A stretch of 64,000 nucleotides of DNA from the NCBI RefSeq assembly GCF_001513785.1, contig NZ_LNQS01000008.1:248001-312000 (forward strand). Reading direction: 5' to 3'. Shown here one piece after another: positions 1 to 64,000 of this stretch. The position numbers and the translations under genes are program-made. Numbering within the stretch: the stretch's first letter is position 1; each line of letters opens with the position of its first letter. Below the pieces are notes generated by a model, which was given only the letters and a program-made list of their open reading frames with translations, did no database searches and had not been told where the DNA came from. Source of the DNA: Rheinheimera sp. EpRS3 (GTDB lineage: Bacteria > Pseudomonadota > Gammaproteobacteria > Enterobacterales > Alteromonadaceae).

Positions 1-1291
1 CTTGCAACTCACTCGCATACGCATCTGTGTAAGCCAGGATGGTAGGCTCACCTTTATCCAGCCATACCCTGCCTAGCGCATTGGATGCAGAAGGGTAAAT
101 AATAGAGCTGTCTGTTAAATCCCAGTCTACATTGCCTGGAAAGGTATCCGGCACTTTCGTTAACAAACGTGTGGATCTATCTGCAAGGTTAAGCAACCAG
201 ATTTGCGCAGAACCTGCGGCTTCTCTAAGGAATACCAATTGATCTCCAGCACGGGAAAAACGCGCGGCATAGTCACCAAAACTGCTTGAAGGCGGTACCG
301 TAAGCACTTCTGAAATGGTATTATCGACCGACGTCATCTGTAAAACCATCTGCTTTTTAACGTCATCCATATTGGGATAAACGATATAGCGACCATCAGG
401 TGACCAGGTAATTCTGATCGATACCGATTTCTCACCACAGTGTTTGAGTAAATTATCTTCCAGCACCTGAGTTCTATCTGCGCTAAGCGACATAATGCGC
501 ACTTCACACCTTTCCTGCTGATAAAGCCGTTGATAGGCTATCTTAGTTCCGTCAGGGCTAAATACGGCACCAAAGCCACTATAGGATTTATCAGTTAACT
601 GTACCCTTTTATGTTCCTGCAAATCCTGCAACATCAGCACGGCTACATTGTTAGCATCAGGCGCAGCATAGCTATACACCAGATATCGCTCATCCACGGA
701 GACATTATGGTAAAACTCCAGCCCGTCCAGCGCGGTGACAGGGGTGTAACGCCACATAGGAATCGCGCTGGCGGCATCATCACTTCCTGCGTTATCTACA
801 GGCCATAGCCACCAGGTAACAACCATGATCAGCAATGCCGCGAAGGCCAATACACTAACTAATAAGGGGTTTCTCTTTACCGGCGTGATATCGGTATTTG
901 CCGGACTAAGCGCCTGCTGGGTATGTTCTTCAACCGCCAGAGGCACAATTTCAGTTACCGGCGCAATAAAGCGGTAACCGCGTTTTGGAATGGTTTCAAT
1001 ATAACGGGGCTCACGGGTGTCATCCCCCAGTGCAACACGCAGCACCCGGATAACACGCGTTACCCTGCCGTCAGATACGTCGCGGATACCCCATACATCA
1101 AGTAGCAGCTCATCTTTTGTAACCAGCTTGCCTGCGTTGACAATAAAGTAGTTAGCTACCTTCTGACAAAGGTTATCTAAATCTGCGGTAATACTCAGCC
1201 TACCCTCAGCATCAAACTTCATCAGTTTGTCCTGCTCAGGTATATACTGCCATTCACCAACCTGTAACAGCTGGTTTGGTTTTATCGCCAT
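1..1291 (-). CDS. CadC-like transmembrane winged-helix regulator with beta-propeller sensor (3' end cut by window)
   Basis: About 430 residues are present and the frame is open to the window edge, so the C-terminus is missing. Residues 1-105 form an OmpR/PhoB-type winged helix ending in the typical IETIPKRGYRF motif. One membrane span follows at about 143-165 (LLVSVLAFAALLIMVVTWW). The periplasmic part carries repeated TolB/PD40-like blades such as FSPDGTKIAY and WSPDGRYIVY. Known members of this architecture bind DNA from the membrane and sense through the external domain. It starts 18 bases after the mrcB stop and may be cotranscribed with it. No clear Shine-Dalgarno is seen before the ATG at 1291. 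The signal sensed and the target genes are unknown. Confidence 0.85.
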   Translation of the reverse strand, partial: MAIKPNQLLQVGEWQYIPEQDKLMKFDAEGRLSITADLDNLCQKVANYFIVNAGKLVTKDELLLDVWGIRDVSDGRVTRVIRVLRVALGDDTREPRYIETIPKRGYRFIAPVTEIVPLAVEEHTQQALSPANTDITPVKRNPLLVSVLAFAALLIMVVTWWLWPVDNAGSDDAASAIPMWRYTPVTALDGLEFYHNVSVDERYLVYSYAAPDANNVAVLMLQDLQEHKRVQLTDKSYSGFGAVFSPDGTKIAYQRLYQQERCEVRIMSLSADRTQVLEDNLLKHCGEKSVSIRITWSPDGRYIVYPNMDDVKKQMVLQMTSVDNTISEVLTVPPSSSFGDYAARFSRAGDQLVFLREAAGSAQIWLLNLADRSTRLLTKVPDTFPGNVDWDLTDSSIIYPSASNALGRVWLDKGEPTILAYTDAYASELQ

Positions 1292-1309
1292 AGGTTCAGA
1301 CAATCGTTG

Positions 1310-3586
1310 TTATTCTTCTATACATTCGGTTGGTAATGGCATTTCAACTGAAATCGCAGGTAATAACAATACGTTAAGGCAATTTTGTGGTTGCGGATAG
1401 CCAGTTTTTGCTGAGAATGCCTGTAAAGATACCTGTTCAGGCATGGCTCTGAGCAGTGAATTCACGCCCTGCAGCGTAAAATACCGGCTAAAAACATTTA
1501 ACGCTCCGCTAGCACCGGTTAACCCTATAGCTTTATTATCATCACGACCTAACCACACTGTCATCAGCGTTTGCTGATCAAAGCCACTAAACCAGCTGTC
1601 CCGATAATCACTGGATGTACCTGTTTTGCCTGCTAAAATCTCGCCGGGGAAAGCACTGCTCAGCGCACGTGCCGTACCTGTTTTTGCTGCTTGTATTAAC
1701 GCATATTGCAACAAATACACTTCTTGTTCATTGTAGCGCCGCGTCAGTTGGTGATCGCGCATATGCAGTGGGTGGCCATTTGCGTCAGTTACTGCATACA
1801 AAGTGCTAAGCTGCTGGTGTATACCGTTATTCGCCAGTGTCTGGTACAACTGCGTCACCTCCAGCGGGCTTAGCTCAACAGCCCCTAACAATGCTGCCGG
1901 ATGCAGTTTTACTCTGCGGTTTAATCCCAGCTTACGTAAACCGTCACTGATAGCAGGCAAGCCAAGCTGCAACCCCAGCCTTACGGTAGGAATATTAAGC
2001 GAGTTAACCAGTGCATCCAGCAAGCTAACCTGACCTCTGAATTTTTTATCAAAATTCTGTGGTTGCCAGTCCTGATCGTTACTACGTAAACGGATCGGGC
2101 TGTCATCCAACGGTGTTGCTAATGTGTAGCGCCCACGCTGGGCTAAAGCTTCAAGAAAAATAACCGGCTTGATAATACTGCCAATCTGACGTCTGGCATC
2201 AGTAGCCCGGTTAAAGCCGCCCTGCACTGCCACTTTACTTCCTATCATGGCGTTAATTTCTGCCTGCCGGTAGTCCACTACTACCGCTGCGGCCTGTAAT
2301 TCCGGATCCAGCGGGGCAAGCTGGCTGCTAACAGCTTGCTCAATCGCTGCCTGAGCCTGAATATCTAGGTACGTAAATACTTTGATGCCGTTGTCCTGAT
2401 ATTGCTCATCAATATTTAACTGGCGCAGTTCTTTTTTAACCGCATCCAGATAAGAAGCAAAACCTGTATTCATGTATTGGCTGCGGGAAATCACCACTAT
2501 TGGTTGCTCTACCGCTTGCTCGTACTGTTTGCGGTCAAGAAATTTTTGCTCGAACATCAACCGCAATACCAGATCCCGTCGCTCTTTAGCCCGTGCCGGG
2601 AAACGGCGCGGATCAAAGTATGACGGCCCTTTTAAAATGCCGATCATCAAGGCATATTCGGCTGCCGTTAATTCTGTCAGTGGTTTACCAAAATAAAACC
2701 GGCTGCCAAGGCCAACACCATGCACAGCATTCGCGTAGTTTTGTCCGACAAAAACCTCATTCAGATAAGCTTCGAGGATCTGATCTTTATTAAAGCGATA
2801 ATCCAGCACCAGCGCGATCATGGCCTCGTTGAGCTTACGCCACAAGGTGCGGTCGCTGCTAAGGTACATATTCTTTGCCAGTTGCTGTGTCAGTGTCGAC
2901 CCTCCCTGCACAGTGCGCCCGGCAGTAATATTTACCCACAACGCCCGCAGCACTGCCAGAGGTGACACACCGTGGTGGTGATAAAAGTCACGGTCTTCAA
3001 CCAACAGCAGGGTATCTTTAAAAATTTCTGGCACCTGTTGTAGCTGCACCAGCTCACGGTCTTCCTGCTGTGCCGACACCAGATGGTCAATCAGCTGTGG
3101 CTCAAGCCGGGCAAAGTTCAGCGCTTCTTTTTGCTGGCGCTGGGTAATGCGGTTAATACCGCCACGGTTAAACTCGACACTAAACAGCTGCGCCGCCTCA
3201 TAGCCTTCAACATACATAAAGGGACGCCGGTAAACTGAGACATGATTGCGCGACACACTGTATTGCCCGGCTGCCGATAACGCCGGGTTGCGCCGATACT
3301 GCAGTGAGTTCAGCTGCTGAATAAACTGTTGTTGTGTCAGAATTTTACCGGGATAGAGCTCTATACTCTTGGCATAGATTTGTGCAGGCACCTGCCATTT
3401 CTGGCCACTAAATTTTTTACTGATTTTGCTGTCCAGGTACAAAAAATAAAAAGCCAGCACCACCAACAACAGCAACGCCACTTTAACCAGCAACCATAAA
3501 GGTTTATGCCACCAGGCTAAGCGCAGCACATCTGGCGTAGCACGCTTTTTATTGCTGCGCCGGGGGCTGTCTTTTTTACTGCTCAT
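1310..3586 (-). CDS. mrcB: Penicillin-binding protein 1b, bifunctional peptidoglycan synthase
   Basis: This class A PBP polymerises lipid II and cross-links the glycan strands in the periplasm. The 758 residues show a basic cytoplasmic tail, a signal anchor at about 32-50 and a UB2H-like region. The GT51 domain follows, with catalytic Glu197 in VEDRDFY and the conserved QGGSTLTQQLAKN motif. The transpeptidase has Ser470 in GSIIKP, the SLN triad and KTGTSSDYRDSWF. The start overlaps the hrpB stop by four bases (ATGA), so hrpB and mrcB are probably translationally coupled. E. coli keeps the same two genes adjacent. Confidence 0.97.
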   Translation of the reverse strand: MSSKKDSPRRSNKKRATPDVLRLAWWHKPLWLLVKVALLLLVVLAFYFLYLDSKISKKFSGQKWQVPAQIYAKSIELYPGKILTQQQFIQQLNSLQYRRNPALSAAGQYSVSRNHVSVYRRPFMYVEGYEAAQLFSVEFNRGGINRITQRQQKEALNFARLEPQLIDHLVSAQQEDRELVQLQQVPEIFKDTLLLVEDRDFYHHHGVSPLAVLRALWVNITAGRTVQGGSTLTQQLAKNMYLSSDRTLWRKLNEAMIALVLDYRFNKDQILEAYLNEVFVGQNYANAVHGVGLGSRFYFGKPLTELTAAEYALMIGILKGPSYFDPRRFPARAKERRDLVLRLMFEQKFLDRKQYEQAVEQPIVVISRSQYMNTGFASYLDAVKKELRQLNIDEQYQDNGIKVFTYLDIQAQAAIEQAVSSQLAPLDPELQAAAVVVDYRQAEINAMIGSKVAVQGGFNRATDARRQIGSIIKPVIFLEALAQRGRYTLATPLDDSPIRLRSNDQDWQPQNFDKKFRGQVSLLDALVNSLNIPTVRLGLQLGLPAISDGLRKLGLNRRVKLHPAALLGAVELSPLEVTQLYQTLANNGIHQQLSTLYAVTDANGHPLHMRDHQLTRRYNEQEVYLLQYALIQAAKTGTARALSSAFPGEILAGKTGTSSDYRDSWFSGFDQQTLMTVWLGRDDNKAIGLTGASGALNVFSRYFTLQGVNSLLRAMPEQVSLQAFSAKTGYPQPQNCLNVLLLPAISVEMPLPTECIEE

Positions 3587-6027
3587 CGTAACATCGCCTT
3601 TTTAGTTTTCGTTGTCGGCATGGCCTGCGCCGGATCTTCCGGCCAATAATGTTTCGGGTAGCGTCCGCGCATTTCTTTTCTGGCCTCCTGCCAGGCATTT
3701 TGCCAGAAACTGGCTAAATTCTGCGTTACCTGTAGCGGTTGTCTGGAGGGTGACAACAGCTCTACTGTGATATTTATTTTGCCCTGCAATAACGTTGGCG
3801 ACTGCATCTGACCATACATTTCCTGAACCCGCACTGAAAGCCTGGGGCCGCCCTCGGCCAGGTAATCAATGCTAAGCCGTGAACCGGTGGGCGCCTGCCA
3901 GTGCGTGGGTAATAACTGGTTCAATAGTTGCTGTTGCTGATAACTTAAACATTGTAGCAGCGCGTCATACAGTGGGATCTGCGCTAAAGCCGTGCTTTTA
4001 CTGATTTGTGCCAGATAGCTGCCCAACCAATTGGGTAAAGTGGCAAGTAAAGCATCTTCAGAAAAATCCGGCCAGCCAGCATCGCTCTGCTGTTGCTGCA
4101 GTAACCTAACTCTTGCGCGCAGTTGTAATGCGGTTTCAGCCCAGTTCAGGCAACTCAGGCCTTTATTATTAATATAGGTCTGCCACGCCAACTGCTTTTG
4201 CTCTGCGCTTAACTGCAAAGCTGCTGGCTTGGCAGCCAGTAAACACTGGCCAAACTTCAGTTGTTGCTCGGTAAAAAAGCTGCCGCTTTTGTCATCCCAG
4301 AAGGTTTGCGTTTGCCAGCGAAGCTCGGCCTGCCAGTCCGACAACACCGCATCAGGGCTAATACTGACGGCATGGTAAATGCGGTTTTCACGGCCAAACT
4401 GCTGCATATGCAATACCACCAGCCAGGGCTGGCCGCTAAGGCTGTGATTGTCTTGCAGCACTGCGCCAATGCCATTGGCTAACTGATAGCCCTGACCCCG
4501 GCGCTTGGCCAGCCGGTCCGGAAAAGCCCGCAACGCCAGCACCGGTACTAATTCCAGCGGTAACATTTCGCTTAGCTGACAACCAAGCAAACGGGCAAAA
4601 CTTTGCGCTTGCTGCCACTGCTGTGGCAATGCCTGCTTTACTCGGCCAAGCAGGCTGTATATATCGCCCTGCAGTACGCGCGTATCTTCCAGTATTGCTG
4701 CCAGCACGCACGCCAGAGCCGATGCATGCCGGTGCCCCTGTAGCTCCAGTTGCTGCGCATGCAGCAACATGGCCGCTAATCTGGGATCCGTAGCCAGTTT
4801 ATGCGCTTGCCGGCCGCTGGCAGTAATTACCCCTTTGCTGTCAATAAAGCCCAGCTGTTGTAATAACTGCTCTGCCACAGCTAAATTTGCTGCCGGCGGC
4901 GGTGTTAGCCACTGCAAATCATCCACCTGACAACCCCAGGCAGCAACTTCAAGCCGCAGGGCGGTTAAATCGCTTACTTCAATCTCTGGCGCTTCAAACC
5001 GGGCACGGCGCTGCCATTTTTCTGCGGTATCCAGCCGGTAGCAGTGGCCGGGCGACAAACGCCCGGCACGCCCGGCACGCTGGGTGGCTGCCGCCTGGCT
5101 TATAGCACAGGTTTCCAGCACGCTTAAGCCCTGACGCGGGTTAAACCGACTTTGCCGGCACAGGCCGCTGTCTATCACCACGGTAATGCCGTCTATGGTT
5201 AAACTGGTTTCGGCCAGATTAGTTGACAGCACCACCTTGCGTACCCCTGCCGGCGGCGCTGCGATAGCGGCTTGCTGCTGCGCCAGTGTCAGGCTACCTA
5301 ATAAACGGTGCAGTTGCACATTGGCAGCTAAACCCTGCTGCTCCAGCAACTGGGCACTTTGGTTAATTTCTGCCTGGCCGGGTAAAAATACCAGGATATT
5401 GCCGTTATGTTTATTCAGCGCCTGCTGCACTAAGGCAGCAATTTGCTGCGCCAGCGGTTGGCTACCCGGCAGTGCATATTCGACTGTTACCGGATAACTG
5501 CGCCCCTCACTGGCCACTACCGGGGCATTAAGTTTGTCGGCCAGTTGCGCCATATCCAATGTGGCAGACATAATTAATAATTGCAGCTCAGGGCTTAATT
5601 GTTGCACTTCCAGACACAACGCCAGTGCTAAATCCGCATGCAGTGAACGCTCGTGAAATTCATCAAACAGTAGCAGATCCACGGCAGTCAGTTCAGGGTC
5701 TTGCTGTAATTTGCGCGTGAGTACGCCTTCAGTAACAATAAGCAAACGGGTTTTACTGCAGTGCTTTTGCTCCTGACGAATTTGATAACCTACAGTTTCG
5801 CCAACAGCCTCACCCAGTTGTGCCGCCAAATACGCAGCGATACTTTTGGCCGCTAAACGACGCGGTTCCAGCATTAATAGCTTTTTGCCGGCAAAATCGG
5901 GGTGCTGCAATAAGTACAACGGTAGATAAGTTGATTTGCCGGCACCGGGCGGTGCCGACAAAATCACTTTATTATGTTGCTGTAACAGTGACAGCAATTG
6001 CGGAAAAATGTCAGCGACAGGTAACAC
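3583..6027 (-). CDS. hrpB: ATP-dependent RNA helicase-like protein HrpB
   Basis: This is a DEAH-type superfamily 2 helicase of 814 residues, the usual HrpB length. Visible motifs are the P-loop PPGAGKST near residue 26, DEFHERS as the DEAH-box variant, SAT, and QRAGRAGR as motif VI. The HrpB-specific C-terminal region follows. The cellular role of HrpB is poorly defined in E. coli; it is not essential and is distinct from HrpA. The gene is first in the unit hrpB-mrcB and possibly the CadC-like gene. I used the ATG that gives MLPVADIFPQLL, a start consistent with homologues. Confidence 0.95.
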   Translation of the reverse strand: MLPVADIFPQLLSLLQQHNKVILSAPPGAGKSTYLPLYLLQHPDFAGKKLLMLEPRRLAAKSIAAYLAAQLGEAVGETVGYQIRQEQKHCSKTRLLIVTEGVLTRKLQQDPELTAVDLLLFDEFHERSLHADLALALCLEVQQLSPELQLLIMSATLDMAQLADKLNAPVVASEGRSYPVTVEYALPGSQPLAQQIAALVQQALNKHNGNILVFLPGQAEINQSAQLLEQQGLAANVQLHRLLGSLTLAQQQAAIAAPPAGVRKVVLSTNLAETSLTIDGITVVIDSGLCRQSRFNPRQGLSVLETCAISQAAATQRAGRAGRLSPGHCYRLDTAEKWQRRARFEAPEIEVSDLTALRLEVAAWGCQVDDLQWLTPPPAANLAVAEQLLQQLGFIDSKGVITASGRQAHKLATDPRLAAMLLHAQQLELQGHRHASALACVLAAILEDTRVLQGDIYSLLGRVKQALPQQWQQAQSFARLLGCQLSEMLPLELVPVLALRAFPDRLAKRRGQGYQLANGIGAVLQDNHSLSGQPWLVVLHMQQFGRENRIYHAVSISPDAVLSDWQAELRWQTQTFWDDKSGSFFTEQQLKFGQCLLAAKPAALQLSAEQKQLAWQTYINNKGLSCLNWAETALQLRARVRLLQQQQSDAGWPDFSEDALLATLPNWLGSYLAQISKSTALAQIPLYDALLQCLSYQQQQLLNQLLPTHWQAPTGSRLSIDYLAEGGPRLSVRVQEMYGQMQSPTLLQGKINITVELLSPSRQPLQVTQNLASFWQNAWQEARKEMRGRYPKHYWPEDPAQAMPTTKTKKAMLR

Positions 6028-6051
6028 AACTTAACCCGAAAAAACTCTATT

Positions 6052-6083
6052 GGCGTCAGTTTACCCTGTTTTTTGCTGACGCC
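6052..6083 (-). terminator. Hairpin after pepB, possible terminator
   Basis: GGCGTCAG at 6052-6059 can pair with CTGACGCC at 6076-6083 around a 16-base loop. On the minus strand a TTTTTT run follows seven bases later. A wider inverted pair, CTTAACCC at 6030-6037 and GGGTTAAG at 6103-6110, encloses it. It lies between the pepB stop and the hrpB start. The long loop and delayed T-run make this a moderate call. Confidence 0.4.
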
Positions 6084-6112
6084 CCAACCTTGTTAAGCTT
6101 TTGGGTTAAGCT

Positions 6113-7402
6113 TCAGGCTTCGCCAAGTAAGGTGGCGCTGATGGTGCGAATACCCTGCCCGGTAGCTCCGGCCGCCCAATACGCGTTGTTGTTGTTGTTA
6201 AAGGCTGCTGCTAAATCAAAATGCAGCCAACCTTTGCCTTTATCAGGCACAAAACGGCTTAAAAACCCGGCCGCGTTACTGGCCCCGCCAGCGCCGCCGC
6301 CCTTTACCGGCCGGCTGTTGGCCGTGTCGGCATAAGCTGACGGACACTGCTGTTGATGCCATAGCTCCAACGGTAATTGCCAGGTAGGTTCCTGCACTTG
6401 CTCGGCATAAGCCAGGGCCTTTTGCGCTAAGGTTTTATCCAATGCAAACAGCGCATTATATTCCGCACCAACTGCTGTCATGGCCGCACCGGTTAAGGTA
6501 GCCGCGTCAATAATAAGCCCGGCACCGCTTTGTGCCGCGCACATCAGGCCATCGGCCAACACCAAGCGGCCCTCGGCGTCGGTGTTGACAATTTCAACAG
6601 TAGTGCCGTTTTTATAAGTAATAATATCGCCCAGCTTGTAGGCATTACTGCTGATCAGGTTTTCTGCACAACATAAAATAAGTTGTACGCGCTTATTCAA
6701 GCCCTGCTTTATCGCCAAAGCCAGTGCTGCGGTAACAGTAGCAGCGCCGCCCATATCACATTTCATTGTCAGCATGCTTTCAGTGGCTTTAATCGAGTAA
6801 CCGCCACTGTCAAAGGTAATACCCTTCCCCACCAGCGCAGCACTAACCGGCGCATCGGCCTGGCCAGTCGGGTTATAGTCCAGTACCAGCATAGCCGGTT
6901 TGCGGGCACTGCCACGCCCTACAGCATGTAAGCCATTCCAGCCTTGCTCTAACAGTTGCTCATCGAGCAAAATATGGCTGTTAACCGTGCCTTTGGGCGC
7001 AATATCTGTAATAAAAGCGGCAGCCTGTTTTGCCAGTTGCTCTGGGTATAATTCATCCGGTGTTTGGTTTGTCAGGTGTTTTGCCCAGCTAAAACACTGT
7101 GCCAGTTGTTCCAGTTGAGTCTGCGCGGCATCACTGTTAAACAGCACGCCACCTTGTTTTTTTGCACTGCAAAAGCCCTGATAAAATGCCCATTGCAGTT
7201 CCAGTGTCCAGTTGTCACCGGTTAACTGTACCTGAGTTAAGCCTAAATTATCTAAGCTGCGCGCGGCCTTTTGCACACTGCGCTGCGCGTCCTGGGCATT
7301 AAAGTGGATCTGAAAACCATTTTCGGTAGGGGTAAGTAAAGCTTTACCCCATTTATTTGCCACGGTTTCTGCCTGTAGCTGAATTTGCACAACGTCTGTC
7401 AT
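6113..7402 (-). CDS. pepB: Peptidase B, M17 leucyl aminopeptidase family
   Basis: This cytoplasmic dinuclear-metal aminopeptidase has 429 residues, close to E. coli PepB at 427 and shorter than PepA. The C-terminal catalytic domain shows KGITFDSGGYSIK and the M17 signature NTDAEGRLVLADGL, which hold the metal ligands and active-site Arg. A run of five asparagines encoded by a perfect AAC repeat (6185-6199 on the plus strand) lies near the C-terminus and could slip during replication. The gene diverges from dksA and is separated from hrpB by a possible terminator. Confidence 0.93.
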   Translation of the reverse strand: MTDVVQIQLQAETVANKWGKALLTPTENGFQIHFNAQDAQRSVQKAARSLDNLGLTQVQLTGDNWTLELQWAFYQGFCSAKKQGGVLFNSDAAQTQLEQLAQCFSWAKHLTNQTPDELYPEQLAKQAAAFITDIAPKGTVNSHILLDEQLLEQGWNGLHAVGRGSARKPAMLVLDYNPTGQADAPVSAALVGKGITFDSGGYSIKATESMLTMKCDMGGAATVTAALALAIKQGLNKRVQLILCCAENLISSNAYKLGDIITYKNGTTVEIVNTDAEGRLVLADGLMCAAQSGAGLIIDAATLTGAAMTAVGAEYNALFALDKTLAQKALAYAEQVQEPTWQLPLELWHQQQCPSAYADTANSRPVKGGGAGGASNAAGFLSRFVPDKGKGWLHFDLAAAFNNNNNAYWAAGATGQGIRTISATLLGEA

Positions 7403-7546
7403 CTGTCACCCTTTTTATCAGTGCGGTTTTGCGTTAAATGCGATGCTAATCAGTGTATCACAAGGCTTTGCGAGCGAAACAGAAGCTCGTTATTTTGCTG
7501 CTGCGCCACGCTAAAGCGCGCGTTAAATTACGGCAAATTAAATAAG

Positions 7547-7575
7547 ATGACGATATGCCCGCTAGTCTGTATACT
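7547..7575 (+). promoter_or_regulatory. Probable sigma-70 promoter of dksA
   Basis: ATGACG at 7547-7552 and TATACT at 7570-7575 are separated by 17 bases. The bases just after the -10 box (TCCGCG) make a GC-rich discriminator, the kind found at promoters inhibited by ppGpp and DksA. The predicted leader to the dksA ATG is about 87 bases. The assignment rests on motif fit only. Confidence 0.5.
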
Positions 7576-7668
7576 TCCGCGTCTTTTTAAATCTGATTGC
7601 GATGCCAGCAATATTCTGCTATCTATAGCCGCCATATTTTTTCGCTTGGCATTATACAGGAGATGATT

Positions 7669-8118
7669 ATGCCAGAAGGCAATACTACCAAAACGCTGGG
7701 CTTACTTGCCCTTGCAGGCGTAGCGCCATATCAGGAAGCTGTCGGGGAAGAGTATATGAACCCGAAGCAACTGGAACATTTCCGCCGCATTCTCGACGCC
7801 TGGCGTCAGCAGCTGCGCGAAGAAGTTGATCGCACCAAGAATCATATGGCAGATGAAGCTGCTAACTTCCCCGATCCGGTAGATCGTGCCGCTCAGGAAG
7901 AAGAGTTCAGCTTAGAACTACGTGCTCGGGATCGTGAACGTAAGCTACTGAAAAAAATTGAGAAAACACTACAGAAAATTGAAGATGAAGACTTCGGTTT
8001 CTGTGACACCTGCGGTATTGAAATTGGTATTAAGCGCCTGGAAGCCCGTCCAACGGCTGATATGTGTATCGATTGCAAAACCTTAGCAGAAATCAAGGAA
8101 AAGCAACTGGGCGGCTAA
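7669..8118 (+). CDS. dksA: RNA polymerase-binding transcription factor DksA
   Basis: DksA enters the RNA polymerase secondary channel and works with ppGpp in the stringent response. The 149-residue product has the coiled coil with the acidic tip in DPVDRAA. The zinc-finger ends are CDTC and CIDC. Length and sequence match E. coli DksA (151 residues). I chose ATG 7669 over the in-frame ATG 7663 because AGGAG at 7658-7662 then lies six bases away, and the product begins MPEGN, resembling the known N-terminus. The stop is one base before gluQ. Confidence 0.97.
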
Positions 8119-8119
8119 G

Positions 8120-9025
8120 ATGCCCGCTTCGATGCCAATTGTTAGTCCCGCTTATATCGGCCGGTTTGCGCCCTCGCCCTCCGGCCCACTTCATTTCGGT
8201 TCCCTTATTGCTGCGGTTGGCAGCTATCTGCAGGCCAAAAGCCAGCATGGCCAGTGGCTGGTGCGGATGGAAGATATCGACACGCCTCGTATGGTGCCGG
8301 GCATCGACAGCGATATTCTGCGCACACTGGAGCAATTTGGTTTACTGTGGGATGGCGAGGTGTTGTATCAAAGCCAGCGCCTAAAACGCTACAATGAAAT
8401 TTTTAACCAGTTACAGCGGCAACAGCTGATTTATGCCTGCCAGTGCAGCCGCAAACAAATCAGTGAAATGGGCGGTACTTACGACAACCGCTGTGGCGCA
8501 TTGCAATTAACCGCTGATAACCTGGCCTGGCGCCTGCGCAGCGACAATGTCAACACCCACTTTACCGATCTGTTATTTGGCCGACAACAGATAACTACAC
8601 AACTGGCGCAGGAAGATTATATTATTAAACGCCGCGACGGTTTGTATGCTTACCAACTGGTGGTAGTGGCAGATGATATCGATCAGGGTATAACCGAAGT
8701 GATCCGTGGCGCCGATTTACTGCAGATGACACCTCGGCAACAAGCATTGTGTCGCTTGCTTAGCGCACCTGTGCCACGCTATGGTCATTTGCCTCTTGCA
8801 GTGCTGCAGCCGGGGTTTAAGCTGAGTAAACAAAACCATGCTGCCGCTATCAGCCAGTGGCCTGAAGCTGGGGTAATGCGTAAAGTGTTGTCTTTTCTTG
8901 GCCACCCGCCACCGGCAGAATTAGAACAAGCCCCGGTTACAGAACAACTAAGCTGGGCCATTACCAACTGGCAGCTTGCCAAAGTACCGCTGCAAATGGA
9001 AATAAGCAGCACAGAATTTCGTTAA
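8120..9025 (+). CDS. gluQ: Glutamyl-Q tRNA(Asp) synthetase
   Basis: The enzyme attaches glutamate to the queuosine base at position 34 of tRNA(Asp). The 301-residue protein is a class I glutamyl-tRNA synthetase catalytic core without an anticodon-binding domain. It starts with IGRFAPSPSGPLHFGS, a HIGH-like motif, and has KLSKQNHA as the KMSKS equivalent. The zinc-site cysteines lie around CQCSRKQ and NRCG. The gene follows dksA with a one-base gap, the same dksA-gluQ pair found in E. coli. Confidence 0.96.
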   Translation: MPASMPIVSPAYIGRFAPSPSGPLHFGSLIAAVGSYLQAKSQHGQWLVRMEDIDTPRMVPGIDSDILRTLEQFGLLWDGEVLYQSQRLKRYNEIFNQLQRQQLIYACQCSRKQISEMGGTYDNRCGALQLTADNLAWRLRSDNVNTHFTDLLFGRQQITTQLAQEDYIIKRRDGLYAYQLVVVADDIDQGITEVIRGADLLQMTPRQQALCRLLSAPVPRYGHLPLAVLQPGFKLSKQNHAAAISQWPEAGVMRKVLSFLGHPPPAELEQAPVTEQLSWAITNWQLAKVPLQMEISSTEFR

Positions 9026-9088
9026 GCTTGCCCAGTTTAATTCTTTTTTTGTTTCGGCTGCGGTATTATTAGCCGGTTTTTGAAAATG

Positions 9089-9147
9089 CAGCCTGGTGCT
9101 GTTTTACCGTGCAGCTCAGGGCTGTTTCAGAATGCAGCTCAAGGCTG
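9089..9147 (+). repeat. Three tandem CAGC-N5-GCTG hairpins in the pcnB leader
   Basis: CAGC-CTGGT-GCTG (9089-9101), CAGC-TCAGG-GCTG (9112-9124) and CAGC-TCAAG-GCTG (9135-9147) each form a four-base-pair stem with a five-base loop. Their starts are exactly 23 bases apart. Surrounding bases also repeat imperfectly, so the block looks like a degenerate tandem repeat. It ends nine bases before the pcnB Shine-Dalgarno. A role in folding of the pcnB leader or in termination after gluQ is an inference. Confidence 0.6.
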
Positions 9148-9167
9148 TATTTGTCAGGAGAATTATC

Positions 9168-10625
9168 ATTATTTCGCGAGTGTTAGATTTTTGCCGCCGC
9201 ACTTTTGGCGGCAAGGCCACTAAGGCAAACAACCAGAAAACTAAAGCTGCAGGCAAAGTGCAACAAGCACCGCGCCCGGCTCCGGGTGCCAGCCTGTTGC
9301 CTGCCGTGCAGCGTTTAAGCCGCGATCAGCATGCTATTTCACGTAAAGACATCAGCCCGAACGCGCTTAAAGTACTGTACCGTCTCAAAGATGCTGGTTT
9401 TGATGCTTATCTGGTTGGCGGCTGCATCCGCGATTTATTGCTCGGCCTTAAGCCAAAAGATTTTGACGTGGTAACCAACGCCAAACCCGAGCAGGTAAAA
9501 CAGGTATTTCGTAACTGCCGCCTGATTGGCCGCCGTTTTCGTTTAGCCCATGTTGTATTTGGCCGTGAAGTTATTGAAGTTGCTACCTTTCGAGGCCACC
9601 ACAGTGGCGCCGATGACGAAGCCGACACCGCACCTAAGTTAAAAACAGCCAGCTTAAGTGATCATGGCCAAATTCTGCGTGACAACGTTTACGGCACCAT
9701 TGAAGAAGATGCTGAGCGGCGTGACTTTACCGTTAATGCGCTGTATTACTCGGTCAATGATTTCTGTGTTTATGACTTTGCCAACGGCATGCAGGCAATA
9801 GCCGCACGTAAAATTGAACTGATTGGCGACCCCGAGACACGTTATCGCGAAGATCCGGTGCGCATTCTGCGCGCTATCCGTTTTGCTACCAAGCTGAATA
9901 TGCAAATTGCCCCAGCCAGCGCAGAGCCAATAGCACAGCTGGCGGTACTGTTGAAAAATATCCCGCCACCGCGTTTATTTGACGAACTGGTAAAGCTGCT
10001 ACTGGCCGGTAAAGCCTTTGATAACTTTATGCTGATGCGTGACAGCAAAGTATTAAAACAGCTGCTGCCGCAACTGGATAAACTGTTAAAACAGGAACCG
10101 GAAGGCAAAGCGTTTCAGTTAGCCACTAAAGCCCTGCAAAACACTGATGAGCGGGTTGAAGCTGATAAACCGGTAACACCGGCCTTTATTTTTGCCGCCC
10201 TGTTGTGGTACCCGGTAGAGCTTCGCAGCCAAATGCTGATAACCGACGGTTTAAGTGAAATTGATGCAATGAATATCGCCATGACCGAAGTATTGGACGA
10301 TATTCAGCGCACTATTGCTATCCCTAAGCGTTTTACGCTGTCAATGCGCGATATCTGGGCACTGCAAAGCCGTTTAACCAAACGCGCCGGGCGCCGGGCC
10401 TTTAAACTGCTGGAGCAGCCTAAGTTTCGTGGTGCCTTTGACTTTCTGCAATTACGTGCCGAAGCCGAAGGCGGCAGCTTAGTTGAGCTGGCACTGTGGT
10501 GGGAAAGATTTCAGTTTGCTGACGAAACCGACCGGTTGCAGCTGATCAACCAGTTGGGCAAAGAAGGCATCGATAAAGGCCCGCGTCGCCGTCGCAGTTA
10601 TAAACGTAAACCCACGGCAGAATAA
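9168..10625 (+). CDS. pcnB: Poly(A) polymerase I, with a probable AUU start codon
   Basis: PcnB adds 3' poly(A) tails that promote RNA decay. The nucleotidyltransferase motif is LVGGCIRDLLLG, followed by KDFDVVTNA with the metal-binding aspartates, then the RNA-binding region and a basic tail (RRRRSYKRK). I place the start at ATT 9168. AGGAG at 9156-9160 lies seven bases upstream, and the product IISRVLDFCRR aligns with the E. coli N-terminus MFTRVANFCRK, which is itself initiated at AUU. This gives 485 residues. An upstream ATG at 9096 would add 24 residues that cross the hairpin block and lack a ribosome site. The stop overlaps folK by one base. Confidence 0.95.
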   Translation: MISRVLDFCRRTFGGKATKANNQKTKAAGKVQQAPRPAPGASLLPAVQRLSRDQHAISRKDISPNALKVLYRLKDAGFDAYLVGGCIRDLLLGLKPKDFDVVTNAKPEQVKQVFRNCRLIGRRFRLAHVVFGREVIEVATFRGHHSGADDEADTAPKLKTASLSDHGQILRDNVYGTIEEDAERRDFTVNALYYSVNDFCVYDFANGMQAIAARKIELIGDPETRYREDPVRILRAIRFATKLNMQIAPASAEPIAQLAVLLKNIPPPRLFDELVKLLLAGKAFDNFMLMRDSKVLKQLLPQLDKLLKQEPEGKAFQLATKALQNTDERVEADKPVTPAFIFAALLWYPVELRSQMLITDGLSEIDAMNIAMTEVLDDIQRTIAIPKRFTLSMRDIWALQSRLTKRAGRRAFKLLEQPKFRGAFDFLQLRAEAEGGSLVELALWWERFQFADETDRLQLINQLGKEGIDKGPRRRRSYKRKPTAE

Positions 10626-11125
10626 TGACGCCGCTACGCTGTTACATTGGTCTAGGTGCTAACCTGGATCAGCCGGTAGTGCAACTGCAGCAAGCTGTGC
10701 AGGCGCTTAAGCAGCTGGCACAAAGTACGCTGGTGGCAGTATCCGGCTTTTACGGCTCTAAACCTATGGGGCCGCAAGATCAACCCGATTATGTTAATGC
10801 CGTAGCCGCAATAGACACCACACTAACGGCAGAGCAGCTACTGGATACACTGCAACAGATAGAACAGCAGCAGGGCCGTAAACGTAAAGCCGAGCGTTGG
10901 GGCCCACGTACACTGGATTTAGATATTCTGCTGTACGGCAATCAGGTTATTGCCACTGAACGCTTAACCGTGCCGCACTATGGCTTGCGTGTACGTGAGT
11001 TTGTACTGTATCCCCTTTACGAAATTGCCCCCCAGCTTAACCTGCCGGACGGTACTGTATTATCCTCTTTACTGGCGCAGGTATCGCAAAATGGCCTGCA
11101 AAAACTTCACAGCAGTTGCAGCTAA
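10625..11125 (+). CDS. folK: 6-hydroxymethyl-7,8-dihydropterin pyrophosphokinase
   Basis: HPPK transfers pyrophosphate from ATP to the pterin in folate synthesis. The 166 residues include GPQDQPDYVNAV and RWGPRTLDLDILLYG, where the two aspartates bind magnesium. The ATG shares its A with the pcnB stop (TAATG), so translation is coupled. The order pcnB-folK matches E. coli. Confidence 0.96.
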   Translation: MTPLRCYIGLGANLDQPVVQLQQAVQALKQLAQSTLVAVSGFYGSKPMGPQDQPDYVNAVAAIDTTLTAEQLLDTLQQIEQQQGRKRKAERWGPRTLDLDILLYGNQVIATERLTVPHYGLRVREFVLYPLYEIAPQLNLPDGTVLSSLLAQVSQNGLQKLHSSCS

Positions 11126-11178
11126 TCGCACTTTGTGCGATCTTGCGCGTCCTGCGTTAATGGTCGGATGAGAAGATT

Positions 11179-11970
11179 ATGGCTAAGATCACCACTGCCG
11201 TATTACAGAAAATGAAGCAGCAAAGCGACAAGATCACTATGCTGACAGCCTATGATGCCAGCTTTGCTAAGTTATTTGCTGAGCAAGGCGTGGATGTACT
11301 GCTAATTGGCGATTCCTTAGGTATGGTGCTGCAAGGCCACGGCGATACTTTGCCGGTTACCGTTAACGACATTGCTTACCATACCCGTGCCGTGCGCGCC
11401 GGTGCGCCGGATGCGTTCGTCATCGCCGATATGCCGTTTATGAGCTACGGTACCCTGGAGCAAGCGTTACAAAACGTAGTACCGCTGATGCAAGCCGGTG
11501 CCAATATGGTGAAACTTGAAGGCGGCGACTTTTTATTGCCCACCGTAAAAGCCTTAACCGAGCGCGGCGTGCCGGTATGCGGCCATTTAGGTTTAACACC
11601 GCAGTCGGTGCATATCTTTGGTGGCTATAAAGTACAGGGTAAAACCGATGCTGCCGCCGATACCATGGTTGCACAAGCCAAAGCGCTGCAAGACGCCGGC
11701 GCCCAGTTGCTGGTGTTAGAATGCATACCCACCGCCTTAGCTAAACGCATTACTGAAGCGCTAAGCATTCCGGTTATCGGTATTGGCGCCGGTAATGTTA
11801 CCGACGGCCAGGTGCTGGTAATGCATGATTTACTCGGCATCAGCAGTGGCTATATTCCGAAATTTTCCAAGAACTATCTGGCACAAACCGGCGAAATAAG
11901 AAGCGCAATTGCTGCTTATGTCAGCGAAGTAAAAAGCCAGACCTTCCCTGCCAGCGAACACAGTTTTTAA
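11179..11970 (+). CDS. panB: 3-methyl-2-oxobutanoate hydroxymethyltransferase
   Basis: PanB makes ketopantoate from alpha-ketoisovalerate using methylene-tetrahydrofolate, the first committed step to pantothenate. The 263 residues have the usual family length. The N-terminal [13 protein letters not shown] and [14 protein letters not shown] carry metal ligands, and KLEGG and VIGIGAG belong to the TIM barrel. AGAAG lies just upstream of the ATG. It is followed five bases later by panC. Confidence 0.97.
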
Positions 11971-11975
11971 GCCAG

Positions 11976-12818
11976 ATGAAAATACTCAACTCTATTGCTG
12001 CGCTGCGGGCACAAATCAGTACCTGGCGGCAAAATGGCGAGCGTATCGCTTTTGTGCCTACCATGGGCAACCTGCATAACGGCCACTTAAAACTGGTTGA
12101 TGTTGCCAAAAGCCGCGCCGATCGGGTGATTGTCAGCATATTTGTTAACCCGATGCAGTTTGGCAAAAATGAAGATCTCGACAGTTACCCGCGTACACTG
12201 GAAGCGGATTGTGCCGGGCTAACCGCGCATGGCGCCGATGCAGTATTTACCCCTACGCCGGATATGATGTACCCGCGCGGCCTGGACGTGCAAACCTTTG
12301 TTGAAGTGCCGCTGCTTGGCGATTTGCACTGCGGTGCCAGCCGCGCCGGCCATTTCCGTGGTGTGTCGACTATTGTTTGTAAGCTGTTTAATCTGGTGCA
12401 GCCGGATATTGCCTGCTTTGGCCAGAAGGATTATCAGCAACTGGCGATTATCCGCCAGATGGTGAGCGATTTATCCTTACCGATTGAGATTTTCGGTGTA
12501 GCGACAGAGCGTGCCGCCAATGGCCTGGCCCTGAGCTCACGTAACGGCTATTTAACGCCAGAGCAATTAGCAACAGCGCCACAGCTGTATCAGCTGTTGC
12601 AACAACTGCGCGCACAAATCCTGGCCGGTAATCATGATTACCGCAGCTTAGAGCTGCAAACTAAACAGCAGCTTAGTGACGCAGGCTTTACGCCGGATTA
12701 TATTGATATCTCTGACCAAACCGATCTGACGCTGGCCACCGACGCAGAGCAAGCTAAAGTGATTCTGGCCGCCGCCTGGCTGGGCACTACCCGGCTGATT
12801 GATAACCTGGAAGTCTGA
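11976..12818 (+). CDS. panC: Pantothenate synthetase
   Basis: PanC condenses pantoate with beta-alanine using ATP. The 280 residues show [15 protein letters not shown] with the HxGH nucleotide motif, [12 protein letters not shown], and ALSSRNGYL near the KMSKS-like loop. No panD follows. The beta-alanine it needs is probably supplied by the PLP decarboxylase at 21090-22754. Confidence 0.97.
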
Positions 12819-12837
12819 GTTACCGGCTGTTACCAGG

Positions 12838-12874
12838 CCGCTGTTTAAGCCGGATTTAACGGCCAAAACAGCGG
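12838..12874. terminator. Inverted repeat between convergent panC and SLC13 genes
   Basis: CCGCTGTTT at 12838-12846 pairs with AAACAGCGG at 12866-12874. The right arm lies inside the last codons of the permease gene. GTTA and TAAC flank the arms. There is no clear T-run, so its role as a terminator is uncertain. Confidence 0.3.
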
Positions 12875-15202
12875 TAACAACGCCATGGTTATTACAAACA
12901 ACAATAAACTAAGCGGCCCACCCACTTTTAAATAATCGACAAAGCGATAGCCACCGGGCCCCATTACCAGCGTATTGGCCGCATGTGATACCGGGCTGGC
13001 CAGGCTGGTAGCCGCTACCGCTACTATCATCATCGCACTTTGGCCATTCACCCCCAGCGCATTGCTGAGCATTAAACCAATCGGCGCCATAATCAGCACC
13101 AGTGCCACAGTTGGCACTACCAAGGTGCCCAGTGCGGTAACCAGATACAACCCCGCCATCACCGCCAGCGGGCCAAATTGGCCGGCCCCTGCCAGTACCG
13201 CTTCAGCCAGCCAGGCGGCAGTACCGGAGTGTTGCATTGCCGCCCCGAGCGGCAACATGCCAGCAATCAGAAAAATAGACCGCCAGTCAATAGCAGCATA
13301 AGCCTGCTCCATGCTTAAACAGCGGCTGGCAACCATTAACGTCGCCGCCAGAATAGCCGCCAGATAAACCGGTAATACACCGACCACCGTCAGGGCTATC
13401 ATCAACAGCATTAAGCCGGCAGCCAATGGCGCCTTGCGGGCATTAACCGGTTTTACCTGTACCGGGTTCATTACTATCAGATGCTCACTTTCGGTCAGCA
13501 TTGCCAGTCGCGGGCGTGGCCCTACAATTAACAGCGCGTCTCCCGCCTGCAACAACATACTGCCCAGCGCCGAGCGATACGCACGGCCTTCGCGCCAAAT
13601 GGCCGCCACTTCAACTTTGTAACGTTTATCAAGTTGCAAAGCATTCACACTCTTGCCGATGTATTTACTGCGCGGATGCAAAGTGGCTTCTACCAGTTCC
13701 AGTTTACCTTTCGCCAATAAATCCAGGTAAGGCGACATATCGTCCAGCCGCTCAAGCTGTTTAAAGCCGCGCAGAATATCCAGATCTTCCTCCCGCCCTT
13801 GGATCAGCAGCAGGTCGCCGGCTTGCAGCTTATCGTCGGAGTGAAACTGCTGAATAATCTCACCCTGACGGAACAACCCCAGCAGACGAAAATCAAAGGC
13901 GTCCCCCAGGCGGTTATCAGCAAAGGTGCTGTCAACCAGCGGGCTGTCCTCCGGTAAACCCAGCACAAATAAGCGCTCTTCCAGTTTATAGTGCTGGATC
14001 ACAGCATCAGGGCTAAGCAATTGTACTGTGCTGAACGCTGCTTGTTTTTGCATGGCGTCCAGCGCATTTTTGCTGCCCTGCACCAGAATTTTATCACCGC
14101 CGGCCAGAGACAAATCGGCCAGCCGCGTACGTAAAGTCTGGCCTGCACGTTTTACCGCCAGCACATTAACCTGGTAGTGTTCCCGAAAGCGGTGATGCTG
14201 CAATACTTCGCCAACCAAGGCGCTGTCAGGCGCCACTTCCAGCTCTGCCAAACCACTGGCTGCCAGCAATTTTTCATGCAGCATTGGTGCTTCGCGTTCA
14301 ATGGTTAACGAGTTCCAGCTACGCAGCCGTTCAAAGCGGCTGAATTTACCCTGTGCCAGTACAATATCGCCGCCCTGAAGAGCAGTATGGCGCGATGGCA
14401 GGGTAAAGGTTTCACTGCCGCGGGTCAGGGCAATAACGATTAGACCGGCGGTATTAATTAAGCCAGACTCTTCCAGCGTGCGTCCGGCCAGTAAAGAATC
14501 ATCAGGTAAACGCAGCGCAAAAATCCGCTCCTGCAGGCTGTACTGATCACTGAGGTTCTTACTGCCCCCCAGGCCAGCGCGGCCGGGATCGGTATCCGGT
14601 AACAAATGACGGCCAATAAAGGCGACAAACAAGGTTCCGGCCAATAAAACCGGTAAACCGATTAAGGCGAAATCAAATAATTTAAAGCCGCTGTGGCCGC
14701 TTTCTTCCAGCGCAATATGCACCAGTAAATTGGGCGGTGTACCAATTAGAGTTATTAAACCACCGAGCATGGCGCCAAAGGCCATTGGCATCAACACTTT
14801 GGCCGGTGATATACCGCAGCGTCTGGCGGCTTCTACCGTCACCGGCAGCAATAACGCCACCACACCTATATTACTCATAAAAGCTGATAACGCCCCGGAA
14901 ATCAGCACAATAACGATGATCATCCTGGTTTCACTGCTACCGGATAAGCGAATAACCTGCCGTCCGATACCGTCGGCAATACCAACGCGGGTTAAACCTT
15001 CACTCATAATAAACATGGCCCAGACGGTAACCACCGCCGGGTTGCTAAACCCGCTTATAGCCTCTGCCGGCGACACCAGGCCCAATAAAGCCAAAGTACA
15101 TAACACCAATAAAGCGACCACATCCATTCGCAGCCAGCCGGTAACAAACAACACCAGGGCTGCCAGCAGTATCAATAATACCAGGGCGATATCCGGCGTC
15201 AT
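12845..15202 (-). CDS. SLC13/DASS-type permease with four RCK-C (TrkA-C) modules
   Basis: This is an inner-membrane anion or dicarboxylate transporter of the SLC13/CitM type, 785 residues from ATG 15202. That start places the first span at the N-terminus (MTPDIALVLLILLAAL). A GTG at 15301 would add 33 residues without hydrophobic or conserved character. Transmembrane halves occupy roughly 1-190 and 595-785. Between them I see four RCK-C-like modules, each ending with a GD(x)3-4(V/I)xG turn (GGDIVLAQG, GGDKILVQG, AGDLLLIQG, AGDALLIVG). Two such modules are usual in related proteins as I recall. The substrate cannot be told from sequence. Confidence 0.85.
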   Translation of the reverse strand: MTPDIALVLLILLAALVLFVTGWLRMDVVALLVLCTLALLGLVSPAEAISGFSNPAVVTVWAMFIMSEGLTRVGIADGIGRQVIRLSGSSETRMIIVIVLISGALSAFMSNIGVVALLLPVTVEAARRCGISPAKVLMPMAFGAMLGGLITLIGTPPNLLVHIALEESGHSGFKLFDFALIGLPVLLAGTLFVAFIGRHLLPDTDPGRAGLGGSKNLSDQYSLQERIFALRLPDDSLLAGRTLEESGLINTAGLIVIALTRGSETFTLPSRHTALQGGDIVLAQGKFSRFERLRSWNSLTIEREAPMLHEKLLAASGLAELEVAPDSALVGEVLQHHRFREHYQVNVLAVKRAGQTLRTRLADLSLAGGDKILVQGSKNALDAMQKQAAFSTVQLLSPDAVIQHYKLEERLFVLGLPEDSPLVDSTFADNRLGDAFDFRLLGLFRQGEIIQQFHSDDKLQAGDLLLIQGREEDLDILRGFKQLERLDDMSPYLDLLAKGKLELVEATLHPRSKYIGKSVNALQLDKRYKVEVAAIWREGRAYRSALGSMLLQAGDALLIVGPRPRLAMLTESEHLIVMNPVQVKPVNARKAPLAAGLMLLMIALTVVGVLPVYLAAILAATLMVASRCLSMEQAYAAIDWRSIFLIAGMLPLGAAMQHSGTAAWLAEAVLAGAGQFGPLAVMAGLYLVTALGTLVVPTVALVLIMAPIGLMLSNALGVNGQSAMMIVAVAATSLASPVSHAANTLVMGPGGYRFVDYLKVGGPLSLLLFVITMALLPLFWPLNPA

Positions 15203-15382
15203 AATGGCCACGTCAGCAAAGTGTTTAACGCCATGCCTATGCTGCTCAACAATACGTTCAGGATAATAGTACCTTGTGTCATGGTTGTATTGGTCTCTCA
15301 CGGTTCATTAGATTAACAGCCTGGCCAGCTACACAGCCGGCACGCTAATTTCTTCTCAGTTTACAACATCAAGACAGAAAAG

Positions 15383-15422
15383 ATGTTCTGGATCAAGCTA
15401 TAACCGCATTGATAGCTATACT
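15383..15422 (+). promoter_or_regulatory. Candidate FNR site and promoter of the prenyltransferase-frdABCD operon
   Basis: ATGTT-CTGG-ATCAA at 15383-15396 matches the FNR consensus TTGAT-N4-ATCAA in 8 of 10 positions. A good -10 box, TATACT, lies at 15417-15422. The start point expected near 15429-15431 puts the FNR site at about -40 to -41, the class II position. No strong -35 is present, as expected for an activated promoter. An AGCTAT/ATAGCT inverted pair overlaps the spacer. Confidence 0.55.
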
Positions 15423-15452
15423 CTGTAGCAAAGATGGTTAAAGGATACTTTT

Positions 15453-16361
15453 TTGCTGAAACAACTTTGCGGCGTTGCGCGGATAAACTTTCTCAGTCTT
15501 ACCCTGGTATGTATTGCTCTGGCAGCCGGAGCAAGCTGGCAAGCCGGATTTGTTTTACACTACGCTACACTTGCGCTGGTAACAGCCGTAGGGCTATGCG
15601 CTCACCTTAGTGTTAATGCCTTCAATGAGTACTTCGATTTTAAATCGGGGCTGGATTTTCTCACCGAGCGTACGCCGTTCAGCGGCGGCAGCGGTACCCT
15701 TGTCCGCTATCCAATGGCCAGCACCGCTGCTTTAACATTGGCAATTGTCAGCCTGCTGCTAACCATTGGCGGCGGCCTGTACCTCAGCTATCAATTAAAC
15801 TGGCGGCCCTTAATGCTTGGCATTCCGGGCGTAGTACTTATTTATACGTACACCCAGTATGTTAACCGTTGGCCACTGCTGTGCCTGCTGGCACCCGGCA
15901 TCGGTTTTGGCGTTTTTATGATACTGGGCAGCTACTGGGTATTGGCCGGCAGCGTCAGTGCCGCGGCTTGGGTGCTGGCGGTTATTATGCTGCTACTGGT
16001 GAGTAATTTGTTGCTGCTGAACCAGTTTCCGGATGCCGATGCAGACCGTCGCGTTGGCCGGCGCCACTTACCTATCGTTATCGGCCGGCGACGCAGTGCC
16101 AGCGTTTACACCCTGCTGCTGTTACTAAGTTACCTGGTGTTGTTAGCCGCGGTGGCTGGCGGCATTTTGCCCCGGCAGTGTCTGTTAGCACTACTTAGCC
16201 TGCCACTGCTGATAAAGTTGCTGCCAGGCCTGTTCCGCTATGCCGATAAACCCAAACAACTCACGCCCTACCTGGGCCTGAATGCACTGCTGTGCCACCT
16301 TTATCCGCTGCTGTTACTGGCAGGACTGATTTGGGCCGGTATTGGCCATAAGGCACTTTAA
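15453..16361 (+). CDS. UbiA-superfamily prenyltransferase (MenA-like), coupled to frdABCD
   Basis: This integral membrane protein of 302 residues has about eight spans and the two aspartate-rich prenyltransferase motifs: NEYFDFKSGLD near residue 56 and NQFPDADADRRVGRR near 190. Such enzymes attach a polyprenyl chain to an aromatic ring; the layout is closest to the MenA side of the family, but the ring substrate is not proven. The start is TTG 15453 with AAAGGA upstream. The stop overlaps the frdA ATG (TAATG). Coupling to a quinol:fumarate reductase suggests a quinone for anaerobic respiration. Confidence 0.75.
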   Translation: MLKQLCGVARINFLSLTLVCIALAAGASWQAGFVLHYATLALVTAVGLCAHLSVNAFNEYFDFKSGLDFLTERTPFSGGSGTLVRYPMASTAALTLAIVSLLLTIGGGLYLSYQLNWRPLMLGIPGVVLIYTYTQYVNRWPLLCLLAPGIGFGVFMILGSYWVLAGSVSAAAWVLAVIMLLLVSNLLLLNQFPDADADRRVGRRHLPIVIGRRRSASVYTLLLLLSYLVLLAAVAGGILPRQCLLALLSLPLLIKLLPGLFRYADKPKQLTPYLGLNALLCHLYPLLLLAGLIWAGIGHKAL

Positions 16362-18163
16362 TGCAAATACTGCAAACAGACATTATTGTCGTCGGTGGCG
16401 GTGGCGCCGGTTTACGCGCCGCCATTGCCGCTGCTGAAGCAGCACCGCAGTTAAGTATTACGTTGCTGTCAAAAGTATACCCAATGCGTTCGCACACAGT
16501 AGCCGCCGAAGGGGGCGCGGCGGCGGTAACCTTAAGTAGCGACAGTGCAGCAGCGCATTTTCACGATACCGTTAGCGGCGGTGACTGGCTGGCCGACCAG
16601 CCGGTGGTGGAGTTCTTTGTTAAGCAGGCCTATCGCGAGCTGGTACAACTGGAACACTGGGGCTGCCCCTGGAGCCGCCAGCAAGATGGCAACGTTGCCG
16701 TACGCCGTTTTGGTGGCATGAAAACCGAACGCACCTGGTTTGCCGCCGACAAAACCGGCTTTCATATTTTGCATACCTTATTTCAAACCAGCCTGAAATA
16801 CCCGGCCATTAAGCGGCTGGATGAATATTTTATGTTGGATCTGCTGCGTGCAGGCGAGCAGGTAGTAGGTGTATTAGCACTGGCGCTGAACAGCGGCGAG
16901 CTGGTGCAAATTCAGGCTAAAAGTGTCATTTTGGCCACCGGCGGTGCCGGCCGGGTGTTTCATTACAATACCAATGGTGGCATTGTTACCGGTGATGGTA
17001 TGGCACTGGCCTACCGCCACGGCGTGGCGCTGCGCGATATGGAGTTTGTGCAATATCACCCCACCGGTTTACCGGGTTCCGGTATTTTAATTACCGAGGC
17101 CTGCCGCGGCGAAGGTGCGGTACTACTGAATAAACACGGCAAACGCTATTTACAAGACTATGGCTTAGGCCCGGAAACTGCATTAGGCCAGCCGCAAAAT
17201 AAACAAATGGAGCTGGGCCCGCGCGATAAACTATCGCAGGCATTCTGGCATGAACAACAAGCCGGCCGCTGCGGCGACTATAACGGCCATGCGGTGGTGT
17301 ATCTGGACTTACGCCACTTAAGCCGTGCGCATTTACAACAGCGGCTGCCATTTATCTGTGAGCTGGCCAAAGCCTATGTCAATATTGATCCGGCGTTGGC
17401 GGCCATTCCAATCCGCCCGGCGGTGCATTACACCATGGGCGGCATTGCTACCGACATTAACTGCCAAACCACACTGCCGGGTTTATATGCCGTGGGCGAA
17501 TGCGCCTCGGTCGGCTTGCATGGCGCAAACCGGCTGGGGTCAAATTCCTTATCTGAACTGTTGGTATTTGGCCGTGTCGCCGGTGAGCAGGCTGCGCAAT
17601 ATGCCAGCCAATGCCCGGCAGCTGACAGCAGAGCACTGAGTGTACAAAGCGAAATGTCACAGCGCTGGCTTAACCGCCGTTTTGGTACTAATACCACTGA
17701 TTCCGTGGCACAGCTGCGCCACGATATGACACTGACAATGGAGCAAGGCTGTGGCATTTACCGCACAGGCGAAAGCCTGCTGCACTGTCAGCAACAATTA
17801 CAGGCGCTACAACAGCGATATCAGCAGCTTAAAGTTACTGACCGCAGTAAGGTGTTTAACTCTGAGCTGCTGCAGTATCTGGAACTGGGCTTTGGCCTGG
17901 ATGTGGCGCTGGCTATTTGCAGCGCTGCCATGGCCCGTACCGAGTCACGCGGTGCGCATCAGCGGCTCGACAGCGGCATGACAGTGCGCAACGACGGCGA
18001 ATTTCTCTGCCATTCGCAGCTGTATTACAAGGCGAACAGTTTACCCCATCTTAGCTGGCAAGCCGTGCAGATCAGCAGCCTGCCACCGGCACAGCGCAGC
18101 TATGGGGTAAATAATGCTACTGCAGAGGATAGTGCTGATAGCACACCAGGAACGCAGCCATGA
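16361..18163 (+). CDS. frdA: Fumarate reductase flavoprotein subunit
   Basis: The catalytic subunit of quinol:fumarate reductase has 600 residues, against 602 in E. coli. The dinucleotide motif [12 protein letters not shown] is at the N-terminus. The covalent FAD site is His45 in [11 protein letters not shown]. Further conserved blocks are [31 protein letters not shown] and [13 protein letters not shown]. High similarity to E. coli FrdA, and the FrdC and FrdD subunits downstream, identify it as Frd rather than SdhA. It overlaps frdB by four bases. Confidence 0.97.
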
Positions 18164-18876
18164 CTGAATATCAACTGTTGATCCAACGCTATGATCCGGA
18201 GCACGACAACGAACCGCGGCTGCAGCGTTTTACTGTACCTGGCGATCACACCACATCGATGTTGGATGCGCTATTGTACGTGCAGCAAAAGCTGGACGTA
18301 ACGCTGGGTTTGCGCTGGTCATGCCGGATGGCCATTTGCGGCTCGTGCGGGGTTATGGTTAACGGCATACCCAAACTGGGATGCAAAACCTTTTTACGCG
18401 ATTATCATAGCGAAATCGTGATTGAACCACTGGCGCACTTTGCGGTGGAGAAAGATCTGATTGTTGATATGACACAGTTTCTGGCGCATTTATCGGCTAT
18501 AAAACCCTATCTGATTAACGACTACAGCGGCACAGCGATGCATAAGCAAACGCCGGCGCAATTGGCAAAGTATCAGCAATTTTCTAACTGCATTAATTGC
18601 GGCCTGTGCTATTCGGCCTGCCCGCAATTTGGCTTAAACCCGGAGTTTTTGGGTCCGGCGGCTATTACGCTGGCACAGCGCTACAACCTCGATAGCCGCG
18701 ACAACGGCAAAGCCGCGCGCATGCCACAGTTAAACGGTAAAAACGGCGCCTGGGGCTGCACCTTCGTTGGCTTTTGCTCAGATGTTTGCCCCAAACAGCT
18801 CGACCCCGCGGCAGCAGTGAATCAGGCCAAGGTGGAGTCAGCGAAAGATTTTATTATCAGCATGTTTAAACCTTAA
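18160..18876 (+). CDS. frdB: Fumarate reductase iron-sulfur subunit
   Basis: The subunit carries electrons from quinol to the flavin. The 238 residues show the 2Fe-2S ligands in [10 protein letters not shown] and its distal cysteine. [12 protein letters not shown] supplies most ligands of the 4Fe-4S and 3Fe-4S clusters, and [14 protein letters not shown] completes them. The start overlaps the frdA stop (ATGA), and frdC follows after 11 bases. Confidence 0.97.
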
Positions 18877-18887
18877 GGAGCACGGCG

Positions 18888-19277
18888 ATGAACACACCCG
18901 TTTCTGCACGTAAACCTTATCAATCCAAACTTAGCCGCAGCTGGTGGCTTAAACATAACTATTACCGGCTGTATATGCTGCGCGAGGCTACAGTGCTGCC
19001 GCTGCTGTTTTTTATCGGCTGTTTACTGTATGGCCTGTATTGCCTGACACAAGACGCCGCGCACTGGCAGAGTTTTCAGACGTTTATGCAACAAGGCTGG
19101 GTAATAGCACTGAATCTGCTGGCTTTTGCGGCCAGCTTGTTTCATGCCAAAACCTTTTTTGCCTTGTTCCCACGGGTAATGCCGCTGGCACCAGCCTGGT
19201 TGATGATCAGTGGCCAATGGCTGGCAACGTTGCTGGTCGCCGCTGGCGTACTACTGCTGTTTGGTGGCTGGCTATGA
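18888..19277 (+). CDS. frdC: Fumarate reductase membrane anchor subunit C
   Basis: This 129-residue protein has three transmembrane segments and the family motif YRLYMLREATVLP after a basic N-terminus, as in E. coli FrdC (131 residues). With FrdD it anchors the catalytic subunits and holds the quinol site. AAGGAG precedes the ATG by seven bases. The stop overlaps the frdD start by four bases. Confidence 0.93.
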   Translation: MNTPVSARKPYQSKLSRSWWLKHNYYRLYMLREATVLPLLFFIGCLLYGLYCLTQDAAHWQSFQTFMQQGWVIALNLLAFAASLFHAKTFFALFPRVMPLAPAWLMISGQWLATLLVAAGVLLLFGGWL

Positions 19278-19651
19278 GCAGCCCAAAACGTTCAGATGAG
19301 CCGGTTTGGTGGAGCCTGTTTAGCGCCGGTGGCGTGTGCTTTGCGGTATTTCTGCCGGGGTTAATACTGGCACTGGGGATCTTGTGGCCGCTGGGGCTGC
19401 TTAATTCGTCCGTTCTGCAATACGCTCAGCTACTGTCATTATTGCAAAGCGGCTACGGTTTAACCGGGCTGGCTTTTACCGGCGCGGTAATTTGCTTACC
19501 GCTGTTTCATGCGGCACATCGTATTCACCATGGTTTGCATGATCTAAAGTGCGGTTACTCCAGTGCTACTAAGCTGTTGTGTTATGGCACGGCAGGCTTA
19601 CTTAGCGTGCTGGCACTGTATTTTACACTCTCACTGCTACTTAAGTATTGA
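19274..19651 (+). CDS. frdD: Fumarate reductase membrane anchor subunit D
   Basis: The 125-residue, three-span protein begins [20 protein letters not shown], the same KRSDEPV(F/W)W opening as E. coli FrdD. It ends with the conserved [14 protein letters not shown] helix. The start at 19274 is fixed by the ATGA overlap with frdC. A longer frame opening at 19040 runs through frdC in another frame and is not its N-terminus. Confidence 0.93.
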   Translation: [125 protein letters not shown]

Positions 19652-19749
19652 TACCGACGCCTATTAATTTCAGCGTGTCGCTAATCAGCAACAGGCTATG
19701 CATATGATTTGTAAAGATAAAAACTCATTACGGTGTCAAGTGACTGCTA

Positions 19750-19781
19750 TTTGCGACAGCTGAAGCAAGCTGGCGCGCAAA
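19750..19781 (+). promoter_or_regulatory. Inverted repeat, possible enhancer site for a sigma-54 activator
   Basis: TTTGCG at 19750-19755 pairs with CGCAAA at 19776-19781, and CAGCT at 19757-19761 with AGCTG at 19768-19772. The centre lies about 94 bases upstream of the start point predicted for the sigma-54 promoter at 19832. Bacterial enhancer-binding proteins such as PspF commonly bind at this distance. The link is inferred from position. Confidence 0.4.
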
Positions 19782-19831
19782 ACACCGCACCATATAAGAA
19801 TAAGCTATTGTAAATAATAATATTTTTATTT

Positions 19832-19848
19832 TTGGCACGGCATCTGCA
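19832..19848 (+). promoter_or_regulatory. Sigma-54 promoter of the 59-residue secreted protein gene
   Basis: TTGGCACG-GCAT-CTGCA fits the consensus TTGGCACG-N4-TTGCA with one mismatch. The GG and GC doublets are 12 bases apart, as the -24/-12 geometry requires. The predicted start near 19860 leaves a leader of about 29 bases with a GGAGACGG ribosome site. Confidence 0.75.
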
Positions 19849-19888
19849 ATTGCTATAACAAGATTGCAAGAAAAGCCGGAGACGGAAA

Positions 19889-20068
19889 ATGAAAAAAGTC
19901 CTTATTACTGCCCTGTTATTACTAAGCGCCAATCTGGTACTGGCAAATGAATTTCTGAATAAGGTAAATCAGCAGGATCAACCACAAACAGCGATGCTGT
20001 CTGAGGCTGAATTAGCAGCTCAGGAAGAACTTAGTGCAGCGTTATCTGCCAATGCAGAATTGCCTTAA
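19889..20068 (+). CDS. Small secreted protein of unknown function
   Basis: The frame encodes 59 residues. A clear signal peptide, MKKVLITALLLLSANLVLA, is followed by about 40 polar, Glu/Gln/Ala-rich residues ending in SANAELP. The likely cleavage is before NEF. A GGAGACGG ribosome site lies four bases upstream. A strong sigma-54 promoter precedes it and a hairpin follows at 20101-20120, so it seems to be a single-gene unit. I recognise no family. Its export and alternative promoter suggest an envelope-stress or nutrient response, which is inference. Confidence 0.7.
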   Translation: MKKVLITALLLLSANLVLANEFLNKVNQQDQPQTAMLSEAELAAQEELSAALSANAELP

Positions 20069-20100
20069 AGCGTTGCCCTAACAAGAGTTGTTTTAAAAGT

Positions 20101-20120
20101 ACGGGTGGCAAGCCACCCGT
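20101..20120. terminator. Terminator between convergent small genes
   Basis: ACGGGTGG at 20101-20108 pairs perfectly with CCACCCGT at 20113-20120 around CAAG. On the minus strand ACTTTTAAAA follows, which suits the TM2-like gene ending at 20125. It may also serve the plus-strand gene ending at 20068. Confidence 0.6.
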
Positions 20121-20124
20121 TCAG

Positions 20125-20349
20125 CTAAAAGCCGGATCTGAATTTTGCCGCATCGATAATGGCCCAAAGATGGGCAATAACCGCGATAATGCCTGGTATC
20201 ACTAAAAACCATAAAGCATAGCCCGCTACACACACCAGAAAAAAGATAATTGCAGCAAATATACGGCCCTGTACTAACTGGCCTAAGCCCGGAATAAACA
20301 CGTTACATAGTGCAGCAACAACATTGCCACCTGAACCCTGACCTGCCAT
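20125..20349 (-). CDS. TM2-domain-like small membrane protein
   Basis: The 74-residue protein begins with a glycine-rich stretch. It has the segment NVFIPGLGQLVQGR, which resembles the turn of TM2-domain proteins, and two hydrophobic helices (about 27-42 and 44-62). GGGGA lies before the ATG. The gene starts 31 bases after the DUF2959 gene and is probably cotranscribed. Function is unknown. Confidence 0.65.
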   Translation of the reverse strand: MAGQGSGGNVVAALCNVFIPGLGQLVQGRIFAAIIFFLVCVAGYALWFLVIPGIIAVIAHLWAIIDAAKFRSGF

Positions 20350-20380
20350 AACTTTCCCCTATCGATTACTGTTTAATATA

Positions 20381-21019
20381 TTACTGCTTTAACGCTGCAA
20401 CAAACTGCTCTGACTGTGTAATGGCGTTATTCATGTCATCAATCAGGCGGTTAATGTCTTTTTGCACAGTATTAAACTCACCCTGTAAAGCGCCAATAGC
20501 TTTCGCGTTCAGATTATGTTTTAAATACAATGAATTGTCTCTGAGCGATGCCAATACAGGCTGCATACTTTGCTCGGCCCGGCGCATGGTTTTTAGCAGG
20601 CTGCTGTACTGGCGTCTGGTATCTGCCAGCTTTTTTTTACTATCTTGCTTTAACCTGGCGTTAGTATACTGATCCAGCTCGTCTTGCCATTCATCAAACA
20701 AAGCCTCTGCTACCGCTTCAATACTGTTGATCCGCTGACTGACATCCTCAGCCGCTGCACTGCAGGCCTGATACTCACTGTCAGTCGCTACATACATCCG
20801 CTGTAAATCGCCGCCATCAAATTTAATCAGGTCGCTAAACTGCTCCAGAGCTGATTTAAACTGCTTTTGTGCATCCTGTTGCGACTCCTGCGCTTCTTCT
20901 ACGCGGTCGACCAGAATATCGCGCTTGTGCACGCCCACTTTTTCCATCGCAGAATAATAAGCGCTCTGACAACCAGTAACGCTGAGTAACAAAGGGAGTA
21001 AAAGCCAAGCATAACGCAT
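20381..21019 (-). CDS. DUF2959 family lipoprotein
   Basis: I chose ATG 21019 because it gives a lipoprotein signal, MRYAWLLLPLLLSVTGC, with the lipobox LSVTGC. Upstream codons to 21181 show no export signal and run into panP. The 212-residue product is mostly long charged helices after AMEKVGVHKRDILVDRVEEA, the conserved opening of DUF2959. The charge pattern suggests coiled coils on the periplasmic side. Function is unknown. Confidence 0.8.
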   Translation of the reverse strand: MRYAWLLLPLLLSVTGCQSAYYSAMEKVGVHKRDILVDRVEEAQESQQDAQKQFKSALEQFSDLIKFDGGDLQRMYVATDSEYQACSAAAEDVSQRINSIEAVAEALFDEWQDELDQYTNARLKQDSKKKLADTRRQYSSLLKTMRRAEQSMQPVLASLRDNSLYLKHNLNAKAIGALQGEFNTVQKDINRLIDDMNNAITQSEQFVAALKQ

Positions 21020-21089
21020 AAAATCAGTCCGTTGCCTAAAGGTAATGCCTGATAATAGCCTGTCATGCCGCTTAGAACAAACCCGAATG

Positions 21090-22754
21090 TCAGGCAGCCA
21101 GCTCTTTGGCAAGTTGCAGCAGCTTGGGATAAAACTCTTTATCCAGTTGCGCCAGCTGATCCTGCTCAACCAGAACATCATGCAGAATTTGCTCAGTGGT
21201 TAGCGGGTTAGCCAATACCACGCGGAATACTATAGTTTCCTGGCGCTGATAACGCGCCGGGGTTAAGCGGGTACGTGATACAAAAGACTTCCCCTCTTCG
21301 CGCTGGCGCTTCTGAATAAACTTTGTCAGGCCGTTTAGCAGCTCGTTAAAGCGCTGCAGTTGCTCCGGGGAGGCGTTAGCCATGGCTTTTTGCACCTGCG
21401 CCGGTACATAGCGGTAGGTGAGCAAACACAGCTCGGGCTCGGTGATCAGTTCAAAATCAATATTATGCGAAATTAAGGTAGCAAAATAACGCGCTTTTTC
21501 CAGGCTGCGGTTTATCAGTATCTCGTAGCCATCGCGGCCGATTACCTGCAAACAGGCATGCACCAGCATTGCCATGCCGGGGCGCGAGCCTTCGAGCGTC
21601 TGGCTGCCTAAATCTTTTGAGCCTTTACGCAGGATATATTCAGCGTGGTGCTCAATGGCATGCGCAGCAGAGGGGTGTTTAAACACCACCATACCGGCCC
21701 CCATAGGTACATACATTTGTTTGTGCGCATCTATGGTAACGGAATCTGCCCGTTCTATGCCGTTCAGTAAGTAGCGGTATTTTTCTGACAGCAAAGTCGC
21801 ACCGCCCCAGGCGGCATCGACATGGAAGTGACACTGATATTGCTCGGCTAAATCGGCCAGCTGGTGTAACGGATCAACATTACCGGTTTCGGTAGTACCG
21901 GCCACGCCAACTATAGCCAGTACGCGGATATTAGCGGCGCTAAGCTCGGCCATTTTTTCGGCCAGCAAGGCAGTATCAATTTTATTGTTCGCGTCGGTTT
22001 TAACCGCGATCAGTGACTCACGGCCTATACCCAGTACATCGGCCGCTTTACCCAATGAGTAATGGCCGCGCTCAGACACCAGGATTGCCAGGCCATCATA
22101 GCCGTAATGCTTCATCGCCTTATACAAGCCTTCACGGGCGATACCTTTAAAGTCGCCGTCAGCTTTTAGCAGGCGGTTACGCGCTATCCACAGCGCAGTA
22201 ATATTGGCGATAGTACCGCCAGAGCAAAACGCCCCCAGCGAATGGTTGGCACTGTGCATCCACTTTTTATAAAAGCCATCACCCTCGCCGTACACCAGAT
22301 GATGCATCATACCCAGCACCTGGCGCTCCATCGGAGTAAAGGCTTTAGAGGTTTCAATTTTTACCAGGTTCTGGTTCAGCCCCACCATCATTTTGGACAG
22401 CGATAAGACAAAATACGGCAGTGCTGACGTCATATGGCCGATAAAACTGGGCGCTGCGGTGTGTACCGAATGCGCCACCAGCTTTTGCATCAGGCTTTCG
22501 GCGTAATCCGAGACAAAGTTCGGCATTTGCGGGATTTGATGGGTTTGAAAATCGCGCTCAATTTGCCACAGCGGTTTTTCTACCGCCACGATACTTTCGC
22601 GCAAAAAGCCAGCCAGGTTCTGTGACAGGTTTTGCTCAATAATACTCAGCGTTGAGTCTGGCGCTTCCGGCACCGTAAAGATGCGCCATAAAGCTTCTTC
22701 AGAAGCGGTTGCCTGGCGTTTACTGGATTCTGTCATGCGCTTGCTACTCTGCAT
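21090..22754 (-). CDS. panP: Pyridoxal-dependent aspartate 1-decarboxylase (PanP type)
   Basis: This 554-residue group II PLP decarboxylase resembles the family proposed as a non-orthologous replacement of PanD and shown for Vibrio fischeri PanP to supply beta-alanine for pantothenate. The PLP lysine is about Lys345 in TIDAHKQMYVPMG. HVDAAWGGA and CSGGTIANITALW are also typical. The window has panB and panC but no panD. In E. coli panD lies between panC and yadH, and this gene lies in the matching place. M7 at 22736 is an alternative start. Glutamate decarboxylase activity cannot be excluded from sequence. Confidence 0.85.
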   Translation of the reverse strand: MQSSKRMTESSKRQATASEEALWRIFTVPEAPDSTLSIIEQNLSQNLAGFLRESIVAVEKPLWQIERDFQTHQIPQMPNFVSDYAESLMQKLVAHSVHTAAPSFIGHMTSALPYFVLSLSKMMVGLNQNLVKIETSKAFTPMERQVLGMMHHLVYGEGDGFYKKWMHSANHSLGAFCSGGTIANITALWIARNRLLKADGDFKGIAREGLYKAMKHYGYDGLAILVSERGHYSLGKAADVLGIGRESLIAVKTDANNKIDTALLAEKMAELSAANIRVLAIVGVAGTTETGNVDPLHQLADLAEQYQCHFHVDAAWGGATLLSEKYRYLLNGIERADSVTIDAHKQMYVPMGAGMVVFKHPSAAHAIEHHAEYILRKGSKDLGSQTLEGSRPGMAMLVHACLQVIGRDGYEILINRSLEKARYFATLISHNIDFELITEPELCLLTYRYVPAQVQKAMANASPEQLQRFNELLNGLTKFIQKRQREEGKSFVSRTRLTPARYQRQETIVFRVVLANPLTTEQILHDVLVEQDQLAQLDKEFYPKLLQLAKELAA

Positions 22755-22857
22755 ACGGTTTCAGCGGTTACTAAAACAGCCGGAAAATGGCGCTCACTTT
22801 ACTGCAAGCGCCGAAAAATGTCTGCAAAAAAATAGCCGCAAACATGGTAGAAGGATT

Positions 22858-22945
22858 GGTTTGCCCTAAGCCAACCGTTGAAGGCATGGATGCCTGAGTC
22901 GAGCCCCCAGGGACCGGGTTTACGGCGCGTTGGCGTGGGCAAACC
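22858..22945. repeat. Imperfect palindromic repeat element between yadH and panP
   Basis: GGTTTGCCC (22858-22866) and GCCAAC (22870-22875) pair with GTTGGC (22929-22934) and GGGCAAACC (22937-22945) across small internal loops. Inside are a second hairpin, AGGCA-TGGA-TGCCT, and CCC/GGG pairs. An 88-base, highly structured, non-coding block of this form fits the dispersed palindromic elements of marine gammaproteobacteria. I recall similar sequences but cannot search. A 68-codon minus-strand frame covering it looks spurious. Confidence 0.6.
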
Positions 22946-22960
22946 GATCCGTTAAGGTTG

Positions 22961-23734
22961 TTAGCTTCGCAGGCCAATGCCGCGGTTAATCAGGTACATG
23001 GCATAGCTAAACAACACGACAATAAAGCCCACCACCACCGCTAGCGCCAGCCACAGGCTAACGTCGGTTACGCCCAAAAAGCCATAACGAAACGCATTAA
23101 CCATATACACCACCGGATTTAACGCCGCCACATGCTGCCAGAAGCCAGGCAGCAAGGTTAATGAGTAAAACACACCGCCCAAATAGGTAAGTGGCGTAAG
23201 CACAAAGGTAGGAATAATGCTGATATCGTCAAAGGTTTTCGCATACACGGCGTTAATCAGGCCGCCCAGAGAAAACAGCATCGACGTTAGCGTAACGGTA
23301 ACGATAATTACCGCCAGGTTATGAATTTGAATTGTAACGAAAAACAGCGACAAAATAGTGACGATCAGCCCTACCAGCATGCCACGCGCCATACCGCCAC
23401 CAACAAAACCCAGCACAATAATGTAATTGGGCACCGGCGCTACCAGCAGCTCTTCCACGTTACGCTGAAACTTGGCACTGAAAAATGACGACGCCACATT
23501 GGCGTAAGAGTTAGTGATCACCGACATCATAATCAGGCCGGGTACAATAAACTCCATGTAGGTAAAACCGCCCATATCGCCAATGCGCGAACCGATTAAA
23601 CTGCCGAAGATAACAAAATACAACGTCATGGTAATGGCCGGCGGTACCAGGGTTTGCACCCAAATGCGCAAAAAGCGATTGGTTTCTTTATCCCAAATAC
23701 TTTTTAACGCTACCAGATAATTAGAGTTGCTCAT
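22961..23734 (-). CDS. yadH: ABC-2 type transporter permease YadH
   Basis: The 257-residue, six-span inner-membrane protein closely matches E. coli YadH (256 residues), including WVQTLVPPAITMTLYFVIFG, SRIGDMGGFTYMEFIVPG and LTPLTYLGGVFYSLTLLP. It pairs with YadG, whose stop it overlaps by four bases. The exported substrate is unknown. Confidence 0.95.
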   Translation of the reverse strand: MSNSNYLVALKSIWDKETNRFLRIWVQTLVPPAITMTLYFVIFGSLIGSRIGDMGGFTYMEFIVPGLIMMSVITNSYANVASSFFSAKFQRNVEELLVAPVPNYIIVLGFVGGGMARGMLVGLIVTILSLFFVTIQIHNLAVIIVTVTLTSMLFSLGGLINAVYAKTFDDISIIPTFVLTPLTYLGGVFYSLTLLPGFWQHVAALNPVVYMVNAFRYGFLGVTDVSLWLALAVVVGFIVVLFSYAMYLINRGIGLRS

Positions 23735-24657
23735 TTCGCACCTCCACGGCCATTCTCTACCAGCGACACAAACAATTCTTCCAGCCGGTTGGCTTTATTA
23801 CGCATGGATAACACCTTAATATCCTGGGCACTAAGCTGGGCAAAAATGGTGTTTAAGCCCTGTGCTTTCTCTACGTCGACTTCAATACTGTTACCGTCCA
23901 GCGTGCGCCAGTTAACACCTTCCAGTTTAAGTGCAGCAGGCTGTGTCGCGAGATCGAGCACAAAGGTCTCACGGGTCAGCTTGGCTAACAGCGTCTTCAT
24001 GCTGGTATTTTCAATAATCAGCCCTTTGTCGATAATGGCGATATTGCGACACAGGCTTTCGGCCTCTTCGAGGTAATGGGTGGTTAAAATAATAGTAACG
24101 CCCTGCTGGTTAATTTTGCGTAAGAACTCCCACATTGAGCGGCGCAGTTCGATATCAACACCCGCTGTCGGCTCATCCAGGATCAGCAGTTTTGGCTCGT
24201 GCATTAACGCGCGGGCTATCATTAAACGCCGTTTCATGCCGCCGGATAATTCGCGGGCACGGGCAGTACGTTTTTCCCACAAGCCCAGCTGACCGAGGTA
24301 TTTTTCAGCACGTTCAAGTGCCAGCTTTTTTGGTACACCGTAATAACCGGCCTGATTCACCACTATCTGCAATACGGTTTCAAACTGGTTAAAGTTAAAT
24401 TCCTGCGGCACTAAACCAAGCTGGCTTTTTGCTGCCTCGAGCTGAGTATCAATATCGTAATCAAATACTTTGATGCTGCCTTGCGACTTATTTACCAATG
24501 AACTGATAATACCAATAGTGGTACTTTTGCCTGCGCCGTTCGGGCCTAACAATGCAAAAAAATCGCCTTGGTTTACCTGTAAATCGATACCGCTTAATGC
24601 CACAGTACCGCTTTTATATACTTTATGCAGACCTTTGATATCTAACGCTAAACTCAA
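23731..24657 (-). CDS. yadG: ABC transporter ATP-binding protein YadG
   Basis: The 308-residue ATPase has Walker A GPNGAGKST, signature LSGGMKRR and Walker B LLILDEPTAGVD with the catalytic-Glu position. Length and order match E. coli yadG-yadH. It lies two bases downstream of ubiX and overlaps yadH (ATGA), so the four genes mpl-ubiX-yadG-yadH may form one transcript. Confidence 0.95.
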   Translation of the reverse strand: MSLALDIKGLHKVYKSGTVALSGIDLQVNQGDFFALLGPNGAGKSTTIGIISSLVNKSQGSIKVFDYDIDTQLEAAKSQLGLVPQEFNFNQFETVLQIVVNQAGYYGVPKKLALERAEKYLGQLGLWEKRTARARELSGGMKRRLMIARALMHEPKLLILDEPTAGVDIELRRSMWEFLRKINQQGVTIILTTHYLEEAESLCRNIAIIDKGLIIENTSMKTLLAKLTRETFVLDLATQPAALKLEGVNWRTLDGNSIEVDVEKAQGLNTIFAQLSAQDIKVLSMRNKANRLEELFVSLVENGRGGAK

Positions 24658-24659
24658 TG

Positions 24660-25295
24660 CTATTCTCCTGCTTTTGCGGCATCACCACTGTAACCCCAGC
24701 GGTTAAGTAACTGATGCGGCAGCTTAAGGTGGTCTAAAATGCGCGCCACCATAAAATCGACTAAATCGCTGATCTGTTTCGGCTGATGATAAAAACCCGG
24801 TGCTGCCGGCATAATAGTCACGCCCACACGCGCCAGCTTAAGTAAGTTTTCCAGATGAATGGCACTAAGCGGGCTTTCGCGTGGCACTAAGATCAACTGG
24901 CCGCCTTCTTTGATCACTACATCCGCAGCGCGCTCGATCAGGTTATCACTGGCACCGGTAGCAATCGCTGATACGGTACCGGTTGAGCAAGGGCAAATCA
25001 CCATTTGCCGCGGTGCAGCCGAGCCGGATGCTACCGGTGAAAACCAGTCATCTTTGCCGTACACTTTAAGCAAGCCGGCATCACAAGCAAAATGTTCCAG
25101 CAGCATCTGCGTACATTTGTCCGGTGCGGCCGGCAGTTTGACATCGTGTTCGGTGGCAAATACTACCCGTGCCGCGCTTGATACCAGCAAATGCACTTTA
25201 ATACCCTGGGCCAGCAATAACTCAAGTAAACGCCAACCATAAGGTGCGCCCGAGGCACCGCTAAAAGCCAGCGTGATCTCTTTTGCAGTTGTCAT
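24660..25295 (-). CDS. ubiX: Flavin prenyltransferase UbiX
   Basis: UbiX makes the prenylated FMN cofactor used by the UbiD decarboxylase in ubiquinone synthesis. The 211 residues begin [20 protein letters not shown], containing the flavin-binding GASG motif, and include CPCSTGT and VPRESPLS. I prefer ATG 25295 to the GTG four codons upstream because it matches the family N-terminus. A five-codon frame bridges the mpl stop and this ATG. Confidence 0.94.
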
Positions 25296-25308
25296 TTGTA
25301 TTTCCACA

Positions 25309-26667
25309 TTAGTGTTCCCATTTGCGTCTTAGCGCACTAATCAGCTTATCGTGAATGCCGCCAAAACCGCCGTTGCTCATAATGACAATACTGTCGCCTT
25401 GCTCTGCCTGCTCACATAACAAGCTCACTAAAGCGTCAATGTCTTGCGTTAATGTTGCTTTGGGCGTCAGCGCGCGGGTTAAGGCATCCAGCGACCAGTT
25501 GGCGTTGGCCGGTTCATACAAAAACACCAGATCGGCCAGTGCCAGCGACAGTGGCAGTGCCGCCTGATGCACACCCATACGCATAGTATTAGAGCGAGGC
25601 TCCAATACGGCCAGTACCCGGTTTTGGCCTACTTTATTACGGATACCCTGCAAGGTGGTGCTGATAGCAGTAGGATGATGGGCAAAATCGTCATATACCT
25701 TAATACCGGCCACATCAGCTTTTAGCTCCATCCGCCGTTTCGGCGCAATAAAGCGCGTTAATGCTTCCAGCGCTACGTCAACCGGCACACCGGCATGACG
25801 CGCTGCAGCAATAGCCATCACTGCGTTATCGACATTATGCTGGCCACTGAGTTGCCAGTTCAGCTCACCAAGTTGTTTGTCCTGATAGTACAAAGCAAAA
25901 TGGCTGCCATCAGTGCTAATTAGTTCGGCGCGCCAGTCAGTGCCGTAGCTCTGCCGCTCACTCCAGCACCCCATATCCAGCGTTTGTTTTACTGCCGGTG
26001 TATCTTCCGGCGACAACACCAAACCATTGGCTGGCACCATGCGCAGCAAATGGTGAAACTGGCGCTGAATGGCGGCTAAATCAGGGAAAATATCGGCGTG
26101 ATCATATTCCAGGTTATTAATAACTACAGTGCGCGGCCGGTAATGCACAAACTTAGAGCGTTTATCAAAAAAGGCGGTGTCGTATTCATCGGCTTCAATA
26201 ACAAAAAACGGCGACTCGCCAAGCCGGGCCGAGCAATCAAAATTCTGTGGGATTCCACCAATTAAAAAGCCCGGTTTTAAACCGGCGCATTCTAAAATCC
26301 AGGCCAGCATAGTGCTGGTGGTGGTTTTGCCATGGGTACCAGACACAGCCAGCACCCAGCGATCAAATAATACCTGCTCTGCCAGCCATTGCGGGCCTGA
26401 GGTGTAGCGTAAATTAGTATTTAATACATACTCTACCGCCGGGTTACCACGTGATAAGGCATTACCGATAATCACCATATCCGGCGCAGGCTCCAGCTGT
26501 GCCGGATCCCAGCCCTGGGTTAATTCAATGCCCAGTTGCTCCAGCTGGGTACTCATTGGCGGGTAGACATTGGCATCAGCGCCGGTCACTTTGTGGCCCA
26601 TTGCTTTGGCAATAGCGGCAATACCGCCCATAAAGGTGCCACAAATACCGAGAATATGAATATGCAT
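25309..26667 (-). CDS. mpl: UDP-N-acetylmuramate:L-Ala-gamma-D-Glu-meso-DAP ligase
   Basis: Mpl recycles the murein tripeptide by joining it to UDP-MurNAc. The 452-residue Mur ligase opens with [15 protein letters not shown], carries the P-loop SGTHGKTTT and the mid-domain [15 protein letters not shown], and ends with the Mur ligase C-terminal fold. It diverges from fbp. The neighbour pair fbp-mpl is also found in E. coli. Confidence 0.96.
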
Positions 26668-26810
26668 AAGTTATCCTGAAAATTAGCCGCAGCCATTGTA
26701 GCAAATGCGAACATTGCTGCAGTAACAACTGCAATTTGCGTAGAAATTCTTTAAAATACGCTGGCCTCTACCGCATTAGCAAAAATAATTACTGAGAAGG
26801 AACCACCAGC

Positions 26811-27782
26811 ATGCGCCGCATCTCGCCAGTATTGCAACAGGACGGAGTCGACAGCGACCTGATTTCACTGATTAAAACCATACTGGCAGCCTGCCGGGAA
26901 ATCTCTTTTCGTGTCAGTCAGGGCGAACTGGCTGGGGTATTAGGTTCTACCCTGGGTGAGAATATTCAAGGGGAAACACAGAAAAAACTCGATATTATTG
27001 CCAATGAATTGCTAAAAGAAGTGATTCTGGAAACCGGCGTTGTTAAAGCCATCAGCTCAGAAGAGGAAGATGACACCGTTGCCGGCAACCCAAACGGCAA
27101 ATATCTGGTGACGTTTGACCCACTGGATGGCTCATCTAACACTGATATCAATAGCTTAATCGGCACCATTTTCTCTATTTTGCCAGCGCAAGCCGATAAA
27201 GCTGCCGATGATGCCAGTCAGTTTTTACAGCCTGGCACGGCGCAGGTGGCAGCAGGTTATGTGCTGTATGGCCCGTCTACCATGCTGGCGTTAACCACCG
27301 GCAAAGGTACGCGGATATATACACTGGATAAAACTTATGGCGGCTTTTTGCTTACTGAAGAGCAAGCCGCCATTCCGAAATACACCGCCGAATTTGCGGT
27401 GAATATGTCGAACCAGCGCTACTGGCAACCGGCCATGCAAGCCTATATTGCTGATCTACTTAAAGGCAAAGAAGGCCCGCGCGGTAAAAACTACAATATG
27501 CGCTGGATAGCCGCTATGGTGGGTGATGTACACCGCGTATTATGCCGCGGCGGTATTTTTGCTTACCCGCGCGACACTAAAGATGCTACTAAGCCGGATA
27601 AACTGCGACTAATGTATGAAGCCAACCCGATGAGTTTTCTGGTAGAACAAGCCGGTGGTGTAAGCTCTACCGGTTATGAGCGCATTATGGACATAGTGCC
27701 CACTGATATTCACCAGCGCGTTGCGGTGATACTTGGCTCAAAGCACGAAGTAGAAAGCTGCATTGCCTATCATCAGCGATAG
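26811..27782 (+). CDS. fbp: Fructose-1,6-bisphosphatase class 1
   Basis: This gluconeogenic phosphatase has 323 residues. The metal-binding motif is [12 protein letters not shown], and upstream SSEEEDD supplies further ligands. The C-terminal block [12 protein letters not shown] is typical. AAGGA lies before the ATG. The 143-base gap to mpl contains TGCAGT-AACA-ACTGCA and a TAAAAT box at about 26750; no good -35 was found. Confidence 0.96.
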
Positions 27783-27851
27783 CCATTTTTATTGCCGGCG
27801 CTATAATAAGCGCCACTTTTAACCAAGCTTTTATCATTTAAGGACCAGGCC

Positions 27852-28379
27852 ATGAGCTTAAGCGATGTTGCAGCAGGTAAGAACCTGCCAGAAGAAATTA
27901 ACGTTATTATTGAAATTCCGGCCAATGCCGATCCTATCAAGTACGAAGTAGACAAAGATACCGGTACCGTTTGGGTAGACCGTTTTATGTCTACACCGAT
28001 GTTTTACCCGTGCAACTACGGCTTTGTAAACCAAACTTTATCACTGGATGGTGATCCGGTAGACGTATTGGTACCAACACCTTACCCACTGGTACCAGGC
28101 GCTGTGATTAAATGCCGCCCGGTAGGTGTGCTGTTTATGTCAGACGAAGCAGGCGAAGATGCGAAAGTTATCGCCGTACCGGTAAGCAAGCTGACCAAGT
28201 TGTACGACCATATTAAGGACATCAACGACGTGGACGAGCTGCTGAAAAAGCAAATTCAGCACTTCTTCGAGCGTTACAAAGAATTAGAAGCCGGTAAATG
28301 GGTTAAAGTAAATGGCTGGGGCGATGCTGCTGCTGCCAAAGCTGAAATTGTTACCTCATTTGAACGGGCTAAGAAATAA
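27852..28379 (+). CDS. ppa: Inorganic pyrophosphatase
   Basis: The soluble family I enzyme hydrolyses pyrophosphate and drives biosynthesis. The 175 residues include the DGDPVDVLV active-site signature. AAGGA precedes the ATG. A TATAAT at 27802-27807 sits within the inverted pair GGCGCT/AGCGCC in the gap after fbp, so ppa probably has its own promoter. A strong terminator follows. Confidence 0.97.
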
Positions 28380-28397
28380 CTATCTGCCTTTTGTAAC

Positions 28398-28423
28398 AAA
28401 GCCCGGCATTGTCCGGGCTTTTT
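28398..28423 (+). terminator. Rho-independent terminator of ppa
   Basis: AAAGCCCGG (28398-28406) and CCGGGCTTT (28413-28421) form a nine-pair stem around CATTGT, followed by Ts. Confidence 0.9.
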
Positions 28424-28532
28424 CATGGCGTGTACCCAGCAGACATAACCACAAGCATTTGCTTAAATAAAGCACTATACTGCGCCTGAATCTATTCTAA
28501 TAATAACTAACAAATTTACAGAGGCCAGCAGT

Positions 28533-30152
28533 ATGGATGTGTTACGACGCCTGTCTATATCAAAGAAAATCTACCTGATACCCTTCATCGGCACCCTGAG
28601 TTTTATCATTTACCTGATTCTTGCCAGCAATACGGCGCTGAACAACGTTAAAACGCTGGAGCAAACCCGTGATGTACAGTTCCCGGTATTGCAATCGGCA
28701 CAAAGCTCGCTGGTGCTGCTGGAACGGATAAAAGACTCGCTGGCCAGTGCCGTGACGACAGGCGATGAAGAAGCTCTGGCCGGTGCTGCAGCTTTCAGCC
28801 GCCAGCTGACACAAGATTTAAGTAACATTTCCCAGCTAAACCGTGACTATGCCAATGATGTCAGTAATATCCAGCAAAGCTACGACGCGTATTATCAAGT
28901 GGCTTACAAAGTGTCGCAGGAAATGATTAACAACACTGCCGATTTCAGTACCCTGCCCCAGCGTTCAGAAAAAATGAATGCCGATTACGACACGACCGCC
29001 CTGCTGCTAAGCCAGTTCCGTGATATGCGGTTGCAGGAGTTTACCTCAACGATTGACGACGCCAGTGAACAGGCAGGTACCCTTATCACTGTGGGTATTA
29101 TTATGGGCGTGATCACTACGCTGGTGCTGTTTGGCACTGCGTTTCCGGTTGCACGGGGCATTCAAAGCAGCTTGGGTAACATGATTAACTCGTTACAGGA
29201 TCTGGCCAAAGAAAACGGCGACTTAACCGCCCGCATTAATACCAATAGCAAAGACGAGCTGGGCGACCTAGCGTACTGGTTTAACACCTTTATGCAAAAG
29301 CTGCAGCACGTAGTAAAGGATATTGTTAATACTGCCGTGCCACTGTCGGCCCTGGCTAAAGACTTACACGAGCTAACCGACGACACTAATAAAACCATTG
29401 CCCAGCAGCGTAAAGCGGCTAACCAGGCCAAACATGCAGTGGATGACATGAGTGCCAGCGTAGTGGCAGAAGTGAGCAGTGCTAACGAGGCGGCAGCTGC
29501 CGCCAATCAGTCCAGCGACGCTGCAGGTCAGGGCCAGCAAACCGTTATTGCAACGGTGCAGAATATTCAGCTATTAGCGGGCAATGTGCAGGACGCCTCT
29601 GATGTTATTCTGCAACTGGAGAAAGATGCCAATCAGGTAGGCACAGTGCTAAGTGTGATTAAAGGTATTGCAGAACAAACCAACCTGCTGGCACTGAATG
29701 CCGCTATTGAAGCCGCACGCGCTGGTGAACAAGGCCGTGGTTTTGCCGTAGTGGCTGATGAAGTTCGCACGCTGGCATCGCGCACGCAAAAATCGACTGA
29801 AGAAATTCAGCGCACCATAGAACAACTGCAAACGGCCGCCCGGCTGGCAGTACAGAAAATGCAGCAAAGCACCACGCAGGCAGACCATAGTGTGCAATCC
29901 GCCAATAAAGCCGGTGACGCCCTGCAACTAATCACTAAGAGCATTGCGCAAATACGTCTAATGAACCAGCAAATTGCAGAAGCCACTGATGATCAACAAA
30001 AAATGGCCAGCGATATCGTTGGCCATGTCGATGCAATTTTCAAGAACACTGAGCACAGCTCAGAAAGTGCTGGTCATATTGCGAAAGCCAGCAGTGAGCT
30101 GGCTTCACTGGCGCAAAATCTGGAAAGTATTACCAAATTATTCAGAGTGTAA
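28533..30152 (+). CDS. Methyl-accepting chemotaxis protein
   Basis: The 539-residue chemoreceptor has one span at about 14-33, a helical periplasmic four-helix-bundle-like sensor, a second span near 185-205, a HAMP domain and the MCP signalling domain. The hairpin tip reads [20 protein letters not shown]. There is no C-terminal NWETF-like pentapeptide for CheR/CheB tethering. GAGG precedes the ATG. The ligand is unknown. Confidence 0.92.
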
Positions 30153-30162
30153 AAACGGCCGG

Positions 30163-30193
30163 ACCACAAGCCCGGCATATTCCGGCTTGTGGT
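30163..30193. terminator. Bidirectional hairpin between convergent genes
   Basis: ACCACAAGCC (30163-30172) pairs with GGCTTGTGGT (30184-30193). A TTTTT run lies downstream on the minus strand. The hairpin is between the chemoreceptor stop and the stop of the GGDEF-EAL gene. Confidence 0.6.
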
Positions 30194-30199
30194 TAGTTG

Positions 30200-32419
30200 T
30201 CAGCTCTTTTGCTGTTGCAAAAAAGTCAGTAACTCTGCTGGCGGCATCGGCTTGGCATACATAAAACCCTGCACTTCATCACAGCCCATGGCAACAATGG
30301 CCTGCTCCTGTGCCTGAGTTTCCACGCCTTCAGCAATAGTCGCCAGATTTAGTCTTTTGCCCAGATTAATAATGGTTTCAGCTATGACTTCGCCGGCCGG
30401 TTTATCAATATCACGAATAAAAGCACGATCTACTTTTATCCGGTCCAGCGGCAGTTGCTGCAGGTAATTCAGTGATGAAAAGCCAATACCAAAGTCATCT
30501 ATCGCTACCTTGATACCGAAGTTTTTCAGTTTCTGCAGTGCGTCGATCACGATCTTAGGCTCGTCCATTACCACCGACTCAGTAATTTCCAGCTCAAGCA
30601 GTTGCGGGTCGATCTGCTGGGCACTGACACAGTCAATAACCGATTGCACAAAACCATGGCTTCTGAACTGTGGCATCGACACATTAACGGCAATACGTAA
30701 ATCGGTATAACCTTGTTTTTGCAGCTGTTTGATTTGCAGGCACGCCTGCTCCATTACCCAGAAACCTATCTCTACAATTAAGCCGGAATACTCTGCCAGC
30801 GGAATAAACACGGCAGGCGAAATAAATTGCCCATTTGGCTGCGGCCAACGTAATAACGCTTCCATACCCACAACCTGTTTTGTGGTTAAAGAAACCTGAG
30901 GCTGATACCACAGCTGCAATTTATCGTTGGCAAAATCCTGGCGTAACATACGCAACAGTGCCAACCGCTCAGCCATTTCATCTTCCATTTCTGCCTGATA
31001 ATACTGGAAGTTCTGACCGAGGTGTTTTTTGGCTTTATTCAGCGCAATGTATACATGCTTAAGGATCGTCAGCCCCTGTTCGGCAGTATCGGTTAAGTGG
31101 CAAAAGCCAAAGGTGGCACTGATTTGCAGTGAATGCTCTGACGCTTTAAACGGCTCGTCAAACACCGCCTGTAAACGCTCAGGCGTCAGTTCTGTGTCAG
31201 GCCCCACCAGGCCAAACACGTCAGCACCAATGCGGCCAAGCTGGGCATAAAGACCAAATTTTTCAATTAATCTAAATGTCACTGCGATCAGTAACTCATT
31301 GCCAACATCCTGGCCTAAGCCGTCGTTGACATCAGAAAAGTGGTCGATATCAATTAACACCGCAACATTATGCTCTGCTTCATAACGGCGGGTATCTTGC
31401 AAAATCTGAATAAACTCGTTGCGGTTCGGTGTTTTGGTAAGCGGATCTATATAAGCAGCATGCTTAAGCTGCTGAAATAGCGTAACGTTTTCATAGCCAA
31501 TAGAAATATTACTTAAAAACACCTCTATCAGTTGGCGATCAAAATTCTCTATTGGCCGGTTAGTTTCAATATATACCGCAGCGCTGTGGATCTCATTGCC
31601 CAAATACAACACCGTTTCCCGATCGGTAAAAATGTGTTCATGGGTGCGTAAACAGTTGGTAATTTGCTGCACAATACGTGGGTTGCCCAGCCTGTCAAGC
31701 TGACACTTAATGTAGGGAGCGTAATTACCGGCTGCGCCTAACACGTATATGGTTTCGCTGGCGCTGCCGTCATCTTCTATCTGGGCACACAGCACCCCTT
31801 CAGCATGTAAGCCAATTAATGATGAGATCTGTGTAACAACACCTTCAGAGAACTCATGTAACGAGTGCTGCTCCAGCAGATTTGCCCCGGCATTGATAAT
31901 TTTTTGCAAACCCAGACGGTTCTGATTAATGGTACGGATCTGCTGATAAGAACGCAGAGAAGAAATAATCGACGTAACCAGTTTGCTGCGGGTCAGTTCT
32001 GTCTTGGTTTTGTAATCGTTTATATCATATTCTTTTATAACGCTTTCTTCAGGCGCGTAGCCCGGCTGTCCTGTGCGTAGCACAATACGGATTTCATCCA
32101 TGCCAAGCTCGTCACGGATTTGTTTCACAACCTTAAGACCGGCGTCATCCGACTCCATCACCACATCAAGCAGCACCAGTGCTACCTCAGGGTGTCGGGT
32201 TAAAAAAGCAATTGCCTCTTTACCAGAGTATGCATGATGAAATTTCAGTTGCTTACCTAAAACAGTAAGATCACTCAGGGCCAGCTTGGTCACTGTATGG
32301 ATCTCTTCATCATCATCAACAATCAACAAGTGCCACTCGCCCAGTGTGTGCTCCTGTGCTGGCTCCGGTTCGTCTTCTGCTAAAAACAGAAAATCTTCAT
32401 CTGTTTCTTTTGACACCAT
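30200..32419 (-). CDS. Response regulator with REC, DUF3369, degenerate GGDEF and EAL domains
   Basis: The 739 residues hold a receiver domain (about 29-150, LLIVDDDEEIH and LVLLDVVMESDD), a DUF3369 region (to about 310), a GGDEF domain whose signature is GADVF, and an EAL domain. The EAL domain keeps EALLRW, NVS, LEITES, DDFGIGFSS and KVDRAFI, so c-di-GMP phosphodiesterase activity is likely while cyclase activity is not. The altered GGDEF may act as a GTP sensor, as in known cases. No histidine kinase lies directly beside it. Confidence 0.9.
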   Translation of the reverse strand: MVSKETDEDFLFLAEDEPEPAQEHTLGEWHLLIVDDDEEIHTVTKLALSDLTVLGKQLKFHHAYSGKEAIAFLTRHPEVALVLLDVVMESDDAGLKVVKQIRDELGMDEIRIVLRTGQPGYAPEESVIKEYDINDYKTKTELTRSKLVTSIISSLRSYQQIRTINQNRLGLQKIINAGANLLEQHSLHEFSEGVVTQISSLIGLHAEGVLCAQIEDDGSASETIYVLGAAGNYAPYIKCQLDRLGNPRIVQQITNCLRTHEHIFTDRETVLYLGNEIHSAAVYIETNRPIENFDRQLIEVFLSNISIGYENVTLFQQLKHAAYIDPLTKTPNRNEFIQILQDTRRYEAEHNVAVLIDIDHFSDVNDGLGQDVGNELLIAVTFRLIEKFGLYAQLGRIGADVFGLVGPDTELTPERLQAVFDEPFKASEHSLQISATFGFCHLTDTAEQGLTILKHVYIALNKAKKHLGQNFQYYQAEMEDEMAERLALLRMLRQDFANDKLQLWYQPQVSLTTKQVVGMEALLRWPQPNGQFISPAVFIPLAEYSGLIVEIGFWVMEQACLQIKQLQKQGYTDLRIAVNVSMPQFRSHGFVQSVIDCVSAQQIDPQLLELEITESVVMDEPKIVIDALQKLKNFGIKVAIDDFGIGFSSLNYLQQLPLDRIKVDRAFIRDIDKPAGEVIAETIINLGKRLNLATIAEGVETQAQEQAIVAMGCDEVQGFMYAKPMPPAELLTFLQQQKS

Positions 32420-32585
32420 TATTCAGCCTTATTTAATGATTCCGTTTAAATATACATGTTTAATCTGTTAAATAGTAAGGTATAACAGATTTTATTTTAC
32501 ACAAACAACATAGCTTTACTTGCCGCATATTGCAGCAGATGCCAAGATAACCTATGTTTCATTTTCTGTTGTTCAGGCTGTTGTT

Positions 32586-33473
32586 ATGGTTAAAATTAGT
32601 GCATTAAACAGCCAGCAACGTTTGCTGCAATTGGCTAAATCTCAGCTCGGTAGCATTAGTAGTGTCAGTCCGGCTGCCCAAAACGATTCCCCAGAGCAGC
32701 AAGGGAACTTTAGCGACAAACATCATCATCTGGCAGCACGCTCCGGTGCGGCCAGTTCAGCCGTGTTAACACTGGCGCAACGTGCTGAACGCAGGTTGCA
32801 AATGCAGCGTGAACGGCAGCAATACAATCTTGAAAGTATTATGACCCTCGCCCTGGAGTACTGCACCGATCAGGTTTCAACCCAGGATGTCGATCCAGAC
32901 TGGTTCCAGCAGTTTTGTGAACTGGTGCTGGAAATCTCGAATAAAAGCATGCAACAGTTATGGGCAAAAATTTTGGCCGGTGAAATTGCCAGCCCGGGCA
33001 AATTTTCGCTAAAAACCCTGCATACGCTAAAACGTATGAGCTACAAAGAAGCGTTAGCGCTGCAGCAGGCCGTGAACTTAAGCTGCAAAACCCGGCAAGA
33101 TCCCAGCGCCCGGATCTACTTTGGCTATATTCGCAAACCTTCGCTATGGCGTGTGCTAACAGGTAAAAGCCGCGCGGTACTTAACCTGAATCAATTTGGT
33201 TTATCGTACCCGCAAATTCTCAGCCTGATAGACATCGGCCTATTGCACAGTTCTGAAATTGAAAGCGGCGAATTGCCCGCAGGCCAGATACTTAACTGGC
33301 AGTATCAGCAATTACATCTCAACGGTACGATCACCAGTAAAGGTGTGGTACTGCAATACTATAAATATACCGCCAGCGGTGCAGAGCTGCTGCCTTTGCT
33401 TAGCAGCCAGCCAAACCAGGCATATATCAGTGCGTTAAAACAGTTACTGGCCGGTATTATCAGTTTTAGTTGA
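32586..33473 (+). CDS. TIGR03899/DUF2806-like protein of unknown function
   Basis: The 295-residue protein is soluble, with a basic helical segment (AQRAERRLQMQRERQQYNLES) and a conserved-looking block FCELVLEISNKSMQQLWAKI followed by LAGEIASPGKFS. I recall this block from TIGR03899 proteins. ATG 32586 is preferred over 32520 because the extra 22 residues are not family-like; the ribosome site is weak. Its last 30 bases overlap the end of the convergent gene at 33444. Confidence 0.6.
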   Translation: MVKISALNSQQRLLQLAKSQLGSISSVSPAAQNDSPEQQGNFSDKHHHLAARSGAASSAVLTLAQRAERRLQMQRERQQYNLESIMTLALEYCTDQVSTQDVDPDWFQQFCELVLEISNKSMQQLWAKILAGEIASPGKFSLKTLHTLKRMSYKEALALQQAVNLSCKTRQDPSARIYFGYIRKPSLWRVLTGKSRAVLNLNQFGLSYPQILSLIDIGLLHSSEIESGELPAGQILNWQYQQLHLNGTITSKGVVLQYYKYTASGAELLPLLSSQPNQAYISALKQLLAGIISFS

Positions 33474-35624
33474 CGAGCACCAATGCAATATTTGCTGTAA
33501 TCTGCTCACTTCTAACGGTTTAAAAATCACATCATTCATACCAGCTGCTTTAAAGCTGGCCACTTCTTCAGCCAGTGCATGCGCAGTAAAGGCCAGTATC
33601 GGCGTTAGCTGATACGCCTGCATTTGCCGCAGCTGTTTGGCAACCTCGGTACCATGCATATCCGGTAACTGAATATCTAATAAAATCACATCAAATTGCT
33701 GCACGGCGCATAACTGCAACGCTTGTTGTGCACAATTTGCAGTGCTAAGTTCCAGTGGTTGCTGTTTAAGCAGCATCTGAATAAATGCCAGGTTAGTCGG
33801 ATTATCATCAACCACTAAAAGCTTTGGTAGATTAGTGGTGTCAACCGCTTGTATCTGTTGTAATTGATCCAGACAAAACGGCTCTGCTGTTATCGCTACA
33901 CCCAGCGCCTCACGCCACATTTGAATACAGTCTTCACCAGCGTAACATAACACTCTGGTTTTCTGTTTCAGCATCTGGATAAGCTCAAGCCATACTGTCA
34001 GTTCAGTGGGTTCTGGTAAAAAAATCAACACCACATCGTAATGATGTTGTTTAGCTTTAAGTTGTAACTCAGACAAATCAGAACATTGGGCAACACTAGT
34101 GACCAAACTACCCAGCGCAGCTTTTCGCTCTGCTAATCTTGTGAGCTGCAGATCAAATAACAACACATGTTTTAACCGGTCAACCTGCACCGGCTGACAA
34201 TCCGCCGATGGGAAACGCACTGATACTGTACTGCCAAGCCCTTCGAGTGATTGCACGTCAATACTAGCATTCAGTTTGGCAGCTATCTGCGTAACAATCT
34301 GGCTATCAATATTCTGCCAGTGTGAGCTTTGCTGGCCGGGGTTAACCAGTTGCTGCCTGACAGACGCCAATAAGCCGTCGCCATTACCTGTCACACTGAG
34401 CAATAAACTGCCAGCTGTGCCGGTAACACTCAGCTGTATAGTCAGTGCCAGCTCTGTTATTCCTTCAGAGTGGCTGCTTAAGCGCAGCAAAGCTGTCAAC
34501 AACGTTGTCAGTAAATTCTCAGGTAATGCCAGTTGGTATACCACATTAGCCGGGGCTTCATTAAGCTGCAGCGCCAGATTCTGCTCTGCCAGTATATTGC
34601 GATAATGCGGCAATTGCCGGCCGAGGTATTCTGTTAATAGCAGTGGTGTCAGCGGCTCAGGTTCGGTTGCCAGTGTTAACTCTGCCAACATCAACTGGCT
34701 GTGAAGCACCCGCTTTAGTAGCTTTTCTGGCATTACTGCCTGTTGTTGTACCAATTGCCTGAGCTGCGACAGCTGTTGTTGCTGTTGCAGCTGGTTCTGT
34801 TCATATAACCGCTGCAGCTGTGCAGATTGCTGTTTCTCACTGGTAAGCGATTGCGTTAATGCTGTTATCTGCTGTTTAAACTGATTTTTCTCAGTGTCAT
34901 CGCGGGAGCGGTTGTTTAATTGCTGGCCAGCCAGGTCGTTCAGCGCCGTTTTTAACGGTGTCAGCTCTGCTACCAACTCGTCGTCTAACCTGCTATTTAA
35001 CTGCCCTTGCTTTAACTGGCTGAGTTTATGTACCAGCAAGCTGATATCGGTTTGCTGGCGTTGTGACACCCGACCAATACCACCTAGCACTATTAGTAAA
35101 GTCGCCCAACCCAACATGGCAACCACCAGCACTGGCACTAACCAAACACTGTAATTCCCCGGTGCTTCAAGTTGTACAACCACATAATAATCGTCATTTT
35201 GCCCGGCGATAACTTCTTCATAGCCACTGCGGGCAGCAGACGACGACATAGGTTGTATCGCCATCAAATTGCCGGCTTCATGCAATAATTGAAACTCCTG
35301 CTGCATCTGCTCTGGCTGAAACTGTGGTAATAAAGTGGCTTTATCTGTACCACTGATTAACCGGCCGGTGTCGCTGTATACTGCAATAGTGCTGACAGGC
35401 AAAACACTGGCATAACGTAAATGGTTTAGCTGGGCTTTGAGTAAATCAGGATTTTTGCTGGCCAGCAAAGGCCGGATACTAAATTGCAGGCTGGACGTGA
35501 ATTGCTGCACCTGTGCGCGCTGCATGATTTTGCTTTCGTAGTGATACCACAACGCCGTAAATAATAGCATCAGGCTAAGTGCAATAAGCCAGGGCAGAGT
35601 TAACTGTCTGAAATAATTTGTCAA
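33444..35624 (-). CDS. BarA-like membrane protein with degenerate kinase core and C-terminal receiver
   Basis: The 726 residues have an N-terminal span (about 12-28), a periplasmic loop, a second span near 160-182, a HAMP-like region and a long Gln-rich coiled coil (about 240-310). A vestigial histidine-kinase region follows, then a receiver (about 605-715, LLVVDDNPTNLAF, VILLDIQLPDMHG, KPLE). No H-box of the HELRTP type is visible. The ATPase N-box is lost, and only a GLGSTVSVRF-like G-box remains. The HPt domain of BarA is absent. It may be a pseudokinase or a phosphate sink. Confidence 0.7.
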   Translation of the reverse strand: MTNYFRQLTLPWLIALSLMLLFTALWYHYESKIMQRAQVQQFTSSLQFSIRPLLASKNPDLLKAQLNHLRYASVLPVSTIAVYSDTGRLISGTDKATLLPQFQPEQMQQEFQLLHEAGNLMAIQPMSSSAARSGYEEVIAGQNDDYYVVVQLEAPGNYSVWLVPVLVVAMLGWATLLIVLGGIGRVSQRQQTDISLLVHKLSQLKQGQLNSRLDDELVAELTPLKTALNDLAGQQLNNRSRDDTEKNQFKQQITALTQSLTSEKQQSAQLQRLYEQNQLQQQQQLSQLRQLVQQQAVMPEKLLKRVLHSQLMLAELTLATEPEPLTPLLLTEYLGRQLPHYRNILAEQNLALQLNEAPANVVYQLALPENLLTTLLTALLRLSSHSEGITELALTIQLSVTGTAGSLLLSVTGNGDGLLASVRQQLVNPGQQSSHWQNIDSQIVTQIAAKLNASIDVQSLEGLGSTVSVRFPSADCQPVQVDRLKHVLLFDLQLTRLAERKAALGSLVTSVAQCSDLSELQLKAKQHHYDVVLIFLPEPTELTVWLELIQMLKQKTRVLCYAGEDCIQMWREALGVAITAEPFCLDQLQQIQAVDTTNLPKLLVVDDNPTNLAFIQMLLKQQPLELSTANCAQQALQLCAVQQFDVILLDIQLPDMHGTEVAKQLRQMQAYQLTPILAFTAHALAEEVASFKAAGMNDVIFKPLEVSRLQQILHWCSSTKTDNTGQ

Positions 35625-35696
35625 AACTTAGCCTGCCAGAACGATGCGTGAAATAACTATAAAACGATTTGTCAGGCCTCACAAGACAGGCCCGGA

Positions 35697-35731
35697 AAAT
35701 GCTGACCAGCTGTTACAGCCGGTCAGCATTT
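35697..35731 (-). terminator. Terminator after the TIGR04219-like gene
   Basis: Bases 35699-35707 pair with 35721-35729 (ATGCTGACC/GGTCAGCAT). GCTG/CAGC continues the stem past one mismatch, with a TTA loop. The flanking AA/TT pairs lengthen it. On the minus strand TTTTCC follows. Confidence 0.75.
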
Positions 35732-35741
35732 AACACAGTGT

Positions 35742-36500
35742 TTAAAAATGCAGCTCTATGCCGGCGAATACGCCTTTAAAGTCCAGATCTGCATGTAAAT
35801 TGTCAACATCATCCAGCCGTAGGTTCATGGCGCGATATCCTAGTTTCAGGCGCATATTAACGGCCAGGTTATCCAAGACCGCATAAGCCACGCCAGCCTG
35901 AACATCATATATCCGGTTGCCATCCAGCGACACGTAACTGCCCTGAGTAAATACGTCCAGCCCGGTCAGCGGTAAACCGACAATGCCTGAAGCATACAAC
36001 ATCGGAATAAGCTGCGATGCCCGTTGAGACGCTGCCATGCCATCAGCGCCAGTTTCAGCAACCGCAACGGTGCCATTAATGTATTTACCGTTTATGCCTA
36101 AATCCAGGCTGACCAGATCGTTATCAAGAATTTCGTAGTACAACACATAGTCTGTATTAGTCAGCTCGGTTTGGTTTTGCAACTGGGTGTCGGCAGCGAA
36201 GGTAGCACCGGCAAAAGTAAAGTCAGCATCCAGGCTGGTTGAGCCTGAAGACTCTAACTGATTATGCTGCAGCCGGATATTAGGGATAAAAGGCAGCGGA
36301 TGTTCCAGCGCGACATAATAAGATTTTTGCGTTTTGTCTAAGAAATTAAAACTCTGCAACTGACTACTATTAGCAAAGCCACCATCTGCAGAAGTACGCC
36401 AGCCGTCTGCACCAACATAAAGCCCAAGCAGGGTATCTGCCTGCGCTGGTCCGGTAAGTAATAAGCCGCTAACGGATAAGATTAATGCGGTTTTTTTCAT
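35742..36500 (-). CDS. TIGR04219-like outer-membrane beta-barrel protein
   Basis: Starting at ATG 36500, the 252-residue product has a signal peptide (MKKTALILSVSGLLLTGPAQA) and alternating beta-strand patterns, ending in an aromatic residue (GIELHF) as porin-like barrels do. Its opening DTLLGLYVGADGW resembles TIGR04219. It follows the DUF2333 gene after seven bases, so the two are probably one operon. Function is unknown. Confidence 0.75.
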   Translation of the reverse strand: MKKTALILSVSGLLLTGPAQADTLLGLYVGADGWRTSADGGFANSSQLQSFNFLDKTQKSYYVALEHPLPFIPNIRLQHNQLESSGSTSLDADFTFAGATFAADTQLQNQTELTNTDYVLYYEILDNDLVSLDLGINGKYINGTVAVAETGADGMAASQRASQLIPMLYASGIVGLPLTGLDVFTQGSYVSLDGNRIYDVQAGVAYAVLDNLAVNMRLKLGYRAMNLRLDDVDNLHADLDFKGVFAGIELHF

Positions 36501-36507
36501 GCTGTAA

Positions 36508-37485
36508 CTACCCTTGTGATAATAATTCAGAGAGATCAATTAACGCGGCATTCGCGCGGGAGATATAATTTGCCATTACCAGGCTGTGGTTTGCCATCAA
36601 ACCAAAACCACTGCCGTTAAGCACCATAGGGCTCCAGATTGGCTGTTGTGTTGCTTCAAGTTCACGGATAATTTGCCGCAAACTGATCATGGCATTTTTA
36701 CGTTGTAATACGTCACTAAAATCTGTTTCTATTGCTTTTAGAAAATGCAGTAAAGCCCAGGCAGCGCCACGGGCTTCGTAAAATTCATCGTCTATTTTCC
36801 ACCAGCTGGTTTTGATATTACGATGTGCAGGCGTTTCGGTAGACTGGCGTGCTGAGGCATCACCGGCCAGGTCCGTGTTAATGCGCTCCTGGCCAACACT
36901 GGCGCTTAAACGTTGTGAGTAGCTGCCAAGCCGTTTCTCTACTGCTTTCACCCATTCGCGCAAATTATCAGCGCGGGCGTAAAACTGGCTATCTGGTTTG
37001 GCGGGATCTAACAGCTCGGCACGATACAAATATAGTTGCTCTATTGCCTTGGCATACTCGGCTTCAGCACTGGGGATAGCCCAGCTTCTGTGATCAATAT
37101 TAAAACGCGGCTGTGCCACTTTAAGAAAAACATTTTCTGTTGACTGTGACTGAGAGCGGCTAAAATCTTTACGTAAGGCCAACGCCAGATCACGTGACAT
37201 TTCCAGTACGCCTAACTCCCATGCCGGCATATTATCCAGCAAGCTGAACGGCGGCATAATATCATTTGCCAGATAACCACCGCTTTTATACAGCAGGGTT
37301 TCACTGACGCGGATCAACGCAGTGGTAGTGCTATAACCGGTTATAGCGTCATCTCCCAGCTTGCGCTGCTCTTGCTTAATTTCTGCTATCAGCATGGCAG
37401 GTTCACGGCTTACCCACCAAGCGGTGCCATACATCAGCACCAGTATTGCCAATACTGCAGCACTGATGAGTTTTTTATTAACCAT
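36508..37485 (-). CDS. DUF2333 family membrane-anchored protein
   Basis: ATG 37485 gives 325 residues with an N-terminal anchor (about 5-24) and a long soluble domain. Features of DUF2333 include DIMPPFSLLDNMPAWELGVL near the start and the C-terminal SPMVLNGSGFGLMANHSLVM. GAGGG lies ten bases before this ATG; an ATG 30 bases upstream is possible. It sits between a copper chaperone gene and an outer-membrane barrel gene. Function is unknown. Confidence 0.75.
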   Translation of the reverse strand: MVNKKLISAAVLAILVLMYGTAWWVSREPAMLIAEIKQEQRKLGDDAITGYSTTTALIRVSETLLYKSGGYLANDIMPPFSLLDNMPAWELGVLEMSRDLALALRKDFSRSQSQSTENVFLKVAQPRFNIDHRSWAIPSAEAEYAKAIEQLYLYRAELLDPAKPDSQFYARADNLREWVKAVEKRLGSYSQRLSASVGQERINTDLAGDASARQSTETPAHRNIKTSWWKIDDEFYEARGAAWALLHFLKAIETDFSDVLQRKNAMISLRQIIRELEATQQPIWSPMVLNGSGFGLMANHSLVMANYISRANAALIDLSELLSQG

Positions 37486-37495
37486 AAAACGGCCC

Positions 37496-37927
37496 TCAGC
37501 GTTTGGGTGTAGCAACTACCGGCACGGTCAACGCCAGTTGCTGGCCATCAGCAAACTCTAACGTCAGCGGTATTTGCTGGCCAATTTCCAGTTTGTCTTT
37601 AGGTTCAAACAACATCAAGTGCAAACCGCCCGGCTCAAATGCCACACTGCCACCGGCATCAATATTAATTTCACTGATTTGTTCCATGCGCATCATGCCA
37701 TCTTTATGAGTATGCTGATGCAATTCAACCCGCGCAAACTGGCTGCTACTGGCAGCAACAAGCGTAGCCATTTCTGAAGAATGATTATGTAATATCAGGT
37801 AACCTGCCGTTACCGTGCGCCCCGGCATTGGCTGACGAATTTGGCTCTCTTGTGCACTGAATGCAGGTTCAGCATTAACCGACATAGCGCAGCTTAACAT
37901 CAGCAAAGCAGCAAAAAACCGTAGCAT
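37496..37927 (-). CDS. PCu(A)C periplasmic copper chaperone
   Basis: The 143-residue protein has a signal peptide ending VNA and the PCu(A)C fold. His and Met ligands are visible in RVELHQHTH, GMMRM and GGLHLMLFEPK. Such chaperones bind Cu(I) and deliver it to cytochrome oxidase or other periplasmic sites. AAGGAG precedes the ATG. A gap of 80 bases separates it from the PspC gene. Confidence 0.9.
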   Translation of the reverse strand: MLRFFAALLMLSCAMSVNAEPAFSAQESQIRQPMPGRTVTAGYLILHNHSSEMATLVAASSSQFARVELHQHTHKDGMMRMEQISEINIDAGGSVAFEPGGLHLMLFEPKDKLEIGQQIPLTLEFADGQQLALTVPVVATPKR

Positions 37928-38007
37928 CTTGTTTCTCCTTTATAGTCACGGCCTTATCTTACACCAGTTTCAACCAGTTAACAGCCCGTAACTTACCTGG
38001 TACAGTG

Positions 38008-38205
38008 TCAACGGTTTGGTAGCACCACCGCAGCCACCAGATAGGCCAGTATTACTGCCACAGGAAACATCACTAATAATATGACAGCCAGCAGACGGAT
38101 CAGCCAGCGTGGTTGCTGATAATAACCGGCAAAACCTGCACAAACGCCGGCAATTTTCCGGTAAGCACGGGCACAATACCAACGATCAGTGTCATAAGTT
38201 GCCAT
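38008..38205 (-). CDS. pspC: PspC-domain membrane protein
   Basis: The 65-residue protein has the PspC opening RKIAGVCAGFAGYYQQPRW followed by one long hydrophobic helix (IRLLAVILLVMFPVAVILAY). It lacks the C-terminal tail of full-length PspC. PspC senses inner-membrane stress in the phage-shock system. GGAG precedes ATG 38205 by nine bases. Two tiny membrane genes and a secreted-protein gene lie upstream in the same direction; no pspA or pspF is present in the window. Confidence 0.85.
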   Translation of the reverse strand: MATYDTDRWYCARAYRKIAGVCAGFAGYYQQPRWLIRLLAVILLVMFPVAVILAYLVAAVVLPNR

Positions 38206-38314
38206 TTGTCTGTACTCCATCAAGGTGTTTTTTATTTATCTGACTCAGCTCTGCTAACAGCAGTAAAGCCACAAAAATAGCAAAGGCTGTCAGTTCTATT
38301 GTTACCCAACTCAT
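38192..38314 (-). CDS. 40-residue membrane protein upstream of pspC
   Basis: The frame encodes MSWVTIELTAFAIFVALLLL followed by a polar tail. AAGGA lies eight bases before the ATG. It overlaps the pspC start by 14 bases, suggesting coupling. It occupies the place of pspB but is shorter and I cannot claim homology. A small single-span protein is the safe description. Confidence 0.55.
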   Translation of the reverse strand: MSWVTIELTAFAIFVALLLLAELSQINKKHLDGVQTNGNL

Positions 38315-38329
38315 ATCAGCGTTCCTTTT

Positions 38330-38461
38330 CTACAACATGCCTGAAGCTTTTTGCCCCAAACCAAACAGTGGCATCAGCCAGTGCCACAGCAGCACAACGG
38401 GTATTATGCTTAGCACCGGGCTGAGAAACAGCAGCAGTAACCAACCGGATGACAGCAACAT
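38330..38461 (-). CDS. 43-residue membrane protein in the pspC operon
   Basis: The product is almost wholly hydrophobic: MLLSSGWLLLLFLSPVLSII, then PVVLLWHWLMPLFGLG and a short polar end. It starts three bases after the upstream gene's stop and ends 15 bases before the next start, spacing typical of an operon. No family is recognised. Confidence 0.55.
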   Translation of the reverse strand: MLLSSGWLLLLFLSPVLSIIPVVLLWHWLMPLFGLGQKASGML

Positions 38462-38464
38462 AAC

Positions 38465-38734
38465 TTACTCTGCCACTACAGCGGCAGTACGCACTGCCTG
38501 ATATGCCAGTAATGCCGTTGCTGCATCCTGCTCAGCGGTTTGCCGGGCCAGCAGCTCTAACGCAGTTTTATGCAGTGCAATTCTGGCCTGTTGCTGATTG
38601 TGGCTATGCAGCTCCTGCAATTGCTGCTGGGCTGCGCCACGGATTTGGTCCGTAAGTTCATCTGCCATCGCATTGTTAGCCAGTAAAGCTCCGGCGAAAG
38701 CAGCAGTGAGGGTTAACGCAGTCAGTGTCTTCAT
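38465..38734 (-). CDS. 89-residue secreted protein, first gene of the pspC operon
   Basis: A signal peptide (MKTLTALTLTAAFAGALLA, cleavage probably after NAMA) leads a short Ala/Gln-rich helical protein. AAGGA lies upstream of the ATG. A sigma-54-like promoter lies at 38779-38796. The gene begins a run of four very small envelope genes ending with pspC. No family is recognised. Confidence 0.7.
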   Translation of the reverse strand: MKTLTALTLTAAFAGALLANNAMADELTDQIRGAAQQQLQELHSHNQQQARIALHKTALELLARQTAEQDAATALLAYQAVRTAAVVAE

Positions 38735-38778
38735 TATCGTTTCCTTGAAAGTGGTTAGTCTGTACTACACAACCGGTA

Positions 38779-38796
38779 TTTCAAGTGCTGTGCCAA
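38779..38796 (-). promoter_or_regulatory. Candidate sigma-54 promoter of the pspC mini-operon
   Basis: On the minus strand TTGGCAC-AGCAC-TTGAAA has the -24 GG in a perfect TTGGCAC box and the -12 element TTGA at the right 12-base spacing. The -12 doublet is GA instead of GC. As I recall, the E. coli pspA promoter also departs from GC there. The start point expected near 38770 leaves a 36-base leader. Confidence 0.55.
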
Positions 38797-38840
38797 GTCG
38801 ATAAAACATCGTAAGTAGCTGATATTAATAAGTAAAAAAA

Positions 38841-38874
38841 TAAAGGCGGGTAACTTTCGTTATACCCGCCTTTT
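38841..38874 (-). terminator. Rho-independent terminator of dusA
   Basis: AAAGGCGGGTA (38842-38852) pairs with TACCCGCCTTT (38863-38873). On the minus strand the stem is followed by TTTATTTTTTTA, a strong termination signal after speD-dusA. Confidence 0.9.
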
Positions 38875-38906
38875 ATTGAAAACCAAAAAATAGTGAAATT
38901 AACTCA

Positions 38907-39896
38907 TCAGGTGGTTAAATCCGCCACAGGCGCTACTTTTGCCAGTGCTTGCAGCATTAACTCTGGTGTTGCATCAGCGAAATGACCACGCTCGCTTAAC
39001 AAACGCCGCCATTGTCTGGCACCCGGCATACCTTGAAATAGCCCCAGCATATGGCGGGCTATATGCCAAAACCGGGCGCCCTGCTGCATTTGCCGCTCAA
39101 TATAGGGCAGCATATCCAACACCACCTGATGCGGGCTGCGGCTGTAACCGGGTTTGCCATATATAAGCTCATCAACACTGCTTAGCAACATAGGGTTTGA
39201 ATACGCCTCGCGCCCCACCATCACACCGTCCAGGTACTGCAGTTGTGCTTTGGCTTGCTCGAGTGTTTTAACGCCACCATTAAGGCTGATATTAAGCTGT
39301 GGAAACTCACGCTTTAACTGGTATACCCGCTCGTAATTCAGTGGCGGCACTTCGCGGTTTTCTTTCGGGCTTAAGCCTTTAAGCCAGGCTTTACGGGCGT
39401 GGACAATCAATTGCTGACAACCAGCATCGGCTACTGTCGCGACAAAGTCCTGCAAAAACTGATAATCGTCGGAATCGTCAATACCAATGCGGGTTTTCAC
39501 CGTCACCGGTATGCTGACTACATCCTGCATGGCTTTGATGCAATCGGCCACTAACTGTGGCTGCGCCATCAGGCAGGCACCAAACATGCCGTTTTGCACC
39601 CTGTCAGACGGGCAGCCAACATTAATATTTACTGCATCATAGCCGCGCTGCTCTGCCAGCTTAGCACAGTGCGCCATATCAGCCGGGTTAGAACCGCCCA
39701 GTTGCAGCACCACAGGATGCTCTTCTTCATTAAACGCTAAATAATCACCGCTGCCATGAATAATAGCGCCGGTAGTGACCATTTCAGTGTACAGCACGGC
39801 ATGCTGGCTCAGCAGGCGGTGAAAGTAGCGGCAATGCTTATCAGTCCAATCCAGCATAGGGGCGATGGAAAACTTATGGTCGATAAGCCTGGCCAT
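38907..39896 (-). CDS. dusA: tRNA-dihydrouridine synthase A
   Basis: The flavoenzyme reduces uridine 20/20a of tRNA. The 329 residues show the FMN barrel opening [34 protein letters not shown] with the catalytic Cys, and KTRIGID. It begins three bases after speD and ends before a strong terminator, so speD-dusA form an operon. Confidence 0.96.
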
Positions 39897-39899
39897 CAG

Positions 39900-40706
39900 T
39901 TACTTCATATCCGGCAGGTTACGGCCGTAGAAAATTTCGCGCATTTCGCGGAACACTTTTTTGCTGATTGTCTTTTGCTCTTCCGGCGTCATTGAATCTT
40001 TGCCCATACCAAACAGGTAGTTATTCAAATCAGCTTCTTTTAGCATCATTTTGGTGTGGAACAGGTTTTCCTGATACACGTTAACGTCAATCATCTGGAA
40101 GGCACGTTTGGTGTCTTCGTCCATAAAGTTCTGAATAGAACTGATAGGGTGATCGATATAATGCTTGGTGCCGCTGACATCACGGGTAAAACCACGTACG
40201 CGGTAATCGATGGTAACAATGTCAGATTCAAAGCTGTGGATCAGAAAGTTCAGTGCTTTCAGTGGCGATATAATACCGCAGGTAGAAACCTCGATATCGG
40301 CACGGAAAGTACAGATGCCATCATGCGGATGGATTTCCGGATAGGTATGCACGCAAATATGGCTTTTATCCAGATGTGCCACAACGGCATCAGGCCGCGG
40401 CCCCGGGTTTTCTGAGTTGTCTGGATCAACCAGTACCGGCTCTTCACTTACCAGTATGGTAACGCTGGCGCCTTGCGGATCGTAATCCTGCCGTGCCACA
40501 TTCAGAATGTTAGCACCGATAATATCAGTGACTTCAGTCAGAATATCCGTCAACCGATCGGCATTATATTGCTCGTCGATATATTCGATGTATTCCTGCC
40601 GGTGTTGCTCAGTTTTGGCATAACAAATGTCATAAAGGCTGAAACTCAGGCTTTTTGTCAGGTTATTAAAACCGTGTAGTTTCAATTTTTCAAAAGGCTT
40701 AACCAC
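39900..40706 (-). CDS. speD: S-adenosylmethionine decarboxylase proenzyme
   Basis: The enzyme makes the aminopropyl donor for spermidine. The 268 residues match the E. coli-type family. Self-cleavage occurs at Lys-Ser in [14 protein letters not shown] and leaves a pyruvoyl group on the Ser. [13 protein letters not shown] and YYGRN-like ends are conserved. The start is GTG 40706 with GGAG ten bases upstream, and a four-codon ATG frame overlaps that start. A terminator for the upstream gene lies only about 20 bases upstream. Confidence 0.95.
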
Positions 40707-40725
40707 TTAACATTGTCTCCGCTAA

Positions 40726-40744
40726 AAAACCGGTTACCGGTTTT
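40726..40744 (-). terminator. Terminator between yhfA and speD
   Basis: AAAACCGG (40726-40733) and CCGGTTTT (40737-40744) form an eight-pair stem around a three-base loop. On the minus strand a TTTTTT run covers the stem end. It ends the yhfA transcript or acts as an attenuator in front of speD. Confidence 0.8.
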
Positions 40745-40760
40745 GACTAATTTACTGCTG

Positions 40761-41189
40761 TTATTCTGCTGCCGGCGTAAGCTCAGCAGCTATAACACTG
40801 AATGAATGTGTTACGGCTACGCTGCCGGATAACATAATGGATACCGAACAATATTTATCTGCTGACAACTGCACTGCCCGCTCTACCTGCTTTTCACTGA
40901 GGTTAACCCCGGTTACGGCAAAATGCAGATGCAGTTTGGTAAATACTTTAGGTACGGTGTCGGCGCGCTCGGCACTTAGCTTAACTTCACAATCAAGCAC
41001 TTGCTGGCGGGATTTTTTTAAAATACTGACAACATCAACAGATGAGCAGGCACCTGCGGCCATCAGCACCATTTCCATCGGGCTGGGAGCCGTGCTGTCA
41101 TCTTTATTGCCGTCAAATACCACTGCGTGACCACTACCAGAGCGGCCAATAAAGGTATTGTTATCGTGCCATTTAACCGTTGCTTCCAT
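40761..41189 (-). CDS. yhfA: OsmC family protein YhfA
   Basis: The 142-residue product from ATG 41189 aligns well with E. coli YhfA. It shares APSPMEMVLMAAGACS with the reactive Cys, DCEVKLSAER, and the second conserved Cys in LSADKYCSV. OsmC proteins reduce organic hydroperoxides; the role of YhfA is not established. An upstream ATG at 41222 would add 11 residues not found in homologues. Confidence 0.9.
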   Translation of the reverse strand: MEATVKWHDNNTFIGRSGSGHAVVFDGNKDDSTAPSPMEMVLMAAGACSSVDVVSILKKSRQQVLDCEVKLSAERADTVPKVFTKLHLHFAVTGVNLSEKQVERAVQLSADKYCSVSIMLSGSVAVTHSFSVIAAELTPAAE

Positions 41190-41273
41190 CACAAACCCCA
41201 GCCAGAAAAAGGAGGCCGACATTCTACGTAAAAGCTGCTCAGGTATCTAGCACATTTGCAGTAAGGTGTAGCG

Positions 41274-41621
41274 TTAATCCATCAGATCGGCGATAGCAGT
41301 ATCGAACAGGTTTTTGATTAACAGAGAGATTTCATTGATAAGTTCAGCCTGCTGGCGGGTGGCTTTTTTATCCAGCACACTGGCGAGCACCTCCTGAAAG
41401 TCATACATAATGCCGTCAACTTCACGGATAATCATGCTGCGGTGGTTCATCTCCAGCTCAGTGTGCTGGGTGCAAAGCGTGATAATTTGCTCTGCGATAG
41501 ACTCTTCCAGTAAGGCACCAATAGTTTTATCTGCATCACCCGAGCCGGTTTGCTCAAACAGCGACAAATGCTCTGTCAGAAACTGGATCAAATGCTCGTA
41601 TCCGGGTTTATCTGTGACCAT
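41274..41621 (-). CDS. DUF3802-like protein
   Basis: The 115-residue soluble, helical and acidic protein contains GYEHLIQFLTEHLSLFE near its start and IIREVDGIMYDFQEVL in the middle, both similar to what I recall of DUF3802 from Alteromonadales and Vibrionales. No catalytic motif or export signal is seen. Function is unknown. Confidence 0.6.
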   Translation of the reverse strand: MVTDKPGYEHLIQFLTEHLSLFEQTGSGDADKTIGALLEESIAEQIITLCTQHTELEMNHRSMIIREVDGIMYDFQEVLASVLDKKATRQQAELINEISLLIKNLFDTAIADLMD

Positions 41622-41699
41622 GGGCTGTTTTACACCTGACTGTTGGCAAGAGATGCATTAAGTATGCGTTATTTAAGCAAATACTGCAGCAGAAAACAA

Positions 41700-41719
41700 A
41701 TCGGGGCGCTAGCCCCGAT
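41700..41719 (-). terminator. Terminator of the astC-astA-astD genes
   Basis: ATCGGGGC (41700-41707) pairs with GCCCCGAT (41712-41719) around four bases. On the minus strand TTGTTTTC follows, 21 bases after the astD stop. Confidence 0.75.
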
Positions 41720-41740
41720 AAGATTTATTTACTGCCAGAC

Positions 41741-43210
41741 TTAAAAAGCCAGACCCGGCGATAATTGCTCTGGCAATACTACCTGTTCCAGCTCCACAGA
41801 CGCCACCGGATAAGCACAGTAATCTGCGGCATAAAATGCACTGGCCCGGTGATTGCCGCTTGAACCCACACCGCCAAAAGGTGCGGCTGAGCTGGCGCCG
41901 GTAATCGGCCGGTTCCAGTTAACAATACCGGCGCGGATGCGGCGGAAGAAATGCTGATATAACTCAGCACTGTCACTTAACAGCCCGGCAGATAAACCAA
42001 ACTGGGTGTTGTTGGCCGCATCAATCGCCTGATCAAAATCAGTGAAGCGGAACACCTTTAACAGTGGGCCAAAATGCTCGTCATCCGGATAATCGGTTAT
42101 GTTGCTGCATTCAATAATGCCCGGGCTCACCAAAGCGGTGTTAACATCGATATGCTGCATTTCAACCAGCACCTTGCCACCCAGTTCAACTAATTGCTGC
42201 TGCACGGCCAGCATACCTTTAGCGGCGGCAACAGAAATCATTGAACCCATAAAAGGCTGCTCGGCGGCGTCATACACACCTACCTTGATATTGCGGGTTA
42301 CTTCAAGCAGGCGCGCCAGAATGGCATCGCCCTGCGCATTGGCAGGTAAAAACAATTTACGGGCGCAGGTACAGCGCTGGCCGGCAGAAATAAAAGCCGA
42401 CTGAATAATATCGTGCACTGCGGCATCAATATTACTGACATCCTGGACAATCAGCGGGTTATTGCCGCCCATTTCCAGTGCCAGAATTTTATCCGGCCGG
42501 CCGGCAAACTGCTGGTGCAGGTAATGGCCGGTGCGGGAGCTGCCGGTAAAGAAAATACCATCAATACCATTGTGGCCTGCAATCGCCTTACCGGTATCTA
42601 CTTCGCCTTGCAGTAAAGCAATAACGCCAGCAGGCAAACCGGCCTGCTGCCATAGTTTTACGGTTTCCTCAGCCACTTTCGGCGTTAACTCTGAGGGTTT
42701 AAATATTACTGCATTACCTGCCAGCAAGGCCGGTACTATGTGGCCATTGGGTAAGTGGCCAGGGAAATTATAAGGCCCGAATACTGCGACTACACCATGC
42801 GGTTTATGCCGTACAAAAGCCCGGCCCTGTGGCATCGGGTTTTCTTTGCTGCCGGTGCGCTCCTGATAAGCCCGTACAGAGATATCAATTTTACCAATCA
42901 TCGCCGCAACTTCAGTGCGGGCTTCCCACAGTGCTTTACCGGTTTCGCTGGCAATAGTCAGTGCCATGGCTTCTTTGTTGTTGGTAAGCTGCTCAGCAAA
43001 CTTTTTTACCACAGCAACACGCTCATCAAAGCTTAAGCCAGCCCAGTCATATTGCGCTTTACGCGCCACCTGCACCGCAGTGTCTACCTGTGCAGCAGTT
43101 GCCGCCTGGCCTTGCCATACCGGCGTGTTTTTTACCGGGTCCAGTGAGGTAAATTCTTTACCTTCACCACCAAGCCATTGATTATTAATAAACTGTACTG
43201 CGTGATTCAT
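41741..43210 (-). CDS. astD: N-succinylglutamate 5-semialdehyde dehydrogenase
   Basis: This is the fourth enzyme of the arginine succinyltransferase pathway. The 489-residue aldehyde dehydrogenase has [12 protein letters not shown] with the general base and [12 protein letters not shown] with the catalytic Cys. FFTGSSRTG binds NAD. It follows astA by 12 bases and ends before a terminator. astB and astE are not in this cluster. Confidence 0.95.
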
Positions 43211-43222
43211 ATATCTCCCCTA

Positions 43223-44239
43223 TTAAATTCTTGTAACCCGAACCCAGTCGCCCGCGTTTACCCGCAGCGCCGCGGCAACATCAGCCGGCAGGGTTACCTC
43301 TGCGCTATGTTCGTTTACGTCAAGTGCCAGCCAGGTAGCACGGAAGTCTACAACGCTGGTATTACATATCAGATAAGGCTGGCCGTTAACGACATCGCCC
43401 AGCCGCACCTGCAGGCGCTGGCTGTTGCGCACTGAGCGGATATGTTCCACTCTGGCTTCTACTGTAGGGCCGGCATCAAAAATATCGACATAGCCTCGAT
43501 GCGAAAACCCCTCTGACTGCAGCAATGCCAGCGCAGGTTTGGTTTTATCATGCACCCGGCCAATTACTGCCTGCGCCTGTTTGCTGAGCAGGCTGACATA
43601 AATCGGATACTTAGGCATCAGTTCTGCGATAAACACCTTCTGGCCTATGCCAGTCAGATAATCTGCGGTGGGGAAATCCAGCGAGAAAAAATGCTCCTGC
43701 AGCCACTGCCAGAATGGCGAGCTGCCGTCGGTATTGGAAATACCGCGCATTTCGGCGATCACTCTGTCGGAAAAACGCTGCGGGAATTCCGCCATAAACA
43801 AAAAGCGCATTTTTGACAGCAAACGGCCATTGTTTTTCTCGCGGCGGCTTTCTCGCAAAAATAACGTGCATAACTCACTAACGCCGGTGTAATCATTACA
43901 CAGGGTTAATATATCGGCTGTTTTATACACCCCGAGTGAACGTGAGCTATGTACCACCTTGCCCAGGTGGTAATGATAAAACGCATCATCCAGCCCCACA
44001 GCGGCTTCCAGCGCGCTGGTGCCACATACCTCACCGGTGAGCGTATCTTCCAGCACAAACAGATAGCCTTCATCACCCGGCGAACTGACCTGCTTGTTAA
44101 ATGATTGCTCTGAGCGGCTTATTTTACGCATCAGCAGTTCATCATTTACCGGTAACGAGGTAAAACCATGCCCCGACTCAACCGCAATGCTATACAGCGC
44201 CGGGTAATCATCCGCACGGATTGGGCGAATCACCATCAT
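43223..44239 (-). CDS. astA: Arginine N-succinyltransferase
   Basis: AstA starts arginine catabolism by succinylating the alpha-amino group. The 338 residues begin MMVIRPIRADDYPALYSIA as in E. coli. Conserved blocks include SELCTLFL, EMRGI and FIAELMPKYPIY. GGAG lies eight bases before the ATG. A structured 133-base gap separates it from the aminotransferase gene upstream. Confidence 0.95.
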   Translation of the reverse strand: MMVIRPIRADDYPALYSIAVESGHGFTSLPVNDELLMRKISRSEQSFNKQVSSPGDEGYLFVLEDTLTGEVCGTSALEAAVGLDDAFYHYHLGKVVHSSRSLGVYKTADILTLCNDYTGVSELCTLFLRESRREKNNGRLLSKMRFLFMAEFPQRFSDRVIAEMRGISNTDGSSPFWQWLQEHFFSLDFPTADYLTGIGQKVFIAELMPKYPIYVSLLSKQAQAVIGRVHDKTKPALALLQSEGFSHRGYVDIFDAGPTVEARVEHIRSVRNSQRLQVRLGDVVNGQPYLICNTSVVDFRATWLALDVNEHSAEVTLPADVAAALRVNAGDWVRVTRI

Positions 44240-44271
44240 CGTCGCTACTCCACTTTTACGTTATTGTTTTC

Positions 44272-45924
<1,653 letters not shown>

Positions 45925-47052
45925 TTACAATTCAATATTTAAACGCTTAAGGTTGGTTCTTGCCAGAATATCTACGCTGTCGCTACTTAATTGTACTGCC
46001 GCAAACCAATTACTGGTTTCCTGCTCTGATATCTGCTGGCTATTGCGCAGCGTTTGCCACTGCACATAGGTTTGCGCCTGCAATACCAGCCGGGCCAGAG
46101 GGCTGCAGCCGGCAAAACCGGCACCTTCAGCCAGTTGATCCAGCGTCTGGCATAGCGGTAATGTACGTAACTGCCAGCGCGAAGTGATGTCTGCACTTAA
46201 TACCGCAGCGAACTCGGCAAGGCTTTCACACAAAAAGCTGGCATCGGCTTCAAGCTGATCCAGTGTATTGGTCAGCTGCGTATCGCGGTTTTCTCTGGCA
46301 TGCAACAGTTGCTGCTGGCGTACCTGCAGGTAAGTACGCAGGTAATTGCGGGTAACTACGGCATGGCCGGTGGTATGAAACAAGCCAGCACAAAACGCAT
46401 TGTAAGGGTGTTCTGCACTGTTTTCTGCTAACGCACGCGCGGCAATGGCAACGGCCAGTGTGTAGTCCCACAATCGGCTTTTTAACGGCGTAAAAGGGTC
46501 GGTTGAATGCGGTATCATCCGGCGCATAGCATATACCGGTATAATCAGCTGCAAACTTTCAACGCCTAAAAAACGTAGTGCGGTTTTAATATCTTTGATC
46601 ATCGCACCCGATGCGGTGCGGTTACGGTACTGCGGCTGATTAACCAGACGTAATAACTCTTCTTTTAACCATGGCACCTTTGATACCAGCGGATCGAGCT
46701 TATTAACGGTAACAATTTTTTCACTGAGTACATCCAGCACCGGGAAAAATGCTTCGCCCGGGTCAAACAACGACGCCATCACCTGCTCAATATTATGCAA
46801 CTTGCGTAGCAGCTCATCGGCCACTTCATCGTGCAAATGCGCCTGAGCAAACTCAGTAAACTGGGCTTTAGCCTGCTCGCCGGCTTCGCGTAGCTGTTGG
46901 GCCTGAGCTTCCACAGCAAGCAAGGTGCGCTGCGTATCCACCTGCCCTGCCCGGATTTGGTAGCCCAGACGTTTCTTTTGTGGGTTTACCCCAACTAACT
47001 GATCGAAAAAGCGCTGCACCATCACATCTGCAAAAGCCACTAAATACTCCAT
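45925..47052 (-). CDS. HDOD-domain signalling protein
   Basis: The 375-residue protein from ATG 47052 has an N-terminal helical segment and an HDOD domain at about 120-310, with RTASGAMIKDIKTALRFLGV and ESLQLIIP typical of that fold. The HD-type residues needed for catalysis are not evident (FHTTGHAVV). HDOD proteins usually act as non-enzymatic regulators linked to motility or c-di-GMP. A TTG 14 codons upstream is an alternative start. The gene lies downstream of pabA. Confidence 0.8.
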   Translation of the reverse strand: MEYLVAFADVMVQRFFDQLVGVNPQKKRLGYQIRAGQVDTQRTLLAVEAQAQQLREAGEQAKAQFTEFAQAHLHDEVADELLRKLHNIEQVMASLFDPGEAFFPVLDVLSEKIVTVNKLDPLVSKVPWLKEELLRLVNQPQYRNRTASGAMIKDIKTALRFLGVESLQLIIPVYAMRRMIPHSTDPFTPLKSRLWDYTLAVAIAARALAENSAEHPYNAFCAGLFHTTGHAVVTRNYLRTYLQVRQQQLLHARENRDTQLTNTLDQLEADASFLCESLAEFAAVLSADITSRWQLRTLPLCQTLDQLAEGAGFAGCSPLARLVLQAQTYVQWQTLRNSQQISEQETSNWFAAVQLSSDSVDILARTNLKRLNIEL

Positions 47053-47131
47053 CTGAATTCGGTGACAGTTGTCATCTGCACTGTCTGCTGCCAATACTGC
47101 AACCTGACTCTGACAGAGTCAAGCCAGCCGG

Positions 47132-47722
47132 CTAGCCGGGTTGGGCCGAGGTTAAAAAATTATCTAACAGCTGTTTTCCCTGCTGGCTAAGAATAGCCTC
47201 AGGATGAAACTGCACACCGTGCAATGCCAGCCCGGGGTGCATTAAGCCCATAATGTCTGCTGTTTCCTGGCTGGCATCATCTGTCCAGGCTGTTTGCACC
47301 AGTTCAGCGGGCAGGCTGTGTTTGTCGACTACCAAAGAGTGGTAGCGCGTTACATCCAGCGGATTAGCCAGACCACGAAATACCGACTGATTATTGTGCC
47401 GCACCAGCGAATTTTTACCATGCATTACCTGACGGGCCCGTACCACACGGCCACCAAATACCTGCGCAATAGCCTGATGGCCCAGACAAACCCCTAACAG
47501 AGGAATTTTCCCGGCAAATTGCTCAATTGCCGCCAACGACACGCCGGCATCATCGGGGGTTTTCGGGCCGGGAGAGATAACAATATGGTCCGGCGCCAGT
47601 TTGGCTATCTGCGCCACGCTAATATCATCGTTGCGCCGCACGATAACCTGCTGGCCTAATGCAGCAAAATACTGCACCAGGTTATAAGTAAAAGAGTCGT
47701 AATTATCGATCATCAGCAGCAT
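47132..47722 (-). CDS. pabA: Glutamine amidotransferase of aminodeoxychorismate/anthranilate synthase
   Basis: The 196-residue class I amidotransferase feeds ammonia to PabB for folate or to TrpE for tryptophan. It has [39 protein letters not shown] with the nucleophilic Cys, and FHPEAI with the catalytic His-Glu. Location next to argD, as in E. coli, favours pabA. No trpE or pabB is adjacent. Confidence 0.9.
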
Positions 47723-47841
47723 TCGGCCGTCCCTGCTTTATAAGCCCATAGCGAATAACGGGCTATTTTGCCACAAGCGACGGCTTTTTGCTGCGCTGCT
47801 AAAGCGCAACGGTCGGGTTTGGATATTTTTACAGCAGTTCA

Positions 47842-47897
47842 TTGACAGGCTATTAATCATACAATAGGATGATTAATAGTTCGTACAATAGCACGAA
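47842..47897 (+). promoter_or_regulatory. Promoter with two palindromic operators ahead of the TonB receptor gene
   Basis: TTGACA (47842-47847) and TAGGAT (47865-47870) are 17 bases apart. A perfect palindrome covers the -10: ATTAATCAT-N8-ATGATTAAT (47852-47877). A second, TTCGT-N8-ACGAA (47880-47897), lies just after the start. Both enclose ACAATAG(G/C) and their centres are 24 bases apart. This is the geometry of a repressed promoter. Confidence 0.65.
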
Positions 47898-47984
47898 TAA
47901 TAAAAACACATAAAAAAACGCCTCCATTGTCAGTTTTCTCTGGCCAGGAAGGCAATAACATAAGTGACAAGGGGAGTTATGCTC

Positions 47985-50771
47985 ATGTTTAAACCTTCGG
48001 TTTTAAGCAGTGCTGTCGCCATGGCGATAACATTGTCTGCCCATCCGTTATACGCTCAGCAAAGCAGTGACGACACCACAGTATCGCCAGATGAGGTTGA
48101 AGTTATTCTGGTAAAAGGCATTCGTGGTAGCCTGGCCCGTTCAGTTGATCTGAAGCGGGAAAATATGCAAATCGTCGATTCAATTATCTCGGAAGATATC
48201 GGCAAATTTCCAGACAATAACGTGGTGGAAGCCCTGCAACGTTTATCTGGGGTACAGGTAACAGACCGCGGTGCCGGTGAAGTTAGTACCGTATCTATCC
48301 GCGGCTTAAATGACGTGACCACCACCGTAAACGGCCGCAATATTTTTACTGCTTCAGGCCGCTCAGTGGCACTGGCAGATATTCCCGCCAGCTTGCTAAA
48401 CCGGGTAGATGTGTATAAAACCCGTTCAGCCAGCCTGATAGAAACCGGTATTGCCGGCCAGATTGATATTCATACCCAGCGCCCGTTTGATTTTGACACC
48501 AGCAAGCTGGTGGTAGCCGGGCGCGGTATTCACTCAGATCAAGCCGATAAAACTGACCCGAATATCAGCGCTTTATTCAGCAATAACTGGGATATTGGCA
48601 ATAGCCGCTTTGGCGCGCTGATTAACCTGTCTTATGCGGAAACGCATTATCGCGATCAAAGCGTTACTGCCGGCGCTATGATGCCGTTTGCCACCAATAA
48701 TCCACCGGCAGGCTTTGCACCTTACGAAATTATCCGCAGCACCGATGGCCGGGCCTCGGAAAACCCAATTTGGCAACCGGGCTTAGAAGCTGGTTTACCC
48801 TTTGCACCTGGCTCTACCTTTGATGTGAATGGCGTACCTACCGAATATTTACTGTCGCGCGATGCTGTGTTTGCCAGCGATCTGACCGGTAAACGCGAAC
48901 GCCCGGCAGTAAACGTGGCTTTTCAGTTTGCGCCGAACGATACCTCTGAGTACATCTTTGAAGCGTTTTATAACGGCTTTCGCAACGAATCTTATAACTC
49001 GTTGTTGTTTTCGTTTGTCGATTGGTGGGGCAACTTAGGCGACAATCCGGACATTAGCCTGTTCGAAGGCACTAATATTATTAAATCCCGCACTGTTGGC
49101 GCACCTTACATGTTTACCAGCGGTGACTTAAGTACCGGTAAAACAGACAGCTATGTGTATGCGCTGGGCGGAAAATGGCTGATTGGTGACAACCTGCAAT
49201 TGCGCTCTGAAGTGGTGTATCAGGACACCCAGTACGACGAAAGCTTTTTTGCTATGCGTACTGAGCGGGTAGCAGACAGCATTAGTGTTGATTTTAATAG
49301 TGGCAACGGTATTCCATCATTTAGTTTTGGCCCTGCGACAGATTTAACCGCCCCGGACCAATGGGCCATGGCCCAGCTTTATGATCAGGCCTATAGCCGT
49401 GGTGGTGATGCACTAACCTTTACCTTAGATGCCGACTACATGCTGAATAAGAGTATTATTACCAATATCAGCTTTGGTGGCCGTTATGACAAACGCAAAG
49501 CCTCCGAAGCTCAGCTGCTGCAAGATACCGGCTTGTGTAACTCAGGCACTGCCGCCTGTCAGTTGGCCAGCTATGAAGGATTGCTTAACGTAAATAATGG
49601 CTTCTTTGATGGCGAATCGGATGTGCCTACCTCGTGGTTATCTGCCAATGGTTATTACATTCGCGACAATGCCGATATGTTCCGCACTATTTACAACACT
49701 GAAACCGGCTCGAGCCTGGCTGTGGGTGATCAGCGCATATTAGCGCAAACTTTCGAAGTTACCGAAACAACCACCGCACTGTATGCGCAGGCAGATTTCG
49801 AAACTGAACTTGGCGGGCGTTTGTTCGATGGCCAGTTTGGCTTGCGCTATGTAGATGTTGACACCGACATGGCGTTTGCTGGCAATGCAGCGTCAACCGG
49901 CGCCAGCAAGGTGCTGCCCAGCCTGATGCTGCGCTATAACCTGACCGACGATTTACTGGCGCGCTTCAGCTATGGTGAAACGCTGCGTCGCCCGGGCTTT
50001 GCCCAGCTAAACCCAACCATCAACTATGTGCGCGATGTCACCAATATTGGTTATGGCACAGCAACCGGCGGTAACCCTGAACTTGAACCGACTGAATCGA
50101 AAAACTTTGATTTGTCGCTGGAATGGTATTTTGCCGAAGGCAGCACCCTGTATGCCACAGCCTTTAAGCGCGAGATAGAAGGCTTTGTGGTCGATTTTCG
50201 CCGCCGGGTAATCCACGATGATGGCGAGGGCGAATACCCTTATATCCTGAACCAGCCGGATAATGCTTCAAACGGTAAACTGGATGGCTATGAACTAGGC
50301 GTGGTGTACTTCCCGAAAGGCTTACCGGATTTACTGGACGGTATTGGCGTGCAGGCCAGTTACACCATACTGGATTCGTCGCAGGATATTCCGATCACCA
50401 ACAGCGAAGGTACGGTAGTTGGCACCGATACCACACCATTATTCGGCGTATCGGATTCATCTTACAGCGTGGTATTGGCTTATGAGAAAGAACGCTTCGA
50501 TATGCGGTTATCGTATGTCTGGCGCGAAGACTTCCTGAATAACTATGAAGCAGCGCAGTTTGCCAACCCGCTGGGTATATACCGTAACCCGGAAAAAAGC
50601 CTAGATTTTCAGTTAAGTTACAACGTTACCGACAACCTGATGGTAACGTTTGATGCCACTAACCTGACTAACGAAATTTTCCAAAGTTACTATGAGTATC
50701 CGTCAACGCATAACTTTGGTTCTTCGCTGTTTAGCAGAACCTTTGCGCTGGGGTTCCGTTACAGCCTTTAA
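47985..50771 (+). CDS. TonB-dependent receptor, probable arabinan oligosaccharide importer
   Basis: I use ATG 47985 because GGGGAG then lies eight bases upstream and the product opens with a signal peptide (MFKPSVLSSAVAMAITLSAH). The 928 residues contain a TonB-box-like VEVILVKGIRG, a plug domain (PDNNVVEALQRLSGVQVT, VSIRGLN) and a long beta-barrel ending RTFALGFRYSL. The plug resembles the large carbohydrate-type receptor family of Alteromonadales. Its neighbours all act on arabinan, so oligo-arabinosides are the likely cargo. Confidence 0.88.
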   Translation: MFKPSVLSSAVAMAITLSAHPLYAQQSSDDTTVSPDEVEVILVKGIRGSLARSVDLKRENMQIVDSIISEDIGKFPDNNVVEALQRLSGVQVTDRGAGEVSTVSIRGLNDVTTTVNGRNIFTASGRSVALADIPASLLNRVDVYKTRSASLIETGIAGQIDIHTQRPFDFDTSKLVVAGRGIHSDQADKTDPNISALFSNNWDIGNSRFGALINLSYAETHYRDQSVTAGAMMPFATNNPPAGFAPYEIIRSTDGRASENPIWQPGLEAGLPFAPGSTFDVNGVPTEYLLSRDAVFASDLTGKRERPAVNVAFQFAPNDTSEYIFEAFYNGFRNESYNSLLFSFVDWWGNLGDNPDISLFEGTNIIKSRTVGAPYMFTSGDLSTGKTDSYVYALGGKWLIGDNLQLRSEVVYQDTQYDESFFAMRTERVADSISVDFNSGNGIPSFSFGPATDLTAPDQWAMAQLYDQAYSRGGDALTFTLDADYMLNKSIITNISFGGRYDKRKASEAQLLQDTGLCNSGTAACQLASYEGLLNVNNGFFDGESDVPTSWLSANGYYIRDNADMFRTIYNTETGSSLAVGDQRILAQTFEVTETTTALYAQADFETELGGRLFDGQFGLRYVDVDTDMAFAGNAASTGASKVLPSLMLRYNLTDDLLARFSYGETLRRPGFAQLNPTINYVRDVTNIGYGTATGGNPELEPTESKNFDLSLEWYFAEGSTLYATAFKREIEGFVVDFRRRVIHDDGEGEYPYILNQPDNASNGKLDGYELGVVYFPKGLPDLLDGIGVQASYTILDSSQDIPITNSEGTVVGTDTTPLFGVSDSSYSVVLAYEKERFDMRLSYVWREDFLNNYEAAQFANPLGIYRNPEKSLDFQLSYNVTDNLMVTFDATNLTNEIFQSYYEYPSTHNFGSSLFSRTFALGFRYSL

Positions 50772-50790
50772 CAGTACAAAGCGATAACGC

Positions 50791-50817
50791 AAAAGCCCCT
50801 GACTTCAGGGGCTTTTT
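50791..50817 (+). terminator. Rho-independent terminator of the receptor gene
   Basis: AAAAGCCCCTG (50791-50801) pairs with CAGGGGCTTTT (50806-50816) around ACTT, followed by T. Confidence 0.92.
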
Positions 50818-50847
50818 AATTTCTGCAGAGTAACTTCCGGGTATTGT

Positions 50848-50961
50848 TCAGTTATACCCCAGCTCAGCCTGCTTCTCCAGTTCAGCGTCTGGCTCTGCTG
50901 GTGGGCACTGTGCCTCAGATGCAGCCACTGCCGAAGCGTCAGATATAGGTAAAGATGTCAT
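50848..50961 (-). CDS. 37-residue acidic peptide gene of unknown function
   Basis: The frame begins MTSLPISDASAVAASEAQCP and ends with an acidic helix-like tail and GYN. AGGTGAT lies six bases before the ATG at 50961, a good ribosome site. It has one Cys and no membrane segment. It is isolated between the receptor terminator and a GH43 gene. A regulatory or modified peptide is possible, but nothing proves it is translated. Confidence 0.4.
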   Translation of the reverse strand: MTSLPISDASAVAASEAQCPPAEPDAELEKQAELGYN

Positions 50962-51029
50962 GTTTATCACCTGTAATCGTTTATACAGTAGCAGCAGAAA
51001 CAACGCAGGCTCTGCTGCTGGGCTAATCG

Positions 51030-52883
51030 TCAGTTAATGGCGCGAATATGAAAGCGCTGGCAGAAACTGTCTGCGGCCAGCGGCGCTTGTTTCAGTTCGC
51101 TATCATCGGCCAGCGCACAGGCCGGTACTTCCAACACCGCTTTGCTATGCGCCGACACTAACCGCATACTGCCGTACGCATTGGGTTGCAATAACCAGTG
51201 GCTGGCTTTGGCATCGCAGGCGGCCATCACCACCGGCGCACCAGCCGCCAGAGATTCAGCCTGTACCGCCAGGCATAGATTATTGCCACTGCCATTTCGC
51301 AACTGCAAAGTACCCTGCTCTGTCTGGCTAAACTTCCAGTGCTGATCGGGCCGGTTTTGCCAGCCTGTCTGGCTCACTTTTACCGCGCCAGCAGGCTGCC
51401 CGGCGGCAACTGATAACACCTTACCACTTTGGCTGCTGCTGATAGCCACCTTACCGGCCGGCAGTAATTGCCAGTCGCTGCACCCTTGCTCGGCGTTACA
51501 ACCTGGTATTTGCAACGCCGTATCACCGGCTTTATTGATTAATTGCCAGGCAGCTGAATCCGTTGCCGCAAAACGCCACTGCTGGCGCACTTTATTGCGC
51601 CATGGCCCGGCTTCAGCCGCACCATCAAGCCCAAGGCCGATATACTGGCCCTGCTGTGTCACCAGCCGGTAATATTCGCCTATGGTCGGGTCTACTTTTA
51701 AGGCGCTCTGTGCAGAGCAATTAACAGCCGCCGGTGCACCATCCACCACGCTCAGGCATTGGCCCTGGCCATTACGCAGTAACCAGTCAGCCCCTTGCGG
51801 CACTGCCGTTATCGGGCCGTTTTCACCGGACGGTGCAGCCATTACCTGGCCTTCTGGTACCGGCTGGCCAAAATTTGGTGTGCCGTCATCATGCCAGCTA
51901 AACGGCTGTGCCCGTAACGAGCGGGTCGCACTGCAGCCATCGGTTTCTTTATTGTTACCATGGTAAACCAGCCAGTCTTCTTTATTGTCCGGCGATTTAA
52001 AAAAGCCGTTATGGCCAGGGCCATAAACGCCATTAGCGCGTTCAAATACCGGTTTATCGTATTTTTTCCAGTCTGCAGGATTCAACGGGTCGTCGCCGGT
52101 CAGTTCCAGCAAACCCAGTTTGTAATCCGGCGTATCGCAAAAGCTGGCTGAATACACCACAAAGGTGCGACCGTTACGTTTTAACACTTCTGCGCCTTCA
52201 TTCACTTTACGGCCGGATATTTCCCACGGCAGCTCTGGCCTGGACAGCACTACTCTGGGCCCGGTAATGGTCCAGGGGTTAACCATTTCGGCAATCCAGT
52301 TCAGTTGCTCATCGCCCTGCCATTCTGACCATAACAGATATAATTTGCCGTTGTGCTGCAGATAATTACCGTCAATATTCCAGCTATCCGGCATCGGTGA
52401 GCCTTTAAACTGATAAGGCCCCATAGGATCATCACCGGCGCTTTCCAGTACCGACAAATGCTGGCCATCGAGGTTTTCCTGCTTGCCAGAGGTAAACATC
52501 ATGTACCAGCGATAACCATCCGGCCCTTTAAGCCGGTGAAACTCATAAGCCCAGAAGTTACAACAGCGGGCCGGATCGGTTTCAGACCAAAGGTAAACCG
52601 GCGTTGCCTCTGCCAGCGCGGCCAGCGTGGGTGCTTTGCGCATCACTAACTGCGAGGTCCAGGTGGTGGTGGTCAGGTAATAATTGCCGTCAAAATATTC
52701 CAGCCAGGGATCGGCGCCATTGTTATACAGTGGGTTGGTAAAGCTCTGGCCTTCATAGGCATCACTGACCATGCTATTGCTGGCATCCGCTGTCTGATTA
52801 AGCGATTGCTGGCAGCCACTTAGTGACAGCACTATGGCGCTGGCCAGTAACGCCGGCTTAAGTATTGGTTTAATATTATGCAT
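51030..52883 (-). CDS. GH43 arabinofuranosidase lipoprotein with C-terminal trefoil-like domains
   Basis: The 617 residues open with a lipoprotein signal (lipobox LSLSGC). The five-bladed propeller (about 48-350) shows the base Asp in NGADPW and the acid Glu in KVNEGAEVLKR, the same NEGxxVLKR block as two other GH43 proteins here. Residues about 360-617 contain ricin/CBM13-like repeats (QGQCLSVVDG, NLCLAVQAESL, QHWKF). It probably trims arabinose side chains or ends on the membrane surface. GGGGA lies before the ATG. Confidence 0.85.
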   Translation of the reverse strand: MHNIKPILKPALLASAIVLSLSGCQQSLNQTADASNSMVSDAYEGQSFTNPLYNNGADPWLEYFDGNYYLTTTTWTSQLVMRKAPTLAALAEATPVYLWSETDPARCCNFWAYEFHRLKGPDGYRWYMMFTSGKQENLDGQHLSVLESAGDDPMGPYQFKGSPMPDSWNIDGNYLQHNGKLYLLWSEWQGDEQLNWIAEMVNPWTITGPRVVLSRPELPWEISGRKVNEGAEVLKRNGRTFVVYSASFCDTPDYKLGLLELTGDDPLNPADWKKYDKPVFERANGVYGPGHNGFFKSPDNKEDWLVYHGNNKETDGCSATRSLRAQPFSWHDDGTPNFGQPVPEGQVMAAPSGENGPITAVPQGADWLLRNGQGQCLSVVDGAPAAVNCSAQSALKVDPTIGEYYRLVTQQGQYIGLGLDGAAEAGPWRNKVRQQWRFAATDSAAWQLINKAGDTALQIPGCNAEQGCSDWQLLPAGKVAISSSQSGKVLSVAAGQPAGAVKVSQTGWQNRPDQHWKFSQTEQGTLQLRNGSGNNLCLAVQAESLAAGAPVVMAACDAKASHWLLQPNAYGSMRLVSAHSKAVLEVPACALADDSELKQAPLAADSFCQRFHIRAIN

Positions 52884-52920
52884 CTTCTATCCCCGTTTTT
52901 TGTTTGTCGCTTTATCCGCG

Positions 52921-53994
52921 CTATTTTTGCTCTGCTGGCAGTAATACGCTGCGATAGTCATTCAGCACGCTGTCACTCAGCAGTGGCCATTTGGCGTCAT
53001 CCCAGCTCATTTCGGCTATTTTTAGTTTTTGTAAGCCATTGTCGGCCGCTTCATAGGCATGAAACACCAGATAGTCTTTACCATTGAAGGTGTAGGCACT
53101 GTTATGGCCCAGGCCGGGCCAGTCGCGGTTGCCTTTAAGTAGCACAGTGCCGCCGCCCTCATTTAGCGACTTACCGTCTTTATCCAGATAGGGGCCGGTA
53201 ACATTTTTTGCGCGACCAACAACCAGATGATAGGTACTGTCGGCACCACGGCAGCATTTACCGTACGAGACAAACAGATAGTAATAACCATGCTGTTTAA
53301 AGATAAAAGGCGCTTCCAGCTCGCCCGGGCCAGGCTCGGCGTCATCAATAAAGGCCGGGCGCTGTGCTTTGGCAATGGTATGCCACTGCTGCGGCTGTGC
53401 CAGCGATACTAAGTCATCTGCCAGTTTTACCAGCTTTAAGCCGCTCCAGAATGAACCAAAGCTCATCCAGATATCGCCGTTATCATCGGCAATAATATTC
53501 GGATCTATCGCGTTCCATAAATCGCGCTGCGGCACTGATTGCAGCACTATGCCTTTATCCTGCCACTGGTAATCCGGGCTGCTTTTATCCAGCGTATTAT
53601 TAACAGTAACACCAATGGCCGAGGTGTTTTTGCCAAAGGCCGACACTGAGTAATACAAATAAAACTTACCGTTGTGCTGATAAATATCCGGCGCCCAGAT
53701 ATGGCCATCAAAGCTTGGCGCCACCTGCTTAGCCCACTGTGGTTCATCAGCAAATACGCGGCCGGCCAGTTGCCACTGCAGCATATCGTCGGAGTGATAA
53801 TAGGTAATACCCGGCCCGGTACTGAATAAATAGAAGCGGCCATCTTGCTGTGCCATCACCGGATCATGGATACTGAGTTGTGGCAGTGTGTGTTGTTCAT
53901 CTGCGCAGGCGGTTTGCCCGGTTAATAACAAGGCCAGCGCTGAAACCCTGCCCATGCCAGCCAGCCATTTTGTTGTCGTTACCCCGTTTAACAT
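52921..53994 (-). CDS. GH43 endo-1,5-alpha-L-arabinanase, secreted
   Basis: The 357-residue enzyme has a signal peptide (cleavage near TACA) and a single GH43 propeller. The three catalytic acids are visible in SIHDPV, NAIDPN and ELEAPF. Length and motifs resemble Cellvibrio Arb43A-type endo-arabinanases that cut linear alpha-1,5-arabinan. It is followed after 37 bases by the lipoprotein GH43, and its upstream region holds the shared TATTGTATTACT motif. Confidence 0.88.
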   Translation of the reverse strand: MLNGVTTTKWLAGMGRVSALALLLTGQTACADEQHTLPQLSIHDPVMAQQDGRFYLFSTGPGITYYHSDDMLQWQLAGRVFADEPQWAKQVAPSFDGHIWAPDIYQHNGKFYLYYSVSAFGKNTSAIGVTVNNTLDKSSPDYQWQDKGIVLQSVPQRDLWNAIDPNIIADDNGDIWMSFGSFWSGLKLVKLADDLVSLAQPQQWHTIAKAQRPAFIDDAEPGPGELEAPFIFKQHGYYYLFVSYGKCCRGADSTYHLVVGRAKNVTGPYLDKDGKSLNEGGGTVLLKGNRDWPGLGHNSAYTFNGKDYLVFHAYEAADNGLQKLKIAEMSWDDAKWPLLSDSVLNDYRSVLLPAEQK

Positions 53995-54054
53995 CTACGC
54001 CTCCTTAAGGCTGCAGACCCCACCCTCTCTAGGGGTAGATATCTGCTTTCATTT

Positions 54055-54073
54055 TAGTAGTATTGTATTACTA
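54055..54073. promoter_or_regulatory. Candidate arabinan-locus operator, copy 1
   Basis: TAGTA-GTATTGTAT-TACTA is an inverted repeat in the gap between the divergent endo-arabinanase and GPH transporter genes. It matches the copy at 60628-60646 in 16 of 19 positions, including 12 in a row. Confidence 0.6.
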
Positions 54074-54218
54074 TTTATCATATATTATTCGACAGTGCAA
54101 AACTCAACCAGCCAAACTGTGGCAGTTTTGCGAATAAAAAATATAAAAAACCGGTGCTACGCAGGAATAATCACAGGCTTGAACCTGCCGCATAGTACCG
54201 GGAACGACAGGGAACTTT

Positions 54219-55571
54219 ATGCAAACTCACAAACTTTCCGTACTGGAGAAAGTCGGCTTTGGTGCCGGCGATATGGCGGTCAACGTGGTGATGTCATCTA
54301 TGATGCTGATTATCACGTTTTTCTACACCGATATTTTTGGCTTAAAGCCAGCCGACTTAGCGGTGCTGTTTTTAGTGGTGCGGCTGGTTGATGCCGTTAC
54401 CGATCCGCTAATGGGCATAATTACCGACCGTTTTACTACCCGCTGGGGCCGCTACCGGCCCTACTTCTTGTTTTTAGCGGTACCCTTTGGTATTGCGGTA
54501 TATCTTACTTTCAGTACCCCCGACTGGGATTACAACAGTAAACTGGTGTGGGCCTATGCTACCTATATTCTGGTCACGGTCATTTTTACTGCGGTGACCA
54601 TTCCGTATATCTCTATTATTGGCGTACTAACAGATAACCCGAAAGAGCGCTTATCCGCCAACGGCTACCGGTTATTTTTTGCCAAAATTGCGGCTTTTCT
54701 GGTGACTATTATTGTGCCTATTCTGGCAAAGCACTGGGGCGGAGAAAACCTGGCCGGCGGCTATCAGTCGGCGATGGGAGTGATGGCATTAATGGCAACG
54801 CTGCTGTTTTTATTCTGTTTTTTCACCACTACCGAACGTATCCAGCACACCGTAGAAACGCTGCCGTTTTTGCAGCAGCTAAAATACCTGCTGAAAAATG
54901 ATCAATGGCTGGTGCTGTGCGCGGTGTGCGTTACCGGCACTATCGGCTATGTGGTGCGTGGCTCTGTCGCCGCTTACTACGCCAAATATTATCTTGGTGG
55001 TGACGCCGCTATGCTGTCAGCATTTTTATCCACCGGCGTCGCTGCAGCCATATTAGCCATGGTGGCGTCAACCTGGATCACCAAGCATTACTGCAAAGTA
55101 AAACTGTTCCGCTACAGCCAGATTTTAGTGGCGATATTAAGTGTGCTGCTATATGTACTGGTTAACCCCGGTGATGTGATGCTGGCATTTGTGTTGTATT
55201 TTCTGCTGTCATTTGTCGTCGATTTGCATGCCCCGGTATTCTGGTCGGCTATTCCCGAGGCCGTTGATTACGGCGCAGATAAAACCGGCCAGCGCGTGTC
55301 CGGCCTGGCTTTTGGTGGTATCTCTTTTTGCCAGAAAGCCGGTATGGGCATCGCTGGTTTTATGGTTGGCAGCCTGCTGGCCGGTTTTGACTATGTGCCG
55401 GATCAACCGCAAAGTGCGCTGGCACTGACCGGCATTGCCTTAATGCTGTCGGTTATTCCGGGCGTGTTTCATCTGCTGATGGGCTTGCTGATGTTTCGCT
55501 ATCGCATTACCGATAACTATTACCAACAGCTGGTCGGGAAAACCAGTGTCGTTAAGCCCACTACTATCTGA
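54219..55571 (+). CDS. GPH-family sugar:cation symporter, probable arabinoside transporter
   Basis: The 450-residue, twelve-span protein belongs to the glycoside-pentoside-hexuronide family. It opens LSVLEKVGFGAGDMAVNVVM and has the loop DPLMGIITDRFTTRWGRYRP. GPH members import glycosides with Na+ or H+. AGGGA lies before the ATG. The leaderless GH43 gene follows in 10 bases, so the pair probably imports and then cleaves arabino-oligosaccharides. Confidence 0.88.
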   Translation: MQTHKLSVLEKVGFGAGDMAVNVVMSSMMLIITFFYTDIFGLKPADLAVLFLVVRLVDAVTDPLMGIITDRFTTRWGRYRPYFLFLAVPFGIAVYLTFSTPDWDYNSKLVWAYATYILVTVIFTAVTIPYISIIGVLTDNPKERLSANGYRLFFAKIAAFLVTIIVPILAKHWGGENLAGGYQSAMGVMALMATLLFLFCFFTTTERIQHTVETLPFLQQLKYLLKNDQWLVLCAVCVTGTIGYVVRGSVAAYYAKYYLGGDAAMLSAFLSTGVAAAILAMVASTWITKHYCKVKLFRYSQILVAILSVLLYVLVNPGDVMLAFVLYFLLSFVVDLHAPVFWSAIPEAVDYGADKTGQRVSGLAFGGISFCQKAGMGIAGFMVGSLLAGFDYVPDQPQSALALTGIALMLSVIPGVFHLLMGLLMFRYRITDNYYQQLVGKTSVVKPTTI

Positions 55572-55581
55572 GGAGTTTACT

Positions 55582-56526
55582 GTGAGATTACAGCAGCCAT
55601 TAATTGAACAGCGCGCCGATCCGTGCATTTATAAACACAGTGACGGCTTTTACTATTTTACCGCCTCGGTGCCGGCTTATGACTTAATTGAATTACGCCG
55701 CGCCAGAACAATAAATGAGCTGGCCAGCGCCCCGGCGGTAGCGGTATGGCATAAGCCCGACAGCGGCCCTTACTCTGAGCTGATCTGGGCACCGGAGATC
55801 CATTTTAATCAGGGTGCCTGGTATATTTATTTTGCCGCGGCGCCCAGCCGCGAAATCAAAAATAAGCTGTTCCAGCACCGGATGTATGTACTGCGCTGCA
55901 CTGACGCCAATCCGGTTGGTGGCCAATGGCAGTTTGTCGGCCAGCTCGACAGCGGCATCGACACCTTTTGCCTGGATGCCACCACTTTTAGCCACCATGA
56001 CCAGCTGTACTATGTCTGGGCACAAAAGGATAACGCCATCGAAGGCAACAGCAATTTATATATTGCCACGATGGACACGCCGGATAAATTAAGCGGTGCG
56101 CCGGTTATGCTAAGCAAACCTGAGCTGGAGTGGGAAACGCGCGGTTTTTGGGTTAATGAAGGCCCGGCAGTGCTCAAGCGTAACGGTAAAATCTTTTTAA
56201 CTTACTCAGCCAGTGCCACCAATGAAAACTACTGTATTGGCCTGTTATGGGCCGATGAAAATGCCGACCTGTTAAACCCCGCCAGTTGGCATAAATCACC
56301 ACAGCCGGTATTTCAAAGCTGCTTTGAACATGGTGTTTATGGCCCGGGCCATAACAGCTTTACCGTATCAGAAGATGGCCGGCACGATATGCTGGTATAC
56401 CACGCCCGCACCTATACCGAAATTGTTGGCGACCCGTTATGGGACCCAAACCGCCATACTTATGTTAAAGCCATACGCTGGAATGACAACGGCATGCCGC
56501 TATTTGGCAAAGCGTCAGAGGCGTGA
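55582..56526 (+). CDS. Cytoplasmic GH43 exo-alpha-L-arabinofuranosidase
   Basis: The start is GTG 55582, six bases after GAGGAG, giving 314 residues with no export signal. The propeller shows QRADPCIYK with the base Asp, TFCLDATTF, and VNEGPAVLKR with the acid Glu. It is a close paralogue of the lipoprotein at 60719 (shared ADPxxYK, YFTASVP, WAPE and LLWADENADLL). Absence of a signal places it in the cytoplasm, where it would act on sugars brought in by the adjacent symporter. Confidence 0.88.
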   Translation: MRLQQPLIEQRADPCIYKHSDGFYYFTASVPAYDLIELRRARTINELASAPAVAVWHKPDSGPYSELIWAPEIHFNQGAWYIYFAAAPSREIKNKLFQHRMYVLRCTDANPVGGQWQFVGQLDSGIDTFCLDATTFSHHDQLYYVWAQKDNAIEGNSNLYIATMDTPDKLSGAPVMLSKPELEWETRGFWVNEGPAVLKRNGKIFLTYSASATNENYCIGLLWADENADLLNPASWHKSPQPVFQSCFEHGVYGPGHNSFTVSEDGRHDMLVYHARTYTEIVGDPLWDPNRHTYVKAIRWNDNGMPLFGKASEA

Positions 56527-56552
56527 AGTTTAACCCTGAGTGAGGAAGCAAG

Positions 56553-58895
56553 ATGAAAGCTTTGCTTAGCCTGTGTATGTTACTGCTGGTACTGCCGGTC
56601 AGTGCCGCTATAGACACTTTTGCGCTTAATCAGGTACGGCTGCACAGCGGGCCCTTTTATCAGGCGCAGCAAACTAACATCGGCTACCTGATGGCGATGA
56701 ACCCGGACCGCCTGCTGGCCCCCTACCGGCGCGAAGCAGGCCTGCCGCCACTGGCCGATCCTTACCCGAACTGGGAAAGCTCTGGCCTGGATGGCCATAT
56801 CGGCGGCCACTACCTTAGCGCCCTGGCGTTGATGTACAGCGCCAGCGGCGAGCCGCAACTGCTCGAGCGGCTGAATTATATGATTAACGAGCTGCACAGT
56901 TACCAGCAAAAAAACGGCGATGGCTACCTGGGCGGTATTCCAGGTGGCAAAGCCAGCTGGCAGCAAATCAGCCAGGGCCAGATAGACGCTGATTTATTTG
57001 TGTTAAACAAGCAATGGGTGCCCTGGTATAACCTGCATAAAACCTTCGCCGGTTTGCATGATGCTTATGTTTACGCCGGTAATCAGCAGGCTAAGCAGAT
57101 GCTGCTGCAACTGAGCGACTGGGCGCTTAAATTAACCAGCCAACTAAGCGATCAGCAACTGCAGCAAATGCTGATCACCGAATATGGCGGCATGAACGAT
57201 ATTCTGGCCAAAGTGGCCGAACTTAGCGGTGACGACAAATACCTGCAACTGGCGTTTCGTTTTTCTGAACTGCGTATTATGCAACCGCTGTTGCAACAAC
57301 AAGACGTACTGGACGGCCTGCACGCCAATACCCAGATCCCGAAAATTATTGGCATGGCGCAGCTTGCCAGCCAAACGAACAACGACAGCTGGTACCAGGC
57401 CGCCGATTTTTTCTGGCAACAAGTAGTGAATAAACGCAGTGTCGCCATAGGTGGCAACAGCGTGCGCGAGCATTTTCACCCGTCAGACGATTTCAGCAGC
57501 ATGCTAACTGATGTAGAGGGGCCGGAAACCTGCAACACCTACAATATGTTAAAGCTAACCAAGCTGCTATATCAGCGCACGCCAGAACCGCGCTATATGG
57601 CCTACTACGAGCGGGCACTATACAACCATATTTTATCGTCGCAGCACCCGGAGCATGGCGGCCTGGTGTATTTTACGCCCATGCGGCCCAATCACTACCG
57701 CGTCTATTCGTCGCCAGAGCACACCATGTGGTGCTGCGTTGGCTCCGGCATTGAAAACCACGCCAAATACGGCGAAATGATTTATGCCCATAAAGGCGAT
57801 CAGCTGTATGTGAATTTGTTTGTCGATTCCAGCCTGAACTGGCAACAGCAGGCCGTAAAAATTCGTCAGACTACCGAATTTCCGGATCAAGACAGCAGCC
57901 TGATCACGATAGAACAAGGCGGTAAATTTGGCCTGAATATCCGTAATCCGCAGTGGGTCGCCGGTAAGGTGCAACTGACACTAAACGGCAAAGCCGTGGA
58001 ATTTACGTCAACTACACCAGGCTATTTAAGCCTGCAGCGCCAGTGGCGTAAAGGCGATAAGCTGGCGATTACCCTGCCGATGCAAACCACGCTGGAGCAA
58101 CTGCCGGATAACAGCAAGCACTATGCTATTTTGCATGGCCCTATTGTGCTGGCCGCGCGCAGCCAATGGCAGGACAAGCTTAGTTTTATTGCCGACAGCA
58201 GCCGCATGGGCCATATCGCCAGTGGCGAGCAATGCCCGGTTGATCAAACGCCGACCTTTATCAGTGATAACGCGGATTTTGTCCGCCATATTAAACCGGT
58301 TGCCGGCAAGGCGCTGACCTTTACCAGCGGCGAAGCAGTGCTGGCCGGTGTTGAGGGCCCGTTAGAGCTGATACCATTCTTCCGGCTGCATGACAGCCGC
58401 TACACGCTGTATTTCCCGCACAGTAATGCCGGCCAGTGGCAGCAACAAAAAAATTTATTGCGCCAGCAAAGCCAACTTGACAGCCAGCTGGCAGCTAAAA
58501 CCATCGATATGATCCGCCCCGGCGAGCAACAACCGGAAGCTGACCATCAGTTTGCCGGCGAAAAAACCGCAGCCGGGGTGCACCAGGGCCGGCACTGGCG
58601 CCATGCTGCCGGCTGGTTTAGTTACCGCTTAAATACCAGCGGGCAAGATGCGCTGAAACTACGACTGACGTATTTTGGTGCTGACAGCAACCGGCATTTC
58701 CAAATTTTGCTGAATAACCAGCTACTGGCTAATGTCGGCCTGACGGGTGAGCAGGGCGATAATTTTTACCATGTCGATTACCCGATCCCAGCCCGACTGT
58801 TAAACACGGGCGATAGTATAGAACTGAAATTTGTTGCAAATCCGGGTTCCATCGCTGGCGGTATTTATGAAGTGCGTTTAATGCAGATTGATTAA
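56553..58895 (+). CDS. GH127 beta-L-arabinofuranosidase, exported
   Basis: The 780-residue protein has a signal peptide (MKALLSLCMLLLVLPVSA) and an alpha/alpha barrel of the DUF1680 type. The zinc and nucleophile residues of GH127 are visible: Glu and Cys in VEGPETCNTYNML, and the Cys pair in HTMWCCVGSGIENH. Characterised members remove beta-L-Araf from extensin-type glycans. About 130 extra C-terminal residues form a beta-sandwich-like domain. It follows the GH43 gene by 26 bases and ends at a strong terminator. Confidence 0.92.
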   Translation: MKALLSLCMLLLVLPVSAAIDTFALNQVRLHSGPFYQAQQTNIGYLMAMNPDRLLAPYRREAGLPPLADPYPNWESSGLDGHIGGHYLSALALMYSASGEPQLLERLNYMINELHSYQQKNGDGYLGGIPGGKASWQQISQGQIDADLFVLNKQWVPWYNLHKTFAGLHDAYVYAGNQQAKQMLLQLSDWALKLTSQLSDQQLQQMLITEYGGMNDILAKVAELSGDDKYLQLAFRFSELRIMQPLLQQQDVLDGLHANTQIPKIIGMAQLASQTNNDSWYQAADFFWQQVVNKRSVAIGGNSVREHFHPSDDFSSMLTDVEGPETCNTYNMLKLTKLLYQRTPEPRYMAYYERALYNHILSSQHPEHGGLVYFTPMRPNHYRVYSSPEHTMWCCVGSGIENHAKYGEMIYAHKGDQLYVNLFVDSSLNWQQQAVKIRQTTEFPDQDSSLITIEQGGKFGLNIRNPQWVAGKVQLTLNGKAVEFTSTTPGYLSLQRQWRKGDKLAITLPMQTTLEQLPDNSKHYAILHGPIVLAARSQWQDKLSFIADSSRMGHIASGEQCPVDQTPTFISDNADFVRHIKPVAGKALTFTSGEAVLAGVEGPLELIPFFRLHDSRYTLYFPHSNAGQWQQQKNLLRQQSQLDSQLAAKTIDMIRPGEQQPEADHQFAGEKTAAGVHQGRHWRHAAGWFSYRLNTSGQDALKLRLTYFGADSNRHFQILLNNQLLANVGLTGEQGDNFYHVDYPIPARLLNTGDSIELKFVANPGSIAGGIYEVRLMQID

Positions 58896-58911
58896 TATTA
58901 CTCAGCTGAAA

Positions 58912-58942
58912 AAAAGCCAGTCCGGTTGCCGGACTGGCTTTT
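58912..58942. terminator. Bidirectional terminator
   Basis: AAAAGCCAGTCCGG (58912-58925) and CCGGACTGGCTTTT (58929-58942) form a 14-pair stem with a TTG loop between two convergent genes. Confidence 0.93.
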
Positions 58943-58947
58943 GCTTA

Positions 58948-60498
58948 CTACGGCAGTTTACTGCCCCATACCGACACACCCTGTGTCGACTGAGCGCTAA
59001 AGGTCACGACAAACTGTGCCGGGGTTTCATGCCACTGGCGTGATAATACGCCTTCGTACAGGCCGTCATCACCGAGGTTTAGCGTGATCTGCTGCTCTGT
59101 GCCAAAATGCCAGCTACCACTGATACTATCGCTGCCACTCGCTGCACTGCTTACCGAGCCATCCGCGCTCAGAGTGATCAGCTGCGAGTTTTTAATACTG
59201 GCCGAGATATCTTTACCATGATTAATAAATTTATACTGGCCAGCGACCTCATCTTCGCTAATGGTCGCGTTCAGTTCAGTTGATGCGCTACTCAGCGGTG
59301 CATAGCGATGCGGCGCCACCACCGGCCAGCCGTCTTTATTAATAAAAAACTGGTGCACCCTCAGCTGATGCTGCTCACCCAGCCCCGGAAAGCGGGTATG
59401 AAACAGCAAAAAGTACTGGCCGCTGGCCGCGTCAAAATAGGCTGAATTATGCCCCGGCGATACATAGCCGCTACCCGCCCCCGTGCCCGGCTCATCGCTA
59501 CTGCGGACAAACAAATGGTTACCCATAATTTTCTGGCCAAAAGGCGCGATAGAAGCATCATCAAACAGTGGCAGCGCCGGATCCGACTTTACCGCCGCCA
59601 TATCGTTACCCAGCGCATCCAGATAAGGGCCATCCGGCGCACTGGCGCGGGCCACCCGCATATTGTAAGCGCCGCTGGCATCCAGGCCGCCAAAAGAGCT
59701 GAACAGGTAGTAATAATCACTATCCGGGCTGTACAGCACATAAGCGCCTTCAATCCGGCTGTGGTTGCCGCCCATCAGGTGCTTACCGTAGCCCTGCCCT
59801 GGTAGCGTTAAGCCGGTCGCCGGGTCCATTTCCAGCATAAACAGGCCACCGGAATAAGAGCCGTACACCAGCCATAACTTGCCGTTTTTATCAAAAAAAG
59901 CTTGAGGGTCAACTACATTTGGATGAATTTGCGCATTATAAATCGTGCCGTCTTCACTAATTTCGTCCCACATGCCGGATTTAAGCAAAATCTGCTTATT
60001 AACATAAGGCCCCTCTATATTATCGGCCACCGCCACCCCCAGAGCCGAACGGGGTGAGTCGCCCTTACAGGCGTTGTAATACATATAGAACTTGCCATCG
60101 GCCAACTGGATCACATCGGTAGCCCATAGCGTATCGGTTTGCGCCCAGGCGAAGGTTTCCTGTAGCTCAGTCAGCACATCATCAAATAGTGGGTTATTGC
60201 TGTTTACGCCATCGGCGACTTGTTGCCAATGCATCAGATCAGTCGACTTTGCCGCTGCCAGATGCGAGCCAAACACATAGTAGGTGTCGGCTACTTTAAT
60301 GACTGACGGGTCGTGCACACCAACATTAGTAAATGTCGGGCCTCCCTGTTCCGGCGGCAGCGGTACTGGCGGAGCTGCCGATGCCGGTGGGTAGGCCACC
60401 GCCGCCGGTGGTGAGTTATTGCCGTCGTTACAGGCACTGAGCAGCAGTGCCGTAGCTAAAATGCTGAAGGAAAAAATACCGCTGTTACGTTTTTGCAT
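58948..60498 (-). CDS. GH43 endo-arabinanase lipoprotein with C-terminal beta domain
   Basis: ATG 60498 (AGGGG eight bases upstream) gives 516 residues with the lipobox LLLSAC and a Pro/Ala-rich linker. The catalytic acids appear in GVHDPSVI, NVVDPQAFF and SRIEGAYVL. The C-terminal 110 residues (ISGSWHFG, YEGVLSRQW) form the extra beta domain of two-domain endo-arabinanases such as Bacillus Abn2. It differs in subfamily from the single-domain enzyme at 52921. Confidence 0.87.
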   Translation of the reverse strand: MQKRNSGIFSFSILATALLLSACNDGNNSPPAAVAYPPASAAPPVPLPPEQGGPTFTNVGVHDPSVIKVADTYYVFGSHLAAAKSTDLMHWQQVADGVNSNNPLFDDVLTELQETFAWAQTDTLWATDVIQLADGKFYMYYNACKGDSPRSALGVAVADNIEGPYVNKQILLKSGMWDEISEDGTIYNAQIHPNVVDPQAFFDKNGKLWLVYGSYSGGLFMLEMDPATGLTLPGQGYGKHLMGGNHSRIEGAYVLYSPDSDYYYLFSSFGGLDASGAYNMRVARASAPDGPYLDALGNDMAAVKSDPALPLFDDASIAPFGQKIMGNHLFVRSSDEPGTGAGSGYVSPGHNSAYFDAASGQYFLLFHTRFPGLGEQHQLRVHQFFINKDGWPVVAPHRYAPLSSASTELNATISEDEVAGQYKFINHGKDISASIKNSQLITLSADGSVSSAASGSDSISGSWHFGTEQQITLNLGDDGLYEGVLSRQWHETPAQFVVTFSAQSTQGVSVWGSKLP

Positions 60499-60627
60499 CT
60501 TATACCCCTGTCGTTTGTTGTTATTACGGGTAAGTTCTGCTGCCGTTATATGGCACAAACAACTATGCGGCTAAAAACAACCTGATTTTGCTGCATCGGT
60601 TAGTGACAGAATCACCCTTTCGCTCAC

Positions 60628-60646
60628 TAATATTATTGTATTACTT
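60628..60646. promoter_or_regulatory. Candidate arabinan-locus operator, copy 2
   Basis: TAATATTATTGTATTACTT lies 130 bases upstream of the endo-arabinanase start at 60498. It shares TATTGTATTACT and flanking bases with 54055-54073. The surrounding 220 bases contain no gene. Confidence 0.55.
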
Positions 60647-60718
60647 TTTAAATTTAAGCGAAAAATCCCGCTTAAACCGCGATTACAGCGCGGCTATTGT
60701 CTTACTACTGACAGTGAA

Positions 60719-61750
60719 TTAATCCGGTTGATGATCGTTAAATAACGGTAAGCCGCTAGCCGACCAGTGTATTTGCCGCCAGCGGGTATGACGGTTGCCG
60801 TCGGTTAACGGCGAGCCTTGCAGTTGCTGAGTTTCGCGGGCGTGGTAAAACATCAGATCTTCACCGTTATCACCAACTACAAAGCTGTTATGGCCGGGGC
60901 CATAGCGATTAAATTCCGGCCGGGTCTGAAATACCGGCTCAGGCGCTTTATGCCAGCTTTGCGGGTCAAGCAAATCGGCATTTTCATCGGCCCACAGCAA
61001 CCCCATGGCATAGCGGTGATCAGTCGCACTGGCTGAATAAGCGATAAAGATTTTGCCATGGCGCTTAAGCACCGCGGCGCCTTCATTAACTTTATAGCCC
61101 TGCTGCTCCCAGCTGAATTCGGGTTGGCTGATAATCACTTCAGGCGCCTCCAGCCGGGTTGGCGTGGCCATTTTTGCCAGCACTAAAGCACTGTTGTAGC
61201 TGCGCGCGGCATCCTGCTGCGCCCACACCATATAATGCTGGCCGCGGTGGACAAACACCGTGGCATCAAGTGAAAAACTGTCCAACGCGCTTTGCATCTG
61301 CCCCAGCTCCTGCCATTGGCCCTGCATAGGATCGGCAGCGCTATTGGCCAACACATACATACGGATCTGAAACGGCCTTTCAGCCTCGCCAGCTGCGACA
61401 TACAAATACCAGACGCCGTCTATCCGGTGCAGCTCTGGCGCCCAGATATTGGCGCTCATCGGCCCGCTGGCTTTTTTGCGCCAAACGGTTTTTGCCTGCG
61501 CGTTGGCCAGGCCAGCTATGTTGGGGCTAAAACGCAGCTCTATCCGGTCAAACTCCGGCACCGAGGCGGTAAAGTAATAGCCATTGTCGGCTTTATACAC
61601 CCAGGGATCGGCCCGCCGTGGAATAAAAGCAGCGGAAACCTCGCTGTTTACCACCACCGGCTGCGCCGCAGCTAAGTTGTCAGTCGCCGTTTTGGCTGGC
61701 TGGCAGCCAGTTAGCAGCAACATGCCTGCTAATAATGGTAAAACCCTCAT
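60719..61750 (-). CDS. GH43 alpha-L-arabinofuranosidase lipoprotein
   Basis: The 343 residues begin with the lipoprotein signal MRVLPLLAGMLLLTGC. The propeller has RRADPWVYK, SFSLDATVF and KVNEGAAVLKR with the three catalytic acids. Its closest relative in the window is the cytoplasmic enzyme at 55582. The gene overlaps the lactonase stop by four bases and so belongs to the ABC transporter-lactonase operon. Confidence 0.88.
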   Translation of the reverse strand: MRVLPLLAGMLLLTGCQPAKTATDNLAAAQPVVVNSEVSAAFIPRRADPWVYKADNGYYFTASVPEFDRIELRFSPNIAGLANAQAKTVWRKKASGPMSANIWAPELHRIDGVWYLYVAAGEAERPFQIRMYVLANSAADPMQGQWQELGQMQSALDSFSLDATVFVHRGQHYMVWAQQDAARSYNSALVLAKMATPTRLEAPEVIISQPEFSWEQQGYKVNEGAAVLKRHGKIFIAYSASATDHRYAMGLLWADENADLLDPQSWHKAPEPVFQTRPEFNRYGPGHNSFVVGDNGEDLMFYHARETQQLQGSPLTDGNRHTRWRQIHWSASGLPLFNDHQPD

Positions 61751-62703
61751 TCAGCACCTCCGTGATAGCGCTGTGCCAGTTGCTGCCACGGCATTACCGC
61801 CAGTTGTGGCTCGGTTAGGCCCTGGTGCGGGTACTGATAAACCAATAAATTCCCCGCTTGTGTTTGCTGGTTAAGCTGCTCAGCACTTAAGCCCTCGGTT
61901 GCGGTGGTAACAAATAAAATATCCAGCTTGTCGCCACCGAGCGCAACACAGGTGGGTTGTGTTACCGGCAGTGGGTAAAGCGCCGCCAGGCTGCCATCGG
62001 CTGCATAGCGGGCCAGTGCACTGCCGCCCCACATGGCACACAATAGGTGATCATCGGCATCAATAATGGCGCCATCCGGCTCGCTACCTGCAGGCACTGT
62101 CGCAAACGGCTCTGCCCTGCCAATATCACCGCTGGCCGCATCGAACCGGTACCGGTTAATTTGCCGTAGTGGTGAATCAGCGTGGTACATCAGGCTGCTA
62201 TCGTGGTTCCAGCACAGCGCATTAGGAATACGCAGGCCGCTCAGCATCTGCTGACAACCTTTTTGATCCAGCCGGTACAAGCTGCCGCTGGCAGCGGTAT
62301 CTGCTGTTGCCTGCTCTACCATAGTGCCGGCCCAGAACCGGCCCTGGCGGTCGACGCGGCCATCGTTAAAGCGGTTGCCGCTTAATTGCTGTTGGGGTTT
62401 TGCCAGCCACAAGATAGCGCCGCTATCGGGGTTATACAGTGCCAACCCGCTGGCAAAGGCCACCAGCAAGGGGTAGCGGCTTGCCATCGGATCGGTAGCA
62501 TTTAACAACGTAAAACAGCTGATGCGCTCAGGCAGTGGCCATTGACGTAGTGTTTGCTCTGGCCAGCGCAGCTGAAACAAGGCTTGGCCGTGAATATCTG
62601 TCCACCACACACTGCCGCTGGCCGCGTGCCAGAAAATACCTTCGCCCAGGCGGTTTTTTACGTTGATACTGGCTAATAGTTGCAGGTTTTCGCTGTTAGC
62701 CAT
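61747..62703 (-). CDS. SMP-30/gluconolactonase family lactonase, probable L-arabinono-lactonase
   Basis: The 318-residue six-bladed propeller opens NRLGEGIFWHAASGSVWWTD, with the metal-binding Glu, and has SGNRFNDGRVDRQGRFWAGT and YHADSP, all SMP-30 hallmarks. Family members hydrolyse sugar lactones. Between an ABC sugar importer and an arabinofuranosidase, a role in oxidising L-arabinose is likely but the dehydrogenase is not in the window. It overlaps the permease gene by eight bases. Confidence 0.85.
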   Translation of the reverse strand: MANSENLQLLASINVKNRLGEGIFWHAASGSVWWTDIHGQALFQLRWPEQTLRQWPLPERISCFTLLNATDPMASRYPLLVAFASGLALYNPDSGAILWLAKPQQQLSGNRFNDGRVDRQGRFWAGTMVEQATADTAASGSLYRLDQKGCQQMLSGLRIPNALCWNHDSSLMYHADSPLRQINRYRFDAASGDIGRAEPFATVPAGSEPDGAIIDADDHLLCAMWGGSALARYAADGSLAALYPLPVTQPTCVALGGDKLDILFVTTATEGLSAEQLNQQTQAGNLLVYQYPHQGLTEPQLAVMPWQQLAQRYHGGAE

Positions 62704-63682
62704 GAGCAGTACTCCGTGCCGCTGTTGTTAATGCAGTGCGCCGGCTGAGTAATTTTTGCAGCACAATAAAACCGAACAACAGCAAGCCGATAACAATTTT
62801 GGTCCACCAGCTGCTTAAACTGCCATCAAAAATAATATAGGTCTGGATCACGCCCATCAGCAGCACCCCCAACACTGTACCGATAACAAAACCACTACCG
62901 CCGGTTAGCAAAGTACCGCCAATAACTACGGCAGCAATCGCATCCAGCTCCATGCCAACGCCGGCCAGGGCATAGCCGGAAAAGGTATAAAAGGTAAACA
63001 CGATACCGGCCAGCGCCGCCAGCACACTACTTAGTACATAGATGGCTATAGTGGTGCGCGCTACCGGCACGCCCATCAGCTCAGCTGACTGACTATTACC
63101 GCCCAGCGCATAGACATAAGTACCAAAGCGGCTGTAGTGCATCAGCACAATAACCAGCAACAACAACACGATAAAGATCATGGTTGAAGCACCTACCCAG
63201 CCGCCGCCGGGCAGCGCAAAGCCAAATTCAGCTATCGCATCGTAAAAGCTGTGGTTGATGGCTACTGATTCTTCACTGAGCGTGGTTGCCAGACCACGTG
63301 CCAGAAACATGCCTGCCAGCGTGACAATAAACGGCTGCAGTTTATAAACGTGGATCAGCACGCCCATCAGCGCACCAAATAACGCCGCCACCGGCAGGAT
63401 CAGCGCAAAAGCCAGCAGCGGGTGCCACTGGTACTGGCTGATCAGTAAACTGGCGGCCACGCCACTGAGCGCAATCACTGCACCGACGGATAAATCAATA
63501 CCACCGGAGATAATCACCAGTGTCATACCCAGCGCGACAATCAGTAAAAAGGCATTGTCACTAAACAAATTACTCACCACGGCCAGTGAGGCAAAGCCGT
63601 CAAACTGCCAGCCACCAATGCCAAACAACAGGCACAGCAACGCCGCCGTGATCCACAAGGGTAAATAGCGCACCGACATCAT
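62696..63682 (-). CDS. yjfF: Sugar ABC transporter permease, YjfF type
   Basis: The 328-residue permease has eight to ten spans and the family block GMTLVIISGGIDLSVGAVIA. YALGGNSQSAELMGVPV is the conserved cytoplasmic loop. E. coli YjfF works with YtfQRT on furanose sugars. Here L-arabinofuranose is likely by context. It overlaps the ytfT stop by four bases. Confidence 0.88.
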   Translation of the reverse strand: MMSVRYLPLWITAALLCLLFGIGGWQFDGFASLAVVSNLFSDNAFLLIVALGMTLVIISGGIDLSVGAVIALSGVAASLLISQYQWHPLLAFALILPVAALFGALMGVLIHVYKLQPFIVTLAGMFLARGLATTLSEESVAINHSFYDAIAEFGFALPGGGWVGASTMIFIVLLLLVIVLMHYSRFGTYVYALGGNSQSAELMGVPVARTTIAIYVLSSVLAALAGIVFTFYTFSGYALAGVGMELDAIAAVVIGGTLLTGGSGFVIGTVLGVLLMGVIQTYIIFDGSLSSWWTKIVIGLLLFGFIVLQKLLSRRTALTTAARSTAHG

Positions 63683-64000
63683 GCCTTATCTCCTTTACGC
63701 CACTTTCGCAACTTGGGTAACCAGCTGCTTAGCTGGCGGCGGAACTTATCTGACTGCAGCAACAGCACCAGCAGCACTACCAGGGCTTTAATCAATAAGT
63801 TAAATTTGGCCGGTACACCACTGACAATAATAGTGGTGCTTAAACTTTGAATAATCAGCACGCCGATAACCGACAACAGCAGTGAAAACCGTCCGCCGCT
63901 GAGCACCGCACCACCAATCACCACCGCCAGAATGGCATCCAGCTCCAGCCATAAACCGGCGTTATTGGCATCCGAGCCCTGAATGTCGGCGGCGCTGATC
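63679..64000 (-). CDS. ytfT: Sugar ABC transporter permease, YtfT type (5' part beyond the window)
   Basis: About 106 C-terminal residues are present and the frame is open at the edge. AADIQGSDANNAGLWLELDA and AVVIGGAVLSGGRFSLLLS closely match E. coli YtfT. The binding protein and ATPase genes presumably lie beyond the right edge. Confidence 0.9.
   Translation of the reverse strand, partial: ISAADIQGSDANNAGLWLELDAILAVVIGGAVLSGGRFSLLLSVIGVLIIQSLSTTIIVSGVPAKFNLLIKALVVLLVLLLQSDKFRRQLSSWLPKLRKWRKGDKA

Follow-up and report, generated by a model that had tools for sequence, protein, structure and literature searches.

Four short genes lie between dusA and a PCuAC copper-chaperone gene in the window (the whole stretch of 64,000 nucleotides that was analysed) of Rheinheimera sp. 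EpRS3. The open reading frames (ORFs) of the window place them on the minus strand in the order P1, P2, P3 and PspC2, with 3 nt between P1 and P2, 15 nt between P2 and P3, and a 14-nt overlap of P3 with PspC2 (Table 1). The initial annotation had described genes of 89, 43, 40 and 65 codons at operon spacing, and the ORF coordinates bear this out. Its remark that the small frames fall far below gene-calling limits holds insofar as 40-43 codons is short, but common gene callers have a floor of about 30 codons and the frames lie above it. An Rfam search of positions 37400-39600 gave zero matches. Downstream of the mini-operon the minus strand carries PCuAC, DUF2333 and then a TIGR04219 outer-membrane protein gene (37927-35742), and PCuAC and DUF2333 are frequent after PspC2 in other genera and families as well. 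The gene following PCuAC was also considered as SCO1-like, which was rejected, the family library giving DUF2333. The closest named relatives of the strain are members of Rheinheimera, and the PspC2 proteins of R. hassiensis and R. oceanensis share 97% identity with that of the window.

Table 1. Positions of the genes and regulatory features at the dusA-PCuAC locus
Feature	Position	Strand	Remarks
PspF-type enhancer site at -131	38911..38927	minus	GTGGCGGATTTAACCAC; 9.5 bits, p 0.012 against shuffles; within the 3' end of dusA
dusA (tRNA-modifying gene)	38907..39896	minus	upstream neighbour, synteny anchor
PspF-type enhancer site at -110	38890..38906	minus	TGAGTTAATTTCACTAT; 9.0 bits
Hairpin with T-rich tail	38842..38873	minus	-18.7 kcal/mol, z -4.5; between enhancer and promoter
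IHF-like site	38812..38824	minus	matches WATCARNNNNTTR; seen in the window's own locus (L086)
Sigma-54 -24/-12 promoter	38781..38796	minus	TTGGCAC-N5-TTGA; pattern and conservation
P1	38734-38465	minus	89 codons/aa; ORF
P2	38461-38330	minus	43 codons/aa; ORF
P3	38314-38192	minus	40 codons/aa; ORF
PspC2 (P4)	38205-38008	minus	65 codons/aa, 71 codons with an in-frame TTG start; ORF
PCuAC copper-chaperone gene	37927-37496	minus	downstream of the mini-operon

The products had been annotated as exported or membrane-embedded, and their predicted features agree with this. P1 begins with a stretch that looks like a signal peptide by eye (its best 19-residue hydropathy is just 1.44), and P2, P3 and PspC2 contain strongly hydrophobic putative membrane segments (2.58, 2.28 and 2.96 on the same scale), of which P2 and P3 each consist of one. 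PspC2 passes the Pfam PspC model (PF04024; 51.2 bits, cut-off 25) and fails the PspC equivalog TIGR02978 (44.9 bits, cut-off 104). It comprises a PspC domain without the long C-terminal part, with 65 aa compared to the 148-codon canonical ORF. P1, P2 and P3 matched no Pfam or NCBIfam model above cut-off; among 20 relatives of P1, no Pfam family was matched by more than one, and a PDB sequence search with P1 and PspC2 returned nothing convincing (best E 0.016 and 0.021, respectively). P1 is probably an exported protein of a new family. P2 is a membrane miniprotein with an L-x-PV motif, and its position is pspB-like in relatives. Its identification as a shortened PspB was not supported, with no PspB family match and profile comparison probabilities of 11 and 4 percent. 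P3 is a membrane miniprotein found in Rheinheimera only; its origin as a remnant of a PspG-like protein or of P2 was rejected too, the SWVxxEL likeness seen by eye having no profile support.

Most of the small frames are kept across Rheinheimera relatives, as the initial annotation had proposed to check. For the selection analysis, pN/pS was pooled over distinct sequences only (13 for P1, 10 for P2, 12 for P3 and 13 for PspC2), using pairs that differed at 1-30% of sites, which left 16, 12, 15 and 72 in-frame pairs, respectively. These values supersede earlier dN/dS medians (0.32, 0.17, 0.37 and 0.05), which were affected by saturated dS and duplicate sequences. The in-frame pN/pS was 0.16 for P1, 0.18 for P2, 0.23 for P3 and 0.12 for PspC2, whereas one shifted frame gave 1.24, 0.95, 0.56 and 1.04, and the other gave 1.87, 2.41, 1.71 and 2.51. 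Judged from these ratios, all four frames are under purifying selection and are more than chance ORFs. P3 has the smallest contrast between the in-frame and shifted values, thus the weakest selection signal of the four, and was not found in a diverged metagenome-assembled genome (MAG; locus L010). A second sigma-54-like sequence was seen about 65 bases before pspC2 in L010 (~2936) and L121 (~1436), where P3 is missing.

The sigma-54 promoter before P1 is rare by chance and conserved among relatives. The pattern YTGGCAYN5TTGNAAT has one match in the window, where 0.05 are expected, and six in the 4.4-Mb genome, where the reversed control has none; two of the six are the window promoter and the promoter of a second P1 copy. 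Slightly varied forms of TTGGCAC-N5-TTGA were present in all loci read from Rheinheimera (seven) and Pseudoalteromonas (two). To extend the comparison, 60 regions around PspC2 matches were taken from 35 genera, picked by high score and spread and blind to promoters. The pattern occurred in the expected stretch of 56 of them, compared with 14 of 1200 shuffled regions. Three of the four loci missing the strict pattern differ in having A as first base (L147, L195 and L196), and in the fourth (L193) no sigma-54 sequence was matched. A simple search for sigma-70 promoters across 37900-39100 listed one site, on the plus strand, with 1.2 expected.

The initial annotation had also reported pspA, pspB and pspF as absent. 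This is true within the window, but canonical pspF, pspA, pspB and pspC are present in the same genome at G000:C1:1159-1162k, so the absence is an effect of the window. A PspF match over the curated cut-off was found in 79/79 genomes of the family. With canonical psp genes present in this genome, the mini-operon is likelier to be a second target of that PspF than a separate system. Compared with the canonical pspF-pspABC unit, the mini-operon shares the PspC domain, the PspF-type sites and the sigma-54 promoter, while the dusA-PCuAC interval contains neither pspF nor pspA and no recognisable pspB.

Two candidate enhancer sites precede the promoter. The 17-base enhancer motif was trained on nine pspF-pspA intergenic sites from Rheinheimera, other Alteromonadales-type genera and Aeromonas. 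When applied to E. coli as an outside check, it found sites at -80 and -100 of pspA and at -67 of pspG, which we take to coincide with the mapped PspF sites. The -131 and -110 positions are conserved in Rheinheimera, and the two sites of the window are weaker than those in most relatives. Sites scoring 9 bits or more within 200 bases were found at 53/56 promoter loci versus 43/2800 shuffles and 2/56 downstream control windows, and both bands (-105 to -114 and -126 to -136) were filled in 21/56 loci versus 0/2800 shuffles. Exact matches to the enhancer pattern at C2:1857 and C9:210256 lie inside frames of other genes and were taken as chance. Another sigma-54 activator could in principle act here, the likeness to PspF sites being shared AT-rich dyad symmetry, and the genome does have further activators of this class (three TIGR02974 matches with E up to 1e-80, pspF alone being listed over the cut-off). 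However, the motif was learned from pspF-pspA, has fixed spacing, is rare in shuffles and downstream controls and also finds the E. coli pspA and pspG sites, and we consider this explanation quite improbable. On the motif, its spacing and its conservation, control of the mini-operon by PspF has good computational support and is predicted with moderate confidence. The suggestion of a sigma-54 promoter of phage-shock type is thereby upheld, given its conservation in the related loci together with PspF-type sites.

Between enhancer and promoter, the hairpin with its T-rich tail is the probable terminator of dusA, judged from its fold; a terminator scan did not list it. The IHF pattern was matched in 11/56 related promoters versus 29/2800 shuffles, and with just 11 promoters carrying it, an IHF site was rejected as a general feature.

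P1 was searched in the genus and matched in 26/31 genomes, with at least 40 matches, of which 30, including the window's own, were taken as loci. In all 30 the P1 match is preceded, at a distance of about 60-75 bases, by a sigma-54 pattern, and in 28 the enhancer motif scores 6 bits or more; no site of that strength was found at L095 and L109. By motifs, 14 loci have dusA, PspC2 and PCuAC, eight have dusA and PCuAC without PspC2, and eight have none of these. The last eight lack the dusA motif, so the association of P1 with PspF-type control extends to places other than dusA; the eight dusA loci without PspC2 mean that the four genes are not an obligate set. P2 still follows P1 in all four of the PspC2-less loci that were translated (of eight), and P1-P2 is therefore the most persistent part of the operon in Rheinheimera. 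The strain itself carries a second P1 copy (L113, minus strand, 1474-1791; G000:C1:1070k), which stands alone next to a glyoxalase-like frame and is preceded by a sigma-54 promoter of its own and an enhancer site of 17.4 bits. The strain also has an orphan 73-aa PspG-like frame (L218, 1480-1766; G000:C8:444k) that matches nothing in Pfam or NCBIfam. A sigma-54 pattern lies 65 bases upstream of the start of this frame, with weaker enhancer-like sites at -87 (8.8 bits) and -107 (6.0 bits).

Related operons are usually larger. Of the 60 related regions, searched by BLAST, 51 carry a gene for a PspA paralogue (pspA2) and 49 have a PspG-like gene. dusA lies no more than 3 kb upstream in 38 regions, PCuAC is present in 47 and DUF2333 in 44. 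The genes most often follow the order sigma54-P1-pspA2-P2-pspC2-PspG-like, and some genera have a separate promoter for P1. The assignment of pspA2 to the PspA family has Pfam support on two examples. Inspection by eye or by hydropathy identified P2 frames in roughly half of these regions, so their spread is a lower bound. The PspG-like gene and PspG are alike in size, hydrophobic C-terminus and regulation, but its identification as PspG was not supported (profile probability against E. coli PspG 4.5 percent), and the PspG family PF09583 was found in 0/59 sampled genomes of the family. A search across the order, covering 247 genomes, gave matches to the P1 profile in at least 27 (14 in the own family and 13 in others) and to the PspG-like profile in at least 20 (17 in the own family); both counts are lower bounds because these proteins diverge fast. 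Two further observations concern single groups of loci. In L150 (genus g45, 2482-2853), a frame for a miniprotein of about 24 residues (MEIVALMVVLAWFGIVGSWAADEV type) is present in three near-identical copies between P2 and pspC2; the gene before P1 in L151, L153, L158 and L184-L188 is sulfurtransferase-like by eye and not dusA-like.

The frequency of pspA2 and of the PspG-like gene in the related loci, together with the Rheinheimera loci without PspC2, would fit a decaying remnant, in which Rheinheimera lost pspA2 and the last gene of an ancestral P1-pspA2-P2-pspC2-PspG-like operon while the remaining genes drift. The in-frame pN/pS of 0.12-0.23 and the conserved promoter positions argue against this, as do pspA2-free forms in other families, and we give decay very little weight. 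The nine loci without pspA2 among the 60 regions belong to five genera (g1, g6, g36, g42 and g45), and P1-like frames precede PspC2 without pspA2 in families f6, f15 and f20. With such versions in other families as well, the change may have run in either direction, the pspA2-free form being perhaps the ancestral state or perhaps the product of repeated events. The initial proposal of a reduced or new phage-shock-like system is accordingly retained in part: the PspC domain, the conserved sigma-54 and PspF-type sites and the relatives with a PspA paralogue in the operon make it phage-shock-like; "reduced" fits the comparison within the sampled family, where most loci carry pspA2, but may not be the right direction, pspA2-free versions being present in other families too.

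The position after dusA links the mini-operon to pspG of E. coli, which lies at the same place and on the same strand, with P1-P2-P3-pspC2 here in place of pspG. The same motif finds a PspF-type site at both, although the spacing differs (-67 in E. coli and -110/-131 here). The dusA-pspG spacer is listed as an RpoN site of E. coli in passages of PMC8743547, and passages of PMC9239133 give the E. coli PspF regulon as pspA-E together with the orphan gene pspG. A survey of what follows dusA covered 40 regions in 25 families, with one to three regions per family and three regions shortened by contig ends; they were chosen among the genomes that matched dusA (103 of 109). In these regions pspG followed dusA in six, a PspC-type gene in 13, neither in 21 and both in none. 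The pspG loci, L259 among them, belong to families f10, f18 and f21, and the PspC-type loci to f1, f4, f6, f13, f14, f15, f16 and f20; one of the 21 regions with neither (L254) has a short PspC-like frame by eye. We regard it as a reasonable possibility, somewhat short of an even chance, that the position behind dusA has long served the phage-shock regulon of gammaproteobacteria as a cassette site under PspF control, with E. coli pspG as one tenant, and that P1-P2 are a new class of Psp effector, P1 guarding the periplasmic face. We know of no Psp protein that acts from this face of the membrane.

The genes and the promoter are real, which we hold with high confidence. The mini-operon is most likely a second PspF/sigma-54 Psp unit at the dusA/pspG site, a small membrane-protecting module that needs no PspA of its own; of this, the PspA-independent protection of the membrane is proposed with lower confidence. 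We infer the binding of PspF, induction by stress, the localisation of the proteins and their effector role as follows. Damage to the inner membrane would free PspF from PspA, and PspF would bind the tandem sites at -131 and -110, with IHF perhaps bending the DNA, and open the sigma-54 promoter. P1, P2, P3 and PspC2 would then be made together from this one promoter, P1 being exported to the periplasm and the other three entering the inner membrane. There the four proteins may protect the membrane without their own PspA, in the way that PspBC of Yersinia enterocolitica is reported, in passages of PMC5596341, to suffice against mislocalised secretins. The Yersinia proteins are small inner-membrane proteins, as P2 and PspC2 are predicted to be.

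The main rival to the effector role is a role in feedback, in which PspC2, made only once PspF has become active, would bind PspA or draw it away at the membrane, making the activity of PspF longer or sharper, while the small proteins would tune the signalling instead of protecting the membrane. PspC2 is a PspC-domain protein under probable PspF control, and according to passages of PMC5596341 canonical PspC releases PspF by binding PspA. That binding is reported for the C-terminal part, which PspC2 lacks, and for this reason PspC2 is more likely to act as an effector than to transduce the signal; we consider the feedback role unlikely.

No description of such an operon appeared among the best-ranked titles of a literature search that covered the main text of open-access papers. 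The terms "Alteromonad" and "Shewanella" are absent from the main text of PMC9239133 and PMC11237479, and "Pseudoalteromonas", "PspG" and "dusA" do not occur in the latter. Provisionally, such an operon has not been described before.

In conclusion, the mini-operon of Rheinheimera is familiar in logic and new in content: it is real, conserved and probably a second Psp operon under PspF. The regulatory signature that in E. coli belongs to pspG is found here at a second operon, larger and variable in content, which the sampling traced through 35 genera of one family and into further families and whose small-protein families are unnamed in the libraries searched. This operon offers concrete genes for testing how the membrane is protected and by which Psp proteins, and it makes pspG one of a wider set of dusA-linked operons.
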